Positions 1 to 64,000 of a stretch of DNA of 64,000 nucleotides are shown here, piece by piece. Both the position numbers and the translations under genes were made by a program. The stretch covers positions 1-64,000 of the forward strand of contig CACOVO010000001.1 in the NCBI GenBank assembly GCA_902630715.1, in the 5' to 3' direction. This DNA comes from an uncultured SAR86 cluster bacterium (GTDB lineage: Bacteria; Pseudomonadota; Gammaproteobacteria; Magnimaribacterales; Magnimaribacteraceae). The stretch's first letter is position 1, and each line of letters begins with the position of its first letter. Below the pieces are notes generated by a model. That model did not search any database and was not told the DNA's origin. It was given only the letters and a program-made list of their open reading frames with translations.

Positions 1-415
1 TATGGTTAGGGTTCCGTTGGCTAAGGTGTAATCTGTACCTGATCCCGTTGCGGTACCAGTAACCGCATAATCAACGGTTACATCTTGTGCCGAAGCTGCC
101 GATAAATCGACCGTGAGGTCTTTAGAAGATGTAGATTCTGCGCCACTTGAACTTGTGCTATTAAAATCAACCACTGGTGCACTATCATTATCAGTGATGG
201 TATAAGTGTGAACACTATCGCTACCTAAAGTTGCATTGCTTGGGTTCGATAAGGTAACAATTACTGTCTCGTTAGCTTCATCAAGAGAATCATTAACAAT
301 GCTTCCAATTGTAATTATTCCAGATGTTGCGCCGGCACTTATGGTAAGGGTTCCGTTAGCTAAGGTGTAATCTGTACCCGATCCTGTTGCGGTACCAGTA
401 ATAGAATAATCAACT
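1..415. repeat. 339-nt (113-aa) tandem Calx-beta repeat units
   Basis: 'tatggttagggttccgttggctaaggtgtaatctgtacctgatcc' at 1 recurs as 'tatggtaagggttccgttagctaaggtgtaatctgtacccgatcc' at 340; offset 339 nt. Confidence 0.8.
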
Positions 416-1200
416 GTCGCGTTCTGGGTTGAAGCAAATGATAAATCTACTGTTAAATTTGCTGAGGAAACGGATTCAGCCCCATTAGAGCTGGTAATAT
501 TAAAATCAACTGTTGGATTTGCTGCTCTAGTTATGACTCGAATATAGTCACCTGGACGACCATTTTTTGAACCAAATCTTAATGTTCTTTTATCAGAGCC
601 AATAGATACCCAATCTCCTGATTGGGTTGAGCTGGTTGTACTGCTACCATAATGAACATGACCCTCTGTCTGCCTAGCGCTGTAACCATTAGCACTTGAG
701 GTTGGGTAGGTTGCATTCAACTTATCTATGTAATCAAAATCTATTGTCATTGATGGGTCGGTCCAATATCCTAATATTTCATAATCAAAGACTATTTCAC
801 CAATCATTGAAGTTCGATCACTTTTACTATCGTGGTCGTCGTTGATAAAAACCAGGTAAGAATTGGCTGGTGTATCCCCAAATACAATCGAGGTCGCACT
901 TCCGGTCGGCACATAGCCGAGGCCGCTAAAGTTGTATGTATTTGTGCATATAGAACTGCTTTGGCCTTGCTGACAAATATTGGTTCTCTCGGGGGCAATT
1001 ATGAAGTCAAAGCCGGAAGTTGATCTCTGACCAGCAGTGGTTTCTTTTCGGGCCCTAAAGTCAGTAGCGCTGGATTTAATTTCTACATATGAATTAACGC
1101 TAGAGATGCCGTCTGCATGAACCTGCAAAGACAATAATCCAGTAAATATTAGAAATGCACTAATATAAAAAGATCTTCGTAAATTTAATCTTTTTCTCAC
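1..1200 (-). CDS. Calx-beta-type repeat surface/secreted protein, N-terminal part (runs off the window start)
   Basis: Manual minus-strand translation from GTG at 1200: VRKRLNLRRSFYISAFLIFTGLLSLQVHADG (signal peptide) ... repeats of VDFN(S/I)TSS(S/N)GAES..S..LTVDLS.AS.Q..TVDY..TGTATGSGTDYTLANGTLTISAG. No stop before the window edge, so it is absent from the ORF track. Confidence 0.8.
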   Translation of the reverse strand, partial: MRKRLNLRRSFYISAFLIFTGLLSLQVHADGISSVNSYVEIKSSATDFRARKETTAGQRSTSGFDFIIAPERTNICQQGQSSSICTNTYNFSGLGYVPTGSATSIVFGDTPANSYLVFINDDHDSKSDRTSMIGEIVFDYEILGYWTDPSMTIDFDYIDKLNATYPTSSANGYSARQTEGHVHYGSSTTSSTQSGDWVSIGSDKRTLRFGSKNGRPGDYIRVITRAANPTVDFNITSSNGAESVSSANLTVDLSFASTQNATVDYSITGTATGSGTDYTLANGTLTISAGATSGIITIGSIVNDSLDEANETVIVTLSNPSNATLGSDSVHTYTITDNDSAPVVDFNSTSSSGAESTSSKDLTVDLSAASAQDVTVDYAVTGTATGSGTDYTLANGTLTI

Positions 1201-1354
1201 TTTTACTCTTTAATTGGCTGTACCCAGAAATTTTTGCGGCTAACATCATATATAAAAAATGACAATTTATCATTATTTAAGATGAAAAAATAAAGTGAAC
1301 TGAAGCACTAGTTCTTAATGAAACCATCAAGCAAAAATTATTGTATATAGAAAT

Positions 1355-1687
1355 TTATGGAAGGCGGTTAATCTTACTAAGTATCCAAAAACCCAAACAA
1401 GTGCTTACGATGGCTCTAATTGTTTGAACAATTATCAAAGGCAAAGAAAAAATGAAATCCAAAAAAGGGTTCCATAACCACAAATAGAGCCAATCAACGA
1501 TCGGAAGTAAAATGATAAAAAAATGTCTTATAAACTCTATTTGCGACAAAGAAATAATTCCATAGTCGGTGCTTATCACAATCCATAGCCCCCATAAGAC
1601 GAGTCCCATTTGAAATGGGGTAGTTCCAATGCAAAAGTATGCAAAACCTTTAAGAAATAATTTCATAAAAGGCTTGTCTATAAACAA
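1355..1687 (-). CDS. hypothetical membrane protein (110 aa)
   Basis: ORF with several hydrophobic segments; no family recognised. Confidence 0.45.
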   Translation of the reverse strand: MFIDKPFMKLFLKGFAYFCIGTTPFQMGLVLWGLWIVISTDYGIISLSQIEFIRHFFIILLPIVDWLYLWLWNPFLDFIFSLPLIIVQTIRAIVSTCLGFWILSKINRLP

Positions 1688-1805
1688 TCATGGTGGCTTA
1701 AGAAGGGAAAAATTGAAATTTCATGAAAACTATAAACATATTTGCTATCGTAAACTTCTCCATCGTTACTAATTTGATTTATAACTACTAGTCATAATTC
1801 ACTAG

Positions 1806-3404
1806 TTATCTAGCTTGTGATTCTTCTATAAGCTTAACAAGGTTTTCGTGAATTATAGGCGCGGTATCTGGACCCAAAGATACTATCTCGCCATAAGTTT
1901 CTTCGTCCTCTCCATAGATCCAAGGGGCATCTTCATCCCATTCACTTTTTGGGATGATGTAACCAATAGAATCATTTGCCAAATTCACCATCAAATTTAG
2001 TTTGTCTGGAAATTGACTGCGCAAATGTGGAACTTCTTGCGGGGCTATCGTGTAATCGGCACCTAAAGGATTTTCTATGCCTCCAACAGCAATTTCTGGA
2101 TAAAGTTCTCCTGGAACACCTGTAATAGTCGCTTCTCCTAATTGTATGTATGCTACTTCACTTAAATAGCGAATAAATGGTGGCATCAGACTGAATTTAG
2201 TATCGGTATCAATCACGCCAAGTAAAGTGCCCAATGAGAGCATGAAATTTTCTATGCCTAATTCTATTTCTGCCGAGTGGACAGTTATGGATGGATTTGG
2301 TGACTGCTTAAAATCACCTATATTAAAAGCATCTATTACACTGTTCGCTAGACTATAGCCATATGCACGTGCTTTAGCATGACTTGGTTTAGTAAGCATT
2401 TTTTTCAAAACAGGATCATAAATTGGATCGGTCGGTCCTGATGTCATCAAACCTCCAATGTTTCCTGTAAGCCATAACGTGGTTCCACCAAGCCCAGCTC
2501 TTATGAGCTGATCATCATAATAAATGCCGTCACTGATGCCACTTCTTAAGTAGCCTGCAACATCAGAAGTTAATTCTAGATTTTTATCCCATGTAAGCTC
2601 GACATGAATTCCAAAGTTAATTAACGAGCCTATTATTGACCCATCGGGGCGATTAAACAAAATTACTCTTATGTCGTCATCTATAACGATGGGTTTTCGT
2701 TTATCTTTGATAGGCGTACGAGGATTGGTTGGAATTAAAGCTTGACTCATTTCTGCGGGCTCCAAATTATCTATAGCCATTTTTAATGTGCTTATGAAAT
2801 CTTTTTTAAGCTGCTCCATGTATGCATCATCAACACCGCTCTTTAAAAAACTTGGACCCCAAAGGCCTTGAGTATCTGGGCCCTCATGATTATGTGTTGC
2901 ATGCACCATGATGTAATCTAAACCCCACTCTGCAGGAACATCTTCGCGGACACTAAGTACAAATTTTCTCATCAAGCCAATAGTGTCAGCACTAATAATT
3001 GCTATCCGAGTCTGGCCGTCATCAATCACCGCAGTTACGGCCATGAGGTCATCTTTAACTCCTTGAGCAGCCCGTTTATTTTGAAAACCTGCCATCCAAA
3101 CAGCATCGAACTGGTTATTGCCGTTTAAATCAGTCCATTTATCGATATCTGGATCAAATTGAGCATCGTTATTTATATCCTCCCATTCATCAATAAGATC
3201 AGGGGTAATGGGAAGCTCAGCAAATCCAACTTTAAGTTCGTTTGCATAGATTTGAGAAGTCAAAAAAAGGGAAAACATCATGAGAATGTAAAGTCTGTTT
3301 TTTGTAAAACTAATTAGATTTAAACAGTATTTTAATTTCATTCTTTGTTTTGTATGTGTAGTGTGCCTGGCAGAATTGCTATAAGCATTATTAATGTAGC
3401 CCAA
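1806..3404 (-). CDS. neutral/alkaline non-lysosomal ceramidase-like secreted protein
   Basis: ELKVGFAELPITPDL...DLNGNNQFDAVWMAGFQNKRAAQGVKDDLMAVTAVIDDG...VHATHNHEGPDTQGLWG is typical of ceramidase-like N-terminal domains. The true start is probably the internal MKLKYCLNL, giving a signal peptide. Confidence 0.65.
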   Translation of the reverse strand: MGYINNAYSNSARHTTHTKQRMKLKYCLNLISFTKNRLYILMMFSLFLTSQIYANELKVGFAELPITPDLIDEWEDINNDAQFDPDIDKWTDLNGNNQFDAVWMAGFQNKRAAQGVKDDLMAVTAVIDDGQTRIAIISADTIGLMRKFVLSVREDVPAEWGLDYIMVHATHNHEGPDTQGLWGPSFLKSGVDDAYMEQLKKDFISTLKMAIDNLEPAEMSQALIPTNPRTPIKDKRKPIVIDDDIRVILFNRPDGSIIGSLINFGIHVELTWDKNLELTSDVAGYLRSGISDGIYYDDQLIRAGLGGTTLWLTGNIGGLMTSGPTDPIYDPVLKKMLTKPSHAKARAYGYSLANSVIDAFNIGDFKQSPNPSITVHSAEIELGIENFMLSLGTLLGVIDTDTKFSLMPPFIRYLSEVAYIQLGEATITGVPGELYPEIAVGGIENPLGADYTIAPQEVPHLRSQFPDKLNLMVNLANDSIGYIIPKSEWDEDAPWIYGEDEETYGEIVSLGPDTAPIIHENLVKLIEESQAR

Positions 3405-3523
3405 TAATCACCTCCTAACAATTTACCTGAAACGTAATCATTAATTCCATATCCAATTAATATAATCAAACAACCTAAATGAAGGTATAGAAAAAGCTTC
3501 TTAAGAGTTAACTTTTTAATCAC
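3338..3523 (-). CDS. small membrane protein (61 aa, GTG start)
   Basis: ORF starts 9 nt after the rep1 glmS-tail stop; hydrophobic central segment. Confidence 0.4.
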   Translation of the reverse strand: MIKKLTLKKLFLYLHLGCLIILIGYGINDYVSGKLLGGDYWATLIMLIAILPGTLHIQNKE

Positions 3524-3532
3524 TGTTCTGAA

Positions 3533-3554
3533 TTACTCCACGGTAACTGATTAG
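3533..3554 (-). repeat. glmS-tail core repeat 1: ttactccacggtaactgattag
   Basis: Minus strand TCA GTT ACC GTG GAG TAA = S V T V E stop, identical peptide to the GlmS C-terminus. Confidence 0.85.
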
Positions 3555-3574
3555 TTTTTTGTGTTACCCTTTTT
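3555..3574 (+). repeat. left terminal inverted repeat of module 1 (degenerate)
   Basis: ttttttgtgttacccttttt vs minus-strand TTTTGGGTGTAACTGTTATG (3718 down to 3699); 10 of the first 13 positions match. Confidence 0.5.
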
Positions 3575-3701
3575 TTACTTTTATTCCCTGTTTTTTGAAC
3601 ATTTCCATTAGATTTTTCTTGATTAAATCTCTGGAGTCTTCGGGTTTTACGACTACACCCTCTAATTTCTCTTCTTTTGTTTTTTCTTTTTTCTTTTTCA
3701 T
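3564..3701 (-). CDS. hypothetical lysine-rich 45-aa protein
   Basis: Manual translation MKKKKEKTKEEKLEGVVVKPEDSRDLIKKNLMEMFKKQGIKVKKG; fills the interval between core repeats 1 and 2. Confidence 0.45.
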   Translation of the reverse strand: MKKKKEKTKEEKLEGVVVKPEDSRDLIKKNLMEMFKKQGIKVKKG

Positions 3702-3718
3702 AACAGTTACACCCAAAA
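3699..3718 (-). repeat. right terminal inverted repeat of module 1 (degenerate)
   Basis: Abuts core repeat 2; pairs with 3555-3574. Confidence 0.5.
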
Positions 3719-3740
3719 TTATTCCACAGTAACGGAGCAA
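3719..3740 (-). repeat. glmS-tail core repeat 2: ttattccacagtaacggagcaa
   Basis: Minus strand TCC GTT ACT GTG GAA TAA = S V T V E stop. Confidence 0.85.
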
Positions 3741-3760
3741 GGTGAACGGGTCTTACATTC

Positions 3761-3934
3761 TCAACTATTTTTGTTCATAAATTTTTTCATTGAAAGAGAA
3801 ATTATTGCTATTAAAAAAAATACCGTGGCAACATCATGGAGACCGTTGATGCCAAATAAACTTTCAGATAAATACATCGCTATTGCAAGAATTATTAAAA
3901 CCCAGAATTCATATTTTTTTAAAAACTTAATCAT
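3761..3934 (-). CDS. small membrane protein (57 aa)
   Basis: Manual translation MIKFLKKYEFWVLIILAIAMYLSESLFGINGLHDVATVFFLIAIISLSMKKFMNKNS; fills the interval between core repeats 2 and 3; start 9 nt after the repeat-3 stop. Confidence 0.5.
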   Translation of the reverse strand: MIKFLKKYEFWVLIILAIAMYLSESLFGINGLHDVATVFFLIAIISLSMKKFMNKNS

Positions 3935-3943
3935 TTTTTGAAA

Positions 3944-3965
3944 CTACTCCACCGTAACGGTATTG
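3944..3965 (-). repeat. glmS-tail core repeat 3: ctactccaccgtaacggtattg
   Basis: Minus strand ACC GTT ACG GTG GAG TAG = T V T V E stop. Confidence 0.85.
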
Positions 3966-3985
3966 AATTGGAGTATGATTTGATT
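3966..3985 (+). repeat. left terminal inverted repeat of module 3
   Basis: aattggagtatgatttgatt vs minus-strand ATTTGAAGTGTGATTTAAAA (4439 down to 4420); 14 of 20 match. Confidence 0.6.
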
Positions 3986-3993
3986 CATGACGA

Positions 3994-4179
3994 TTAACTG
4001 TAAGAATTCCAATATATCTTAATCATTCTTTTTACTCCTGGTGTTTTAATTTCTTCAATATCCTTTAGGTTTTTGTAAATCAACGAGTATGTGTCTGGTG
4101 TGAGGTCATCAGGTCTGGTTCCCCCTTTCGTCTCTCTAAAAAACTGGGTTGTAAGTGACATTATTTCTTCTTTATCCAT
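3994..4179 (-). CDS. hypothetical protein (61 aa)
   Basis: Short ORF overlapping the end of the 81-aa ORF by 19 nt; same strand and module. Confidence 0.35.
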   Translation of the reverse strand: MDKEEIMSLTTQFFRETKGGTRPDDLTPDTYSLIYKNLKDIEEIKTPGVKRMIKIYWNSYS

Positions 4180-4406
4180 CCTTCTCTTTCATCGTGATTT
4201 AAATGTTGGTCAACTGATGAACCATTTCCAGTATATATATCTTCTAAAGAGGTATCCTTTTGTAAACATTTTCTATATCCAGAGTTTGGAGAATTTATCT
4301 CATTATAAGTTCTACCCCTTCCATCGTTATCAATCCAATTCCACCTATCAATGTGTAGTTTCTTCCTAACTCTTTCGGTGGTTTTATTTGTTCTAAAATA
4401 TTTCAT
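4161..4406 (-). CDS. hypothetical protein (81 aa)
   Basis: ATG start 33 nt after the repeat-4 stop; first ORF of module 3. Confidence 0.4.
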   Translation of the reverse strand: MKYFRTNKTTERVRKKLHIDRWNWIDNDGRGRTYNEINSPNSGYRKCLQKDTSLEDIYTGNGSSVDQHLNHDEREGWIKKK

Positions 4407-4419
4407 TACTTAAATTAAT

Positions 4420-4439
4420 TTTTAAATCACACTTCAAAT
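4420..4439 (-). repeat. right terminal inverted repeat of module 3
   Basis: Abuts core repeat 4; pairs with 3966-3985. Confidence 0.6.
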
Positions 4440-4461
4440 CTATTCAACGGTGACTGATTGG
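4440..4461 (-). repeat. glmS-tail core repeat 4: ctattcaacggtgactgattgg
   Basis: Minus strand TCA GTC ACC GTT GAA TAG = S V T V E stop; the 18 nt are identical to the present glmS 3' end. Confidence 0.9.
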
Positions 4462-4479
4462 ATTTGTGTGTTCCTATTT
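4462..4479 (+). repeat. left terminal inverted repeat of module 4
   Basis: atttgtgtgttcctattt, perfect 18-bp inverted match to 5868-5885 (aaataggaacacacaaat). Confidence 0.9.
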
Positions 4480-4490
4480 CTTTTTTTCAT

Positions 4491-5516
4491 TTACTTTTTT
4501 AAAGGTGTCATTACCCAATTTCCTTTAATGTCATAGAAATCAAATACACCTTCATATTTATCGTCTCCTAACCAAATACCGGTCCAGGTTCTATAACCGT
4601 CTCCAAAAATAATATTATTTCCTTCAAAAGACCAAGAATAATTCTTCAAATTTTTTCCTGAGGAATAAATTAAACCATTTCCTCTAAATTCAAATATGTC
4701 TGTTTTTCGTTCGGGGAGATTTTTATACCGTATTTCCCATGTTTTATTTGTGTTAATTCGGATGGTGTCCTGAAAATTAGTTCCAGTTCCAAATATCTCC
4801 CCTGTACTTCCTCCGTTCAATATACGTACTCTATAGAGAAGTTTTCCCTCATTATCTCTTACGTTCTCAAGATAATCCCCGAGACCACCTGTTCTCAGAT
4901 AAAAATATTCAAATTGTGGTTTCCCATTAATAATTCTTTTGTAACTGATCATGGTACCGTCTTTATATTCAGTTAAATCATAACTATTCTCAGTTATATT
5001 AGATCTAAGTGTTCCGTGTCTTTTTCCGTTTTTCCAATTTATTACCTTGTCCAATCTTCCATCTTCAGAATAAAAATTTTCCACACCTTCTTTCTTCCCA
5101 TTCTTAAAATAAACTTCAATAGATAATCTCCCATTAGGATTAAAAATTTTTTCATGAACACGTTCTCCTTTGTAATAGTCAGTAAAAGTAAATAGTTCTC
5201 CACTTGAATAATAATATCTAACAGGTCCGTGAATTACACCACCAACATACTCATAATGTGATTCCAAAGTTCCATCATATCTAAATTGTTTTGAGGGACC
5301 ATCTAATAGACCTCTGTAATAACTTTTCGAAAACTTTATATCTCGATTCGGTTCTTTTAGATAATAACCTATTACAACTCCTGTAATAGGTCTTCTGGTG
5401 TTTTGATCAAGTGTTATCCCTTCTTCAATCAATACGGGACCGGTTATAATTTTTCCCCTATCTTCACCACAGGAAAACAAAAATAAACAACAAAGAATTA
5501 AAAACAACTTATTCAT
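4491..5516 (-). CDS. MORN-repeat / YwqK-like lipoprotein
   Basis: MNKLFLILCCLFLFSCGED lipobox; repeats such as YYKGERVHEKIFNPNGRLSIEVYFKNGKKEGVENFYSEDGRLDKVINWKNGKRHG. Confidence 0.7.
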   Translation of the reverse strand: MNKLFLILCCLFLFSCGEDRGKIITGPVLIEEGITLDQNTRRPITGVVIGYYLKEPNRDIKFSKSYYRGLLDGPSKQFRYDGTLESHYEYVGGVIHGPVRYYYSSGELFTFTDYYKGERVHEKIFNPNGRLSIEVYFKNGKKEGVENFYSEDGRLDKVINWKNGKRHGTLRSNITENSYDLTEYKDGTMISYKRIINGKPQFEYFYLRTGGLGDYLENVRDNEGKLLYRVRILNGGSTGEIFGTGTNFQDTIRINTNKTWEIRYKNLPERKTDIFEFRGNGLIYSSGKNLKNYSWSFEGNNIIFGDGYRTWTGIWLGDDKYEGVFDFYDIKGNWVMTPLKK

Positions 5517-5554
5517 TAACGTTAAGTAAAATTTATATTTTTTTGAATAAAGTT

Positions 5555-5881
5555 CTAGTTTAATGAAAATTTAGATATCTGGGGTATGATTTTCTTCTTC
5601 CTCAATAAATTTATTCTTTCTTCTCGTTGTCTATGTCTCTTTAAGACTGAATAAACTGATGTGTTGAACCAAGTATTACCTCTTTCAGTTTTAATACCCC
5701 AAGAATTCAATTTATCCCTTATCTTTCTATATCCTAGACCCTTTTCCTCATGTAGATATTTGATTAAGTTGAGTACTACTTGTTGTCTTTTTGAATATAC
5801 AGACCTAAAAGTTAGGTCATTTGACTCTATCTCTATTTCGAATTCTAAATATGGGATTGTGTTCTCAAAATAGGAACACAC
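5555..5881 (-). CDS. small HTH protein resembling the serine-recombinase 'Recombinase' DNA-binding domain
   Basis: EKGLGYRKIRDKLNSWGIKTERGNTWFNTSVYSVLKRHRQREERIN; no catalytic resolvase domain; paralogous to ORF 6397-6666. GTG start 4 nt after the repeat-5 stop. Confidence 0.55.
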   Translation of the reverse strand: MCSYFENTIPYLEFEIEIESNDLTFRSVYSKRQQVVLNLIKYLHEEKGLGYRKIRDKLNSWGIKTERGNTWFNTSVYSVLKRHRQREERINLLRKKKIIPQISKFSLN

Positions 5882-5885
5882 AAAT
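5868..5885 (-). repeat. right terminal inverted repeat of module 4
   Basis: aaataggaacacacaaat; reverse complement ATTTGTGTGTTCCTATTT is identical to 4462-4479. Confidence 0.9.
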
Positions 5886-5907
5886 TTATTCCACCGTCAC
5901 TGTTTAA
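5886..5907 (-). repeat. glmS-tail core repeat 5: ttattccaccgtcactgtttaa
   Basis: Minus strand ACA GTG ACG GTG GAA TAA = T V T V E stop. Confidence 0.85.
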
Positions 5908-5922
5908 GTTTGAACAGAGAAT
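5908..5922 (+). repeat. left terminal inverted repeat of module 5
   Basis: gtttgaacagagaat, perfect inverted match to 6323-6337; with the adjoining taa the match is 18 bp. Confidence 0.9.
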
Positions 5923-5975
5923 AAGATTTTTAAACCTCTTATCAAACATTATATAAAATCTTCTATACTTTTCTT

Positions 5976-6335
5976 TCATGTTCTTTTTAGAAACTCTGAC
6001 ATAAAGTCTTCACAGATTTTCTTGACTGCTTTTGCGTCTTCGTCACCAAAAGTTTTGTTTGGTCTATTTTCATAATCATTACAGAACTTTTCACATGCAT
6101 TGCTGGAATAAAATGCAGTAACGCCAAGATGAAGCATGTGTATAATCTCGTTTGTAGGTTTAATATTTTGCTTGGACAAGACAGTGCTGCAAACAGTTTT
6201 TATTTCCTCTTCAGTTGCAACTCTATTATTTGTTGACTCCCACTTTCTCAGATGATTGCCTGCCTGGAAAACGAGAGCATACTGAAGAATATTATATGCT
6301 CCGAATAATTCCTGAATACTTAATTCTCTGTTCAA
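5976..6335 (-). CDS. hypothetical protein (119 aa, TTG start)
   Basis: Only ORF between core repeats 5 and 6; start 2 nt after the repeat-6 stop. Confidence 0.5.
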   Translation of the reverse strand: MNRELSIQELFGAYNILQYALVFQAGNHLRKWESTNNRVATEEEIKTVCSTVLSKQNIKPTNEIIHMLHLGVTAFYSSNACEKFCNDYENRPNKTFGDEDAKAVKKICEDFMSEFLKRT

Positions 6336-6337
6336 AC
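6323..6337 (-). repeat. right terminal inverted repeat of module 5
   Basis: attctctgttcaaac; reverse complement GTTTGAACAGAGAAT is identical to 5908-5922. Confidence 0.9.
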
Positions 6338-6359
6338 TTACTCCACCGTTACAGACTTT
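6338..6359 (-). repeat. glmS-tail core repeat 6: ttactccaccgttacagacttt
   Basis: Minus strand AAG TCT GTA ACG GTG GAG TAA = K S V T V E stop. Confidence 0.9.
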
Positions 6360-6362
6360 ATC

Positions 6363-6373
6363 CTACAGAGGGG
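6363..6373 (+). repeat. left terminal inverted repeat of module 6 (RM module)
   Basis: ctacagagggg; inverted match to cccctctgtag at 11610-11620. Both lie 3 nt from the core/stop codon. Confidence 0.8.
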
Positions 6374-6396
6374 ATTATCTGTGTTTTGATGTTGAG

Positions 6397-6666
6397 GTGA
6401 CTTCCAATCAACTTTGGCACACCCATTATTCTCCCTACCAATCATTTCTCCATAATAAGATAAAGCAACTCAAAGCAGAAGGTTTGGGTTATAGAAAAAT
6501 TGCCAAAAGACTTAACGAAGAAAATATAAAAACCTCTAGGGGCAATATCTTTTTCCCTTCTAGTGTCTATTCCATTTTAAAAAAGAAGAAAATTAGAGAT
6601 GAAAGATTGAATCAAGAATTTGAAAAAAAGATATCTGAGTTTTTGTTTGAGTATGTGATTGATTAG
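6397..6666 (+). CDS. small HTH protein resembling the serine-recombinase 'Recombinase' DNA-binding domain (89 aa, GTG start)
   Basis: AEGLGYRKIAKRLNEENIKTSRGNIFFPSSVYSILKKKKIRDERLN, similar to ORF 5555-5881; only plus-strand gene in the modular region. Confidence 0.55.
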   Translation: MTSNQLWHTHYSPYQSFLHNKIKQLKAEGLGYRKIAKRLNEENIKTSRGNIFFPSSVYSILKKKKIRDERLNQEFEKKISEFLFEYVID

Positions 6667-6669
6667 AAC

Positions 6670-9141
6670 CTAGTCCTCACCCCAAACTTTATTGATTCTG
6701 TCTTGAATTTTCTGAGAATAGATTTCGATGAGTTTTTTATTCCCTTCTATAACTTTTCTTTCTTCTTCTATTCTTGAAAGAACATCAACTAAATCATTTT
6801 TTGAAGGAAGTGGAATTTTGTATCTCTTAAGGTCATTGATTGATAAATTTGGTTGATTTAGTGCGGTAGCATTGGATTCAACATATGAATGAAAGTTATT
6901 TGATTGTAGAAGAACAAAAATATAATCTTTAATTGTCTGTGTATCACAACTTATTGATGCGACCCTTTGATTTAAAAGTGAATCATTAAATGACTTAGGA
7001 ACTAGTGCCACTTTTACTCCATCTGCAATAATTGTTCTTGTAAGTGCAACCACAATATCATTTTCTTTAACTAAAAATTTTGAATGCTTTTCTTTGAATT
7101 CACTTGGAAGGAAGTCTATCTCATTAACAAAATCTCCTAACCCGACATTAGTGATTTTTATAGATTTTATTCCCTGCTCTTGTTTAAAGTCTTTACTGCT
7201 AAATGAGTACCCACTTAGTATTGAAGAAACCTTTTCCAACTCAACCATCTCCCAACTTGGATCAATATCAATAGTTGGTTTGTAGTTCTCAACAACTTGT
7301 TTACACCCATCAATAATTTTTTGATACCCCTCTAACTCATCAACTATTTCTTGTTGAACTTCGAGAGGTGGGAGGGGGATTTCTAAGGATTTGATATTTT
7401 TAGTGTTAATGCTTGCTTGATTGACTGCTTTTTGAGCATATCTTTTTGCATCATTTATGAAATTATTTGATTTAAATATAAACAATGCATAAAGAGGTAA
7501 TATTTGATTTTGAATTGGTTTTAATTTAATTAAATTTGAACCATGAACAATTTTTTTATTTAAGTTGAAGATTGCTGTTTTTGCCAAGTGATCCATGCTA
7601 TTTATGTGACTAAATAAAATATCTCCTTTTTGTAAAAAATTTGATTCATCTACAGAATCATCTGTCCATTTTGTTGCTGAAGGGTTAAATGTCCCATCTG
7701 CTATTGAGGCAATTCGTGAAACTCTATACCTTCCCCCTTCATCTTGTTGTTTGACATTTTTTCCGTTTTTAATTTCACTAAATACTGATTCCAAACTCAC
7801 TAGGTCAAAGTTTGATTGACGGTCTATTTGTGTCTTATATCTTTCTAAAGAAAGAATGTAATCATTCTGAATAATATCTTCTTTATCTACATACATTAAA
7901 AGATCTGAGTCTTCATTATCTGACATTTTTATTTGATCAATTACTTGAGGAATATCATTTTCTTTAATTTGATTTCTTTGTGCACCCAAATCAAATCCAT
8001 CATTTTTAACCTCTGCAAAGAAAACTGAATCTCTTTCTTTGTTTAATTTCTTATCAAGAATAAGAATAGATGTCTTAACACCTGCATAAGGATTAAAAAC
8101 CCCGGCAGGTAAAGAAATCACTCCTATCAGTGCATTTTCAATAAGTTGTTTTCTTAACTCTTTATATGCTTTACCAGTTTGAAAAATAATTCCCTCAGGA
8201 ACAATAATTCCTGCACGACCATTGGGTTTGAGGTGTTCTAAGATATAACTGGTAAATAAAACTTCTGCTTTCTTTGATTCAACTCCAAATCTCTTATGAG
8301 GTTGAATTCCACCTTTAGGAGAGAAGAATGGTGGATTTGCAAGAATCACATCAAAGTATTCATTCCATTTATCCTCAGATGAAAGAGTATCGTATTCATC
8401 GATCTTTGGAGTGCTGAAACCATGCAAATACATATTTACTAATGAGAGTCGAATCATTTCGGGAGATATATCGTATCCGGTCACATTCTCACCTACTTTC
8501 TTTTTATCTTCTGCAGAAAGTTGGTCACCTAATTTTTTATCTGTGTTGGTCTTTAAAATATGTTTATAAGATGAAATTAAGAAACCTGCTGTGCCACACG
8601 CAGGATCAAGAATTGTTTCATTCTTTTGTGGGTCAATAATCTCAACAATAAAATCAATAATATGTCTTGGTGTTCTAAATTGCCCTGCATCACCTTGTGA
8701 ACCCATGATAGAAATTAGATATTCAAATGCATCCCCTAGTTTTTCTGAGTGCGAATAATTAAATTCATTTATCTCTTTTAAAAACATGTTCAGTGTTGAG
8801 GGATCCTTAAAAGGAAGAAACGCATTTTTAAAAATATCTCTAAATAAATGAGGTGCAGATGGGTTTAGATACATACTTTCTATTGCTTGACTGTATAGGT
8901 TTACCTTATCGACACCACTGAGTTTTGTATCTAATAGATTCTTCCATGCATACTTTTCATAATCTCCTACGAAGAAAGAACCCTTACCCCCCATTTCAAT
9001 AGATTCCTGATCCATGTCATCCATGAACTTATAAATTAGTCCTGTTGTGATTTGTTCTACTTGAGTTTGAGGGTTTGGAATCTTTCCAACAAGAATATCT
9101 CTCAAAGTATCTATTTTGCGTCTAGTATCAGAATCAAGCAC
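6670..9141 (-). CDS. type I restriction-modification HsdM-HsdS fusion (N6-adenine methylase + specificity domains)
   Basis: N6_Mtase motifs DPACGTAGFL and DVILANPPF, followed by two S-type target-recognition regions (FDLVSLESVFSEIKNGKN..., WEMVELEKVSSILSGYSF...) in one 823-aa ORF. Confidence 0.85.
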   Translation of the reverse strand: MLDSDTRRKIDTLRDILVGKIPNPQTQVEQITTGLIYKFMDDMDQESIEMGGKGSFFVGDYEKYAWKNLLDTKLSGVDKVNLYSQAIESMYLNPSAPHLFRDIFKNAFLPFKDPSTLNMFLKEINEFNYSHSEKLGDAFEYLISIMGSQGDAGQFRTPRHIIDFIVEIIDPQKNETILDPACGTAGFLISSYKHILKTNTDKKLGDQLSAEDKKKVGENVTGYDISPEMIRLSLVNMYLHGFSTPKIDEYDTLSSEDKWNEYFDVILANPPFFSPKGGIQPHKRFGVESKKAEVLFTSYILEHLKPNGRAGIIVPEGIIFQTGKAYKELRKQLIENALIGVISLPAGVFNPYAGVKTSILILDKKLNKERDSVFFAEVKNDGFDLGAQRNQIKENDIPQVIDQIKMSDNEDSDLLMYVDKEDIIQNDYILSLERYKTQIDRQSNFDLVSLESVFSEIKNGKNVKQQDEGGRYRVSRIASIADGTFNPSATKWTDDSVDESNFLQKGDILFSHINSMDHLAKTAIFNLNKKIVHGSNLIKLKPIQNQILPLYALFIFKSNNFINDAKRYAQKAVNQASINTKNIKSLEIPLPPLEVQQEIVDELEGYQKIIDGCKQVVENYKPTIDIDPSWEMVELEKVSSILSGYSFSSKDFKQEQGIKSIKITNVGLGDFVNEIDFLPSEFKEKHSKFLVKENDIVVALTRTIIADGVKVALVPKSFNDSLLNQRVASISCDTQTIKDYIFVLLQSNNFHSYVESNATALNQPNLSINDLKRYKIPLPSKNDLVDVLSRIEEERKVIEGNKKLIEIYSQKIQDRINKVWGED

Positions 9142-11593
9142 TAGATAACCTCTCTAAATCAACCTTTCCTTTAATAAACTGTGGGATCATTTCTTGTAAC
9201 TCTTCTGGTAAATTCTTAAATGCCTGTCCTGAGGGATGAACATTTAGTTCAACAAATCTCCCTTCATCAACTATTTCTCTATATTCAGGATCAGTTACAT
9301 AAGATTCAAAAACCTCTTTTGCATCTTGGAAATGATCATCAGATGGATTTAATTCCTCATCTAATTTTTCAAAATCTTCCTCTAAACATTCATTTTTAGA
9401 TTTAATTCGATCTATATGACCAAATGCATGCAATAACAATTCTGAGACACTGAGTTTTCTATCGAGTTCGAGAGATTTCCCTAGTTTCTGAAGAGTGAAA
9501 TATTCCTCAGGTTTGTCCAAGATATTTTCCTCTAAATAATTTTCCGCACTCTCAAATTCCATGTTTTCAACAAAATTACGAATAGTAGAGTTGTCTGTCA
9601 CCACTGATTGAAAAGATCGGTATAAATCACGATCTATTTTCATTCCTTCATCACTAACAGTTATTTCTTCTAAAAACTTTAAAGGATCTTCGTTGTAATT
9701 AGTTACTTCACCGACTGGATCAATATCAATAGGGTCGTCGATAGGGACGGAAGGTTTTTGAGGGAGTTTTAATATTTCATCGTAATCAAACTCCTTCTCA
9801 AAATATTCATAGTTTCCAAAGAAGTCGAAGAGATTGAATTTATCCTTAATTGAATCAACATGATAAGGTATTTCATTTTGTGAAATCCAATGGAACTTAA
9901 AATCATTCTTTCTAGTACCACGACCTTTCATCTGAATAAATTCACTGGGTGAATACACTGGTCGCATCAAACATAAATTTAATATGTCGGTGCAGTCATA
10001 CCCTGTGGTCATCATTCCTACAGTGACACACACTCTGGTTTTAGAAGTTCGATAATGTTCATTAACTTGAGACTGTCCATTCAAACCATTGTTTCTAAAA
10101 TCTATAGTCATCCTTTGGGATTCATCAATACTTGAGGTTACTTGAACGGCAAAGTCTGAACGATACTGATTAGGAAAAAGTTTATCTGCAAGGATATTTA
10201 ATATCTGAGTTACTTTTGAGGCATGATTTTGAGACACACAAAAAATTAGAGTTTTCCCAATTTCACCAGTGTAGGGGTCTCTTTTTGCTTCTTTGAGAAA
10301 GGTTTCACAAAAAATAGTGTTGGTAGTATCAGAGAAAAACCTCTTTTCGAAATCCTTCTTCAAAAAGGTTTCTTCAACATCATTACCCTCATCATCAACA
10401 CCTTCAAAAATATACCCCTCATCCGACAATAACTCGGTGGTGATTTCAGTCCTAGCATCAAAAACTTTTGGATTAACCAGGTATCCGTCTTTTACACCAT
10501 CTTCTAGTGAATACCTGAATGTGGGTTCTCCACTTTCACAACCAAAGGTGGTGTAAGTGTCCAGCAAAAATCTTTTTTCTAATCCCCTTGGATCTTTCTC
10601 ACCAAGTTTATCGACATCAACTGACCTCAAGAAATTTCTTGGTGTTGCGGTTAGTCCAAGTTTAAATCCATTAAAGTATTCAAAAACCCTTCTGCTTCTT
10701 GCACCTAGAGAACGATGTGCCTCGTCTGAGATCACTAAATCAAAATCATCATGATTAAAGATTTTCTTGTATTTGTTTTTACTTACAAACGATTGCACTG
10801 TGGAGACCACAATCTCTGCTTTTCTCCAATCACCCTGATTTTCTTTCCAAATTACAGTTCTAAAATCATTTTTTAATACTTCATCAAATTCCTTTTGTGC
10901 CTGAGTCTCAAGTTCAAGTCTGTCCACAAGAAACAAGACTCTATTAACTTTATAAAGTCTCAAGAACATTTTGATAATTGCACAAGAAACTAAAGTCTTG
11001 CCTGTGCCTGTTGCCATTTCTAGAAGAAATCTGTCTTTTCCATCTTGTACACTCTTCTGCACAGAATGAACTGCCCCCAACTGGTAATCTCTTAATACCC
11101 TTATTTTATTTCTTGTTAAAAAGTCACTCCTTTTTGATTCATCAAGGTAATTGGGGTCTTTTTCAAAATTTGGGTGCTGAGTTACCCCAATGTAGTTATT
11201 AGAAATTTTCTCATCTTCTTTAACAGGTGGATTAAATTTCTCTCTTCTTAGTTCAATTTGCTCTTGAGTGGGAAATTGGTCTATAACGAATGGACTGCCT
11301 TGCTCTAAATCCCATTGATAGTGCTGAATTCCATTAGAGAGAATCACAAATCTGCAACCTAGTGAGTCTGCGTAACTCCGTGCCTGTTCTTTACCATCTA
11401 GGGGGGACTTCAGTTCTCTTTTTGCTTCAATTATGCACAGGTATGATCCTTTAGAATCAAGCAAGGTGTAATCAGCAAACCCTGAATCATTTCGGGTTTC
11501 CGTTTCGACATTTACTTTTCCATCATCACCTGGCAAAACCCATCCGGATTCTCTTAAGAGTTTGTCGATTATGATTCTTGCACTTGCCTCCAT
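9134..11593 (-). CDS. hsdR: type I restriction enzyme R subunit
   Basis: LLEMATGTGKTLVSCAII Walker A, VISDEAHRS DEAD-like box, GLTATPRNF, IQMKGRGTRKN motif; overlaps the hsdMS start by 8 nt. Confidence 0.9.
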   Translation of the reverse strand: MEASARIIIDKLLRESGWVLPGDDGKVNVETETRNDSGFADYTLLDSKGSYLCIIEAKRELKSPLDGKEQARSYADSLGCRFVILSNGIQHYQWDLEQGSPFVIDQFPTQEQIELRREKFNPPVKEDEKISNNYIGVTQHPNFEKDPNYLDESKRSDFLTRNKIRVLRDYQLGAVHSVQKSVQDGKDRFLLEMATGTGKTLVSCAIIKMFLRLYKVNRVLFLVDRLELETQAQKEFDEVLKNDFRTVIWKENQGDWRKAEIVVSTVQSFVSKNKYKKIFNHDDFDLVISDEAHRSLGARSRRVFEYFNGFKLGLTATPRNFLRSVDVDKLGEKDPRGLEKRFLLDTYTTFGCESGEPTFRYSLEDGVKDGYLVNPKVFDARTEITTELLSDEGYIFEGVDDEGNDVEETFLKKDFEKRFFSDTTNTIFCETFLKEAKRDPYTGEIGKTLIFCVSQNHASKVTQILNILADKLFPNQYRSDFAVQVTSSIDESQRMTIDFRNNGLNGQSQVNEHYRTSKTRVCVTVGMMTTGYDCTDILNLCLMRPVYSPSEFIQMKGRGTRKNDFKFHWISQNEIPYHVDSIKDKFNLFDFFGNYEYFEKEFDYDEILKLPQKPSVPIDDPIDIDPVGEVTNYNEDPLKFLEEITVSDEGMKIDRDLYRSFQSVVTDNSTIRNFVENMEFESAENYLEENILDKPEEYFTLQKLGKSLELDRKLSVSELLLHAFGHIDRIKSKNECLEEDFEKLDEELNPSDDHFQDAKEVFESYVTDPEYREIVDEGRFVELNVHPSGQAFKNLPEELQEMIPQFIKGKVDLERLSSA

Positions 11594-11609
11594 GTTTACA
11601 AGTATAAAC

Positions 11610-11620
11610 CCCCTCTGTAG
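11610..11620 (-). repeat. right terminal inverted repeat of module 6
   Basis: cccctctgtag; pairs with 6363-6373. Confidence 0.8.
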
Positions 11621-11623
11621 AAC

Positions 11624-11645
11624 CTATTCAACGGTGACTGACTTG
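11624..11645 (-). other. extant glmS 3' end / putative attachment core: ctattcaacggtgactgacttg
   Basis: Encodes A K S V T V E stop of GlmS; parent copy of the six displaced repeats. Confidence 0.85.
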
Positions 11646-13459
11646 GCCAAGTTTCTTGGCTGATCAATATCTGTGCCTTTCAGAATAGCAACATGATAAG
11701 CGAGGAGCTGAAGAGGTATAGAATAAATAAGAGGTGCAATGAGTTCTGGTATTTCAGGAAGCTCAATAAATCTTGTAATAGATTCATCATCGTGATGAGC
11801 GTCAGAATGCCCAAAAACATAAAGTTTACCGCCTCTTGCTCTTACCTCTTCTAAGTTTGATTGTAGTTTCTCTAGAAGATCATCATTTGGAGCGACTGCA
11901 ACTACTGGCATTTCTGAATCAACCAGGGCTAAAGGTCCGTGTTTTAATTCGCCTGCAGGATAAGCTTCAGCATGTATGTAGGAGATCTCCTTTAGCTTCA
12001 AGGCACCTTCCATAGCGACAGGATAATGAATACCACGTCCTAAGAATAAAGCATGTTCTTTCTGATCAAAATCTTCAGCCATTTCTATTATTTGATCTTC
12101 TAAAGCCATGACGGAATCTAAAGAATCTGGAAGCGCTCTCAAAGAGTTGTTGATAGCATTTTCTGCAACAGACGAGAGGCCGTGATGTCTGCCGAGAATA
12201 AGAGTCAACATCAATAAACCTACAAGTTGTGTTGTGAAAGCTTTCGTTGAGGCAACGCCTATCTCAGGTCCTGCCTTGGTCAGAAAAACAAGATCAGATT
12301 CGCGCGCCAGAGAGCTTGAAGGAACATTACAGATTCCTAGACAAGCTAAATAATCTGAGTCCTTAGCCGAGCTAAGACAAGCTAAGGTATCAGCAGTTTC
12401 GCCAGACTGAGATATAGTAATAAAAAGCGTATTGGGGGCAACTACCTTGTTCCGGTAACGGAACTCACTTGCAACTTCTACACTGCATGGCAATCCGGCG
12501 AGTCCCTCTAACCAATATTTGGCTACCGTGCCAGCATGAAAACTTGTGCCACAGGCTACTATTTGAACTGATTCTACTTGCTTAAAGACCTCGGGGGCAC
12601 TCGGGCCAAAAATTTCTTCTTGAACTCCAGAATCAGTTAATTGGCCTTCTAAAAGTCCTTTAATTTTAGCGGGTTGCTCATTGATCTCTTTAAGCATGAA
12701 ATGTCTATAATCTCCCTTATCTACAGTTTCTCCTAAAGACTTCGCAACCACTACAGGCCTTTCAACTTCTTTATCCTCAAGGTTCCAATACTTTGTTTCA
12801 GTTGAGGTAATTTCTGCAAGATCTCCTTCTTCAAGAAATACAAAGTTTTCAGCAAAATCTGCAAGCGCTAGTTGATCCGAAGCGATGAAGTTCTCTCCAT
12901 GGCCCATGCCAATAACTAACGGGCTTCCTTTTCTTGCAGCTGATAAAATTCCTGGCTCACTCTCACAAACAGCGCCAATCGCATAGGCGCCCCTTAAGTC
13001 TTTTACGGCCAACTTTAGAGCATCTGTAAGAGACAGATTTTTCTCTGTCATTTTTGCATGAATTAAATGCGCAATGACTTCTGTATCGGTTTCTGATTCG
13101 AATTTATAACCCAGGGCCTTAAGTGTTGTTCTAATTTCTTGATGATTCTCAATTATGCCATTGTGGATTACATATACTTGGTTGTTTGAGTGATGAGGAT
13201 GTGCATTTGCCTCTGTTGGTAGGCCATGAGTTGCCCATCTGGTATGGGCAATTCCCGTATTTCCATTGACGGGATTTTTATCAATTGAATTTTGTAGCTC
13301 TGCTACCTTGCCCGTACTCTTGAATACTTGAACTTTTTCTGTTTCATCAAAAATAGCAAGTCCTGCTGAATCATAGCCTCTATACTCTTGGCGCAAGAGA
13401 CCTATCAGCAATTTATCTACTGAAGGCTTACTGGAAGCAACCCCGATAATTCCACACAT
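11624..13459 (-). CDS. glmS: glutamine-fructose-6-phosphate aminotransferase (isomerizing)
   Basis: MCGIIGVASSKPSVDKLLIGLLRQEYRGYDSAG ... DQPRNLAKSVTVE. Confidence 0.98.
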   Translation of the reverse strand: MCGIIGVASSKPSVDKLLIGLLRQEYRGYDSAGLAIFDETEKVQVFKSTGKVAELQNSIDKNPVNGNTGIAHTRWATHGLPTEANAHPHHSNNQVYVIHNGIIENHQEIRTTLKALGYKFESETDTEVIAHLIHAKMTEKNLSLTDALKLAVKDLRGAYAIGAVCESEPGILSAARKGSPLVIGMGHGENFIASDQLALADFAENFVFLEEGDLAEITSTETKYWNLEDKEVERPVVVAKSLGETVDKGDYRHFMLKEINEQPAKIKGLLEGQLTDSGVQEEIFGPSAPEVFKQVESVQIVACGTSFHAGTVAKYWLEGLAGLPCSVEVASEFRYRNKVVAPNTLFITISQSGETADTLACLSSAKDSDYLACLGICNVPSSSLARESDLVFLTKAGPEIGVASTKAFTTQLVGLLMLTLILGRHHGLSSVAENAINNSLRALPDSLDSVMALEDQIIEMAEDFDQKEHALFLGRGIHYPVAMEGALKLKEISYIHAEAYPAGELKHGPLALVDSEMPVVAVAPNDDLLEKLQSNLEEVRARGGKLYVFGHSDAHHDDESITRFIELPEIPELIAPLIYSIPLQLLAYHVAILKGTDIDQPRNLAKSVTVE

Positions 13460-13462
13460 CGT

Positions 13463-14809
13463 CTATTTCTTTTTATTCAGATTTACTTGTTTTCCTCTTC
13501 CGACACCCAATTTTCCTTTAGGAATATTTTTAGTTATCACCGATCCCGCCCCAGTGAAAGAGCCCTCTCCTAGTCTTAACGGTGCAACGAGGGAGCTATT
13601 AGACCCTATGAAGGTCCCGTCTTCAATTATTGTTTGATTTTTATTTTTTCCGTCATAATTGCAGAATATGGTCCCTGCCCCGATATTAACGCCTTTGCCA
13701 ATTTTTGCATCGCCAATATAGGTCAAGTGTTTTGCCTTTGAATTTGCACCAATGTGGCTTCTTTTTACTTCAACAAAATTTCCAATCTCAGCTCCGTCAT
13801 CCATTTTGGTTTGGACGCCAACATGAGCGAATGGACCTGCCTTGGCATTATTTTCAAGAACAGACTCTTCGACAAGAGTATAGGCGAGTAGTTCCGCATT
13901 TTTACCTATTGAGGAATTATGAACAATGCATCCAGGACCTATTTTAGCCCCAGACCCAATAAAGACCTCTCCTTCAAAAATAACGTTTTCGTCTATAAAA
14001 GCGCCCCTTTCAATCGAAACATCTCCTCTAAATGCAACTCGTTCAATGTTTGCAAAAAGAACTCCTCTATTTAAATGTTTTTTTGCAACAGAAAGGTGAT
14101 AAGCCCTTTCCAGCGTTTGTAATTCTTCGAGCGTATTGCAGCCTAAAACTTCATCGATGTCGGTCAGTTTCAATGACTGAATATTTAATTTCTCATGATA
14201 GGCTTCTTGAATAGTATCGGTTAAATAAAATTCTTTGGCTTTATTGTTATTTTTGATTTTTCCAATGAGGCGTGTCAGATCTTGTGCTTTAAATGCCATA
14301 ATTCCTGAATTTACCTCGGAAATTTCTTTCTCTATAGGAGAGGCATCCTTTTCTTCAACAATAGCTTGTACTTTATTCCTAGAACCACGGACTATCCTGC
14401 CATATCCAGTGGGATTTTCTTTATTAAAAGTTAATAGTGCTGGACCTTTGGAAGCCAGCTTGGCCAATCTTTGAACTGTATTTTCAGAAATAAGAGGCAC
14501 ATCGCCGTACAATATCACTACATTTGAATTATGCCGTATGTGTTTAAGAGCCTGCTTAACTGCATGACCAGTACCAAGTTGTTCTGATTGCTTAATCCAG
14601 TTAATTTTCTTGTTGCTGGAAAAAGCTTGTTTCACCTTTCTTGCTTCATGTCCAACCACAACATGCAACTTACATCTTTTTAAGTTAGATGCGGTGTCCA
14701 AAACATGAGCCAACAATGGTCTCCCGGCCAAATTAGATAAGACCTTGGGTAAGGGGCTACCCATCCGAGTGCCCTTACCGGCTGCCAATATAACAATATC
14801 TAAATTCAT
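13463..14809 (-). CDS. glmU: bifunctional N-acetylglucosamine-1-P uridyltransferase / glucosamine-1-P acetyltransferase
   Basis: LAAGKGTRMGSPLPKVL; hexapeptide repeats. Confidence 0.97.
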   Translation of the reverse strand: MNLDIVILAAGKGTRMGSPLPKVLSNLAGRPLLAHVLDTASNLKRCKLHVVVGHEARKVKQAFSSNKKINWIKQSEQLGTGHAVKQALKHIRHNSNVVILYGDVPLISENTVQRLAKLASKGPALLTFNKENPTGYGRIVRGSRNKVQAIVEEKDASPIEKEISEVNSGIMAFKAQDLTRLIGKIKNNNKAKEFYLTDTIQEAYHEKLNIQSLKLTDIDEVLGCNTLEELQTLERAYHLSVAKKHLNRGVLFANIERVAFRGDVSIERGAFIDENVIFEGEVFIGSGAKIGPGCIVHNSSIGKNAELLAYTLVEESVLENNAKAGPFAHVGVQTKMDDGAEIGNFVEVKRSHIGANSKAKHLTYIGDAKIGKGVNIGAGTIFCNYDGKNKNQTIIEDGTFIGSNSSLVAPLRLGEGSFTGAGSVITKNIPKGKLGVGRGKQVNLNKKK

Positions 14810-14850
14810 AGTGGTTGAGCTCTATGGCTGAATTTAATATGTCTATTAAA

Positions 14851-17515
<2,665 letters not shown>

Positions 17516-17516
17516 G

Positions 17517-19061
17517 CTACCAAGTTTGGGTTGACTTAAATTTCTCTACTGCTTCTTTAAGGGTAGCTAAAACGTCATCAGAGTAATCTCCAGTTTCATC
17601 GATTTTTTCAATGAACTCCTTATGCTCAGACCTAAGGTAGGAAATAAACGCAGATTCAAAATCAGCAATTTTTTCAAGCTCAACGTCAGCTAAATAACCT
17701 TCATTTACTACGTAGAGCATCGCTCCCATCTCTGCAACTGACATAGGCGCGTATTGCTTTTGCTTCATGAGCTCGGTAACCCTCTGTCCTTGCTCGAGTT
17801 GTTCTTTGGAGGCATCGTCTAAATCTGAAGCAAATTGCGCAAATGCTTCAAGCTCTCTAAATTGCGCTAAGGCTATCCTCACACCACCACCTAATTTTCT
17901 CATGATGGGAAGCTGCGCTGCGCCACCCACCCTAGAAACAGATATGCCTGGATTCATCGCCGGAAGAATACCTTTATTAAAATAAGATGTTTCCAAGAAA
18001 ATTTGTCCGTCGGTTATTGATATGACATTAGTTGGTACAAATGCTGATACGTCACCTGCTTGTGTTTCGATTATAGGTAATGCCGTCAAGGAGCCGGTCT
18101 TACCTTTAACCTTGCCGTCTGTTTCTTGCTCAACATATTCTTCATTGACTCTTGCCGCCCTCTCGAGCAATCTCGAATGGAGATAAAAAATATCTCCGGG
18201 AAATGCTTCTCTTCCTGGAGGTCTTCTCAAAAGGAGTGAGATTTGTCTATAAGCAACGGCCTGTTTAGATAAATCATCGTAAATAATCAAAGCGTCCTGA
18301 CCTTTATCTCTGAAATACTCTCCCATTGAGCAAGCAGAGAATGGCGCTAAGAATTGCAATGGAGCGGGATCTGCAGCTCCTGCCGCCACAACAATCGTAT
18401 GATCCATAGCTCCGAACTCTTCCAGCTTCCTAACAACAGATGCAATGGAGGATTGTTTTTGTCCAATAGCGACATAAATGCAAGTTAGATCCTTACCTTT
18501 TTGGTTAATTATTGCATCAAGAGCAATTGCAGTTTTTCCAGTTTGTCTGTCGCCAATGATAAGCTCCCTTTGCCCTCTGCCGATTGGCACCATGCTGTCG
18601 ATGGCCTTTAATCCTATTTGTACGGGTTGATCTACAGGTTTTCTGAACATAACTCCAGGAGCAACTTTCTCTACAGGAGCGGTTTCGGTAGATTTAATAG
18701 GACCCTTGCCATCAATTGGATTACCTAGAGCGTCTACTACCCTACCTACAAGCTCTTCTCCCACTGGAACCTCAAGTATTCGACCAGTGCATTTGGCAAC
18801 ATCGCCTTCAGAAAGCTGTTTGTAGTCGCCAAAGATAACTACCCCTACAGAATCTCTCTCTAGGTTAAGTGCCATGCCGTAGATATTGTCTTTAAATTCT
18901 ACTAACTCTCCGTACATGACTTCACCTAAGCCATGAATTCTTGCAATACCATCAGAGAGGAAGACTATTGTGCCTTCATTCGACTCAATAGCCGAAGTGT
19001 CGAGGGCATTAATCCTATCTTTGATAATTTCGCTAATTTCAGATGGGTTTAAAGTATCCAT
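17517..19061 (-). CDS. atpA: ATP synthase alpha subunit
   Basis: [22 protein letters not shown]. Confidence 0.99.
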
Positions 19062-19074
19062 TTTTCTCCTGATG

Positions 19075-19611
19075 TTAGTTTCTAAGTTGATTTTGGAGCA
19101 GGTCTAGTTTTCTTTTAACAGACATGTCTATGACCTGGTCATCGTAAGAAATTTTTAAGCCTCCAATGAGGCTTTTGTCTATATTGAAGTCGATTATGAC
19201 TTCAGAATTAAGTTTTTTTTCTAGTGCCTCGGTAATTTTTGTAAGCTGAGTATCTTCGAGCTCAAATGAAGACCAAACAGAGACGTTCTTTTTGTTCATG
19301 CTTTCATAAGCCAAGTTCATAAAAGCAGAAATGATTTCCGGTAAGCCTTGAAGCCTATTATTAGTGCCACAAACATTTAAAAAAGAAGATACTTTTTCTA
19401 GAACTTCGCCATTAAACAATTCTACAAACTTTTTTGTCTTTTCTGAGTTTGAAATTTGAGGTGAAGTAAGTAGATTAATTATTTTTTCGTTCTCAAAAGC
19501 AGAAGAAATCTTCTCCAAGCTTTCTATCCAACCATCGATCTGATTATCCGCTTCGGCGACAGCAAATGCTGCTTCGGCATATGGTCTCGCAATGCTAGAA
19601 AAGTCACTCAT
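19075..19611 (-). CDS. atpH: ATP synthase delta subunit
   Basis: [14 protein letters not shown]; operon position. Confidence 0.95.
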
Positions 19612-20078
19612 AACTCATTAATCAAATCGTCCACAATTTGCTTATTAGCTTTTTCATCGATCTCTTTGTTAAGGATCTTCCCAGCACCTGCAAGGACTAG
19701 AGCGGCAACGTCGTCCCTAAGGACATCTTTTGCCTTATTGGCACTTTGTTGAATGTCCGACTCAGCAGATTCTTTTATTTTCTTTGCTTCGTCGCCTGCC
19801 TGTGTCTTAGCCTCATCCACGATTTGGTCAGCTCTTATACCGGCTTGATTAATCAAGGTAGAAGCTTCTGATTTAGCTCCCTCGACTATCTTAAGCGACT
19901 CTTCTTTTGCCTCTTCAAGTTGACGCTTAGATTGACTAGCCGCCTCTAAACCATCTGCAATTTCTATTCTTCTGGCCTCCAGAATATCTGCCATGCTAGG
20001 CCATATGTATCTGTAAGTTATAAATACAAATATGCAAAAAGCGATGAGCTCTGCAAAAAAAGTAGCGTTTATATTCAT
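19608..20078 (-). CDS. atpF: ATP synthase b subunit
   Basis: MNINATFFAELIAFCIFVFITYRYIWPSM. Confidence 0.96.
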   Translation of the reverse strand: MNINATFFAELIAFCIFVFITYRYIWPSMADILEARRIEIADGLEAASQSKRQLEEAKEESLKIVEGAKSEASTLINQAGIRADQIVDEAKTQAGDEAKKIKESAESDIQQSANKAKDVLRDDVAALVLAGAGKILNKEIDEKANKQIVDDLINEL

Positions 20079-20081
20079 TTT

Positions 20082-20303
20082 TTACGTGAACAAAAATAAT
20101 AGCCCTACAGCTAACGAAATAATTGGCAAAGCATCAGTTAACCCAAGGGCAATCAAAACTTGCGTGAAAAGCTGGCCTTGAAGTTCAGGCTGCCTTGCAA
20201 CGGCTTCGATATACTTTGAAGTCAGCGTTCCAATACCAACTCCGCCTCCTAAGGCGCCTAAGCCTGTTAACAGTGCGCCTGCTACCAACCTTAATTCTTC
20301 CAT
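20082..20303 (-). CDS. atpE: ATP synthase c subunit
   Basis: GLGALGGGVGIGTLTSKYIEAVARQPE; operon position. Confidence 0.96.
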   Translation of the reverse strand: MEELRLVAGALLTGLGALGGGVGIGTLTSKYIEAVARQPELQGQLFTQVLIALGLTDALPIISLAVGLLFLFT

Positions 20304-20323
20304 ATCAGTCTCCTTAATTATTG

Positions 20324-21253
<930 letters not shown>

Positions 21254-21278
21254 CTAATCTAATTTTTTGATAAAATTT

Positions 21279-22283
21279 TTAAATGGACGAGATCCAAGAA
21301 TCCAATACTTTGTTCAACTCATCAGGTTTTTCTTGTGACATCCAATGTCCAGAGTCAATTTGCTTCTCGGTCAGATTGGTACAATTTTCCCTCATAAACT
21401 CTGGCCATGAGGTAGTCAAAGTATCACAAACATAATCATAAGTTGCGTGTATGAACAAAGATGGCATTTTCAGCTTCTTGTCGGCCTTCGTTCGATCAAA
21501 CTCTTCGTTCTCGTCTCCGTTTACATACCAAGCATTGGGCCCGAAGAATGTGTTCTTTTTGAGGTATTTCGCATATACATGGGCCTCTTCTTCCGAAATA
21601 AGATCATTGTCGATTGGTACCATGGAAACGTCTGGCATGCCTCCCATTACCTCAAACCATCCATTATTTTTTCGAATAGAGGCATTAAAGGAAGGCAGCC
21701 CTGCGCCAGCAGGATCTCCTTTTCGAAAACATAAACGAACAAAGCTGTCTGGGTTTTCATCCATTTCTTGCTGGGCTTTTTCGAAATTTTCGTAATAGAA
21801 AAACATATAATCCCATTGAGCGGCCGGGTAGTCCTCTTCTGGATAGGTGTCTCTATTTACGGTGTCCAGCATAGTTTTTGGGTGTGCGCCAAAGCCATAC
21901 GGAACACAAAGACTAGCAACAGCTGTTGTTAAATTAGGATGATGAAGCGCCATGTTCCAAGCGACAGGTGATCCCCAGTCATGGCCTATCCATATTGCCT
22001 TTTCCTGTTTCAAAGATTTGAGCAATTCGACCATGTCTTCAACAATCTGTTCTTGGCAGTATGCGTTCTTATCGTTATGAATAGTCGAGCGCCCGTATCC
22101 TCTCATATCCGGAGCAATAGCCCTGTAACCTTTATTTCCAAAATATTCCAATTGATGTCTCCAGCTTAAGGATAATTCTGGCCATCCATGTGTCATTATT
22201 ATCAATTCTCCGTCTTGCGGGCCGCAAGCAAGATAAAATGTTTTGTGCCTAGCTGTCTCTATATAGTGTTCTGTAATATCCAT
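21279..22283 (-). CDS. alpha/beta hydrolase, epoxide-hydrolase-like
   Basis: MTHGWPELSLSWRHQLEYFGNKGYRAIAPDMRGYGRS ... WIGHDWGSPVAWNMALHHP. Confidence 0.88.
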   Translation of the reverse strand: MDITEHYIETARHKTFYLACGPQDGELIIMTHGWPELSLSWRHQLEYFGNKGYRAIAPDMRGYGRSTIHNDKNAYCQEQIVEDMVELLKSLKQEKAIWIGHDWGSPVAWNMALHHPNLTTAVASLCVPYGFGAHPKTMLDTVNRDTYPEEDYPAAQWDYMFFYYENFEKAQQEMDENPDSFVRLCFRKGDPAGAGLPSFNASIRKNNGWFEVMGGMPDVSMVPIDNDLISEEEAHVYAKYLKKNTFFGPNAWYVNGDENEEFDRTKADKKLKMPSLFIHATYDYVCDTLTTSWPEFMRENCTNLTEKQIDSGHWMSQEKPDELNKVLDSWISSI

Positions 22284-22301
22284 GTTAACTTCTTACTTGT
22301 C

Positions 22302-23162
22302 TTATCTAATTTTTTCTATAACTCCTTGTAATGCCTCGAGACTCTTAAAGCTAACAATCAACTTTCCCTTGCCTTGTTTGTTGTGTTTAATTTCTACAGC
22401 AGAGCCCAGGACGTCGGATAGTTCTTTCTCAAGTAAGGCTGTATTAGGGTCTTTTTTTGTTTGTGCGTCATTGCCTCTTTTTGTTTTGGTGGTCAAACTA
22501 CCAACCATTGCCTCGCACTGCCTCACGGATAATGATTCTGAGACTACTCTTTTCGCACAATTAATTTGGTCACTTTCGTTCAAGGTGAGAAGGGCTCTTG
22601 CGTGTCCCATTTCAATTTTTCCATCTTGTAGCAATTCTTGAACTTCTGCAGACAAATTCAACAATCTAAGGAGGTTCGTTATCGTAGATCTAGATTTACC
22701 TACAGACGTCCCTAACTCTTCTTGCGAAAGATTAAATTCTTTTTGAAGCCTCAAAAGTCCTTTCGCCTGATCTAGTGAGTTAAGATCCTCTCGTTGAAGG
22801 TTCTCGATGAGTGCAATTTTTGCAGCTTCGTCATTGTTTAAATCTCGAATAATCGCTGGGACAGTATTTACTCCAGCTATTTGTGCTGCTCTCCATCGGC
22901 GCTCACCAGCGACAATCTCGAATCTTCCTGAAGCCAGTCTTCGAACAATTAGGGGTTGAAGGACTCCTTGATTTTTAATGCTTTGAGAGAGTTCTTCTAA
23001 GGTTGTCTTGTGTAATTTGGATCTGGGTTGATATTGGCCGGGGGTAAGTTCCTCTATTGATATTTGAGAAACCGCAAGGCCATCTGATTTAGGTCGATTA
23101 CCTAAAAGAGAATCCAAACCTGTGCCTAAACTAGATTTGTCTTTGCTCATGATTGTTATCAA
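22302..23162 (-). CDS. parB: chromosome partitioning protein ParB
   Basis: [11 protein letters not shown]...[16 protein letters not shown]...HTH. Confidence 0.96.
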
Positions 23163-23925
23163 TATACTGATCTTCCATTCTGCCTATTAATTCGCCTGCC
23201 AATGCAAGATAAGCCAATGAACCTTTGGCTTTTGGTTCATAGGAAAGGGCTGATTTTCCAAAACTAGGGGCTTCGGCCAATTTTACGTTCCGCGGTATGA
23301 CTGTTGAATAAAGCTCTGAAGAAAAGTGTTTTTGTAACTCACCTGTCACCTGCTGACCTAGCTTATTTCTCGGATCAAACATTGTCCTAACCACTGCTTT
23401 AAGTTTGAGGTTGTGTCCAGTACTGTTATTGAGTTGGCTAACTGTCTCAAGCAACCCTGCTAATCCTTCTAGAGCAAAGTATTCACACTGCATTGGCACA
23501 AGCAAGTCCTCGGCCGCCCTTAAACCATTTAGGGTTAAGAGATTAAGCGACGGGGGGCAATCAATAATGATGTAGTTGTAATTTTGTTTTACTTCGGACA
23601 AATAATTAAAAAGGGCACGCTCTTGATGACCCCCGCCCCTTAAGAAAGACTCGGCGGAAATCAGCTCTGGCCCAGAAGGCATCAAGTCATAGCCAAGCTC
23701 AGTGGTGAATATTATATCGCCCCCTATTCCCATCAGAGCAGCAGCTGAACCTTTTGTCTGATCACACTTATTAATGCCCGATCCGGTTGTAGCATTTGCT
23801 TGAGGATCCAGGTCGACCAGTAAAACCGATCTTTTCATGGCACATAATGAAGCGGCTAGATTTACTGCGGTTGTGGTCTTTCCAACACCGCCCTTTTGGT
23901 TTGCTATTACTAAAGTGTTAACCAT
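23131..23925 (-). CDS. parA: chromosome partitioning ATPase ParA
   Basis: [21 protein letters not shown]. Confidence 0.97.
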
Positions 23926-23928
23926 TTC

Positions 23929-24498
23929 TCACTCTGCACATATTGTAACCAAGATACGCGTCTTGTCTTTCGCTTTCGAGGGATATTTTTCAACTTTTTT
24001 TACAATGTATCCGTTGGGTATATTTTCTTGACTGAATTGATTTTCAGTCTTCATCAATTTTAAGAATGTGCCTTTATTTCGTAAAAGGTGGGCAACTAGG
24101 TTCAATATAAATTCTGTTGTCCCTACTGCTCTTACGACTATATCGAAAGTTTCTGGTAACAAATTAATATCTAGACTTTCTATCCTGGTATTTAAGACAT
24201 GGGTATTCTCCAAATTAAGCTTTGTAGCAGCGTTCAATAAAAAAGCAGATTTTTTTGTATTGCTCTCCACTAAATAGAAATTTTTCTTTGGATACATAAT
24301 GGCAAGTGGAATACCTGGTAGCCCGCCTCCGCTACCAAGGTCGATAATGTTTTTTCCAAGATAGGTGCCTATTGATAAAGAATCTTCTATGTGCTCAGAA
24401 ATATTTTCTACTTGGCTCTTGGAAACAAGGTTATGAGTTTTATTCCACGATGAAAGGTGTGACTGATAATCTGAGAGTTGTTTTTCCTTCTTATCCAA
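23929..24498 (-). CDS. rsmG: 16S rRNA (guanine527-N7)-methyltransferase
   Basis: IIDLGSGGGLPGIPLAI; located between mnmG and parA. Confidence 0.95.
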   Translation of the reverse strand: MDKKEKQLSDYQSHLSSWNKTHNLVSKSQVENISEHIEDSLSIGTYLGKNIIDLGSGGGLPGIPLAIMYPKKNFYLVESNTKKSAFLLNAATKLNLENTHVLNTRIESLDINLLPETFDIVVRAVGTTEFILNLVAHLLRNKGTFLKLMKTENQFSQENIPNGYIVKKVEKYPSKAKDKTRILVTICAE

Positions 24499-26353
24499 CG
24501 GGGTGTCTTTCTCTCTTAAGATGGACCATTAGAAGTGATATGGCAGCTGGTGTAACTCCAGGTAGTCTCGATGCTCTGGCTAAACTTTCAGGTCGAGCCT
24601 CGGCTAGTTTTTGTTTTACTTCGTTAGAGAGTCCTACAACTTGTTCGTAGTCAATGTGTTTAGGTATGGGCGTGTTTTCATTCCTCTGTAATCTCTCTAT
24701 ATCAATCTGCTGTCTCTTTATATAACCAGCATACTTCACTGAGGCTTCTATTTCGTCTATTACGTTGTTTGCAAGAGACTCGGTTCCTTGTGGAAGGTGG
24801 GCATGCAGAACTTTGGGTCTTTTAAGAATCTCATAAAGGCTGGTACTGTCATTAATTTTTTCGCCCGAAAGCTTTTCAACCTGTATTGCAGAACTAGAAC
24901 CCGGCTTTAGCTTTTGTGATTGAAGTCGGCTATTTTCCCTTTTTACTGCATCTGTTTTTTGAATAAAGTTCTCCCATAGTAAGTCAGAGACTATCCCGAG
25001 GTCTCTTCCTTTTTCGGTTAGGCGCATGTCTGCATTATCTTCCCTCAATATTAATCTGTACTCTGCTCTGCTGGTAAACATTCTATAGGGTTCTTTTGTC
25101 CCTAGACTTACCAAGTCGTCTATTAACACTCCTATATAAGCTTCGTCTCTTTTAAGTTCGAAGACTCCTTCTTTTTTAATCTTAAGAGAGGCGTTTATTC
25201 CAGCCACAATTCCTTGTGCGGCTGCTTCTTCATATCCTGTAGTGCCATTAATTTGGCCAGCAAAATATAAACCACTTATTGCCTTTGTTTCCAAAGAATG
25301 TTTTAAGCCTGTTGGGTCAAAAAAGTCATATTCTATGGCGTAGCCCGCCCTTACTATGTCTGCATTTTCAAACCCTTTAATAGATCTAACAAGAGCAGTT
25401 TGGGCTTTGATAGGAAGACTAGTCGATATTCCATTTGGATAAATGAGTTCAGAGTTGAGACCTTCTGGCTCTGCAAATATTTGATGAGAGTCTCTCTCTG
25501 AGAATCTCATTACTTTGTCTTCTATCGAAGGACAGTATCTAGGGCCAATGCCTTCTATTACTCCAGAATACATAGGTGATTCGTCAAGATGTTCAAGGAT
25601 TATTTCATGCGTTTTCTTGTTAGTTCGAGTCATGTAACAATCTAATTGTTTAGGTCTGTCTTCAGGATTCGACACGTAAGAAAGTAGCGGTGTAGGAAAA
25701 TCTCCGGGCTGAGGAGTCAAGGCTTTCCAGTCGATAGAGTGTTTATTAATTCTTGGTGGTGTGCCGGTTTTAAGTCTACCCACTTTTAAGTCCAGAGATC
25801 TTAGAGTTTTAGCTAATTTATCACTCGAGGGATCGCCTACGCGACCTCCGGAAGATTTCTCCAATCCTGTATGCATAACACCCATCAGGAATGTTCCGGT
25901 AGTTAAAATAACTGCTTTGGCGAAATACTCCTCTCCGGAAGCAGTTGAAACTGATTTTATTGAGGATTCCTGTATTTTGAAGTCATCAACAGAGCCTTCT
26001 ATAACTGATAGGTTAGTTTCTGAAAGAATAAACTCTTGTATTGCTTTTTTATAGAGGTCTCTGTCAGTTTGGACTCTGGTTGCCCTGACTGCCTGCCCTT
26101 TGGTTGAATTGAGAACACGATAATGTATGCCAGATTTATCAGCAGCTCTTGCCATAAGCCCACCTAGCGCATCAACTTCTTTTGCGAGGTGGCTCTTACC
26201 TATTCCACCTATGGCGGGGTTACACGACATTTCACCAATTTTTTTGATGTCGTGAGTGATTAATAGAACCTTTACGCCAGACCTAGAGCAGACGGATGCA
26301 GCTTCAACACCTGCATGTCCACCACCTATAACTATTACATCGAAGTTATTCAC
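24491..26353 (-). CDS. mnmG: tRNA uridine-5-carboxymethylaminomethyl modification enzyme (GTG start)
   Basis: FDVIVIGGGHAGVEAASVCSRSG...MSCNPAIGGIGKSHL. Confidence 0.98.
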   Translation of the reverse strand: MNNFDVIVIGGGHAGVEAASVCSRSGVKVLLITHDIKKIGEMSCNPAIGGIGKSHLAKEVDALGGLMARAADKSGIHYRVLNSTKGQAVRATRVQTDRDLYKKAIQEFILSETNLSVIEGSVDDFKIQESSIKSVSTASGEEYFAKAVILTTGTFLMGVMHTGLEKSSGGRVGDPSSDKLAKTLRSLDLKVGRLKTGTPPRINKHSIDWKALTPQPGDFPTPLLSYVSNPEDRPKQLDCYMTRTNKKTHEIILEHLDESPMYSGVIEGIGPRYCPSIEDKVMRFSERDSHQIFAEPEGLNSELIYPNGISTSLPIKAQTALVRSIKGFENADIVRAGYAIEYDFFDPTGLKHSLETKAISGLYFAGQINGTTGYEEAAAQGIVAGINASLKIKKEGVFELKRDEAYIGVLIDDLVSLGTKEPYRMFTSRAEYRLILREDNADMRLTEKGRDLGIVSDLLWENFIQKTDAVKRENSRLQSQKLKPGSSSAIQVEKLSGEKINDSTSLYEILKRPKVLHAHLPQGTESLANNVIDEIEASVKYAGYIKRQQIDIERLQRNENTPIPKHIDYEQVVGLSNEVKQKLAEARPESLARASRLPGVTPAAISLLMVHLKRERHPVG

Positions 26354-26551
26354 AATTAAATAAAAAAATTAGCTTTATACGTCTTATATGCATTTTATAT
26401 TATTTTATTATTATTAAGGTTTAGTTTTCTGTTGGTAACAGCACGGAGGCCTTTATCTATATGTAAATGGCTATTATTAGAGGCTGTTGAAATGAAGTTA
26501 ATATAATTAGTAGTGATTTGTATGACTTGTTAACAAAATAAATTATTCACA
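26346..26551. promoter_or_regulatory. AT-rich mnmG-mnmE intergenic region bounded by two DnaA-box-like TTATTCACA sequences (26346-26354, 26543-26551)
   Basis: Both 9-mers match the relaxed DnaA consensus TTATNCACA; long A/T tracts between them. Confidence 0.4.
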
Positions 26552-26584
26552 AACTTCTATAGTATATGAACATTTTTTTTACAC

Positions 26585-27898
26585 TTATTTACCAATACAA
26601 AATTCAGAAAAAATCTCTCCCAATAAATCGTCAGCACTCATAGGCCTTAGTATTTCTCCTAGAGCATGATGGGCTGATCGCAAATTTTCAGCAACTAGTT
26701 CTAGAGAGCTTCCCTCTTTGATAGATACTATTGACTCCTCAATCAATCGTAAAGCATCCTTCAAATTAACTATATGCCTTTGCCTAGACATGTATAAAGT
26801 TTCATTCGCTTCATCTACCTCTAAGACTTTAATAATTGTTTCTAATAAAACTTCATATCCTTCTCCTGTTACAGAGGAGAAATATAGATTATCTTTTTCA
26901 GTCGCACGAGAATCTCGTAAGAGATCAGATTTATTCAGCACAGTTAAATGCTCCTTTAAACTAAGATCAAACTCTTGCTGGTTCGTAACGTCTTGAACCA
27001 ACAAGGTTAGATTAGCCTTTCTTATTATATCTTTAGACCTGTCTATTCCCTCCTGCTCAATTTTGTTTTCAGGACTTTTTCTTATTCCTGCTGTGTCTAC
27101 AAACTCCACAACTAGTCCATCTAAATTAATAGAAGTCCTGACCAGATCTCTAGTGGTCCCAGGAATTTCAGAAGTAATAGCCACGCTCTCTCGAGCCAAA
27201 AAATTCAGTAGAGAAGATTTACCCGCATTAGGAGGACCTGCTATCGCCACGGTGTAACTTTCTCTAAGTTTAGCTCCTGATTCTGCCCCAGAAAGGATGC
27301 GTTCTATACGCTCCATGCATTCTTGAAGATCTGTATGAACAGAGTCAAGAGCAATGTTTTCAAGATCGTCTTCAGGAAAATCAATGTTTGCTTCAATGAA
27401 GATTCGTGTTTTTAGAACGGCATCTATAAGTAAGTTTATTTCTTTAGAAAATTCTCCTGTTAATGAAGAATTTGCAGCGATGATGGCACTTTTGCTTTGA
27501 GCACTAATCAGATCCGCGACGGACTCTGCTTGTGCCAAATCAATTTTGTTGTTAAGAAAAGCGGTTTTAGTAAACTCGCCGGGCTCTGCAATAACAGCAC
27601 CAAGTTTCAAAGTTTCATCTATTACGAGATTCACAATAGCAGGGTTACCGTGACAATGAAATTCCACCAAGTCCTCCCCTGTATATGAGTTCGGAGATTG
27701 AAAAAAAACCACCATACCAACATCTAATATTGATCCTTCTAAAGATTTTATGGTGCATTTTTTAAGCCTGGACACTTCCTTTAAAGGTCCACACATGGAT
27801 TCAGAAATTTTCTTAGCATTACGACCCGAGATTCTAATGACTGAAATACCTGCTCTACCCACAGCGGTAGCAGGCGCAACTATAGTTCTATCTTCCAA
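26585..27898 (-). CDS. mnmE: tRNA modification GTPase
   Basis: AGPPNAGKSSLLNFLARE; C-terminal FCIGK. Confidence 0.98.
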   Translation of the reverse strand: MEDRTIVAPATAVGRAGISVIRISGRNAKKISESMCGPLKEVSRLKKCTIKSLEGSILDVGMVVFFQSPNSYTGEDLVEFHCHGNPAIVNLVIDETLKLGAVIAEPGEFTKTAFLNNKIDLAQAESVADLISAQSKSAIIAANSSLTGEFSKEINLLIDAVLKTRIFIEANIDFPEDDLENIALDSVHTDLQECMERIERILSGAESGAKLRESYTVAIAGPPNAGKSSLLNFLARESVAITSEIPGTTRDLVRTSINLDGLVVEFVDTAGIRKSPENKIEQEGIDRSKDIIRKANLTLLVQDVTNQQEFDLSLKEHLTVLNKSDLLRDSRATEKDNLYFSSVTGEGYEVLLETIIKVLEVDEANETLYMSRQRHIVNLKDALRLIEESIVSIKEGSSLELVAENLRSAHHALGEILRPMSADDLLGEIFSEFCIGK

Positions 27899-29510
27899 CG
27901 TTTGAAGCTGCGGCCTTTCTTGTGTACCACCACTGTTGAAATATTTGAATAACCATATTTACAAGCCAATAGAGAACAAGCCCAGAGGGAAACCAGGCGA
28001 ATATTACTGCAAAGATTAACGGAAATAACTTCATCATTTGAGCCTGCATAGGGTCAGCATTAGGAGGCGTAGGTGTTAATTTTTGAGATAAATACATTCC
28101 CGCACCATTTAGTAAGGGTAGAACATAATATGGATCCATTGCAGACAGATCATCGATCCAAAGAAAAAAAGGAGAATGCCTTAGCTCAACTGTTTCAAGC
28201 AATACCCAGTAGAAGGCTAAAAAGAAAGGCATTTGTGCTAACATAGGCAAACAACCGCCAAGCGGATTGACCCCTTCTTTTTTATATATTTCCATTAGCT
28301 CCTGGCTCATTGCTTGTCTATTATCTCCGTGTTTTTCCTGAAGTTGTTGCATTTTAGGTGCAAGTTCGCGCATTTTACCCATAGAGACATATGCTTTAGC
28401 AGATAGAGGCCAAGTTGCTATTTTTAGGATTACAGTAAGAAAAATAATCGCCAAGCCCCAGTTTTGGAATATTCCGTAGCCAATGTCTAACAACCAGTAC
28501 ATAGGCTTACCAAGCCACCACAAAAAACCATAATCCACAGTTAGATCAAGATTTTCTTCTATATTTGCAAGCTGTTTAGGTAGTTTTGGTCCCACATAAA
28601 AAACATTACTAGATATTACTTTGGCTCCATATGACAGGATTGAATCTTTTGAAGTATAGCCAACAGAATATTTTCCACGGCTTTCGTTGTATCTAGCCTG
28701 ATATAAATGCTCAGCGCTTTGATCAGGAATCCAAGCAGTAAGAAAATAGTGTTGAATAAATGCAACCCACCCACCAAAAGTTTTATTTTGGTAAGGCGCG
28801 TCCTTGATGTCATCAAAATCATATTTTTCATATGTGTCTTTAGCTGATGAAAATACGGGCCCGAGATATGTATACATTAATCCAGATTCTTTCACTGGAG
28901 AACCGTCTCTTTCAATCAGTACATATGGTGTGACAGTTATATTGTCATTTATTGTAGAGGTTATTTCGTCAAATATTTTTATCCCGTAACCCACAACATC
29001 CATTTCGATTTTTTTCTTGAACGAAATACCATTTGTCTCACCTTCTAGTGTGTAAATATTCTTACCATCGACACCCAGGCTTTCTGAAATTTTCGAAAAG
29101 TTCGGTTTTAAATATCCTTGCGATCTTGTATAAAATCCACTGTTAGCAGAATAAGAATTATTTTGATCTAAGATTACAAACGGATCCTTGCCCCCTTTTT
29201 CTAAAGATATATTTTTAAGAAATGAAATTGCAAATTTTCCTGTAGACTTTTCAACATATATAGACAAATCATCATTCTCAATTTCGAATACCTCAAGCGG
29301 TTGGGAAGATGATTCTATTTGTATTGCATTTTGCTCAGACAAGGGTGCAAGAGTTTCTGTAAGTAAGTCTTCACTATCATTAATATCTAAGCTTTCATTG
29401 ATATAATTTGTAGAGATCTCATAATTATCAACTTGATTTGGCCATTGTAATAGCAGGTAATAGAAGGTAATTCCTATTGCAATTATAAGTGACGTTTTAA
29501 TTACATCCAT
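27888..29510 (-). CDS. yidC: membrane protein insertase
   Basis: [29 protein letters not shown]...[20 protein letters not shown]. Confidence 0.97.
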
Positions 29511-29733
29511 TTTGATTTTCCTTTGGCACTTCGTCTATCCCACTTCCTCCCCAGGGGTTGCATCTCATAATTCTTTTTCCAGAATAATAAAGTCCTCGAA
29601 GCAAACCATGTTCAGTTAATGCCTCAATAGTATATTGTGAACACGTAGGGTGGAATCTGCAGTTTTGTCCAAGCAAAGGGCTAAGAAATCTCTGGTAAGT
29701 TTTAATAATTTTAATTAGAGCCCTGCTTATCAT
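29497..29733 (-). CDS. yidD: membrane protein insertion efficiency factor
   Basis: [27 protein letters not shown]. Confidence 0.97.
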
Positions 29734-30064
29734 CCTCAGCTTTTATTTTGTTCCAAATTTTTTCGAGATCTTTTTTGAGTTCACTTTCTTTTCCTATTAA
29801 ATCTCTTTTTACCAACACAACATAATCATTAATGGGTAATTCTAAAACCTTTGCAAGAAAACTTCCCTTTATTTTTCTTTTGATCTTATTTCTGTTAACC
29901 GCAAGCTTAATATCCTTTTTTCTTATAGACACACCTATTCTTGCAACATCAAAAGAATTACTCTTGCATAATACAAGAATGTTATTTGATGAGAATTTGA
30001 TATCTGGTGATTCAAAGATGGCTTGGAACCCATCCTTGGAGGGTATAGATCGTTTAGAGGTCAT
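29711..30064 (-). CDS. rnpA: ribonuclease P protein component
   Basis: [27 protein letters not shown]; located between rpmH and yidD. Confidence 0.94.
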
Positions 30065-30065
30065 T

Positions 30066-30200
30066 CTAGACCGTTAAGGACAACCTCCCCTTTTTCCTTC
30101 TATTGCTCAGAACTTTCTTTCCACCTGGGGTAGAATTTCTTGCTCTAAACCCGTGTGTCCTGGCTCTTTTAATCTTACTTGGTTGATATGTTCTTTTCAT
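30066..30200 (-). CDS. rpmH: ribosomal protein L34
   Basis: [44 protein letters not shown]; the track ORF is N-terminally over-extended. Confidence 0.98.
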
Positions 30201-30284
30201 ATTTCTAACTGAATAAAGGGATGCGCATAATAGAGTTTTTATAGAATTAAAACAAGAAAAAAAACGAAACAATATATTAACAAG

Positions 30285-30322
30285 TTATCCACAAGAAATA
30301 TTTGTGGTTATACTGTGGATAA
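30285..30322. promoter_or_regulatory. dnaA upstream region with two consensus DnaA boxes
   Basis: TTATCCACA at 30285-30293 (+) and TGTGGATAA at 30314-30322 (inverted), flanked by AT-rich DNA. Confidence 0.75.
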
Positions 30323-30351
30323 CCAACTTATTTTATATATAATCACTGAAG

Positions 30352-31713
30352 ATGAAAGAGTTGCACTTTTGGGGAGAATGTAAAAAAACACTCGAGAGAG
30401 ATTTACCCGTAGAGGAGTATTCTACTTGGATTGCTCCTTTAACACTAGAGCAAAATAATGGCTCAAACCCTCTCTCTTATAGCGTTTTAGCGCCTAATAA
30501 ATTTATATCAGATTGGGTCGAAGATAATTACGGATCTACTATAAAAGAAAGGTTATCTGCAATAACTAGTAATAGAGATTTAAATTTAAATTTCGATATT
30601 TTTGTTGATTATCACGAAAGCAAAAATGAGCAGGAAGCTGACAACAACGAAGAGGAATCTAAATTCAGCAAAATTCAACCAGGCAGTGTTCAGAAGAGCA
30701 ATTTAATCGAAAATTTCACTTTTGATTCTTTTGTGGAAGGCAAATCAAATCATATAGCCCTTGCGGCCTCTAGACAGATAGGAGATGGTTTAAAAAACTC
30801 TTACAATCCTCTTTTCATTTATGGCGGTGTAGGTTTGGGGAAGACTCACCTTATGCATGCTGTAGGTAATGAGATACTTCAAAAGGATCCATCCAAAAAG
30901 GTTGCTTACGTACATTCGGAGAAATTCGTGAGTGATATGGTAAAATCACTGCAGTTAGGCGCAATAAACGAATTTAAACAATACTATAGGTCTTTAGATG
31001 CTTTGTTGATAGATGACATACAGTTTTTTGCGAAAAAAGAGCAATCACAAGAGGAGCTTTTTCATACCTTTAACTCTCTTTTGGAAAAAGGAAGTCAAAT
31101 GATTTTAACTTGTGACAGATATCCAAAAGAAATTGATGGTTTAGAAGATAGACTAAAGTCTAGGCTTGGATGGGGTTTGCCAGTTGTAATTGAGCCACCT
31201 GAACTTGAAACCAGAGTTGCGATATTACTCAGTAAAGCAGAATCAATGCAACATGAACTTAACGAAGAGTCAGCATTTTTCATAGCTCAGAAAGTAAGGT
31301 CGAATGTAAGAGAGCTAGAAGGGGCATTAAAAAGGGTAATTGCCAACTCGAACTTTACTGGCAGGCCAATATCAGTTGACTTAATTAAAGATTCGCTAAA
31401 AGATTTGTTAGCAATCCAAGCCAGGCAGGTGAGTGTTGAAAATATACAGAAAATAACGGCAGAATATTACAATATTAAAATGAGTGACATTCTCTCCAAA
31501 AGGAGAAGCAGATCTGTCGCTAGACCTAGGCAGATGGCAATGTTTTTGGCCAAAGAGTTAACTAATTATAGTTTACCCGAAATAGGAGAGTCTTTTGGTG
31601 GTAGGGATCACACCACAGTGATTCACGCCTGTAAGAAAATAAATGAACTGAGGGCTTTCAACCTCGACATTGAGGAGGATTATAGAAAGCTTCTTAGGGT
31701 TTTGACTATATAA
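30352..31713 (+). CDS. dnaA: chromosomal replication initiator
   Basis: [21 protein letters not shown]...[15 protein letters not shown]. Confidence 0.99.
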
Positions 31714-31720
31714 TGTATTA

Positions 31721-32821
31721 ATGAAATTCGTTACTGAAAAAGTTAAAATTGTAGAATCGTTGCAAAATGCTGCTGCTGTTGCAGAAAGACGACAAACCAT
31801 TCCAATACTTGCAAATCTGAGGCTGAAAATAATAGATGGAAGGCTTGAAGTCACAGCAACAGACCTCGAAATACAGATAAAGACTTTTTCCGATTTATTG
31901 GAAATTAAAGAGGAGGGCGAAACCACAGTATCAGCTAGAAAAATGTCTGAATTATGTAGGTCACTGCCAGATAATGAGAATGTCGAATTCAGCCTAGACA
32001 ATGGAAAACTTAGCGTTAGCTCAAGAAATTTTAATGCAGATTTCGCCACTATTTCTTCTGATGATTTTCCTGAGATTGAGATTAATGAGGAACAAATACC
32101 AATTTCTATTGATTCCGCTAAATTTAAGCGAGTGCTTTCAAAAACTTCGTTCTCTATGGCTTCGCAGGATGTTAGATATTATCTCAATGGAATGCTATTA
32201 GAAATAGGGGCTGGTAAAATAAATGGGGTTGCTACTGACGGTCATAGGCTTGCTTTTTCTTGTGTTGAAGCTGCAAGTACAGAACTTGAAACAAGAAATA
32301 TTTTACCTAGAAAAGCTGTATTAGAGCTAGCTAAGCTCCTATCCTCAAATGATGAAAGTATTGAGTTGCTCATTGGAGCTTCTTATGTGGACATTCGAAC
32401 TGAAAACTTAAGGTTTTGTAGCAAACTTATAGATGGCAAGTACCCGGACTATGACAAAGTTTTTCCCTCTGGGGATTCTTTTCCGTTAGAGGTAAGTAAA
32501 GAATTATTGCAATCAGCACTCACTAGAGCCTCTGTTCTGTCTAATGAAAAGTATAGAGGTGTGAGGTTTGAGTTGACAAAAAATAAACTCAAGCTTACTG
32601 CAAATAATCCAGAACAGGAATCGGCTGAGGAAGAGCTGGATGTTGCTTATTCTGGATCCGAGCTAGAAGTGGGATTCAATATAGGATATCTTCTCGATGT
32701 ACTTAACTCTATTGAATCAGACAATGTAAATTTTGAATTTTATGGTGAGGATTCAAGCTGCATAATTAAAGAGAAAGACTCTGAGAATGATTTATATGTA
32801 ATCATGCCCATGAGGCTCTGA
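31721..32821 (+). CDS. dnaN: DNA polymerase III beta clamp
   Basis: Position after dnaA; GVATDGHRLAF; C-terminal MPMRL. Confidence 0.98.
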   Translation: MKFVTEKVKIVESLQNAAAVAERRQTIPILANLRLKIIDGRLEVTATDLEIQIKTFSDLLEIKEEGETTVSARKMSELCRSLPDNENVEFSLDNGKLSVSSRNFNADFATISSDDFPEIEINEEQIPISIDSAKFKRVLSKTSFSMASQDVRYYLNGMLLEIGAGKINGVATDGHRLAFSCVEAASTELETRNILPRKAVLELAKLLSSNDESIELLIGASYVDIRTENLRFCSKLIDGKYPDYDKVFPSGDSFPLEVSKELLQSALTRASVLSNEKYRGVRFELTKNKLKLTANNPEQESAEEELDVAYSGSELEVGFNIGYLLDVLNSIESDNVNFEFYGEDSSCIIKEKDSENDLYVIMPMRL

Positions 32822-33891
32822 TGCCTCTCCAAAAAGTTCATCTAGAAAATTTTAGATTATTCAAAAGCAAAGTATTTTCATTTTCGAAAGGTACTAACTT
32901 AATCATAGGGCCAAATGGGTCGGGTAAAACAAGTATATTGGAAGCCATAAATATACTTATATCTGGAAACTCCTTTAGAGAAAAGGATACAAAAGTTTGT
33001 GCAAACCAGGTTAATAATTTTTTTAACCTTAAGGGAAAGGGGACTTTACAAAATAAAAACTTAGAATTAAGCGCAAGCAACGGTATCGGGCTAAGAATGC
33101 ATTCTGTTAGAAAATTGAATGGTAAGCAAATCAGTAAGAGCAAAATATTTTATCCTCTTTTGGTCATTGGCAAAACTCTTAAGATGATTGATGGTGAGCC
33201 CGATATAAGGCGGGAGCATTATAATCACCTCATGTTTCACGTGAAACCTGGGACAGTTAAATTATATAAAAATTACCAAAAGGCTTTAAAACAAAGAAAT
33301 AAATGCCTTAAAAATAAGTTCTCTGACAAAGAACTACTTACTTGGTCAGAAGAATTATCTAAAGCAGGCTTGGAGTTAAGTCTGCAACAATATGATTTTT
33401 TTAAAATTTTTAAAGAAAACATAAAAACATGTATCAGTGACATAACTGAATCCGGGGATTTTGATTTCTTGAGCGGGTTAAATATAAACTTTTCAAAAGG
33501 TTGGGACCGGGCTAAAACATTAGATGAATCCTTAAAAGAATCTTTAGACAAAGATAGAGTCTTGGGATATACATCAAAAGGACCTCATAGAATGGATATC
33601 TTATATAAGGTGAGCAATAAACTAGCTTCTTCCAATCTTTCTAGGGGCCAACTTAAAGTATTGATTTTATTGGTTTTTTTATCAAATATATCGCTTATTG
33701 AAAATTTAACTGAAGCAGAGGTTATATTAATGATAGATGATTTAGGATCTGAGCTTGATACGAGCAATTTAAGATCTATTGTCAAAAAAATAATTGAAAC
33801 TGGCAAGCAAACTATTCTGACTGGGATTGAGGGTGAGGAGATTCAAATTTCTATTAAAGATTTAGCAAATTTTACACAGATAAATCTTTAA
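32821..33891 (+). CDS. recF: DNA replication/repair protein RecF
   Basis: LENFRLFKSKVFSFSKGTNLIIGPNGSGKTSILEAI; starts at the dnaN stop. Confidence 0.96.
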   Translation: MPLQKVHLENFRLFKSKVFSFSKGTNLIIGPNGSGKTSILEAINILISGNSFREKDTKVCANQVNNFFNLKGKGTLQNKNLELSASNGIGLRMHSVRKLNGKQISKSKIFYPLLVIGKTLKMIDGEPDIRREHYNHLMFHVKPGTVKLYKNYQKALKQRNKCLKNKFSDKELLTWSEELSKAGLELSLQQYDFFKIFKENIKTCISDITESGDFDFLSGLNINFSKGWDRAKTLDESLKESLDKDRVLGYTSKGPHRMDILYKVSNKLASSNLSRGQLKVLILLVFLSNISLIENLTEAEVILMIDDLGSELDTSNLRSIVKKIIETGKQTILTGIEGEEIQISIKDLANFTQINL

Positions 33892-33911
33892 TTTTATATT
33901 AAAATATGTAG

Positions 33912-37146
<3,235 letters not shown>

Positions 37147-37639
37147 TTGGTGGGCAATTTTTTGTTCCTAACACTCTCTCACCGTACCCTCCTGTTTGTA
37201 TTAGCAATGGAATTGAGCCATGACTAATTCCAGCCAAAATGTCTGATTCTTTATCGCCAACGAAATACTTCCCTTGAAGGTTAACTCCAAGAACTTGTTC
37301 AATTTCTATCAATAATCCCGTCTCCGGTTTTCTACATCCACACAAACTCTCAGGTGCATGAGGGCAGTAAGCTATGTATTCAATATTGCCACCTACTTTT
37401 TTTAAAAGATTAATCATGTGCTGATGTATCCCTTCTAATTCTATTTCACTGATTATTTTCTTTTCTATACAGGCTTGATTGGTCGCTATTGCAACCCCAT
37501 ATCCATTTTGATTTAACAACGCAATAGCTTCAAGGCTACCTTCTATAGGTTTAAATTCGTTTGGATTCGTTACATAAGTCATTAGATCAACATTAATGAC
37601 TCCATCTCTGTCTAAGATAACAATGTCTTGCATTATCGT

Positions 37640-38989
37640 TTAAATTCGATAATTTTCATTTAAATATGCTCTAACTTCTTCTAAATGAACTCTTTCCTGT
37701 TTCATGCTATCTCGGTCTCTTATGGTTATTGTACTATCTTCAAGAGTTTGGAAATCGACGGTGATGCATGCAGGTGTACCAATTTCGTCATTTTTTCTGT
37801 AGTTTTTGCCGATGTTTCCTGTATTTTCCAATAATACTCTTCCGTCTATTGTTTTTTGAAGTTGATTTTTTACATTCATTGATTTTTCTACAATAGACAA
37901 TTCATTCTTTTTTAATGGCATAACAGCAACTTTTATAGGTGCCAAATGCGGTTTTAAGGCTAAAACAATCCTTGAGTTTCCATTTTCAAGGCTCTCTAAT
38001 TGATAGGCTTCATTAAGTATTGCTAAAAAACCTCTATCAACGCCTGCAGAAGGCTCAATCACGTAAGGAACTATCCATTCTTTAGTTTCAAGGTCTTGCA
38101 CAGCCAATTTAGCATTAGATTGTGTGTTTTCAGAAACTTGTGCGTTTATATTTAAGTCTCTTTGTCCCTTAGTATGAGATCCTAGGTCGAAATCTGTTCT
38201 ATTTGCAATACCTTCAAGCTCTTCAAGGCCATGGGGATATCTATACATGATATCTACCGTTGCTTTAGAGTAGTGCGCTAGTTCATCAGGCGGAACATGA
38301 TATAGCTCAATACTATCTCCCTTGATACCCTGGTCTTCCCACCATTGCAATCTTATGTCGGTCCATTTTTTATGCCAATCTTCATCATCTCCAGGATTAA
38401 CAAAGAATTCAAGTTCCATTTGCTCAAATTCACGAACTCTGAATATAAAGTTTCTTGGAGTTATCTCATTTCTAAAAGCCTTACCCATTTGAGCAATGCC
38501 AAAGGGAAGCTTGTGTGGTGACGAATCTAAGACATTTTTAAAATTGGTAAAAATATTTTGTGCTGTTTCAGGTCTCAAGTAGGCAAAAGAATTATCATCC
38601 TCTATAGGACCCACATTAGTTTTGAACATCAGGTTAAAGTTTCTGGGCTCTGTAAGGTCTTCTTTTTTACAATAGTCTGGAACCTGGTCTGCCCTAAATC
38701 TTTCTCCGCACGACTTACAATCAACCAATGGATCAGTGAATGTATCTTCGTGCCCTGAATATTTCAAAACTAAACGATTTGTCAGAATGGATGAGTCTAA
38801 TCCTTCTATGTCATCTCTTTCATAAATCATAGATTTCCACCATGATTTTTTTAGGTTATTTTTGAGTTCTACACCAAGAGGACCATAATCATATAGACCT
38901 TGAAGTCCCCCATAAATTTCGTTTGATTGAAATATAAAGCCTCTCCTTTTACACAGAGAAACAAGGTCATCCATTGAGTGATTTTTCAT
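37640..38989 (-). CDS. glyS: glycyl-tRNA synthetase, single-chain (alpha2) type
   Basis: [35 protein letters not shown]...[13 protein letters not shown]...[22 protein letters not shown]. Confidence 0.96.
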
Positions 38990-39017
38990 TGGTTAGTAAG
39001 TGCTCACTATTGTTAAT

Positions 39018-39896
39018 TTATTTATAATATATAGATTTTTGATCTGTTCTCTTAAATTTTTTGTATTCCCATGAATATTGACTTGGAAATTTCATTATAC
39101 ATTTTTCAAACTCCAAATTCATTTTATCTACACCTTCCTGAATACCGTCTGATAAGAAAATAGAATCTTCGAAATGGATACAAAAGCCTTCGCCATTTTC
39201 TTTTCTTTCACAGAACATTAGGTGTGCAGCACAATTTGTTTTTTGTTGTAATTTTGGTAACAGAGTCATCGAATATATTTCCTTATCAAAAAACCTTGAT
39301 AAGATTCCATGATCTTTTTTTGGAACTTGATCAGAAGCAATAGCAACTACATTTCCTTCTCTTAAAGATTTTAAAATTTCTCTAATACCTTGGGTGCTGA
39401 TATCGACCATTCTCACCCCGAGGCTGTTTCTATATTTACGGATAGCAAAATCTAGGTATTTGTTTTTTGGTTTTGTAAAAGGAATGATGCATTTTGTATT
39501 TCTTCCTAAGAAATTAATTAAGATCTCAATATTTCCTAAATGAGGGGTAAAAAGCACTACACCATTTCCTTTCTCTATTGAATTTTCGATAGATTTAAAA
39601 TTCCTTACATCTATAAGGTTATTATCAATAATATAGCCTGGCTTACTCCAAGCAATACCGCTTTCAAGTATATTCATCGAACTCTGAAATAAGCTTTCTT
39701 TAAGAAGCTTTTTTATATCGTAAGTTTCCAAATTTGGGAAAACCAGACTTAGATTCGCTTCTGTTATTTTTTTGTGTTTGTTAGGAATAATATAAAACAA
39801 GAATGACATTACCTTTCCAAGAAAGAAAAGATATTTATATGGAATAATACAGAGAGCTTTTAAGGAAGCACCAATAATTATATTTAAAGGTGACAT
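39018..39896 (-). CDS. lipid A biosynthesis lauroyl/acyltransferase family (LpxL/HtrB-like)
   Basis: VVLFTPHLGNIEILINFLG...ASDQVPKKDHGILSRFF. Confidence 0.88.
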   Translation of the reverse strand: MSPLNIIIGASLKALCIIPYKYLFFLGKVMSFLFYIIPNKHKKITEANLSLVFPNLETYDIKKLLKESLFQSSMNILESGIAWSKPGYIIDNNLIDVRNFKSIENSIEKGNGVVLFTPHLGNIEILINFLGRNTKCIIPFTKPKNKYLDFAIRKYRNSLGVRMVDISTQGIREILKSLREGNVVAIASDQVPKKDHGILSRFFDKEIYSMTLLPKLQQKTNCAAHLMFCERKENGEGFCIHFEDSIFLSDGIQEGVDKMNLEFEKCIMKFPSQYSWEYKKFKRTDQKSIYYK

Positions 39897-39903
39897 ATGT
39901 TGC

Positions 39904-41352
39904 TTAATTTCTCCAAAACGCAGGTGTAAACAACAAAAGTAAAGTAAATATTTCGAGCCTTCCTAACAGCATTGCCAAGCATAATGCTATCTTCGAACCA
40001 TCAGTTATATCTTTATAATTTTCAGAAACCATACCTAATCCAGGGCCAAGGTTATTAAGAGTTGCCCCTACAGCAGAAAAGGAAGTCAAGAAATCATTAT
40101 TTTGAGATAGGAGAATCATAAGTATAAATAAGAAGGTAGCCACATACACTGCAAAAAACCCCCAAACCGACTCAGAAACTTTTGGATCTAGGGTTTTTTT
40201 ACCAAATTTTATCGTCACAATGGCATTTGGATGTATAAGTTTTGTTATTTCACTCGAACCCTGTCGAATTAATATAAGCGCCCTAATAACTTTTATACCT
40301 CCACCTGTAGAGCCTGCGCAAGCACCTATAAAGGCAGCTACTAATAACATTATTGGAACGAAGAGAGGCCAATTTGAGTAATTAGATGTAAGAAAGCCGG
40401 TAGTTGTTCCTATAGACACAGCTTGAAAGACACTATCAACGACCATATCGTCATAGATTCTGTCACTAAAGTATAAGGTGAGAAATGTTATAAATGCTGT
40501 AGTTATAAGTAATGATAAATAGAGTTTTACCTCAGAGTCGTAGAAATAGTGCAGAACCCTTCTCTTTGTCCAAGCTAAATAATGAAGAGCAAAATTAATG
40601 CCTGAAATTATCATAAATATGATGGCTGTCCACCTCAATCCACTATTATTAAAATAAGCAAAACTTTCATCATGAGTTGAAAAGCCCCCTATAGATATTG
40701 TGGAGAAAGCATGACTTACTGCGTCAAACCAACTCATCCCAAAAAACTTGTAGAGAATAGAGCAAGCAATTGTCATTGTAAGGTAAACAAACCATAAGGC
40801 TTTTGCCGTTTCAGTTATCCTTGGAGTCATTTTAGAGTCTTTTAAAGGCCCCGGCGTTTCTGCTTTATAAAGTTGCATTCCTCCAACACCAAGAAGTGGA
40901 AGAACTGCCACAGCTAAAACAATAATACCCATACCACCAAGCCATTGAAGTAACTGACGATAAAATAGTAAGGATTTTGGCATTTCATCCAAACCAATGA
41001 ATACTGTAGCACCGGTTGTAGTTAGGCCTGATATTGACTCAAAGAGTGAATCAATGTAGTCGACCCCCTCTAAATTTGCATTGTAGAATGGAATAGAACC
41101 GAAAAACCCTAGAACAGTCCAGAAAAAAATAGTGATAATAAAGCCATCTTTTGTTCTTAAATCACCGTTTTTTTCTGAAGCAAGAAAAAACAGAAAAGAT
41201 CCAACCAAAAAAGTTATAAACCCTGTAGATATAAAGTTATAAACCAGATCCTTTTCATTTAGGAAATAAGCCAGAAACCCAGGAACAAACTGTGCGAAAC
41301 TGAAAATCATTAGAAGAGTCCCTAAAATTCTAGTGGTGTAGGGGAATTTCAT
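39904..41352 (-). CDS. trkH: Trk potassium uptake protein TrkH
   Basis: GLTTTGATVF, WLGGMGIIVLAVAVLPLLGVGGMQLYKAETPGP, GACAGSTGGGIKVIR. Confidence 0.96.
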   Translation of the reverse strand: MKFPYTTRILGTLLMIFSFAQFVPGFLAYFLNEKDLVYNFISTGFITFLVGSFLFFLASEKNGDLRTKDGFIITIFFWTVLGFFGSIPFYNANLEGVDYIDSLFESISGLTTTGATVFIGLDEMPKSLLFYRQLLQWLGGMGIIVLAVAVLPLLGVGGMQLYKAETPGPLKDSKMTPRITETAKALWFVYLTMTIACSILYKFFGMSWFDAVSHAFSTISIGGFSTHDESFAYFNNSGLRWTAIIFMIISGINFALHYLAWTKRRVLHYFYDSEVKLYLSLLITTAFITFLTLYFSDRIYDDMVVDSVFQAVSIGTTTGFLTSNYSNWPLFVPIMLLVAAFIGACAGSTGGGIKVIRALILIRQGSSEITKLIHPNAIVTIKFGKKTLDPKVSESVWGFFAVYVATFLFILMILLSQNNDFLTSFSAVGATLNNLGPGLGMVSENYKDITDGSKIALCLAMLLGRLEIFTLLLLFTPAFWRN

Positions 41353-41354
41353 TT

Positions 41355-42722
41355 CTAATTTGGCGAAAACGTTTCTTTGACTTGTTTAATAGCTTTTTTA
41401 TCCGTGAGAAAAACTATGACATGATCGTTCTCCCTCAAATGTACGTGATCATGCGCTATCTTGCCTTTATTGTCTCTTATTATCGCACCAATAGTTGCTC
41501 CATCAGGTAATGCAATTTCGCCCAATTCTTTTCCTACACTACCCTCTTTTCCTGAAGGCGATTCCTTTGCTATTGCCTCTATGGCTTCTGCTGCACCTCT
41601 TCTTAACGAATGTACTTTTACAACATCTTTCCCTTCGATCTCAGCAAGAAAAGTACCAATTGTTATTTGAGAGGGCGCAATGGCAATATCGATACCCTTA
41701 TCTTGAACAAGATCTACGTAAGCGGGATTGTTAATTAAGGCAACCACTTTATGTGCTCCCATATCTTTAGCGAGCAGGCATGACATAACATTTGCTTCAT
41801 CATCGTCTGTGACTGCTGCAAAAACGTCAGTTCCTTCAATATTTTCTTCGTGAAGAAGATGTTTGTCACAAACATTCCCTTCTAAAACAATTGTTTGTTC
41901 TAGTTTCTCTGATAATCTTTTTGCCCTTTCGTGATTTGCATCAATTATTTTTACTCTATGATTGCCTTCAATTCTCTTAGCAAGCCTGCTACCAATTTTT
42001 CCTCCTCCAGCAATAATTATATTTTTATAGGGTTCCTCTTTTTTTCTCATCTCATTTACAACTTTCGAAGCCTCTCCTTTCTTTGAGATAAAAAATACCT
42101 CGTCACCAGCTCTTATTGTAGTTTGCCCTGTTGGGACAATTGACTGCCCATCCCTAAATATGGCCGCAACCCTAGAATCAACCTTAGGCATATGTTTTTT
42201 TAGATCTGCAATTTCATGGCCTATCATGGGACCACCGTCAACCGCTTTCACAGCAACCAGATTGAGTTCGCCTTCTCCGAATTCCATGACCTGTAGAGAA
42301 CCAGGAACTTCTATGAGTCCCTCAATGTGATCTGTGATAAGTTGCTCTGGACTAATGTGTATATCGACAGGTATTACTCCTGAATCCATTGCCTCTTTAG
42401 TTTTACCTTTTAGATAAGAGATTTCCCTAACTCTTGCAATTGTTTTTACAGACTCATTAAGAACCTTAGATATCATGCATGAGACAAGATTGATTTCGTC
42501 GCTAGCCGTCACCGCAACAACCATATCAGCATCATTAATACCTGCATTTACCAAAATATTTGGGTAAGAGGCATTTCCTAAAATAGTTTTTATATCAGCT
42601 TCTTCTTCAAGCTTTGTGAGTCTGGCGCCATCGTTGTCTACGATTGTTAAGTCGTTCTCTTGAGACAAAAGGTTAGCTAGAGTACTACCTACAGCCCCGG
42701 CCCCCAAAATGACTATTTTCAC
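41355..42722 (-). CDS. trkA: Trk system potassium uptake protein TrkA
   Basis: Two RCK/NAD-binding halves: MKIVILGAGAVGSTLANLLS and NIIIAGGGKIGSRLAKRIE. Confidence 0.96.
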   Translation of the reverse strand: MKIVILGAGAVGSTLANLLSQENDLTIVDNDGARLTKLEEEADIKTILGNASYPNILVNAGINDADMVVAVTASDEINLVSCMISKVLNESVKTIARVREISYLKGKTKEAMDSGVIPVDIHISPEQLITDHIEGLIEVPGSLQVMEFGEGELNLVAVKAVDGGPMIGHEIADLKKHMPKVDSRVAAIFRDGQSIVPTGQTTIRAGDEVFFISKKGEASKVVNEMRKKEEPYKNIIIAGGGKIGSRLAKRIEGNHRVKIIDANHERAKRLSEKLEQTIVLEGNVCDKHLLHEENIEGTDVFAAVTDDDEANVMSCLLAKDMGAHKVVALINNPAYVDLVQDKGIDIAIAPSQITIGTFLAEIEGKDVVKVHSLRRGAAEAIEAIAKESPSGKEGSVGKELGEIALPDGATIGAIIRDNKGKIAHDHVHLRENDHVIVFLTDKKAIKQVKETFSPN

Positions 42723-42779
42723 AAGTTTATGTTAGACAATTTTTTCCGATTATAGTCTTATTTTAAGATTAGAAAATAT

Positions 42780-43730
42780 TTATTGAGTTTTGTATGAGAA
42801 ATTTTTTGAATTTGTAATTAATTCCTTATAAGCAGATATAAATTCTTTGGCGGTAACTTTTTTTCTTCCTTCGATTTGAAGTGTATTTATTTTTATTCTC
42901 GTATCATTTTTACAGGCCACTGTGAGTATCTCATCATTTAAATCAATTAAACCTGGTTTTGAGGATTCTGAAGAAATTGTCTCTGATACATCGTGAATTT
43001 TCACCCTTTTATTAGTCAAAAAAGTAAAAACACCATACTTTTCTGAAAGCGCATTAACTTTTTTAACCAGCTCACTTGAGCTTGTATTTGCCCAATCAAT
43101 CTGAAGGTCTTGTTTTTTTATTTTAGGAGCCAGAGAAAAATTATCATGATCTTGCTCTAAGCTTTTTGCTTGTCTATTTTTTATTCTATTGAGAAACGGA
43201 ACAAATTTTTTTTTGCTTAATTCAATGAGCTTTTTCTCTATATCTGATAACTTATCATTTGGTTCGATCATACATTCATGCATCTCATATACAGGTCCCT
43301 CATCTAGCCCCTCAGTCATTTTCATATAGCTCAAACCGGTTTTTTTATCGCCATTCATAATAGAGTATTCCATCGGAGACGCCCCCCTCCACTTGGGTAA
43401 CAGGGAGCCATGTACGTTGATGCAGCCGATTTTTGGAATATCTAATATTTCTTTTGGAATAATAAGACCATAAGCCACAACAACCATTAGGTCTGGCTTT
43501 ATTTCTTTTATTTTTTGGACTGAATCTAAATTCTTAAGAGACATAGGCTGAAATAAGTCGAACCCTTTTTTTAAGGAAATTTCTTTAACCGGAGAAAGTG
43601 AAATCTTTTTTCCTCTTCCTGAAACTCTATCTGGTTGGGTTAAAACACAAGAAATATGAAAATCCGAATCTATAAGCATCTCAAGATGCCGGGCTGCAAA
43701 ATTTGGAGTTCCTGCAAAAATTATATTCAC
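42780..43730 (-). CDS. fmt: methionyl-tRNA formyltransferase
   Basis: NIIFAGTPNFAARHL...NVHGSLLPKWRGASPMEYSIMNGD. Confidence 0.97.
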   Translation of the reverse strand: MNIIFAGTPNFAARHLEMLIDSDFHISCVLTQPDRVSGRGKKISLSPVKEISLKKGFDLFQPMSLKNLDSVQKIKEIKPDLMVVVAYGLIIPKEILDIPKIGCINVHGSLLPKWRGASPMEYSIMNGDKKTGLSYMKMTEGLDEGPVYEMHECMIEPNDKLSDIEKKLIELSKKKFVPFLNRIKNRQAKSLEQDHDNFSLAPKIKKQDLQIDWANTSSSELVKKVNALSEKYGVFTFLTNKRVKIHDVSETISSESSKPGLIDLNDEILTVACKNDTRIKINTLQIEGRKKVTAKEFISAYKELITNSKNFSYKTQ

Positions 43731-43731
43731 T

Positions 43732-44232
43732 TCAAACCTTACTTTTTAAAAGTTTCTTTCTAATCATTTCTCTTTTAACGCTGGAGATAAAATCAACCAT
43801 AAGCTTACCATTAAGGTGATCTATTTCGTGTTGCACTACCACTGCCATAAGATCCTCAATTTCATCCATTTGTCTTTGACCATTCAAATCGGTGAAGGAC
43901 ACTTTAACTTTACTTGGCCTTTTAACCTCTTCATAAAATCCTGGTATAGATAGACATCCTTCAGAGTATGACTTTTTTTCCGGGTTCAGTATTTCTACTA
44001 TTTCTGGATCTACAAACACTCTTGGCTCTGTTTTATCAGGACTTATGTCTAATACAAATACCCTTTTGTGAATGTTGACTTGTGTGGCAGCAAGTCCAAT
44101 ACCTGAGCCTTCATACATTGTTTCTAACATATCCTCAGAAAGTTTTTTGATAGATTCATCAACTACTCCAACCGGCTCGGCCACAGTCCTAAGTCTTGGA
44201 TCAGGGAAAATAAGAATTTTTAGTAATGACAT
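43732..44232 (-). CDS. def: peptide deformylase
   Basis: [27 protein letters not shown]. Confidence 0.98.
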
Positions 44233-44269
44233 TATTCAATTTTAATCATATTAGTATACAATTTTTGTT

Positions 44270-44776
44270 TTGGAGAAAAATGTGTCAGTGACAGTATCAA
44301 TACTTATAGGATCGGAATCGGATTTAGACTTAGCTAATAAATGTTCAGAAACTCTGGACTCTCTTTCAATAACAAATTCAATACAAGTCCTCTCTGCTCA
44401 TAGAACTCCAGGACTCCTCGAATCTCATATAAGAGAGTGCGAAGGCGGTGGAACAAAAGTTTTTATTGCCATGGCCGGTTTAGCAGCTCATTTGGCTGGC
44501 GCTGTTGCCTCTAAAACCGTCTTACCGGTAATTGGTGTGCCTGGAGATGGAGGACCCCTGAGTGGAATGGATGCACTATTATCTACAGTTCAAATGCCAA
44601 AAGGAATCCCTGTTGCAACTGTAGCAATTGGTTCTGCTGGAGCAATCAATTCTGCATATCTTGCAGCACAAATGTTAGGTATAGAATCTGAATCAATCAG
44701 AGCTGCCCTTTTAAAAGTCAGAGAAGATGGAGTAGAGGCCATCATTGAGTCTAATAAGAAGCTTGCCGATGCTTAG
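44270..44776 (+). CDS. purE: N5-carboxyaminoimidazole ribonucleotide mutase
   Basis: ILIGSESDLDLANKCSETL...SAHRTP...AMAGLAAHLAGAVASKTVLPVIGVP. Confidence 0.96.
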   Translation: MEKNVSVTVSILIGSESDLDLANKCSETLDSLSITNSIQVLSAHRTPGLLESHIRECEGGGTKVFIAMAGLAAHLAGAVASKTVLPVIGVPGDGGPLSGMDALLSTVQMPKGIPVATVAIGSAGAINSAYLAAQMLGIESESIRAALLKVREDGVEAIIESNKKLADA

Positions 44777-44780
44777 CTAA

Positions 44781-45314
44781 ATGGGCTCTATTGGGTCAAT
44801 CCTTGAGTATTTGCAATCTGGGGAAACAATAGCTTACCCAACTGAAGGAGTCTGGGGACTGGGGTGCGATCCATCCAATACTGATGCAATTAAAAAATTA
44901 TTAAATCTAAAAGGCCGTTCAAAAGATAAAGGATTGATTCTAATTGGCTCGCAGTTTGAGCAATTTGAAAACTTTGCTTATGTTGAAGACTTTAAAGAAA
45001 AATTGATGTCTAAATGGCCCGGACCTCATACTTGGCTTGTTCCAGCCAAAGAAAATTTGAGTGACTACATAAAAGGTGAAAATGAAAAAGTTGCTTTAAG
45101 GTTAACGAATCATATGTCTGTATGCAGATTATGTGACTCTTTTGGAGGTCCAATAGTCTCAACCTCCGCAAATAAGGAGGGCCACCCAACACTTAATAAT
45201 CCGAAAGAAATTTTAGAGAGCTTTCCAGAAGTAAAGTGTCTTAAGGGTGATCTGGGAGGACTTGCTAAACCCTCAACCATACAAGATGTAATCACCGATA
45301 TGATCATCAGATAG
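44781..45314 (+). CDS. tsaC: threonylcarbamoyl-AMP synthase (YrdC/Sua5 family)
   Basis: GETIAYPTEGVWGLGCDPSN...KGRSKDKGLILI. Confidence 0.95.
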   Translation: MGSIGSILEYLQSGETIAYPTEGVWGLGCDPSNTDAIKKLLNLKGRSKDKGLILIGSQFEQFENFAYVEDFKEKLMSKWPGPHTWLVPAKENLSDYIKGENEKVALRLTNHMSVCRLCDSFGGPIVSTSANKEGHPTLNNPKEILESFPEVKCLKGDLGGLAKPSTIQDVITDMIIR

Positions 45315-45316
45315 TT

Positions 45317-46132
45317 ATGTCAATTTCAAAAAAATTTGCAGTCGTTGGTAACCCAATTAAGCATTCTCTTTCTCCGAGAATTCATAATATATTTGCAAGG
45401 GAATTTGATTTAGATATCTCCTATGAAGCTTTATGCATTGAGCCAGAAGAATTTGAGCTCTCCATAGCTAAGTTATTTGAAAAAGGATACCAAGGCTTGA
45501 ATGTGACTCTGCCCTTGAAGGAGCTTGCTTTTGAATTTGCTGATAACTTATCTGAAGAGTCAGATTTATGTAGGTCAGTTAATACTTTGTGGATGAAAGG
45601 ATCTACTCGATGCGCCGATTCTACCGATGGAAGGGGTCTCATATCAGATCTAAACAACAAAAACATTACTCTCAAAAAAAAAGAAATTGTTATTTTGGGG
45701 GCTGGCGGCTCTGCTAAAGCAATAATCCCGAGCATACTTAGAGAGTCGCCTAAAAGGCTTACTATTATCAATAGAACATTCTCAAATGCGGAGCAAGTTG
45801 CAGACCAATTCTCTTCATTAGAGGGAAATATAGATATTATTCCGATTTCGGAAAGTTTAAATTTTCAGCCTGACCTTGTCTTAAATACTTCCTCAGCCGG
45901 TATTCTCGACCAAGATTTCAAGTTACCAGAAAACTTATTCGGAGATCATACATGCGTTTATGACCTTTCTTACTCAGAAGAATTAACTCCTTTTATTAAA
46001 ATTGCAGTTAATTCAGGAATAAAGAACCACTTTGACGGTTTGGGTATGTTGATTGAACAAGCCGCTTTGAGTTTTGAGATATGGACTGGACTAAATCCGA
46101 ATACAAGCATCGATAGAAATGAGATCATTTGA
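45317..46132 (+). CDS. aroE: shikimate dehydrogenase
   Basis: FAVVGNPIKHSLSPRIHNIFA; VILGAGGSAKAIIPSIL. Confidence 0.97.
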   Translation: MSISKKFAVVGNPIKHSLSPRIHNIFAREFDLDISYEALCIEPEEFELSIAKLFEKGYQGLNVTLPLKELAFEFADNLSEESDLCRSVNTLWMKGSTRCADSTDGRGLISDLNNKNITLKKKEIVILGAGGSAKAIIPSILRESPKRLTIINRTFSNAEQVADQFSSLEGNIDIIPISESLNFQPDLVLNTSSAGILDQDFKLPENLFGDHTCVYDLSYSEELTPFIKIAVNSGIKNHFDGLGMLIEQAALSFEIWTGLNPNTSIDRNEII

Positions 46133-46257
46133 AGCTCTGTTTTTACTCAATTTACTTATACTTCTTAGCCTTTAAAGTATTGTTTGAGCTATTTGATTGG
46201 TTTAGAATACGTGCGCTGCAGCGTTCGCCCACCTAAAGGGTAAATATAAAAAATTTA

Positions 46258-47406
46258 ATGTCTTATATTAAAAAAGTTTTAACAAAGTTAATCTTTGTGA
46301 TGCCTTTGCTTGTCTCGGCGGCTGTATTCGCAGAAAGCTCAGATTACAACATGTCGGTTGGCGTAACGGAAGTGAGCAAAAGTATTTTCGAACTACACAT
46401 GGTGATTTTTTGGATATGTGTAGCTATAGGTGTAATAGTTTTCTCAATCATGTTCTGGTCTTTATGGAAATATAGAAAATCAAAAGGCGCTGTTCCTGCA
46501 GATTTCGATGATAACTTTTGGTTAGAGATAGGTTGGACAGTCGCAGCAACCCTGGTACTTGTCTGGATGGCAGTGCCATCAACACAGGTAATGGTTGAGG
46601 CTTATGACGACGCAGAAGGCGAAATTAATATCTTAATAACTGGACACCAATGGAAATGGCATTACGAATACTTAGAAGATGAAGTTGGGTTTTTCAGCAA
46701 CCTTTCAACTAGCCAAGAGCAAATTGATGGTGAAGTGCCAAAAGGGGAGTTTTACTTAAGAGAAGTTGATGAGCCCCTCGTAATTCCTACAAATACAAGG
46801 GTAAGGTTTTTGATTACTGGAAATGACGTCATTCATTCTTGGTGGGTTCCCGATTTTGCTGTAAAACAAGATGCTATTCCTGGGTTTATAAATACAGCAT
46901 GGACAAATGTTCCTGAACCTGGGATTTACAGGGGAGCTTGTACTGAGTTGTGTGGCATAAAGCATGCTTTCATGCCTGTCGTCGTAAGGGTGGTGGAAAG
47001 AGAAGAATATGACGATTTCATAGCTCAAAAGGTTACACTCGCAGAAGCTGAAAGACTCTTAACATCAAAAAACTGGACCAAAGAAGAGCTCATGGAAAGA
47101 GGCGAACAATTTTACAATACTAACTGCGCTGCTTGTCATCAGGCTAATGGTGCGGGTATACCACCAGTATTTCCTGCTTTGGTTGGTAGCCAGGTGGTTA
47201 TGAGCGATAGTGCAAAACAGATTGAAATTCTAATGGAAGGAGTTCAAGGGTCAGCTATGGCTGCTTTTGGAGATTCTTACAGTGAAATAGACATCGCCGC
47301 TGTGATAACTTATACAAGGCAGGCTTGGTCTAATGGCGATAATGGCGACGGAGTTATCGTTACTCCCAAGGATATAGTTGATTACAAGAATAAAATAGAT
47401 TTATAA
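46258..47406 (+). CDS. coxB: cytochrome c oxidase subunit II with C-terminal cytochrome c domain
   Basis: CuA-type motif GACTELCGIKHAFMPVVV, then heme motif CAACHQANGAGIPPVFPAL. Confidence 0.96.
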   Translation: MSYIKKVLTKLIFVMPLLVSAAVFAESSDYNMSVGVTEVSKSIFELHMVIFWICVAIGVIVFSIMFWSLWKYRKSKGAVPADFDDNFWLEIGWTVAATLVLVWMAVPSTQVMVEAYDDAEGEINILITGHQWKWHYEYLEDEVGFFSNLSTSQEQIDGEVPKGEFYLREVDEPLVIPTNTRVRFLITGNDVIHSWWVPDFAVKQDAIPGFINTAWTNVPEPGIYRGACTELCGIKHAFMPVVVRVVEREEYDDFIAQKVTLAEAERLLTSKNWTKEELMERGEQFYNTNCAACHQANGAGIPPVFPALVGSQVVMSDSAKQIEILMEGVQGSAMAAFGDSYSEIDIAAVITYTRQAWSNGDNGDGVIVTPKDIVDYKNKIDL

Positions 47407-47418
47407 AAGGATTGATAA

Positions 47419-49005
47419 ATGAGTACAGTAGTTGAAACACATGATCACGGTCACCACGGACCTGCTAAGGGTTTATCTAGGTGGCTTTTTACAACTAACC
47501 ATAAAGACATAGGAACTCTTTATTTGTGGTTCAGTTTTATTATGCTGTTCACAGGCGGAGCAATGGCAATGGTCATAAGGGCCGAGTTATTTCAGCCGGG
47601 ATTACAAATAGTACAGCCCGAATTCTTTAATCAGATGACCACAAATCATGGCCTGATAATGGTATTCGGAGTCATTATGCCAGCCTTTGTAGGACTGGCT
47701 AATTGGATGCTTCCTATCCAAATAGGAGCACCAGATATGGCCCTACCTAGATTGAATAATCTGAGTTTCTGGCTTTTACCGATGGCGTTCGGGATCCTCA
47801 TATCAACTCTCTTTATGCCGGAAGGAGGACCAAATTTTGGATGGACGTTTTACGCTCCGCTATCTACTACCTATGCTCCATCAACAGTTAATTTCTTTAT
47901 ATTTTCAGTTCACGTAATGGGTGTTTCCTCAATATTAGGTTCAATAAATATAATAACCACAATTTTTAATATGAGGGCTCCTGGCATGACCCTAATGAAA
48001 ATGCCTTTATTTGTATGGAGTTGGTTGATAACTGCTTACCTTTTAATAGCAGTGATGCCTGTATTAGCAGGAGTCGTAACGATGATGTTAATGGACATCA
48101 ATTTTGGTACGAGTTTTTTTAATGCTGCAGGTGGTGGAGACCCTGTTTTGTTCCAGCATGTTTTTTGGTTTTTTGGCCATCCTGAGGTTTACATAATGAT
48201 ATTGCCAGCCTTCGGTGTTGTCTCTCATATAATCGAGACTTTTTCACGGAAGCCCATTTTTGGTTATGAGTCTATGGTTTATGCAATGGCCTCAATTGCG
48301 ATCTTATCCTTCGTTGTTTGGGCTCATCACATGTTCACAGTTGGAATGCCATTGGCTGGAGAGCTATTCTTTATGTATTCAACAATGTTGATTGCTATCC
48401 CAACCGGAGTAAAGGTTTTCAATTGGGTCGCAACAATGTTTAGGGGCTCTATAACTTTTGAAACGCCCATGTTGTTTTCTATAGCCTTTGTGGCTTTATT
48501 TACAATTGGCGGCTTCTCAGGTTTGATGTTGGCAATAGTTCCAGCTGATTTCCAATATCATGATACTTATTTTGTTGTTGCACATTTTCATTACGTCTTA
48601 GTGCCAGGTGCGCTCTTTGGAATTATTGCTGCCACTTATTATTGGTTACCTAAATGGACAGGTAACATGTATGACGAGACTTTAGGTAAGCTACATTTTT
48701 GGCTTACATTTATCTCTGTAAACATAACCTTTTTCCCGATGCATTTTGTAGGTCTTGCAGGTATGCCTAGAAGATATCCTGACTATGCCCTTCAGTTCGC
48801 TGATTTCAACGCCATAATAAGTGTTGGGGCATTCATGTTCGGACTTACACAGCTTTTATTCTTATTTATAGTCATTAAAACTATTAGGGGTGGAAAGCAA
48901 GCAAGTCCAGAAGTTTGGGAGGGTGCAGGAGAGTTAGGCCTAGAGTGGACATTAAGTTCTCCGGCTCCTTATCACTCATTTAGTATTCCTCCACAGGTTA
49001 AGTAA
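47419..49005 (+). CDS. coxA: cytochrome c oxidase subunit I
   Basis: FTTNHKDIGTLYLWFSF...FWFFGHPEVYIMILPAFG. Confidence 0.99.
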   Translation: MSTVVETHDHGHHGPAKGLSRWLFTTNHKDIGTLYLWFSFIMLFTGGAMAMVIRAELFQPGLQIVQPEFFNQMTTNHGLIMVFGVIMPAFVGLANWMLPIQIGAPDMALPRLNNLSFWLLPMAFGILISTLFMPEGGPNFGWTFYAPLSTTYAPSTVNFFIFSVHVMGVSSILGSINIITTIFNMRAPGMTLMKMPLFVWSWLITAYLLIAVMPVLAGVVTMMLMDINFGTSFFNAAGGGDPVLFQHVFWFFGHPEVYIMILPAFGVVSHIIETFSRKPIFGYESMVYAMASIAILSFVVWAHHMFTVGMPLAGELFFMYSTMLIAIPTGVKVFNWVATMFRGSITFETPMLFSIAFVALFTIGGFSGLMLAIVPADFQYHDTYFVVAHFHYVLVPGALFGIIAATYYWLPKWTGNMYDETLGKLHFWLTFISVNITFFPMHFVGLAGMPRRYPDYALQFADFNAIISVGAFMFGLTQLLFLFIVIKTIRGGKQASPEVWEGAGELGLEWTLSSPAPYHSFSIPPQVK

Positions 49006-49006
49006 A

Positions 49007-49555
49007 TTGGAAACAAAAAGTACATTAAGAAATTTAGTAGGCATAGTTGTAGGCATGTTCGCCTTTGGATGGTTACTTGTTCCAATGTACGACGTATTCT
49101 GTGAGATTACTGGACTTAATGGAAAAGTTACAGGACCTAGTTTTTTGAGTGAAGAATCAAAGGCCATAACCGAGCAAAGAGAACTTTTAGTTCAATTTAT
49201 GACCCATAACAACGAATCTATGCCGTGGTTCTTTGATTCAGAGAAATCACAAATGAGAGTTTTAACCGGTAATCAATATGAAGCAACTTTCGTCTTCCAT
49301 AATACAACTTCTAAAGAAATGGTAGGGCAGGTAATTCCCAGCGTTTCACCTGGAAGAGGCGCAGAATATTTTCATAAGACAGAATGTTTTTGCTTTGAAC
49401 AACAAGTTCTGGCTGCAGGAGAAAGAATTGAGTTACCAGTTAGGTTCATAATTGATCCCGCATTACCAAAAGAAATTGGTTCGCTAAGTTTGGGATACAC
49501 TCTTTTTGACATAACTGATAGAGTGAAATCGGAGAACAAATTAGCTAATTTATAA
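49007..49555 (+). CDS. ctaG: cytochrome c oxidase assembly protein (Cox11/CtaG)
   Basis: VPMYDVFCEITGLNGK...KTECFCFEQQVLAAGE. Confidence 0.96.
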   Translation: METKSTLRNLVGIVVGMFAFGWLLVPMYDVFCEITGLNGKVTGPSFLSEESKAITEQRELLVQFMTHNNESMPWFFDSEKSQMRVLTGNQYEATFVFHNTTSKEMVGQVIPSVSPGRGAEYFHKTECFCFEQQVLAAGERIELPVRFIIDPALPKEIGSLSLGYTLFDITDRVKSENKLANL

Positions 49556-49567
49556 CTAGGGGAGAGA

Positions 49568-50485
49568 ATGTCGCAACAGTATTACGTTCCTGAATCCAGC
49601 AAACTGCCTTTTGCGATGGCCATTAGTCTATTGGTTTTTATAATAGGCGCTTCTAATACTGTAATAGATGCAGGCAAAGGAGTTCAATCTAACTCTTATC
49701 TTATCTTATTACTTTCCTTCGCCATGATTTGGACCACTATGTATTTTTGGTTTAAACAAACCATAGTTGAAAATCATGCAGGGCTGAATAACCCAATGCT
49801 CAAGGACTCATATGTTTATGGTATGGCATGGTTTATCTTCTCCGAGGTAATGTTTTTCTTCGCCTTTTTCTTTGCATTGGCTTACATTAGAAATTTTGCA
49901 ATTCCATGGTTGGGCGGAGAAGGCGAAAAGGGCCTTGCGAATATGCTTTGGCCTGGATTCGAAGCTAGTTGGCCCCTAATGATTACACCAGATCAAGCAG
50001 TCTTTGCAGGCCCTGAGAAGGATATGTCCCTGGCAACGGCTTATGCTACGGGCGGATTAGGTGGAGTCTTGGGATGGCTGCCTCTCTGGAATACAGTTCT
50101 GCTTTTGACTTCTAGCTTAACAGTTCACATTTCTCACCTGGGCCTTAAACAAGGTAATAGAAAGAAATTTAATTTGTGGCTTGGTATGACCCTTGTACTA
50201 GGATATTTGTTTGTATTTGTACAAGGACTAGAATATTACGAAGCCTATACCCACTATGGCTTAACTCTCAATACGGGCATATATGGAACTACATTCTTTA
50301 TGCTCACGGGCTTCCACGGATTTCATGTTTGTTTGGGAGCCATAATCTTAACAATAATGTTATTTAGAAGTTTAAAAGGTCACTTCACTGCAGACGATCA
50401 CTTCGGATTCGAAGCAGGTTCGTGGTACTGGCATTTTGTTGACGTTGTATGGGTATGTCTAGTAGCTTTTGTTTACGTTATGTAG
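49568..50485 (+). CDS. coxC: cytochrome c oxidase subunit III
   Basis: FMLTGFHGFHVCLGAIIL...SWYWHFVDVVWVCLVAFVYVM. Confidence 0.97.
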   Translation: MSQQYYVPESSKLPFAMAISLLVFIIGASNTVIDAGKGVQSNSYLILLLSFAMIWTTMYFWFKQTIVENHAGLNNPMLKDSYVYGMAWFIFSEVMFFFAFFFALAYIRNFAIPWLGGEGEKGLANMLWPGFEASWPLMITPDQAVFAGPEKDMSLATAYATGGLGGVLGWLPLWNTVLLLTSSLTVHISHLGLKQGNRKKFNLWLGMTLVLGYLFVFVQGLEYYEAYTHYGLTLNTGIYGTTFFMLTGFHGFHVCLGAIILTIMLFRSLKGHFTADDHFGFEAGSWYWHFVDVVWVCLVAFVYVM

Positions 50486-50487
50486 AT

Positions 50488-50709
50488 TTATACGCCTGGG
50501 CCAATCTGTCCGGTTATAAAGCCATAGACGAGGGTAATAAAAAGTACAACAGCAATCGAGACTCTAATTCCAAGACTATTAACGGTTCTGTTAGATGAGC
50601 CGCCGTCTTTTATAAGAAAGAATGCACCACGAAATAAACTCGCAAACATTGCGATTATTAAAAAAATAATGAAGTATTTAATCATGATTGAAGAGCGCGC
50701 ATTATACAC
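50488..50709 (-). CDS. DUF2909-like small twin-TM protein of cox clusters
   Basis: 73 aa, two TM segments; position between coxC and surf1 as in Pseudomonas cox clusters. Confidence 0.7.
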   Translation of the reverse strand: MYNARSSIMIKYFIIFLIIAMFASLFRGAFFLIKDGGSSNRTVNSLGIRVSIAVVLFITLVYGFITGQIGPGV

Positions 50710-51443
50710 TATGTCGAGTAGAGGTTATGGCAAAATTTAGTCCAGGGAAAGCAATGACAGCTTTTTTTGTATTTTTTTTTCCAATACTAATTTACTTGGG
50801 ATCTTGGCAAGTAAGTAGAGGCATTGAAAAGCAAGTCATTGTGGATAGACACTTTAGCAATAAATCTCTTCCAACTATAGACGAGATAGAATTAGACGGT
50901 CTGCAGAAAAATTTCAAGGAGTACAGGTCTATACGCCTCAATGGAACCTATGAAAATGAGACTTACATTTTGGACAACAGACTATATCGTCAGGAAGCAG
51001 GTTACGAGATTTTCACTAAGTTCAAGACAGTCCGGGACAATATCTTTTTGGTAAATAGGGGTTGGATTTCTAAGGAAAATTTCAATTATTCAGATGAGGT
51101 TGCAATTCACAACGAGATTGTTTCAGCACAGGGAATACTCTCACCATTCAACAGATTTGGATTGGACCTGACTAGTGCAGAGTCTGAGAATTATTGGCCT
51201 AAGTATGTTCAAGAATTGGATTATTCCAAGGCTAAATCTGATTTAGGACCAAGTTTAAATAGTTTTGTACTTCAGTTGTCAGCGGGATCGGTCGGATCAC
51301 TTGAGCCTATTTGGAAACCTACCGAAGTAAAGCCATCTAGACATTATGGTTATGCAGTTCAATGGTTTGGGTTGGCGCTGGTCTTGATATTTTCATTTAT
51401 TTATTTCGGTTTAAAAGGAGAGAAGAATGAGCTCTCAAAATAG
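50688..51443 (+). CDS. SURF1 family cytochrome oxidase biogenesis protein
   Basis: LGSWQVSRGIEKQ...GTYENETYILDNRLYRQEAGYEIFTKF...VNRGWI. Confidence 0.92.
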   Translation: MKSAHYTLCRVEVMAKFSPGKAMTAFFVFFFPILIYLGSWQVSRGIEKQVIVDRHFSNKSLPTIDEIELDGLQKNFKEYRSIRLNGTYENETYILDNRLYRQEAGYEIFTKFKTVRDNIFLVNRGWISKENFNYSDEVAIHNEIVSAQGILSPFNRFGLDLTSAESENYWPKYVQELDYSKAKSDLGPSLNSFVLQLSAGSVGSLEPIWKPTEVKPSRHYGYAVQWFGLALVLIFSFIYFGLKGEKNELSK

Positions 51444-52011
51444 AAATTCGGCAAGAATAATTGCTGCTTTAATTTTTATGACCCCAATACTGGTTCTAAT
51501 TTCAAGCTCGGCAATGTTTTACAGCGGATATACTCCTGAAGGTACTGTAAATAAAGGTACGTTGTTAGATGAACCGATTCAATTAAAGGGTTTGAGTCTG
51601 TCAGTCGAATCTGGTCCTCTTGATCAGGAATTTCCTGGAAAATGGTCCGTAGTTCAATTCGTATCTGGAGACTGCAAAGAGAATTGCTGGGAAACTTTGT
51701 ATACTTCAAGGCAGATACATACAAGATTGGCTAAGAATAGTTCTAGAGTAGTTAGATATTTAATAACTATAGGAGAAAGTAACTTAAGCCAAAGTTCAGT
51801 TGAGAGGATAGCTAACGATTATCCTGAGCTCCACCTCGGACGCATAGAAAAAAACTTAGTACCCGAGACAATAAATGCTAAAATTGAAAATTCGCCGTAT
51901 ATACTCTTCGATCCACTCGGTAATGGCATCCTTATTTACGACGCAACATTGCCAAGCGGAGAACTATTAAAAGATATCAAGAAAGTACTGCAAAACTCAA
52001 AGATTGGATAA
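51427..52011 (+). CDS. hypothetical cox-cluster membrane-anchored protein
   Basis: N-terminal TM; FVSGDCKENCWETLYTSRQIHTRLAKNSSRV; conserved position between surf1 and ctaA. Confidence 0.7.
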   Translation: MSSQNRNSARIIAALIFMTPILVLISSSAMFYSGYTPEGTVNKGTLLDEPIQLKGLSLSVESGPLDQEFPGKWSVVQFVSGDCKENCWETLYTSRQIHTRLAKNSSRVVRYLITIGESNLSQSSVERIANDYPELHLGRIEKNLVPETINAKIENSPYILFDPLGNGILIYDATLPSGELLKDIKKVLQNSKIG

Positions 52012-53096
52012 TGATTGAACGCATTAAAATATTAATTAATTGGCCGGCTTTTTCTTTAGCTTGGCCAGCGCAGCAAAGCTCTAATACTGGTTTTTCTGAT
52101 ACGAAGGAACAGATAGCTGTAAGACGAATAAAGATACTGTCTTTTTGTTCCGGAGTAATGGGTTTTATTGTCGTTGCCTTAGGCGCTTGGACTAGACTAG
52201 CAGATGCAGGTCTAGGTTGCCCTGATTGGCCTGGATGTTATGGATTCGTAACTATCCCGATTAGCCCGGAAGAGATTGATATTGCAAACACTAAGTTTCC
52301 TGACACTCCATATGAAGTGGCAAAGGCCATTCCCGAAGTAGTTCATAGATATTTTGCAGCAGTACTTGGCTTCATGATTACTTGTATGGCTTTTATGTCC
52401 CTCCGTCATAAAGGCATACCCTCTGACATAAAAAAACTAAGTATTTTTCTTTTTATATGGGTCATTCTTCAAGGTACATTCGGTTATTGGACGGTTAGCT
52501 TAAAACTTTGGCCTCAGGTTGTAACCACACATCTTATGTCAGGATTTTTAACTACAGGTTTGCTGTGGTTGCTTTATTTTAAAGCTAAAGACAGGATCGA
52601 AAATAGAAAGACCTGGAACTTCAGCCATGCAACCAAGAATTTATTTAACGTGGCGCTACTTTTGGTGGCAATACAAATTTTTCTTGGTGCGTGGACTAGC
52701 ACTAACTATGCCTCGTACTCATGTGTAGATTTCCCTTTGTGCCAAGGCCAGGTGATACCTGAATCAAACTTCAAGGAAGGATTTAACTTCTTTCAGAGCA
52801 TTGGACCCAATTACTTAGGAGGGCAATTGGATCATGAATCAAGAGTCGCTATCCATATAACTCATCGTTTTGGAGCCTTAGTTGTTACGGCTTTCCTAAT
52901 GTTTCTGAGTTATCACTTATTTATAAGAAAATACCGAATAATGGCTCTAGGACTGATGGCATTCTTGGGTTTACAAGTCTTGTTAGGTATATCAAATGTT
53001 ATTTTCGCCCTACCTCTTCTGATAGCTGTTGGCCACAACCTGGGTGGCCTTTTACTTATTACTTATTTGGGAGTATTGAGACTCAGGGAACAGTAA
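52011..53096 (+). CDS. ctaA: heme A synthase
   Basis: GAWTRLADAGLGCPDWPGCYG. Confidence 0.97.
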   Translation: MIERIKILINWPAFSLAWPAQQSSNTGFSDTKEQIAVRRIKILSFCSGVMGFIVVALGAWTRLADAGLGCPDWPGCYGFVTIPISPEEIDIANTKFPDTPYEVAKAIPEVVHRYFAAVLGFMITCMAFMSLRHKGIPSDIKKLSIFLFIWVILQGTFGYWTVSLKLWPQVVTTHLMSGFLTTGLLWLLYFKAKDRIENRKTWNFSHATKNLFNVALLLVAIQIFLGAWTSTNYASYSCVDFPLCQGQVIPESNFKEGFNFFQSIGPNYLGGQLDHESRVAIHITHRFGALVVTAFLMFLSYHLFIRKYRIMALGLMAFLGLQVLLGISNVIFALPLLIAVGHNLGGLLLITYLGVLRLREQ

Positions 53097-53098
53097 TT

Positions 53099-53974
53099 AT
53101 GGGGCACGTTTTAGCTAATTGGAGAGGTTATTTAGAGCTTACCAAGCCCGGTGTCCAAGCTCTTCTTTTTGTGTCTTGTGCTAGTGGAATGCTCATCGGA
53201 TCTGATTTTGATCCACCAATAATGACATTTTTTTTTGGGTTAATAGGTATTAGTTTCCTTGCAGCTTCATCCGCTGTCATAAATCATTTCTTTGATAAAC
53301 ACATTGATTCGAAAATGAATCGCACATCTGACAGGCCACTTGTAAATGGAAGCATATCTGACAATTCGGCAATTATATTTTCTATCTTACTATACTGTTC
53401 AGGTTCATGGATGCTTTTGGCTTACGCTAATTTTTTGACTTGGCTTTTAACTACTTTGACTTTCATTTTTTATGGTTTTATTTATACAAAGTATCTCAAG
53501 TTTATGACTAGCCAGAATATAGTTATAGGAGGATTGGCTGGCGCAATGCCTCCATTGCTAGGCTGGGCCGCAATAACTAACACTATTGAGCCAAACGCGC
53601 TTCTTCTGGTTCTTATTATAATGGTTTGGACTCCGCCACATTTTTGGGCCTTAGCAGTTTATAGAGTAGAGGACTATACAGACGCCGCCGTTCCAATGCT
53701 TCCTGTGCAGAAGGGTGTTGCTTTTACTAAACAACATATACTTTTATACACATTCCTTCTTCTAGCATCTACGATGTTGCCTTATGCTGTTGGCATGCTG
53801 GGTGAAATCTATTTATTGTCAGCATTAGTTCTTGGTGTTATTTTCCTATCTTACTCTTATAGACTTTATAAAGATGATTCAAACTCATTAGCTATGCCAA
53901 CCTTCGCCTACTCTATAATTTATTTAGCTGCTTTATTTGCAGCTATGCTTGTAGATCATTTTCTGAAGCTATGA
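53099..53974 (+). CDS. ctaB: protoheme IX farnesyltransferase
   Basis: ELTKPGVQALLFVSC...HFFDKHIDSKMNRTSDRPLVNG. Confidence 0.97.
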   Translation: MGHVLANWRGYLELTKPGVQALLFVSCASGMLIGSDFDPPIMTFFFGLIGISFLAASSAVINHFFDKHIDSKMNRTSDRPLVNGSISDNSAIIFSILLYCSGSWMLLAYANFLTWLLTTLTFIFYGFIYTKYLKFMTSQNIVIGGLAGAMPPLLGWAAITNTIEPNALLLVLIIMVWTPPHFWALAVYRVEDYTDAAVPMLPVQKGVAFTKQHILLYTFLLLASTMLPYAVGMLGEIYLLSALVLGVIFLSYSYRLYKDDSNSLAMPTFAYSIIYLAALFAAMLVDHFLKL

Positions 53975-54597
53975 ACCGAGGAATTCTTTTAACAGTCGGG
54001 GGCTGTCTAGGCTTCATGGCATTAATTTTCGGCCTGTTTCTCTCTAGATTTTACACTCCACGCGAACTTACTTTAGACGAGTATAAGGCACTAGGAGCTT
54101 ACTTATTGGATCCTCCAAGACAGTTAGCTGATTTCAGTCTGACAGACGATCAAGGAGAGGATTTTCTTCCTGATCAGTTTAAGGGTAAATGGAATGTACT
54201 ATTCTTTGGTTTCACTTATTGCCCTGACATTTGCCCTCTTACTATGAAACAAATGGCTGATATTAAAGGCTTGTTAGGGGACAATTCTGAGAATATGAGA
54301 ATTTTCCTTGTTTCTGTTGACCCTGATAGAGATAAACCTGAAAATCTTAGGAGATATCTGGATAATTTTGATAATAATTTTATTGGATTAACAGGAGCGA
54401 TCGATCAAATTTATAGATTTTCAACTCAAGTAAATGCCCCCTTTTTTCCTGTTGTAAACAGTCCAGATCCAAACTATACCGTAGATCATTCGGGAAGCCT
54501 TATTTTGATAAATCCGGAAGCAAATTACGCAGGTTTTTTCCGAGCACCTCACGATACTCAGAAAATAACGAAAGCTCTTGCTTCTATTCTCAATTAA
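53971..54597 (+). CDS. SCO1/SenC copper chaperone
   Basis: FFGFTYCPDICPLTMKQMADI...VDPDRD. Confidence 0.95.
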   Translation: MNRGILLTVGGCLGFMALIFGLFLSRFYTPRELTLDEYKALGAYLLDPPRQLADFSLTDDQGEDFLPDQFKGKWNVLFFGFTYCPDICPLTMKQMADIKGLLGDNSENMRIFLVSVDPDRDKPENLRRYLDNFDNNFIGLTGAIDQIYRFSTQVNAPFFPVVNSPDPNYTVDHSGSLILINPEANYAGFFRAPHDTQKITKALASILN

Positions 54598-54609
54598 CTT
54601 TATATTTCC

Positions 54610-54894
54610 GTGCAAATGATCACTAAGCAAAAATTTGCGACAATATTTGCGGTTTTATTCGTTCTAGGAATTTCCGCAGATCCAATCATTCACTCTTTTG
54701 AGGAAGATAACCATCACGAAGAGGTTCATAAGTATGTCGACTGCCAGATTTGTGAAAGTGAGTCATTCAAATCCTATAACTTATTCTTAAACCAAGAACA
54801 TGCATTAGTAACTTCAATTGATATAAATTTGGAGTTAATGGAATCTCATGCATTTTCTAGTGGTTTCAGTGCGAGGGCCCCACCTAGCTTCTAA
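54610..54894 (+). CDS. small secreted His/Cys protein upstream of the TonB receptor
   Basis: Signal peptide, then SFEEDNHHEEVHKYVDCQICESESF, C-terminal ARAPPSF; 41 nt upstream of the receptor. Confidence 0.6.
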   Translation: MQMITKQKFATIFAVLFVLGISADPIIHSFEEDNHHEEVHKYVDCQICESESFKSYNLFLNQEHALVTSIDINLELMESHAFSSGFSARAPPSF

Positions 54895-54935
54895 AATTTT
54901 TTTAAATTATTTTTAAAACAATTTTAGGAGAAAAC

Positions 54936-57158
54936 ATGAAAGTTTACTTTTATGCACTCATGGCGATGAGTTTAATTATTACGCAAATAAGTGCTGATGA
55001 GCCATCCAGTAATTCAGATGGAGAGGCTGAGGAAGTTGTTGTAACTGCCTCCATATTAAACCCTTCGAGGATTATCAACCCTCTTTATGTAATACCTGGT
55101 GATGATATTGAGGATGATGCTACGACGTCATTAGGTGAAGCTGTAGATAGTTTTCCTGGTGTTTCTATAGCTGATTTTGGTGCAGCAGTTGGGCAGCCCA
55201 TCATTAGAGGTATGTCTGGTCCTAGGGTCAAAATTCTTAAAAACGGCATAGTTAATCGAGATGTTTCTGGCCTGGGCGCTGATCATTTGAATGATATTGA
55301 TTTGAATGATATTGAGCAAATTGAAATTATTAAAGGCCCATCTTCTTTGCTCTATGCCAATGGAACGAGTGGAGGGATAATCAATGTTGTTGATAATTGT
55401 ATTGCCCCTGAAGATTTCACTGAATCAGAATTTATAGCTGGATTAGAAACCCAATCCGTCAATGATGGAGATGTGCAGCATTTTAATTACAAAGACAATA
55501 TTGGCGGCTTTAATATAAATGCCGGATACAAGAAAACTGAACTAGGAAATTTCGATATACCGAATGATGCAATAATTCATGAAGAAGACCATGATGATCA
55601 TGATGATCACGAAGAAGAGATGTTGTCTTTTGTGAAAAATTCGGACCTAGAGATCGAATCGACTAAATTTGGTATATCTAGATCAGGCGACTGGGGTTAC
55701 TTTGGATTATCTGCAGATAATCTTGAAAGTATGTACGGTATCCCCTTTCATGGAGAGCATGCTGATGAACATGGTGACGATCACGACGACGATCACGACG
55801 ACGATCACGACGATGATCACGACGACGATCACGGAGATGAACACGGTGAAGAGAGAATTTTTTCTACTACCGATCAAGAAAGCTTCACTATCAAAGGTCA
55901 ATACAATATTGGCGGCAATCTACTTAATTCAATTGAATATACTTATAGAGATACTGACTATGAACTAGTTGAGGCCCATGCTGAAGAGGAAGGCCACGAT
56001 GATCATGGAGATGAACATGATGAGCATGCTCCAACTGTGTTTACAAATGATGCTACTGAGTATGGTGCTATTTTTGATATTTCGACAGATAACCTTATAC
56101 AAAAAATATCTGTAAATTTTGTTGATGAAGATTCAGCTATAGTTGGAGAAGAGTCATTTATGAATCCTGCAAACAATGAAGAGACAACCTTCGGTTATTT
56201 CCTCAGCGCTGATTTAGATGCTTTTTACCTAGACGCTGGTTTTAGATTAGACCAAATTGAAAGGTCAGGAAGCGTTACTGATGATGAACATGGAGACATC
56301 GATTATTACAATTATGATGATGACACAAATAGTTTCGCTATCTCTCTGGGCAGGGATCTTTCAGATTCATTTAGTATGAATGTAGGATTTGCTAGCGTAG
56401 AAAGATTGCCCTCGGTTATTGAGCTGTATATGAACGGACCTCATTTAGCGACGGGTAGGCTAGAAACCGGTAATCCTAATCTAAAAGGAGAAACATCTAA
56501 TAATTTCGACATAACTTTTGATTACGATGATGGTGATTTTTTTGCCACGGCAAGTTTCTATGTCAATGATGTTGATAATTACATAGCATTAATTGATATG
56601 GAAGACGATCACGACGATCACGACGATCACGACGATCACGACGATCACGACGATCACGATGATCACGGAGATGATCATGATAAGGAGTTTGCTCACCTTA
56701 TAAAGTCGAATTACCTTCAACAAGATGCTGAGTTCAAGGGTTATGAGCTTGAAATTGGGAGAACTTTTTCTTTAGGCTCTGGTGATTTAACCTTATCTTT
56801 TGCTAGAGACGATGTCGATGCTGAATTCTCAGATGGGCATAATGTTCCAAGAATTAATCCTGCCAGAAATATTTACACTCTTTCTTACGTTGAGAATGAT
56901 TGGTTATTTAAACTGAGCTTAAAAGACGTTGAGAAGCAAGATGATATTGCCGAAGGCGAAACGGTTACAGATTCTTATCAAATGTTAAATGCGAGACTCA
57001 CTAAGACATTCAATATGAATGGAGCAGGTGAGTTGAAGGTTTCAATATTTGGTTCGAACCTCCTGGACGAGGCGGCGAGAAATCATTCTTCTTTTGTTAA
57101 GAATGAAGTTCCCTTACCAGGCAGAAACTACGGAGCTAAATTTAGATACAAGTTTTAA
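54936..57158 (+). CDS. TonB-dependent receptor with His/Asp-rich loops (ZnuD-like, likely zinc)
   Basis: Plug domain VVVTASILNPSRIINPLYVIPGDDIEDDATTSLGEAVDSFPGVSIADFGAAVGQPIIRGMSGPRVKIL; DHDDDHDDDH loops; C-terminal aromatic GRNYGAKFRYKF. Confidence 0.9.
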   Translation: MKVYFYALMAMSLIITQISADEPSSNSDGEAEEVVVTASILNPSRIINPLYVIPGDDIEDDATTSLGEAVDSFPGVSIADFGAAVGQPIIRGMSGPRVKILKNGIVNRDVSGLGADHLNDIDLNDIEQIEIIKGPSSLLYANGTSGGIINVVDNCIAPEDFTESEFIAGLETQSVNDGDVQHFNYKDNIGGFNINAGYKKTELGNFDIPNDAIIHEEDHDDHDDHEEEMLSFVKNSDLEIESTKFGISRSGDWGYFGLSADNLESMYGIPFHGEHADEHGDDHDDDHDDDHDDDHDDDHGDEHGEERIFSTTDQESFTIKGQYNIGGNLLNSIEYTYRDTDYELVEAHAEEEGHDDHGDEHDEHAPTVFTNDATEYGAIFDISTDNLIQKISVNFVDEDSAIVGEESFMNPANNEETTFGYFLSADLDAFYLDAGFRLDQIERSGSVTDDEHGDIDYYNYDDDTNSFAISLGRDLSDSFSMNVGFASVERLPSVIELYMNGPHLATGRLETGNPNLKGETSNNFDITFDYDDGDFFATASFYVNDVDNYIALIDMEDDHDDHDDHDDHDDHDDHDDHGDDHDKEFAHLIKSNYLQQDAEFKGYELEIGRTFSLGSGDLTLSFARDDVDAEFSDGHNVPRINPARNIYTLSYVENDWLFKLSLKDVEKQDDIAEGETVTDSYQMLNARLTKTFNMNGAGELKVSIFGSNLLDEAARNHSSFVKNEVPLPGRNYGAKFRYKF
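55776..55834 (+). repeat. in-frame 12-nt tandem repeat (gatcacgacgac) encoding DHDD
   Basis: gacgatcacgacgacgatcacgacgacgatcacgacgatgatcacgacgacgatcac. Confidence 0.85.
56604..56668 (+). repeat. in-frame 9-nt tandem repeat (gacgatcac) encoding DDH
   Basis: gacgatcac repeated about 6 times, then gatgatcac. Confidence 0.9.
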
Positions 57159-57226
57159 ATTGTAACTTCATGCTAACAAGTGAGTGTTAGTAATGTATTG
57201 CCCTCCCCAAAGGCATTACAGGAATT

Positions 57227-57259
57227 AGGGTCAAGCAGCGATTCTTGGCCCTTTTTTTT
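57227..57259 (+). terminator. Rho-independent terminator after the TonB receptor
   Basis: agggtcaag-cagcgatt-cttggccct followed by a T run. Confidence 0.75.
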
Positions 57260-57300
57260 AAATAATGTAATATAAAAACTTAATTAAAAGGAGATGACAG

Positions 57301-57762
57301 ATGGAAAATTTACTGCAGTTTGACGAGAAATCAATTGATTGGAAGCCAGCACCTGGTCCTGATGGTGAACCATTAGATCACGTGTCTTTATCATTTTTAA
57401 ATGTAGATGAAAACGCCAAAATAGTTGATTTATTATTCAAATTTTCCGCCAATGAAAAGATTCAAATGCATAGGCATTGCTCAAACTACAGTACTTTTAC
57501 AGTTAAGGGCGAACTTAAAACATATTTTCCTGACGGAAGTTTGAAGAGCGTTCGTCCAGCAGGTGTATTTAAAGCTGGTGTTCCTGGTGAGCCTCATACA
57601 GAAGGCGGAGGAGATGAGGATGTAATAGTTTATTTTAGTTTACGTCCGTATGCAGACAACGATCCAATCTACGAGTTATTGGATGAAAATATGGAAGTAG
57701 TTCAGATCATGGACTTTCAGGCTTTGAAAGAGCTGAATGAGGAGTATTCAAGCCAGGCTTAA
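57301..57762 (+). CDS. cupin-domain protein
   Basis: ANEKIQMHRHCSNYSTFTVKGELKTYFPDGS...PAGVFKAGVPGEPHTE; aggag RBS-like sequence upstream. Confidence 0.75.
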   Translation: MENLLQFDEKSIDWKPAPGPDGEPLDHVSLSFLNVDENAKIVDLLFKFSANEKIQMHRHCSNYSTFTVKGELKTYFPDGSLKSVRPAGVFKAGVPGEPHTEGGGDEDVIVYFSLRPYADNDPIYELLDENMEVVQIMDFQALKELNEEYSSQA

Positions 57763-57775
57763 TGTTGTTCAGTTG

Positions 57776-58219
57776 CTAGTGATTGCCCTTTATGGCATAG
57801 AAAGTTCCTAATAACAAAAGGAAAAGCTGTTCACTTGCAAAAAGAACAGAACCTCTTTCACCAAAAAAGATTCCCCAATCTGAGTGGGCAATTAATAAAG
57901 CAAATATCATTATTACTCCAATAGCTCCGCCAGATATTCTGGTAATAAAATGACCTAGATCGGCCATTGACCTTGCTAAAAGTGCACCAATAATTATTCC
58001 TAATCCTGCGAGTATTTCTCCCCATGCAACTAGATAAGCCGTAACTCCCGCCATAGGCACTCCATTAGAGCCTAACCAACCCACGAATCCTTCAGAGATT
58101 GGAAGCTTTCCATATCCATGCAAAAAGAAAGCAATGCCAAGACCAAGTCTTAAAAGCCAATCGGCGAGCCCAGTTATAGGCGAAGCTACTCTGTCTAAAA
58201 TGTTATTAATTTTTTCCAT
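57776..58219 (-). CDS. DoxX family membrane protein
   Basis: WLLRLGLGIAFFLHGYGKLP...VAWGEILAGLGIIIGALL. Confidence 0.85.
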   Translation of the reverse strand: MEKINNILDRVASPITGLADWLLRLGLGIAFFLHGYGKLPISEGFVGWLGSNGVPMAGVTAYLVAWGEILAGLGIIIGALLARSMADLGHFITRISGGAIGVIMIFALLIAHSDWGIFFGERGSVLFASEQLFLLLLGTFYAIKGNH

Positions 58220-58243
58220 TTATCTCTCCAAGGTTTAATTATT

Positions 58244-59425
58244 TTACATCCAACTTCTAAATGTACTAACCATTTCACCGTTTTCTGTTTCTAGTAAATT
58301 ACTAATACCCTTTAATTCATTAAAGAAAATACCGGGATCTATAGCTCCTTCTGGTGCAAAAACACCTTTTTTAGTTATTTTTTGATCAACCAGAAGTTTC
58401 AAACCGCAAGCAAGAGGTATACCAGTAGCCTCTCCCATACTTATTAAATCAGAAGCATTAAACATCGTGCCGCACGATGCTTTTTTACCATCTTTAAGCC
58501 CTATAGCTAAAGCATATAAAGGAGGGGGATCAGAAAGGAAAGTATTAGTGTTTGGTCTTACTGCATTACCCTGACTCTCTATATCATTTCTAATGGAAGA
58601 AGACAGCTTTTGGATTATTCTTGCAGCTCTTTCAATAGAGATAATTTTCACGTCCACAAGTTTCATGATCCACCTAAGTGTCCTAAACCCGCTTCCATGA
58701 GCAAGATTGATGCAGTTTTTTATAGTTTCAAAATGGTGCGGGAAAGTAATTGCTTCAGGATGTCCAAATATTCGAGGTTTAAATTTTCCAAATCCTGGAA
58801 AGTCTATTTCAACTTTCTTGAGTGGTCTCACCATCTTGGGAGCTCCCTCACATTGTATTTTTACTTTACCGGTCATCTGCTGAACCCCATGAATCATTGC
58901 CGCATTCATTCCTGACTGGGATGATTCTTCTTCGGGAGTTGCACCATCCATATTCCAGCCTGTGTAAAGCGTCTCTACTTCGTCCAGTTCTTTAATAGCA
59001 TAAGCACCTAGCATGTTTGTGAGTCCGGGACTTGCTCCCATACCCAATATTGCTGTTTTCGATTTATTTTCCGCCTTTTCATGAAGCTTCAACATTTCAA
59101 TTGTTGGCTCCCAGTCATCGTTTATATCAAGATAGTGACAATTTGAGTCTAAGGCAGAATGTAAGACTGGCGGGCCGAATTTGAAAAAAGGCCCAACAGT
59201 ATTTATGACGATATCGGCTTGGCTCATTTGTTTTTTTAGGGCATCAATATCAGTTATATCTAATCCAACTCCGGTGACTTTTTCGTTCATGGAATTTGCA
59301 AATTTAATTGCTTCAGCTGCATTTATATCCGCAACGATTATTTCGTGAACATTGCTGAAATCCATACTAGTTTCAACAGCAAATCTACCCATGCCGCCGC
59401 TACCACCCAAAGCTAATACTTTCAT
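58244..59425 (-). CDS. saccharopine dehydrogenase-like NAD(P)-binding protein
   Basis: MKVLALGGSGGMGRFAVETS...VINTVGPFFKFGPPVLHSALDSNCHYLDINDDW. Confidence 0.88.
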   Translation of the reverse strand: MKVLALGGSGGMGRFAVETSMDFSNVHEIIVADINAAEAIKFANSMNEKVTGVGLDITDIDALKKQMSQADIVINTVGPFFKFGPPVLHSALDSNCHYLDINDDWEPTIEMLKLHEKAENKSKTAILGMGASPGLTNMLGAYAIKELDEVETLYTGWNMDGATPEEESSQSGMNAAMIHGVQQMTGKVKIQCEGAPKMVRPLKKVEIDFPGFGKFKPRIFGHPEAITFPHHFETIKNCINLAHGSGFRTLRWIMKLVDVKIISIERAARIIQKLSSSIRNDIESQGNAVRPNTNTFLSDPPPLYALAIGLKDGKKASCGTMFNASDLISMGEATGIPLACGLKLLVDQKITKKGVFAPEGAIDPGIFFNELKGISNLLETENGEMVSTFRSWM

Positions 59426-59475
59426 TGATTTGTCTCTTTACTTTTCTATGTATTATAAGACTTTCTGGTTTTGAC

Positions 59476-60477
59476 TTAAAAAGACAGTTGGTACCCAATT
59501 TGTAATCCCCAATCTAAAGACATTTGAGGGCCATTAAGATCTTGTTTAATTGGTTTAACTGTCTCTAATCCAATTATTCCTTTTTTTAAAATAGTATTGA
59601 TGCCCAACCCTATGTTTACTTTTGTACCACCGTAATTTAAAGGATTTGAAGTTTGCACCGGAGCTTTAATTTCTTCACTAAAGCCTTCTATAGAATCAAT
59701 TTCTTCCATTTTCAGTCTTAAAGACCAGGCTGAGATTTTGTTTAAGTCTCTTTGTACCCATAAATTTATTTCAGTTCGGTCTCCAAAATTCCATTCTTCG
59801 CTATCAAGATTTATTTTGGATTTGATTTGTCCTCCCAACTTCCACTTCATATGTATTTTGCTAAAAGTTAAAGCACTTAATAAGGATAGAGATTTGTCTC
59901 CACCTTGCATTCCATAAGGTAAAGGAATAGAGCCAATACTTCCCATAGGCATTAGCACCATACCTTGTAGGCTATTTTTTCCAAGATTTTTTTCGAGACC
60001 CAGCTGTGCATGAAATTTATATCCATATGCATCACGAATTTTAAATAAAGCAGAAACATTAACAGTCGATAAATCGGAAGACTTAGTCGTAAAATCCCCA
60101 AGAGGATTCCTCTCCATCATTGGTTGATATGTCCTTAACTTCATATACTTACGAGTGAACGAAGCCATGCCCATCAAAGTTAGGGAGTGAGTTGGTGCAT
60201 GCATTGCACCTAACATAACCATATCCATAGCCATCTCTTGAGGGACGACACTGATGTTTTTTGGCATACCCCCAGGATTTGGTAATTTGAGTATTTCTTG
60301 ATCAGATATATTCTTAGCATCAATGTAGTTTTCATTCATTGACATCTTTATATAACTAATCGAAAGCATAGACTTGCCTTTTTTTAGTAGATGATCACCC
60401 ATCATCCCAACTGGACCATGCATCTTCGCGGAATGCATAGAATGGCCCATGCTCTTATGATGATCATGATCACTCAT
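59476..60477 (-). CDS. outer-membrane beta-barrel-like protein with His/Met-rich N-terminus (possible metal-linked)
   Basis: SDHDHHKSMGHSMHSAKMHGPVGMMGDHLLKKGKSMLSISY; amphipathic strand pattern, C-terminal aromatic QIGYQLSF. The true start may be upstream (CTG at 60549). Confidence 0.55.
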   Translation of the reverse strand: MSDHDHHKSMGHSMHSAKMHGPVGMMGDHLLKKGKSMLSISYIKMSMNENYIDAKNISDQEILKLPNPGGMPKNISVVPQEMAMDMVMLGAMHAPTHSLTLMGMASFTRKYMKLRTYQPMMERNPLGDFTTKSSDLSTVNVSALFKIRDAYGYKFHAQLGLEKNLGKNSLQGMVLMPMGSIGSIPLPYGMQGGDKSLSLLSALTFSKIHMKWKLGGQIKSKINLDSEEWNFGDRTEINLWVQRDLNKISAWSLRLKMEEIDSIEGFSEEIKAPVQTSNPLNYGGTKVNIGLGINTILKKGIIGLETVKPIKQDLNGPQMSLDWGLQIGYQLSF

Positions 60478-60567
60478 AGTATCTGATGAGTCAGACGATA
60501 TATCAAAAGCTGCCGATAGTAGTAGGCAATATATGTAGAATTTATTCAGACTTAAATTATAGACCGA

Positions 60568-62346
60568 TTAAGATTTTTTTCTAAGCCTGATTGACTTTGG
60601 AGTAACTTCAACTAATTCGTCATCTTCAACAAATTCAAGTGCCTGTTCTAAGGTGTGCTCAATATGGGGTGTTAAGATAAGATTTTCATCAGTTCCAGCA
60701 GCTCTTATATTCGTTAGTTGCTTTGCTTTAGTCGGGTTAACAGGTAAATCATTGTCTCTGGAGTGGAGTCCTACTATCTGTCCGATATAAACTTCTGTCC
60801 CATGCCCCAGGAACATCCTCCCTCTTTCTTGAAGATTAAAAAGCGAGTAAGCCAAAGTTTTTCCTGCAGCCATTGAAACAAGAACACCATTCTGTCTTTT
60901 TGCCAATTCTCCTTCCTTGGCTTTTCCATAATGATCGAAGACACTTGTCATAATTCCTGTTCCACTTGTCATGGTTAGGAAGTTTGATCTGAATCCAATC
61001 ATTCCTCTAGAAGGGGCTAAAAACTCTAACTTAATTCTTCCCTTACCGTCAGGTTCCATGTTTTTTAAATCAGCTTTTCTCTGCCCCATTTCTTCCATTA
61101 CTGAACCTTGATGTTTTTCTTCAATGTCTATAACAATTTGTTCAAAAGGCTCATGAATTTCTCCATTAACCTCTTTTTGTATGACCTCGGGTTTAGAAAC
61201 ACCAAGTTCATAATCTTCTCTTCGCATATTTTCAATTAACACTGAAAGATGAAGCTCTCCTCGACCGGAAACTTTAAATTTATCTGGTGAATCACCTTGT
61301 TCAACTCGCAGGGCAACATTATGTATAAGCTCTTGTTCAAGACGCTCTTTTAAATTTCTTGAAGAAATGTACTTTCCTTCTCTACCTGCGAAGGGAGAGT
61401 TATTTACCTGAAAGGTCATACTAACTGTTGGCTCATCAACGCTTAAAGGTGGAAGAGCTTCAATATTTTCTGGATCACATAAAGTGTCTGAAATATTTAG
61501 CTTATCTATACCGGTTACACAAATTATATCTCCAGCCTGTGCTTCTGGAATCTCAACTCTCTCTAGCCCTTTATAACCCATAACTTGCAAAACTTTGCCT
61601 CTTCTTTCTAAGTTATTGGGATCGATTACAATAACTTGCTGATTTGGTTTTATCTTTCCCCTGCTTATTCTGCCTATTCCAATAACACCAACATAGCTGT
61701 TGTAATCTAGAGCGCTGATTTGCATTTGCAAAGGACCTTCATCATTCACTTCAGGAGGATTAACCTTTTCTAATATCAAGTCCATTAGAGGTGACATATC
61801 ATCAGACATTTCATCTTCATCTAGTCCGGCGATACCCAGTAATGCCGAAGAATAAATAACCGGAAAATCTAGCTGATCATCATTTCCTCCTAGCCTATCA
61901 AATAAGTCAAAAACTTGATCCAAGACCCAGTCGGGTCTTGCTCCGGGCCTATCAATTTTATTTATAACCAGAATAGGATTGAGTCCCTGATCAAAAGCTT
62001 TTTGTGTAACAAATCTAGTTTGTGGCATTGGACCATCAACTGCATCCACAAGCAAAAGCACTGAGTCAACCATCGAAAGAACTCTTTCAACCTCTCCACC
62101 AAAATCAGCATGACCAGGCGTATCAACAATGTTTATTCTGTGTTCTTTCCACTCGATTGCAGTGTTTTTTGCTAGTATCGTAATGCCTCTTTCTTTTTCT
62201 TGGTCATCAGAATCCATTATTCTCTCAGAGTCCATATTTTTTCTACTGAGAGTTCCTGATTGCTGTAATAATTTATCTACAAGCGTTGTTTTGCCATGAT
62301 CTACATGAGCAATAATGGCAATATTTCTGAGATTTTTTATAGACAT
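60568..62346 (-). CDS. typA: translational GTPase TypA/BipA
   Basis: [26 protein letters not shown]...[17 protein letters not shown]. Confidence 0.98.
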
Positions 62347-62393
62347 GGATTAAAAAGAAAGCGCGATTATAAGCTTTTATCTAAAATCTTCTA

Positions 62394-62834
62394 TTAATTT
62401 TTTGCCATTGCGTGCGAGAGAGGATCGGGACAACAAAGCTTTATTAAAGCCTGTTCTATTGGCATTTTTTCTAGTCTTTTTAATTCATTTAAGAATTTTT
62501 TTGCAGCTAGATTACCTCTGGCTTCTGCAAGAGAAAAATACTCAATAGCTAGTTCTGGCTCTGGATCAATATGAACACCATCACTGTAAAATATGGCTAT
62601 ATTGAACGGAGCTTTTGAATGCCCTTGTTCAGAGGCACGTTGATACCAGTAAATTGCTTTTTCGAGATCTTTAGGAATACCCCTTCCAATTGAATAATTT
62701 ACTCCAGTGTTAAACTGGGCAACCGAAACACCTTGAGTCGCGAGAGAAAGATCATAAACAAAGTCATCTTTTTCATTAACCGCGTGTGATTTTAATGAAG
62801 TTGTTAAAAGCAGCAGAAGGGTGATTCCTTTCAT
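62394..62834 (-). CDS. Sel1-repeat (SLR) secreted protein
   Basis: AQFNTGVNYSIGRGIPKDLEKAIYWYQRASEQGHSKAPFNIAIFYSDG; signal peptide. Confidence 0.85.
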   Translation of the reverse strand: MKGITLLLLLTTSLKSHAVNEKDDFVYDLSLATQGVSVAQFNTGVNYSIGRGIPKDLEKAIYWYQRASEQGHSKAPFNIAIFYSDGVHIDPEPELAIEYFSLAEARGNLAAKKFLNELKRLEKMPIEQALIKLCCPDPLSHAMAKN

Positions 62835-62842
62835 CCACCCAG

Positions 62843-63835
62843 TTATTCCATTGAGACAACTACCTTGCCTAGCACTTTTCTATCTTCGAGTGTTTTTATG
62901 GCTTTAGCTGCATCATCAAGAGGAAAAGTTTCAGTAACAAACGGTTTGATTTTGCCCTCTGCATGCAGTTCAAATAGTTCCTTAAAGTTTTGTTTATTTT
63001 CGTCATAGTCGAGACCTGCGAATTGACCCCAAAATACACCTACAATTTGACACTCTTTTAAAAGAGTAAGGTTTAGTGGCATTTTAGGTATTCCAGCAGT
63101 GAAGCCTATTACAAGATATTTTCCATGCCTCGCTATTGCCCTTAAAGCAGGTTCTGCGTAGTCACCACCAACGAGATCATAAATCATATCAACACCGCCG
63201 CCTGTTACTTCTTTTATTTGATCAGAAAATTTCTTTTGCAAATCCCTATCCATATCTCTTTCATAGATGATTCCTTCATCGGCTCCTTCTTTTTTGCATA
63301 AATCAATTTTTTCTTGTGAAGAAGCAGCAGCTATAACTCTTGCACCCATTGCTTTAGCAATATGAATTGCAGTTATACCCAATCCCCCGCCTGCACCCAG
63401 AACGAGCACAGATTCACCTTCTTTGAGTTCTCCTCTCTGCTTGAAGGCATGATAAGTCGTACCATAATTCAATGGAAATCCAGCTGCAGTCTCGAAGTCC
63501 ATAGAGTCTGGCAGGGGCATAAGCTGTTGCTCTAAGTATAAACCTTTTTCTCTTAAACCTCCTGAACCAACGCTTCCCATTACTCTATCTCCTTCATTGA
63601 GGTTTGTTACACCTTCTCCAATTGAAGAGACTATTCCTGAGATTTCACTACCCGGACTGAATGGAAAAGGGGGTTTAAACTGATATAAGCCTTGCACTAT
63701 AAGTACGTCCGGGAAACTGATACCTGTTGCCTTTATGTCTACTACTACCTGACCTGGGCCCGCAATAGGATCATCTATTTCCTCGACTTGATGCGATTCA
63801 ACCGGCCCAAATTCTTTACATAAAAATGCTCTCAT
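62843..63835 (-). CDS. NADPH:quinone oxidoreductase family (MDR/zinc-independent)
   Basis: GVFWGQFAG; VLGAGGGLGITAIHIAKAMGARVIAAASS; PFVTETFPLDDAAKAIKTLEDRKVLGKVVV. Confidence 0.92.
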   Translation of the reverse strand: MRAFLCKEFGPVESHQVEEIDDPIAGPGQVVVDIKATGISFPDVLIVQGLYQFKPPFPFSPGSEISGIVSSIGEGVTNLNEGDRVMGSVGSGGLREKGLYLEQQLMPLPDSMDFETAAGFPLNYGTTYHAFKQRGELKEGESVLVLGAGGGLGITAIHIAKAMGARVIAAASSQEKIDLCKKEGADEGIIYERDMDRDLQKKFSDQIKEVTGGGVDMIYDLVGGDYAEPALRAIARHGKYLVIGFTAGIPKMPLNLTLLKECQIVGVFWGQFAGLDYDENKQNFKELFELHAEGKIKPFVTETFPLDDAAKAIKTLEDRKVLGKVVVSME

Positions 63836-63889
63836 AAAACCATCCTATTTAAATTTATAATCTTAAATTAACGCTTAAAAACCAAACGT

Positions 63890-64000
63890 CAAGAAATCTT
63901 ATTTAAAAATTCTTTCAAATAGTCTTCAAAATTTATTTTCTTTTCTTGTTCTAGTTTTGAAGCGGTTATTAAAGATTCCTTAGCTATGTCTTGAAAAGAA
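63890..64000 (-). CDS. C-terminal fragment of an upstream gene, possibly glutamate-cysteine ligase
   Basis: Manual translation ...SFQDIAKESLITASKLEQEKKINFEDYLKEFLNKIS*; resembles GshA C-termini (A..S...Q..I...F.DYL..F). Partial. Confidence 0.35.

What the first reader, a model, noticed from the sequence alone, without database searches (positions are those of the whole stretch)
3533..11645. Serial glmS-tail cassette array: six displaced copies of the glmS 3' end, each still spelling (S/T)VTVE-stop
Reading the minus strand from glmS outward, a 22-bp core recurs at 11624 (glmS itself), 6338, 5886, 4440, 3944, 3719 and 3533. In the glmS orientation the cores decode as: glmS TCA GTC ACC GTT GAA TAG; rep6 TCT GTA ACG GTG GAG TAA; rep5 ACA GTG ACG GTG GAA TAA; rep4 TCA GTC ACC GTT GAA TAG; rep3 ACC GTT ACG GTG GAG TAG; rep2 TCC GTT ACT GTG GAA TAA; rep1 TCA GTT ACC GTG GAG TAA. 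All differences in the V-T-V-E-stop codons are synonymous (or between stop codons). This suggests each copy once served as, or was captured from, a working glmS 3' end, or that the recombining machinery tolerates wobble positions. The cores delimit compact modules, with a start codon usually within 2-40 nt after each tail stop, mostly in the glmS direction. That is an integron-like architecture built on a protein-coding attachment site. Established parallels are Tn7 targeting of glmS and integrative elements that restore 3' ends of trmE, prfC or tRNA genes. A stack of sub-kilobase cassettes on the glmS stop codon is, as far as I know, not a described system.
Basis: partly seen in the sequence, partly recalled or inferred. 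Interest (0 to 1): 0.95.

Follow-up and report, generated by a model that had tools for sequence, protein, structure and literature searches.

The report
Mobile gene cassettes stacked on glmS
In SAR86, a major group of ocean bacteria, small mobile pieces of DNA repeatedly insert into the last codons of the essential gene glmS, each piece bringing its own replacement gene ending, so that swappable cassettes (many carrying restriction enzymes against foreign DNA) pile up in a row and are exchanged between distant relatives.

Summary
In detail: seven glmS-tail cores sit at the stated coordinates (0 expected by chance) and nowhere else in the genome assembly held. The organism is SAR86. Arrays occur in all four SAR86 families (114 of 204 genomes hold two or more exact copies), and no cluster appeared among 271 other Gammaproteobacteria. 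Each module is bounded by module-specific inverted repeats that are symmetric about the A|C bond of the Thr codon in V-T-V-E-stop, a dyad site of about 55 bp. The same modules in different neighbourhoods place the crossover at that AC dinucleotide. There are 24 occupied/empty-site pairs. Whole modules are 90-100% identical between SAR86 families whose adjacent glmS genes are about 65% identical. The window's own 5.3-kb type I R-M module recurs in another family with exactly these ends. One array holds a 6-kb element seated on the glmS stop that encodes a large serine integrase; its arms recur on integrase-free modules in other genomes. Best reading: SCC-like, integron-like cassette arrays built by serine integrases, usually acting in trans. 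Each incoming cassette supplies the new glmS 3' end, which explains the synonymous-only variation. No earlier description was found in the open-access library. The integrase assignment is inferred, because integrases are rare in the sampled genomes.

The parts
11624..13459 (-). glmS (611 aa); last codons TCA GTC ACC GTT GAA TAG are the attachment site; AC crossover at 11635/11634
6349..11634 (-). Module 1 (5,286 bp, AC to AC): type I R-M cassette; arms 11607-11629 and 6354-6376 match 17 of 23
   Evidence: whole-module homologue L150:9653-14883 (another SAR86 family), 90.6% nt identity, same ends
9134..11593 (-). HsdR-like restriction subunit, 819 aa
   Evidence: ResIII, HSDR_N_2
6670..9141 (-). 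Fused HsdM-HsdS, 823 aa
   Evidence: N6_Mtase plus two Methylase_S stretches
6397..6666 (+). 89-aa helix-turn-helix protein at the distal end of module 1; about 10 relatives in other modules
   Evidence: PF07508 E=8e-7; phmmer family
6338..6352 (-). Displaced tail 1 (GTAACGGTGGAGTAA)
5897..6348 (-). Module 2 (452 bp), 119-aa ORF at 5976-6335; arms 6321-6343 and 5902-5924 match 20 of 23
5886..5900 (-). Displaced tail 2 (GTGACGGTGGAATAA)
4451..5896 (-). Module 3 (1,446 bp): 108-aa HTH (5555-5881) and 341-aa MORN-repeat protein (4491-5516); arms 5869-5891 and 4456-4478 match 20 of 23
4440..4454 (-). Displaced tail 3 (GTCACCGTTGAATAG, identical to the present glmS tail)
3955..4450 (-). Module 4 (496 bp), small ORFs of 81 and 61 aa; arms match 17 of 23
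3944..3958 (-). Displaced tail 4 (GTTACGGTGGAGTAG)
3730..3954 (-). Module 5 (225 bp), 57-aa ORF; arms not clearly symmetric (10 of 23)
3719..3733 (-). Displaced tail 5 (GTTACTGTGGAATAA)
3544..3729 (-). Module 6 (186 bp), 58-aa ORF; arms match 16 of 23
3533..3547 (-). Displaced tail 6 (GTTACCGTGGAGTAA)
3318..3543 (-). Probable module 7 (remnant), 61-aa ORF; distal tail decayed, end approximate
   Evidence: 78% nt identity to L063:4906-5125 starting at the AC

Best explanation
The glmS 3' end in SAR86 is the attachment site (attB) of a family of integrative cassettes moved by large serine integrases. A circular cassette carries a site of about 55 bp: right arm - NNTCNGTNA|CNGTNGARTAR - left arm, with the two arms inverted copies of each other. 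The integrase cuts and rejoins at the central AC of the Thr codon. The cassette half C-N-GTN-GAR-TAR plus left arm joins glmS and becomes its new Thr(part)-Val-Glu-stop end. The old end moves to the far side of the cassette and becomes a further target. Repetition builds a one-orientation array. Because only two base pairs need to match, wobble positions are free; because each left half must encode T-V-E-stop while it is the glmS end, the other positions are held by coding selection. Most cassettes lack an integrase and are moved in trans, by integrases of related elements that share their arms. Shown here by sequence: the array, the arm symmetry, the AC crossover, gain and loss, transfer between families, and one integrase element at the site. 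Inferred: that the serine integrase performs the reaction, the circular intermediate, and trans mobilisation.
For: Symmetry: 40 of 57 modules bounded by consecutive tails have their best arm match at offset 0 about the A|C bond, matching from +-5 to about +-27. A scan requiring only palindromic arms about any AC finds 72 pairs, 66 of which join two glmS tails; the GT-centred hits of that scan are mostly the same palindromes in a shifted register. Matched arms in 150 of 260 adjacent tail pairs against 8% for random pairs. Crossover: among right ends found in several contexts, identity is 0.91 at the wobble base before AC and 0.26 (chance) at the wobble base after it; among left ends it is 0.39 before AC. 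Gain and loss: 24 occupied/empty pairs, for example L039 against L041 (186 bp at glmS) and L153 against L157 (internal). Transfer: 31 whole-module pairs between SAR86 families, up to 100% identical where glmS is about 65%. Integrase: L144 has a 6,047-bp module directly on glmS with 20 of 23 matching arms, a Rep protein (PF23343) and a 551-aa Resolvase + Recombinase + Zn-ribbon protein; its arms recur on integrase-free modules in L146, L150 and L153. Published serine-integrase attP sites are pseudo-palindromes with 25-bp half-sites and a central dinucleotide (PMC3783163). Coding, not binding, holds the left half: it keeps GA-R-TA-R almost without exception, while the symmetric right half is much freer at those positions.
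Against: Large serine integrases are rare: one at glmS and one truncated relative (33% identical) on a 2-kb contig, among 204 genomes. No phage or viral contig carrying the attachment site was found. The wobble bases after AC in left-end groups are less conserved (0.60 and 0.77) than the neighbouring arm (about 0.9), which a strict AC crossover does not explain. 17 of 57 consecutive-tail intervals do not have their best arm match at the centred offset. No circular junctions or reads were examined.
Confidence: 0.82

Rival explanations
1. A tyrosine recombinase (host XerC/XerD, or an integron-type IntI) moves the cassettes, with the glmS tail as its core site.
For: XerC/XerD-like enzymes (about 300 aa) are near universal here and sporadic integrases of about 460 aa exist. 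Integrons also build one-orientation cassette arrays.
Against: A 6-8 bp overlap would span wobble positions that differ between partners and would blur linkage, yet linkage falls from 0.91 to 0.26 across AC. The integron cut G^TT would place the following wobble base with the downstream part; the opposite is seen. No integrase of this kind was seen among the array ORF clusters.
Confidence: 0.08
2. Tn7-like or other DDE transposons recognise the glmS end and insert there; the tails are target-site duplications.
For: Tn7 recognition of the conserved glmS end is established knowledge; modules have terminal inverted repeats.
Against: In most genomes read here the present glmS tail differs from the nearest displaced tail, including this window, so the copies are not fresh duplications. 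The arms are centred on the tail rather than placed outside it. No TniQ hit in 204 genomes, although the control set also gave none.
Confidence: 0.02
3. An RNA-guided IS110-type recombinase with a dinucleotide core makes circles and inserts them.
For: A two-base core and tolerance of wobble positions would fit.
Against: No IS110 domain in 204 SAR86 genomes, while the control set rings in four genomes; no Rfam family in the region.
Confidence: 0.01
4. Homologous recombination between tails, with no dedicated enzyme, shuffles the modules.
For: Tails are similar, and some wobble variation after AC looks like local conversion.
Against: The shared stretch is about 15 bp and broken by wobble differences; module-specific symmetric arms and the single crossover position are unexplained; modules move between families with only about 65% glmS nt identity.
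Confidence: 0.05

Closest known systems
Staphylococcal and enterococcal cassette chromosome (SCC, ECC; CcrAB/CcrC serine recombinases at the 3' end of rlmH)
   Same: Large serine recombinase, attachment site in the 3' region of a conserved housekeeping gene, dyad-symmetric att sites of about 50 bp, variable cargo (PMC6222049). From general knowledge: stacked elements, recombinase-less members and R-M cargo are also known for SCC.
   Different: Target is glmS in SAR86; cassettes are mostly 0.2-2 kb (median 540 bp) with up to ten exact cores per genome; the recombinase is nearly always absent; arms are cassette-specific; the spread covers a whole order.
Integrons (IntI, attC cassettes)
   Same: One-orientation arrays of small gene cassettes next to a fixed site, with R-M genes among the cargo; breakpoints exact.
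   Different: Crossover at AC, not G^TT; symmetric arms flank a gene tail instead of an attC hairpin; no integron integrase beside the site; the site lies in an essential gene whose end is replaced.
Tn7 and relatives (attTn7)
   Same: Both exploit the conserved V-T-V-E end of glmS.
   Different: Tn7 inserts downstream and leaves glmS codons alone (general knowledge); here the last codons are swapped, and no Tn7-type gene was found.
Phage large serine integrases (A118/LI, SPbeta YokA, TP901-1, PhiC31)
   Same: Same domain set and pseudo-palindromic attP of about 50 bp.
   Different: Those serve single prophages; here many short cassettes without integrase share the site.
Tycheposons and phage satellites of marine bacteria
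   Same: Marine elements inserted at conserved gene ends, some mobilised in trans.
   Different: Described examples use tyrosine recombinases and tRNA genes (general knowledge) and are larger.

Membership tests
SCC-like cassette chromosome (large serine recombinase at a gene 3' end) | Integration in the 3' coding end of a conserved gene, restoring it | tested here: met
   Left halves encode T-V-E-stop; occupied/empty pairs
SCC-like cassette chromosome (large serine recombinase at a gene 3' end) | Dyad-symmetric att site of about 50 bp with central dinucleotide crossover | tested here: met
   Symmetry to +-27 about A|C; linkage break at AC
SCC-like cassette chromosome (large serine recombinase at a gene 3' end) | Large serine recombinase encoded by the elements | tested here: inconclusive
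   Present in one element on glmS, a truncated relative elsewhere; absent from nearly all modules
SCC-like cassette chromosome (large serine recombinase at a gene 3' end) | Target gene rlmH; Ccr-type recombinase | tested here: not met
   Target is glmS; the integrase's closest solved relatives are phage-type serine integrases
Integron | IntI-type tyrosine integrase next to the array | tested here: not met
   None seen among array ORF clusters; in the family genomes PF00589 hits are two near-universal enzymes of about 300 aa and sporadic integrases
Integron | Crossover between G and TT of the core site | tested here: not met
   Wobble base of GTN stays with the upstream part, 0.91
Tn7-like transposon | TniQ/TnsD targeting gene | tested here: inconclusive
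   No hit in 204 genomes but no control rang
Tn7-like transposon | Insertion downstream of glmS leaving its codons unchanged, short target duplication | tested here: not met
   Last glmS codons are exchanged; present and nearest displaced tails differ in most genomes
Large serine integrase (protein) | Resolvase + Recombinase + zinc ribbon domains, catalytic Y-x-R-V-S motif | tested here: met
   PF00239, PF07508, PF13408 (the last just under its curated cut-off); invariant Y11, R13, V14, S15, R87, R90
Large serine integrase (protein) | Catalyses attP x attB recombination | not testable with these tools
   Needs biochemistry

The most novel reading that the evidence does not exclude
SAR86 carries an order-wide gene-cassette exchange platform that is a serine-integrase counterpart of the integron: a shared pool of short integrase-free cassettes, seated in the coding end of an essential gene that every insertion must rewrite, circulating between families and mobilised in trans by rare integrase-bearing elements.
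Probability: 0.6. Interest if true: 0.92.

Novelty: new variant of a known kind. Interest (0 to 1): 0.86.

Why it matters
SAR86 is among the most abundant uncultured ocean bacteria and has streamlined genomes. A single fixed locus where cassettes, including type I-IV restriction systems, are traded between families at up to 100% identity gives a concrete route for lateral gene transfer there. Because every insertion leaves a boundary and swaps synonymous codons of glmS, insertion history, donors and turnover can be read directly from existing single-cell genomes and metagenomes. It also shows how a protein-coding attachment site can stay functional for host and element alike. The integrase and its two-base-overlap site may be useful for genome engineering.

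Tried and rejected
Target-site duplication: rejected because the nearest displaced tail usually differs from the glmS tail. Serine recombinase domain PF07508 in the window: the hits are small helix-turn-helix ORFs (89 and 108 aa), not integrases. Viral origin: tail-plus-arm patterns found no true attachment site in viral contigs; the seven chance hits lie within phage genes; viral relatives of the integrase are distant; no similar phage DNA. IS110 and TniQ searches empty (the latter without a positive control). A structure prediction of the integrase was queued but had not returned when I stopped. Papers on SAR86 with glmS, cassettes, integrons or flexible genome returned nothing that describes this; most subscription journals and preprints were not covered.

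Full report
OBSERVATION. The seven cores are at the stated coordinates, all on one strand, with none expected by chance, and the assembly holds no others. In the glmS direction each reads V-T-V-E-stop with only wobble or TAA/TAG differences. Named relatives of the window's glmS are SAR86 cluster genomes.

DISTRIBUTION. In the window's family, all 20 genomes with an assembled full glmS were examined and 18 show at least one displaced tail with at most one mismatch downstream of glmS. One of the two exceptions is cut by the contig end. The genomes with no match have no assembled full-length glmS. In the order, 163 of 204 genomes match, 114 with two or more exact copies and 61 with three or more, up to ten; copies run in one orientation within a locus. 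Among 271 other Gammaproteobacteria, matches are essentially single, as expected for glmS itself, and no clusters are seen in the listed places (that list was cut).

ANATOMY. Each module starts inside the tail (C-N-GTN-GAR-TAR), continues with a left arm, and ends with an inverted copy of that arm followed by NNTCNGTNA, after which the next tail begins. Of 57 intervals between consecutive tails, 40 have their best arm match exactly centred on the A|C bond, with matching positions from +-5 to about +-27. A scan that ignored the tails and asked only for arms palindromic about any AC returned 72 pairs from ten million tested; 66 join two glmS tails. Parallel GT-centred hits are largely the same events in a register shifted by three bases. 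Arms share a loose consensus (NTTYRAACAGTGATTTA) but match far better within a module: 150 of 260 adjacent pairs reach 12 of 19, against 8% of random pairs. Median module length is about 540 bp, 90% are below about 2 kb, and the longest is 6 kb.

CROSSOVER. The same module end can be found beside different neighbours. For 20 groups of right ends, identity is 0.91 at the wobble base just before AC and 0.26 just after. For 26 groups of left ends, it is 0.39 before AC and rises after it. The exchange therefore lies at AC. A two-base overlap is what serine recombinases use, and published attP sites are pseudo-palindromes of about 50 bp with 25-bp half-sites (PMC3783163). A tyrosine enzyme with a 6-8 bp overlap would mix the wobble bases on both sides, and the integron cut (G^TT) would put the first wobble base on the other side.

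WHY SYNONYMOUS ONLY. The left half of the site becomes the glmS end at insertion, so it must encode T-V-E-stop. The right half binds the same protein but is never the end of glmS. The left half keeps purine at the Glu third position, TA in the stop, and purine at its last base almost without exception; the symmetric right-half positions are much freer. The constraint is therefore mainly coding. After displacement tails decay: 15 of 114 arm-supported tails carry one mismatch.

MOBILITY. Twenty-four pairs of occupied and empty sites were found. Cleanest: a 186-bp module at glmS in L039 is absent from L041, with glmS keeping its own base before AC and the old base after AC reappearing at the far side. 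Internal cases (L153/L157, L111/L126) show that displaced tails also serve as sites, or that modules leave from there. Fifty-two whole-module pairs occur in different loci, 31 between SAR86 families; one 249-bp module is 100% identical where the adjacent glmS is about 65% identical. The window's type I R-M module has a 90.6% identical counterpart in another family, seventh from glmS, ending at the same AC positions. A third genome (L097) shares the right end and the 89-aa HTH gene but carries different large ORFs.

RECOMBINASE. In one genome (L144), the module directly on the glmS stop is a 6,047-bp element with arms matching 20 of 23, a replication protein (PF23343), and, ending about 30 bases before the next tail, a 551-aa protein with Resolvase, Recombinase and zinc-ribbon domains related to SPbeta YokA, TP901-1 and PhiC31 integrases. 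Its arms recur on integrase-free modules in L146 (22 of 23 within itself), L150 (21) and L153 (18), and one end in L043. This ties one arm type to one integrase and suggests trans mobilisation. A truncated relative, 33% identical, sits on a short contig in another genome. Otherwise serine recombinases are rare in the order. How the other arm types are mobilised is not known; integrases on elements absent from the sampled cells are the likeliest source.

CARGO. Among 85 module proteins scanned, restriction-modification of types I, II, III and IV and HNH nucleases recur, beside enzymes, lipoprotein-like and small membrane proteins. 154 of 176 ORFs of 90 aa or more point in the glmS direction. 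Thirteen of 156 modules carry a terminator-like motif just after the new stop codon.

KNOWN SYSTEMS. The nearest known kind is the SCC/ECC cassette chromosome at rlmH (PMC6222049), with integrons as the nearest functional analogue. It fails the defining features of integrons that were tested, and it is not SCC by target or recombinase type. I therefore call it a new variant of a known kind. The library searches returned no description of it.

OPEN POINTS. The wobble bases after AC vary more than the adjacent arm in left-end groups. 17 of 57 consecutive-tail intervals lack a centred best arm match, including module 5 here; decay or composite modules may explain them. No reads were examined.

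Noticed in passing
window 6397-6666 (+) and 5555-5881 (-); L063, L097, L102, L115, L118, L120, L044, L150: A family of about ten small helix-turn-helix proteins, resembling part of the serine recombinase domain, lies in several modules, some right at an arm; possible excision factors or regulators.
   Followed up: partly
L038, L055, L118, L131, L146, L150, L153, L156, first 110 nt after the tail: Some modules begin with a terminator-like GC-rich repeat and T run immediately after the new stop codon, so at glmS they may bring a new transcription end.
   Followed up: partly
L097:3745-9082, L150:9653-14883 and window module 1: Modules sharing arms or right end and the 89-aa HTH gene differ in their large ORFs: type I R-M in the window and, from its matching DNA, L150; different 749- and 882-aa ORFs in L097 that look like another R-M type by eye.
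   Followed up: partly
Left-end groups, wobble positions +2 and +5 after AC: These bases vary more (identity 0.60 and 0.77) than the adjacent arm (about 0.9), although they are not linked to the right end; unexplained.
   Followed up: no
L140 (G155) and L141 (G164): Two other large serine recombinases (525 and 519 aa) away from the glmS arrays of their genomes; their target sites were not determined.
   Followed up: no
window 1-171 and 340-510: A 171-bp direct repeat (75% identity) inside what looks like a repeat-domain surface protein gene running off the window edge.
   Followed up: no
window 1806-3404 (-): Ceramidase-like protein (weak Pfam match) just beyond the array; a similar gene sits beyond the array in L061.
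   Followed up: no

Follow-up and report, generated by a model that had tools for sequence, protein, structure and literature searches.

The glmS locus and its array

The window, that is, the whole stretch of 64,000 nucleotides from an uncultured SAR86 cluster bacterium that was analysed, contains between positions 3533 and 11645 seven copies of a short sequence encoding the end of GlmS (VTVE-stop), the first copy belonging to glmS itself. These seven cores delimit modules 1-6, listed here from glmS outward, with the best arm match out of 16 nt.

11624..13459, minus strand: glmS (ORF call; its C-terminus has matches in 154 of 203 genomes across the order)
11624..11645, minus strand: core 1 (22 bp), inside glmS; the resident core, last codons VTVE-stop, presumed attB
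6360..11623, unstranded: cassette module 6, 5.3 kb; arms 11608-11623 and 6360-6375, 14/16
9134..11593, minus strand: HsdR-like type I restriction subunit, module 6 cargo (PF04851, E 7.8e-38; PF13588; PADLOC REase_I)
6670..9141, minus strand: fused type I methyltransferase-specificity protein, module 6 cargo (PF02384, E 6e-62; PF01420, E 5e-26; PADLOC)
6397..6666, plus strand: small protein resembling the 'Recombinase' domain of integrases, in module 6 at its distal end (PF07508, E 7.8e-7; phrog_95 integrase)
6338..6359, minus strand: core 2
5908..6337, unstranded: cassette module 5; arms 6322-6337 and 5908-5923, 15/16
5976-6335, minus strand: 119-aa ORF in module 5
5886..5907, minus strand: core 3
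4462..5885, unstranded: cassette module 4; arms 5870-5885 and 4462-4477, 16/16
5555..5881, minus strand: small 'Recombinase'-domain-like protein, glmS-proximal end of module 4 (PF07508, E 4e-4, narrowly missing the cut-off)
4491..5516, minus strand: MORN-repeat-like protein, module 4 cargo (PF07661, E 6e-6, below the cut-off)
4440..4461, minus strand: core 4
3966..4439, unstranded: cassette module 3, small ORFs; arms 4424-4439 and 3966-3981, 13/16
3944..3965, minus strand: core 5
3741..3943, unstranded: interval module 2, 57-aa ORF, without matching arms, 6/16
3719..3740, minus strand: core 6
3555..3718, unstranded: cassette module 1, ~50-aa ORF; arms 3703-3718 and 3555-3570, 11/16
3533..3554, minus strand: core 7, the last recognisable core

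Outside the array, a 532-aa ORF lies immediately past core 7 (1806-3404, minus strand), and an adhesin-like repetitive coding sequence at 1-1200 runs off the left end of the window.

Four of the six modules have strong inverted arms, one has weak arms and one has none. Random pairs taken from the window reach 14-16 matches in 0 of 20,000 draws, 13 in 1 of 10,000 and 11 in ~1%; the inverted arms described in the initial annotation of this DNA are confirmed at the positions it gave, those of module 1 at p ~0.01, and module 2, for which it had seen no convincing arms, indeed has none (p = 0.94). By eye, the distal end of module 2 resembles the right ends of other cassettes, and the interval may be a fusion of two cassettes after loss of an internal core. 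The reading frame of the small 'Recombinase'-domain-like protein of module 4 extends through the arm of that module.

Homologous modules elsewhere also carry arms, a check that the same annotation had proposed: a homologue of module 6 in L099 has the same cargo layout and arms matching at 12/16, while in L106 the arms of a relative of module 4 match at 16/16 and differ from those of module 4 at matching positions of both ends, that is, they have co-varied. The arm pattern of module 5 was found only in glmS arrays when nine whole genomes were searched.

Arms and cores across the SAR86 order

DNA downstream of glmS was collected from relatives of the same family and then from the order (203 species). 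At least one cassette is present at 65 of the 78 glmS ends that could be read, and these 78 loci hold 170 cassettes in total, with a median of 539 bp; this count is a lower bound, since several glmS ends run into a contig edge. At a fixed offset, the two arms of a cassette match at 10.0/16 on average, versus 6.2/16 for mispaired left and right arms (z = 23.6), and at other offsets the match is at background level. Where the arms are symmetric, defined as at least 12 of 16 positions matching, they are separated by exactly 22 bp in 89 of 91 cassettes. The other 79 of the 170 intervals lack symmetric arms, some of them probably because internal cores were missed. The dyad symmetry spans 12 to ~28 bp from the centre, with the best match at ~16-24, and a half-site AnTC...GAnT is conserved.

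Two statements of the initial annotation have to be revised in the light of this survey. The decay of the arms with distance from glmS, visible in the six intervals of the window, disappears over the 170 cassettes of the 78 loci (Spearman rho of arm quality versus rank from glmS = -0.08, p = 0.33). The core described as constant is so in its length of 22 bp but not in its sequence: the seven cores of the window all encode [S/T]VTVE-stop and differ at third codon positions, a restriction to wobble positions that is partly imposed by the detection pattern, which tolerated third-position changes.

In a class-wide survey of the core, most matching genomes hold a single copy, the glmS tail expected in any Gammaproteobacterium. 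Two-core matches in G224, G349 and G206 were rejected as arrays, being duplicate glmS ends; among the two-core genomes checked, only G550, a member of another gammaproteobacterial family with small genomes, has a second VTVE-stop downstream of glmS (G550:C15, L150:431-1430), located 980 bp after the gene, with a 309-aa ORF between the two and without clear arms.

Position of the crossover

The same cassette is found in differing contexts, which permits an analysis of linkage between core positions and neighbours. Position N5 of the core is linked to the left neighbour only (0.76 versus 0.28 expected, p = 0.0005); N8 shows the reverse, being linked only to the right neighbour (0.60 versus 0.30 expected, p = 0.0005). 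Core positions through N5 follow the left neighbour and those from N8 onward the right one; between them, A6 and C7 are almost invariant, and the centre of the arm dyad falls exactly between these two bases. The cores beside a given cassette are mosaics whose halves match the two neighbours and not copies of the resident tail. As the core halves travel with their respective neighbours, the crossover therefore lies inside the AC dinucleotide at the dyad centre; the overlap may be slightly wider than 2 bp, since the linkage of N8 to the right neighbour is imperfect.

In serine integrase systems the overlap is 2 bp long and sits at the centre of the dyad, and its non-palindromic dinucleotide fixes a single orientation. 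A crossover within the 2 bp of AC in this position, read indirectly from sequence linkage, has the form expected of a large serine integrase and points to a serine recombinase; likewise, the attP dyad of ~50 bp has its outer motif near 16-24. In the structure of the LI integrase bound to attP, the recombinase domain lies on positions 1-12, and positions 16-24 are read by the zinc domain (PMC3783163); mapped onto this complex, the common core occupies the recombinase-domain region and the cassette-specific arms the zinc-domain region. Fixed spacing and dyad geometry also support the proposal of the initial annotation that arm, 22 bp and inverted arm form an attP-like site that circularisation would regenerate.

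Cargo, orientation and mobility

Most cassettes consist of one gene, and the longest ORF has the same orientation as glmS in 141 of 159 cassettes, starting at a median of 33 nt past the core. Scanning of 94 cargo proteins identified restriction-modification systems of types I, II and III, HNH and other nucleases, MORN repeats and assorted enzymes, together with many proteins without a known family; defence genes are thus carried by several cassettes, among them the type I restriction system of module 6. A leader of ~190 nt, located immediately within the arm on the glmS side, is conserved among cassettes that differ in both genes and arms (L027, L038, L101, L108, L111, L112, L126 and L158); it had no Rfam match in the scans of L027, L038, L126 and L134. 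Separately, a SAM-I/IV riboswitch (80 bits) is located at L038:6454-6550 (plus strand), within a 3.4-kb cassette and just before a 64-aa ORF.

Cassettes are shared between families: copies 95-100% identical occur in different families beside different neighbours, and the GlmS C-terminus of family f1 is only ~65-69% identical to that of f2 and f3 at the protein level. When arrays are compared, 29 polymorphic insertions stand against 10 shared junctions at glmS, and 1 against 4 at internal cores, in agreement with the earlier proposal that insertion occurs mainly at the glmS-proximal core. The comparison of the two counts is not entirely even, as glmS was always accepted as shared left context, which favours that site. 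The extra cassettes are mostly found between glmS and a shared first cassette, and the junctions of the glmS polymorphisms are exact.

The integrase-bearing element and its probable partners

Serine recombinases are rare in the order, PF00239 being present in 5 of 203 genomes. That of G159 sits in the first cassette after glmS, at locus L134, and is the sole intact large serine recombinase (LSR) inside a glmS array among the 203 genomes. The L134 element is 6,030 bp long, directly follows glmS and has arms matching at 15/16; it encodes a large serine integrase of 551 aa (L134:6088-7740, minus strand; PF00239, PF07508), which matches phrog_95, a Rep-like protein (PF23343) and a copy of a small HTH protein. 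In another species (G153), cassette 2 of L158 (1,312 bp) has no LSR and bears the L134 arms at both ends, reproducing even the one-base difference between the left and right arms of L134; cassette 2 of L126 (1.7 kb, G154) is near-identical. From their sequences, the L134 element and the L158 and L126 cassettes display the pattern of an autonomous element with non-autonomous partners. The view of the initial annotation that different arms imply different cognate recombinases is therefore plausible, since the L134 integrase shares its arms with integrase-less cassettes; however, among the 203 genomes no integrase was found for any other arm type, and the match between LSR and arms comes from one arm type.

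An integrase is encoded in the L134 element only and not in the window. The genome to which the window belongs (64% complete) gave no match to PF00239, and the cassettes of the window are at most non-autonomous; the single-contig genome G030 also has an array and no PF00239 match. The LSRs of G154 and G163 were discarded as array integrases, as they are not beside glmS cores, and a broken large serine recombinase in G004 (L041:1500-2130, near a contig end) is unlinked to any glmS core. Protein and pattern scans of viral contigs gave no matches, and phage records contained only distant LSRs, below 60% identity. A PF00589 search for a tyrosine recombinase as cassette mover revealed no extra copies near glmS; sporadic long tyrosine recombinases (~450-490 aa) were seen in other islands of some relatives (L076, L078, L079, L080 and others).

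In the window, modules 4 and 6 each encode a protein similar to the first half of an integrase's recombinase domain. The small HTH family A1, which includes the module 4 protein, is present in 22 of 203 genomes; 19 of the 22 genes lie within 12 kb downstream of glmS, 12 of them directly after it. A profile built without the L134 copy detects the small HTH protein of L134 (E = 5e-7), matches neither the L134 integrase itself nor any solved structure, and the predicted structure of the protein has a mean pLDDT of 54, too low for a structural comparison. Its distribution, together with the L134 copy, ties the family to the glmS cassette system; very tentatively, it could be a directionality or site-binding factor.

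Proposed mechanism and alternatives

Taken together, the sequence evidence makes it likely that the 3' end of glmS acts as attB for a family of integrative elements whose integration relies on large serine recombinases, with cassettes that are probably moved in trans. From the same evidence we infer catalysis, circular forms and the role of the small HTH protein in the cassette system. The circular cassette would bear an attP of ~56 bp, formed by an arm, the 22-bp core and the inverted arm. The core, ~11 bp per side, would be the region common to attP and attB and would be bound by the recombinase domain of the integrase, while the arms, which lie 12 to 28 bp away from the centre, would correspond to the linker and the zinc-ribbon motif and would determine by which integrase a given cassette is recognised. 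Exchange of the sites would take place at the central AC; glmS would retain its own 5' core half and gain the 3' half of the cassette, so that VTVE-stop is restored, and each insertion would push the previous junction outward. Because AC is non-palindromic, all cassettes would enter in one orientation, and because of this the cargo gene would come to lie just downstream of glmS, where it may be read from the glmS operon. The recombinase-less majority of cassettes would probably depend, for mobilisation in trans, on rare elements that carry an integrase.

An integron-like or Xer-type tyrosine recombinase, with the core as overlap region, would agree with the layout of tandem, mostly single-gene cassettes in one orientation, and XerC/XerD-like recombinases are found in most genomes. 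However, tyrosine recombinases have overlaps of 6-8 bp, whereas the crossover is limited here to ~2 bp at the dyad centre; furthermore, beyond two tyrosine recombinases none is conserved, additional copies being sporadic and in other islands, and the sole recombinase inside an array is an LSR. Such a mover is therefore unlikely. The array could also be an old relic, shuffled by homologous recombination alone and with no active integrase system, as suggested by the lack of symmetric arms in about half of the intervals and by the near absence of LSRs; this explanation is quite unlikely, being at odds with the nearly identical cassettes in different families and beside different neighbours, with the exact junctions of the glmS polymorphisms and with a recombinase-bearing element that shares the cassette format.

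Tn7 inserts using the glmS end, and the arms resemble terminal inverted repeats, so that Tn7-like or other transposons targeting glmS, with the core as target-site duplication, would offer a further explanation. The cores are mosaics of their neighbours, not copies of the resident tail, which makes it very improbable; a TniQ search matched 0 of 203 genomes, with positive-control genomes equally silent.

Starting from the large serine recombinase model, a wider reading, towards which the balance tips slightly, would see in the array a serine-recombinase counterpart of the integron: an exchange network spanning the SAR86 order, whose non-autonomous cassettes, mostly with one gene each and with arms specific to an integrase, would all share the tail of the essential glmS gene as their dock. 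In this network the cargo, much of it for defence against phages, would be transcribed from the glmS operon, and the cassettes would be mobilised in trans by rare, small elements that replicate and encode both the integrase and a dedicated small HTH protein.

Significance and comparison with known systems

SAR86 bacteria are among the most abundant in the surface ocean and have small, streamlined genomes; to our knowledge, little mobile DNA has been described in them. A common dock with exchangeable cassettes, several of them defence-bearing, would explain part of the fast-changing gene content of SAR86. The cassettes also represent a large natural set of matched attP arms on one shared core, useful for studying site choice by serine integrases, and the integrase, its partners and glmS are a source of direct, testable predictions. 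No published description of the system was found in the open-access collection searched, which lacks preprints and the majority of subscription articles.

Among SCC elements, both tandem copies and forms lacking a recombinase are known. SCC, including SCCmec, and the Enterococcus cassette chromosome (ECC, with CcrAB) resemble the proposed SAR86 system in using LSRs to integrate at the 3' terminus of a conserved gene, in having inverted repeats within the att site of the circular form and in carrying variable cargo (PMC6222049). Differently from them, the SAR86 cassettes target glmS instead of rlmH, in a different phylum, have a median of only 539 bp, mostly with one gene oriented with the host gene, and have arms that differ per cassette, while the integrase is nearly always missing from the array. 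The only array LSR is a single gene of 551 aa, apparently distinct from ccrAB.

Like integrons, the arrays consist of short, mostly single-gene cassettes with one insertion end and a common orientation; unlike them, they have a site in the form of a long dyad, whose core is fixed at 22 bp around a central dinucleotide, the end of a host gene serves as dock, and instead of IntI only two conserved XerC/D-like genes and sporadic tyrosine recombinases elsewhere in the family are found. The attP geometry and central dinucleotide are shared with the elements of phage-type large serine integrases, such as A118/LI, phiC31 and Bxb1 (PMC3783163), which differ from the SAR86 system in that here many small integrase-less cassettes use one attB, with tandem arrays order-wide at most of the glmS ends examined. 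For a Tn7-like element the core would be a target-site duplication, but the cores are mosaic. Thus no single known family fully accommodates the system: its mechanism is nearest to SCC/ECC and phage serine integrases and its layout to integrons, and it is best read as an order-wide set of SCC-like yet integron-sized cassettes.
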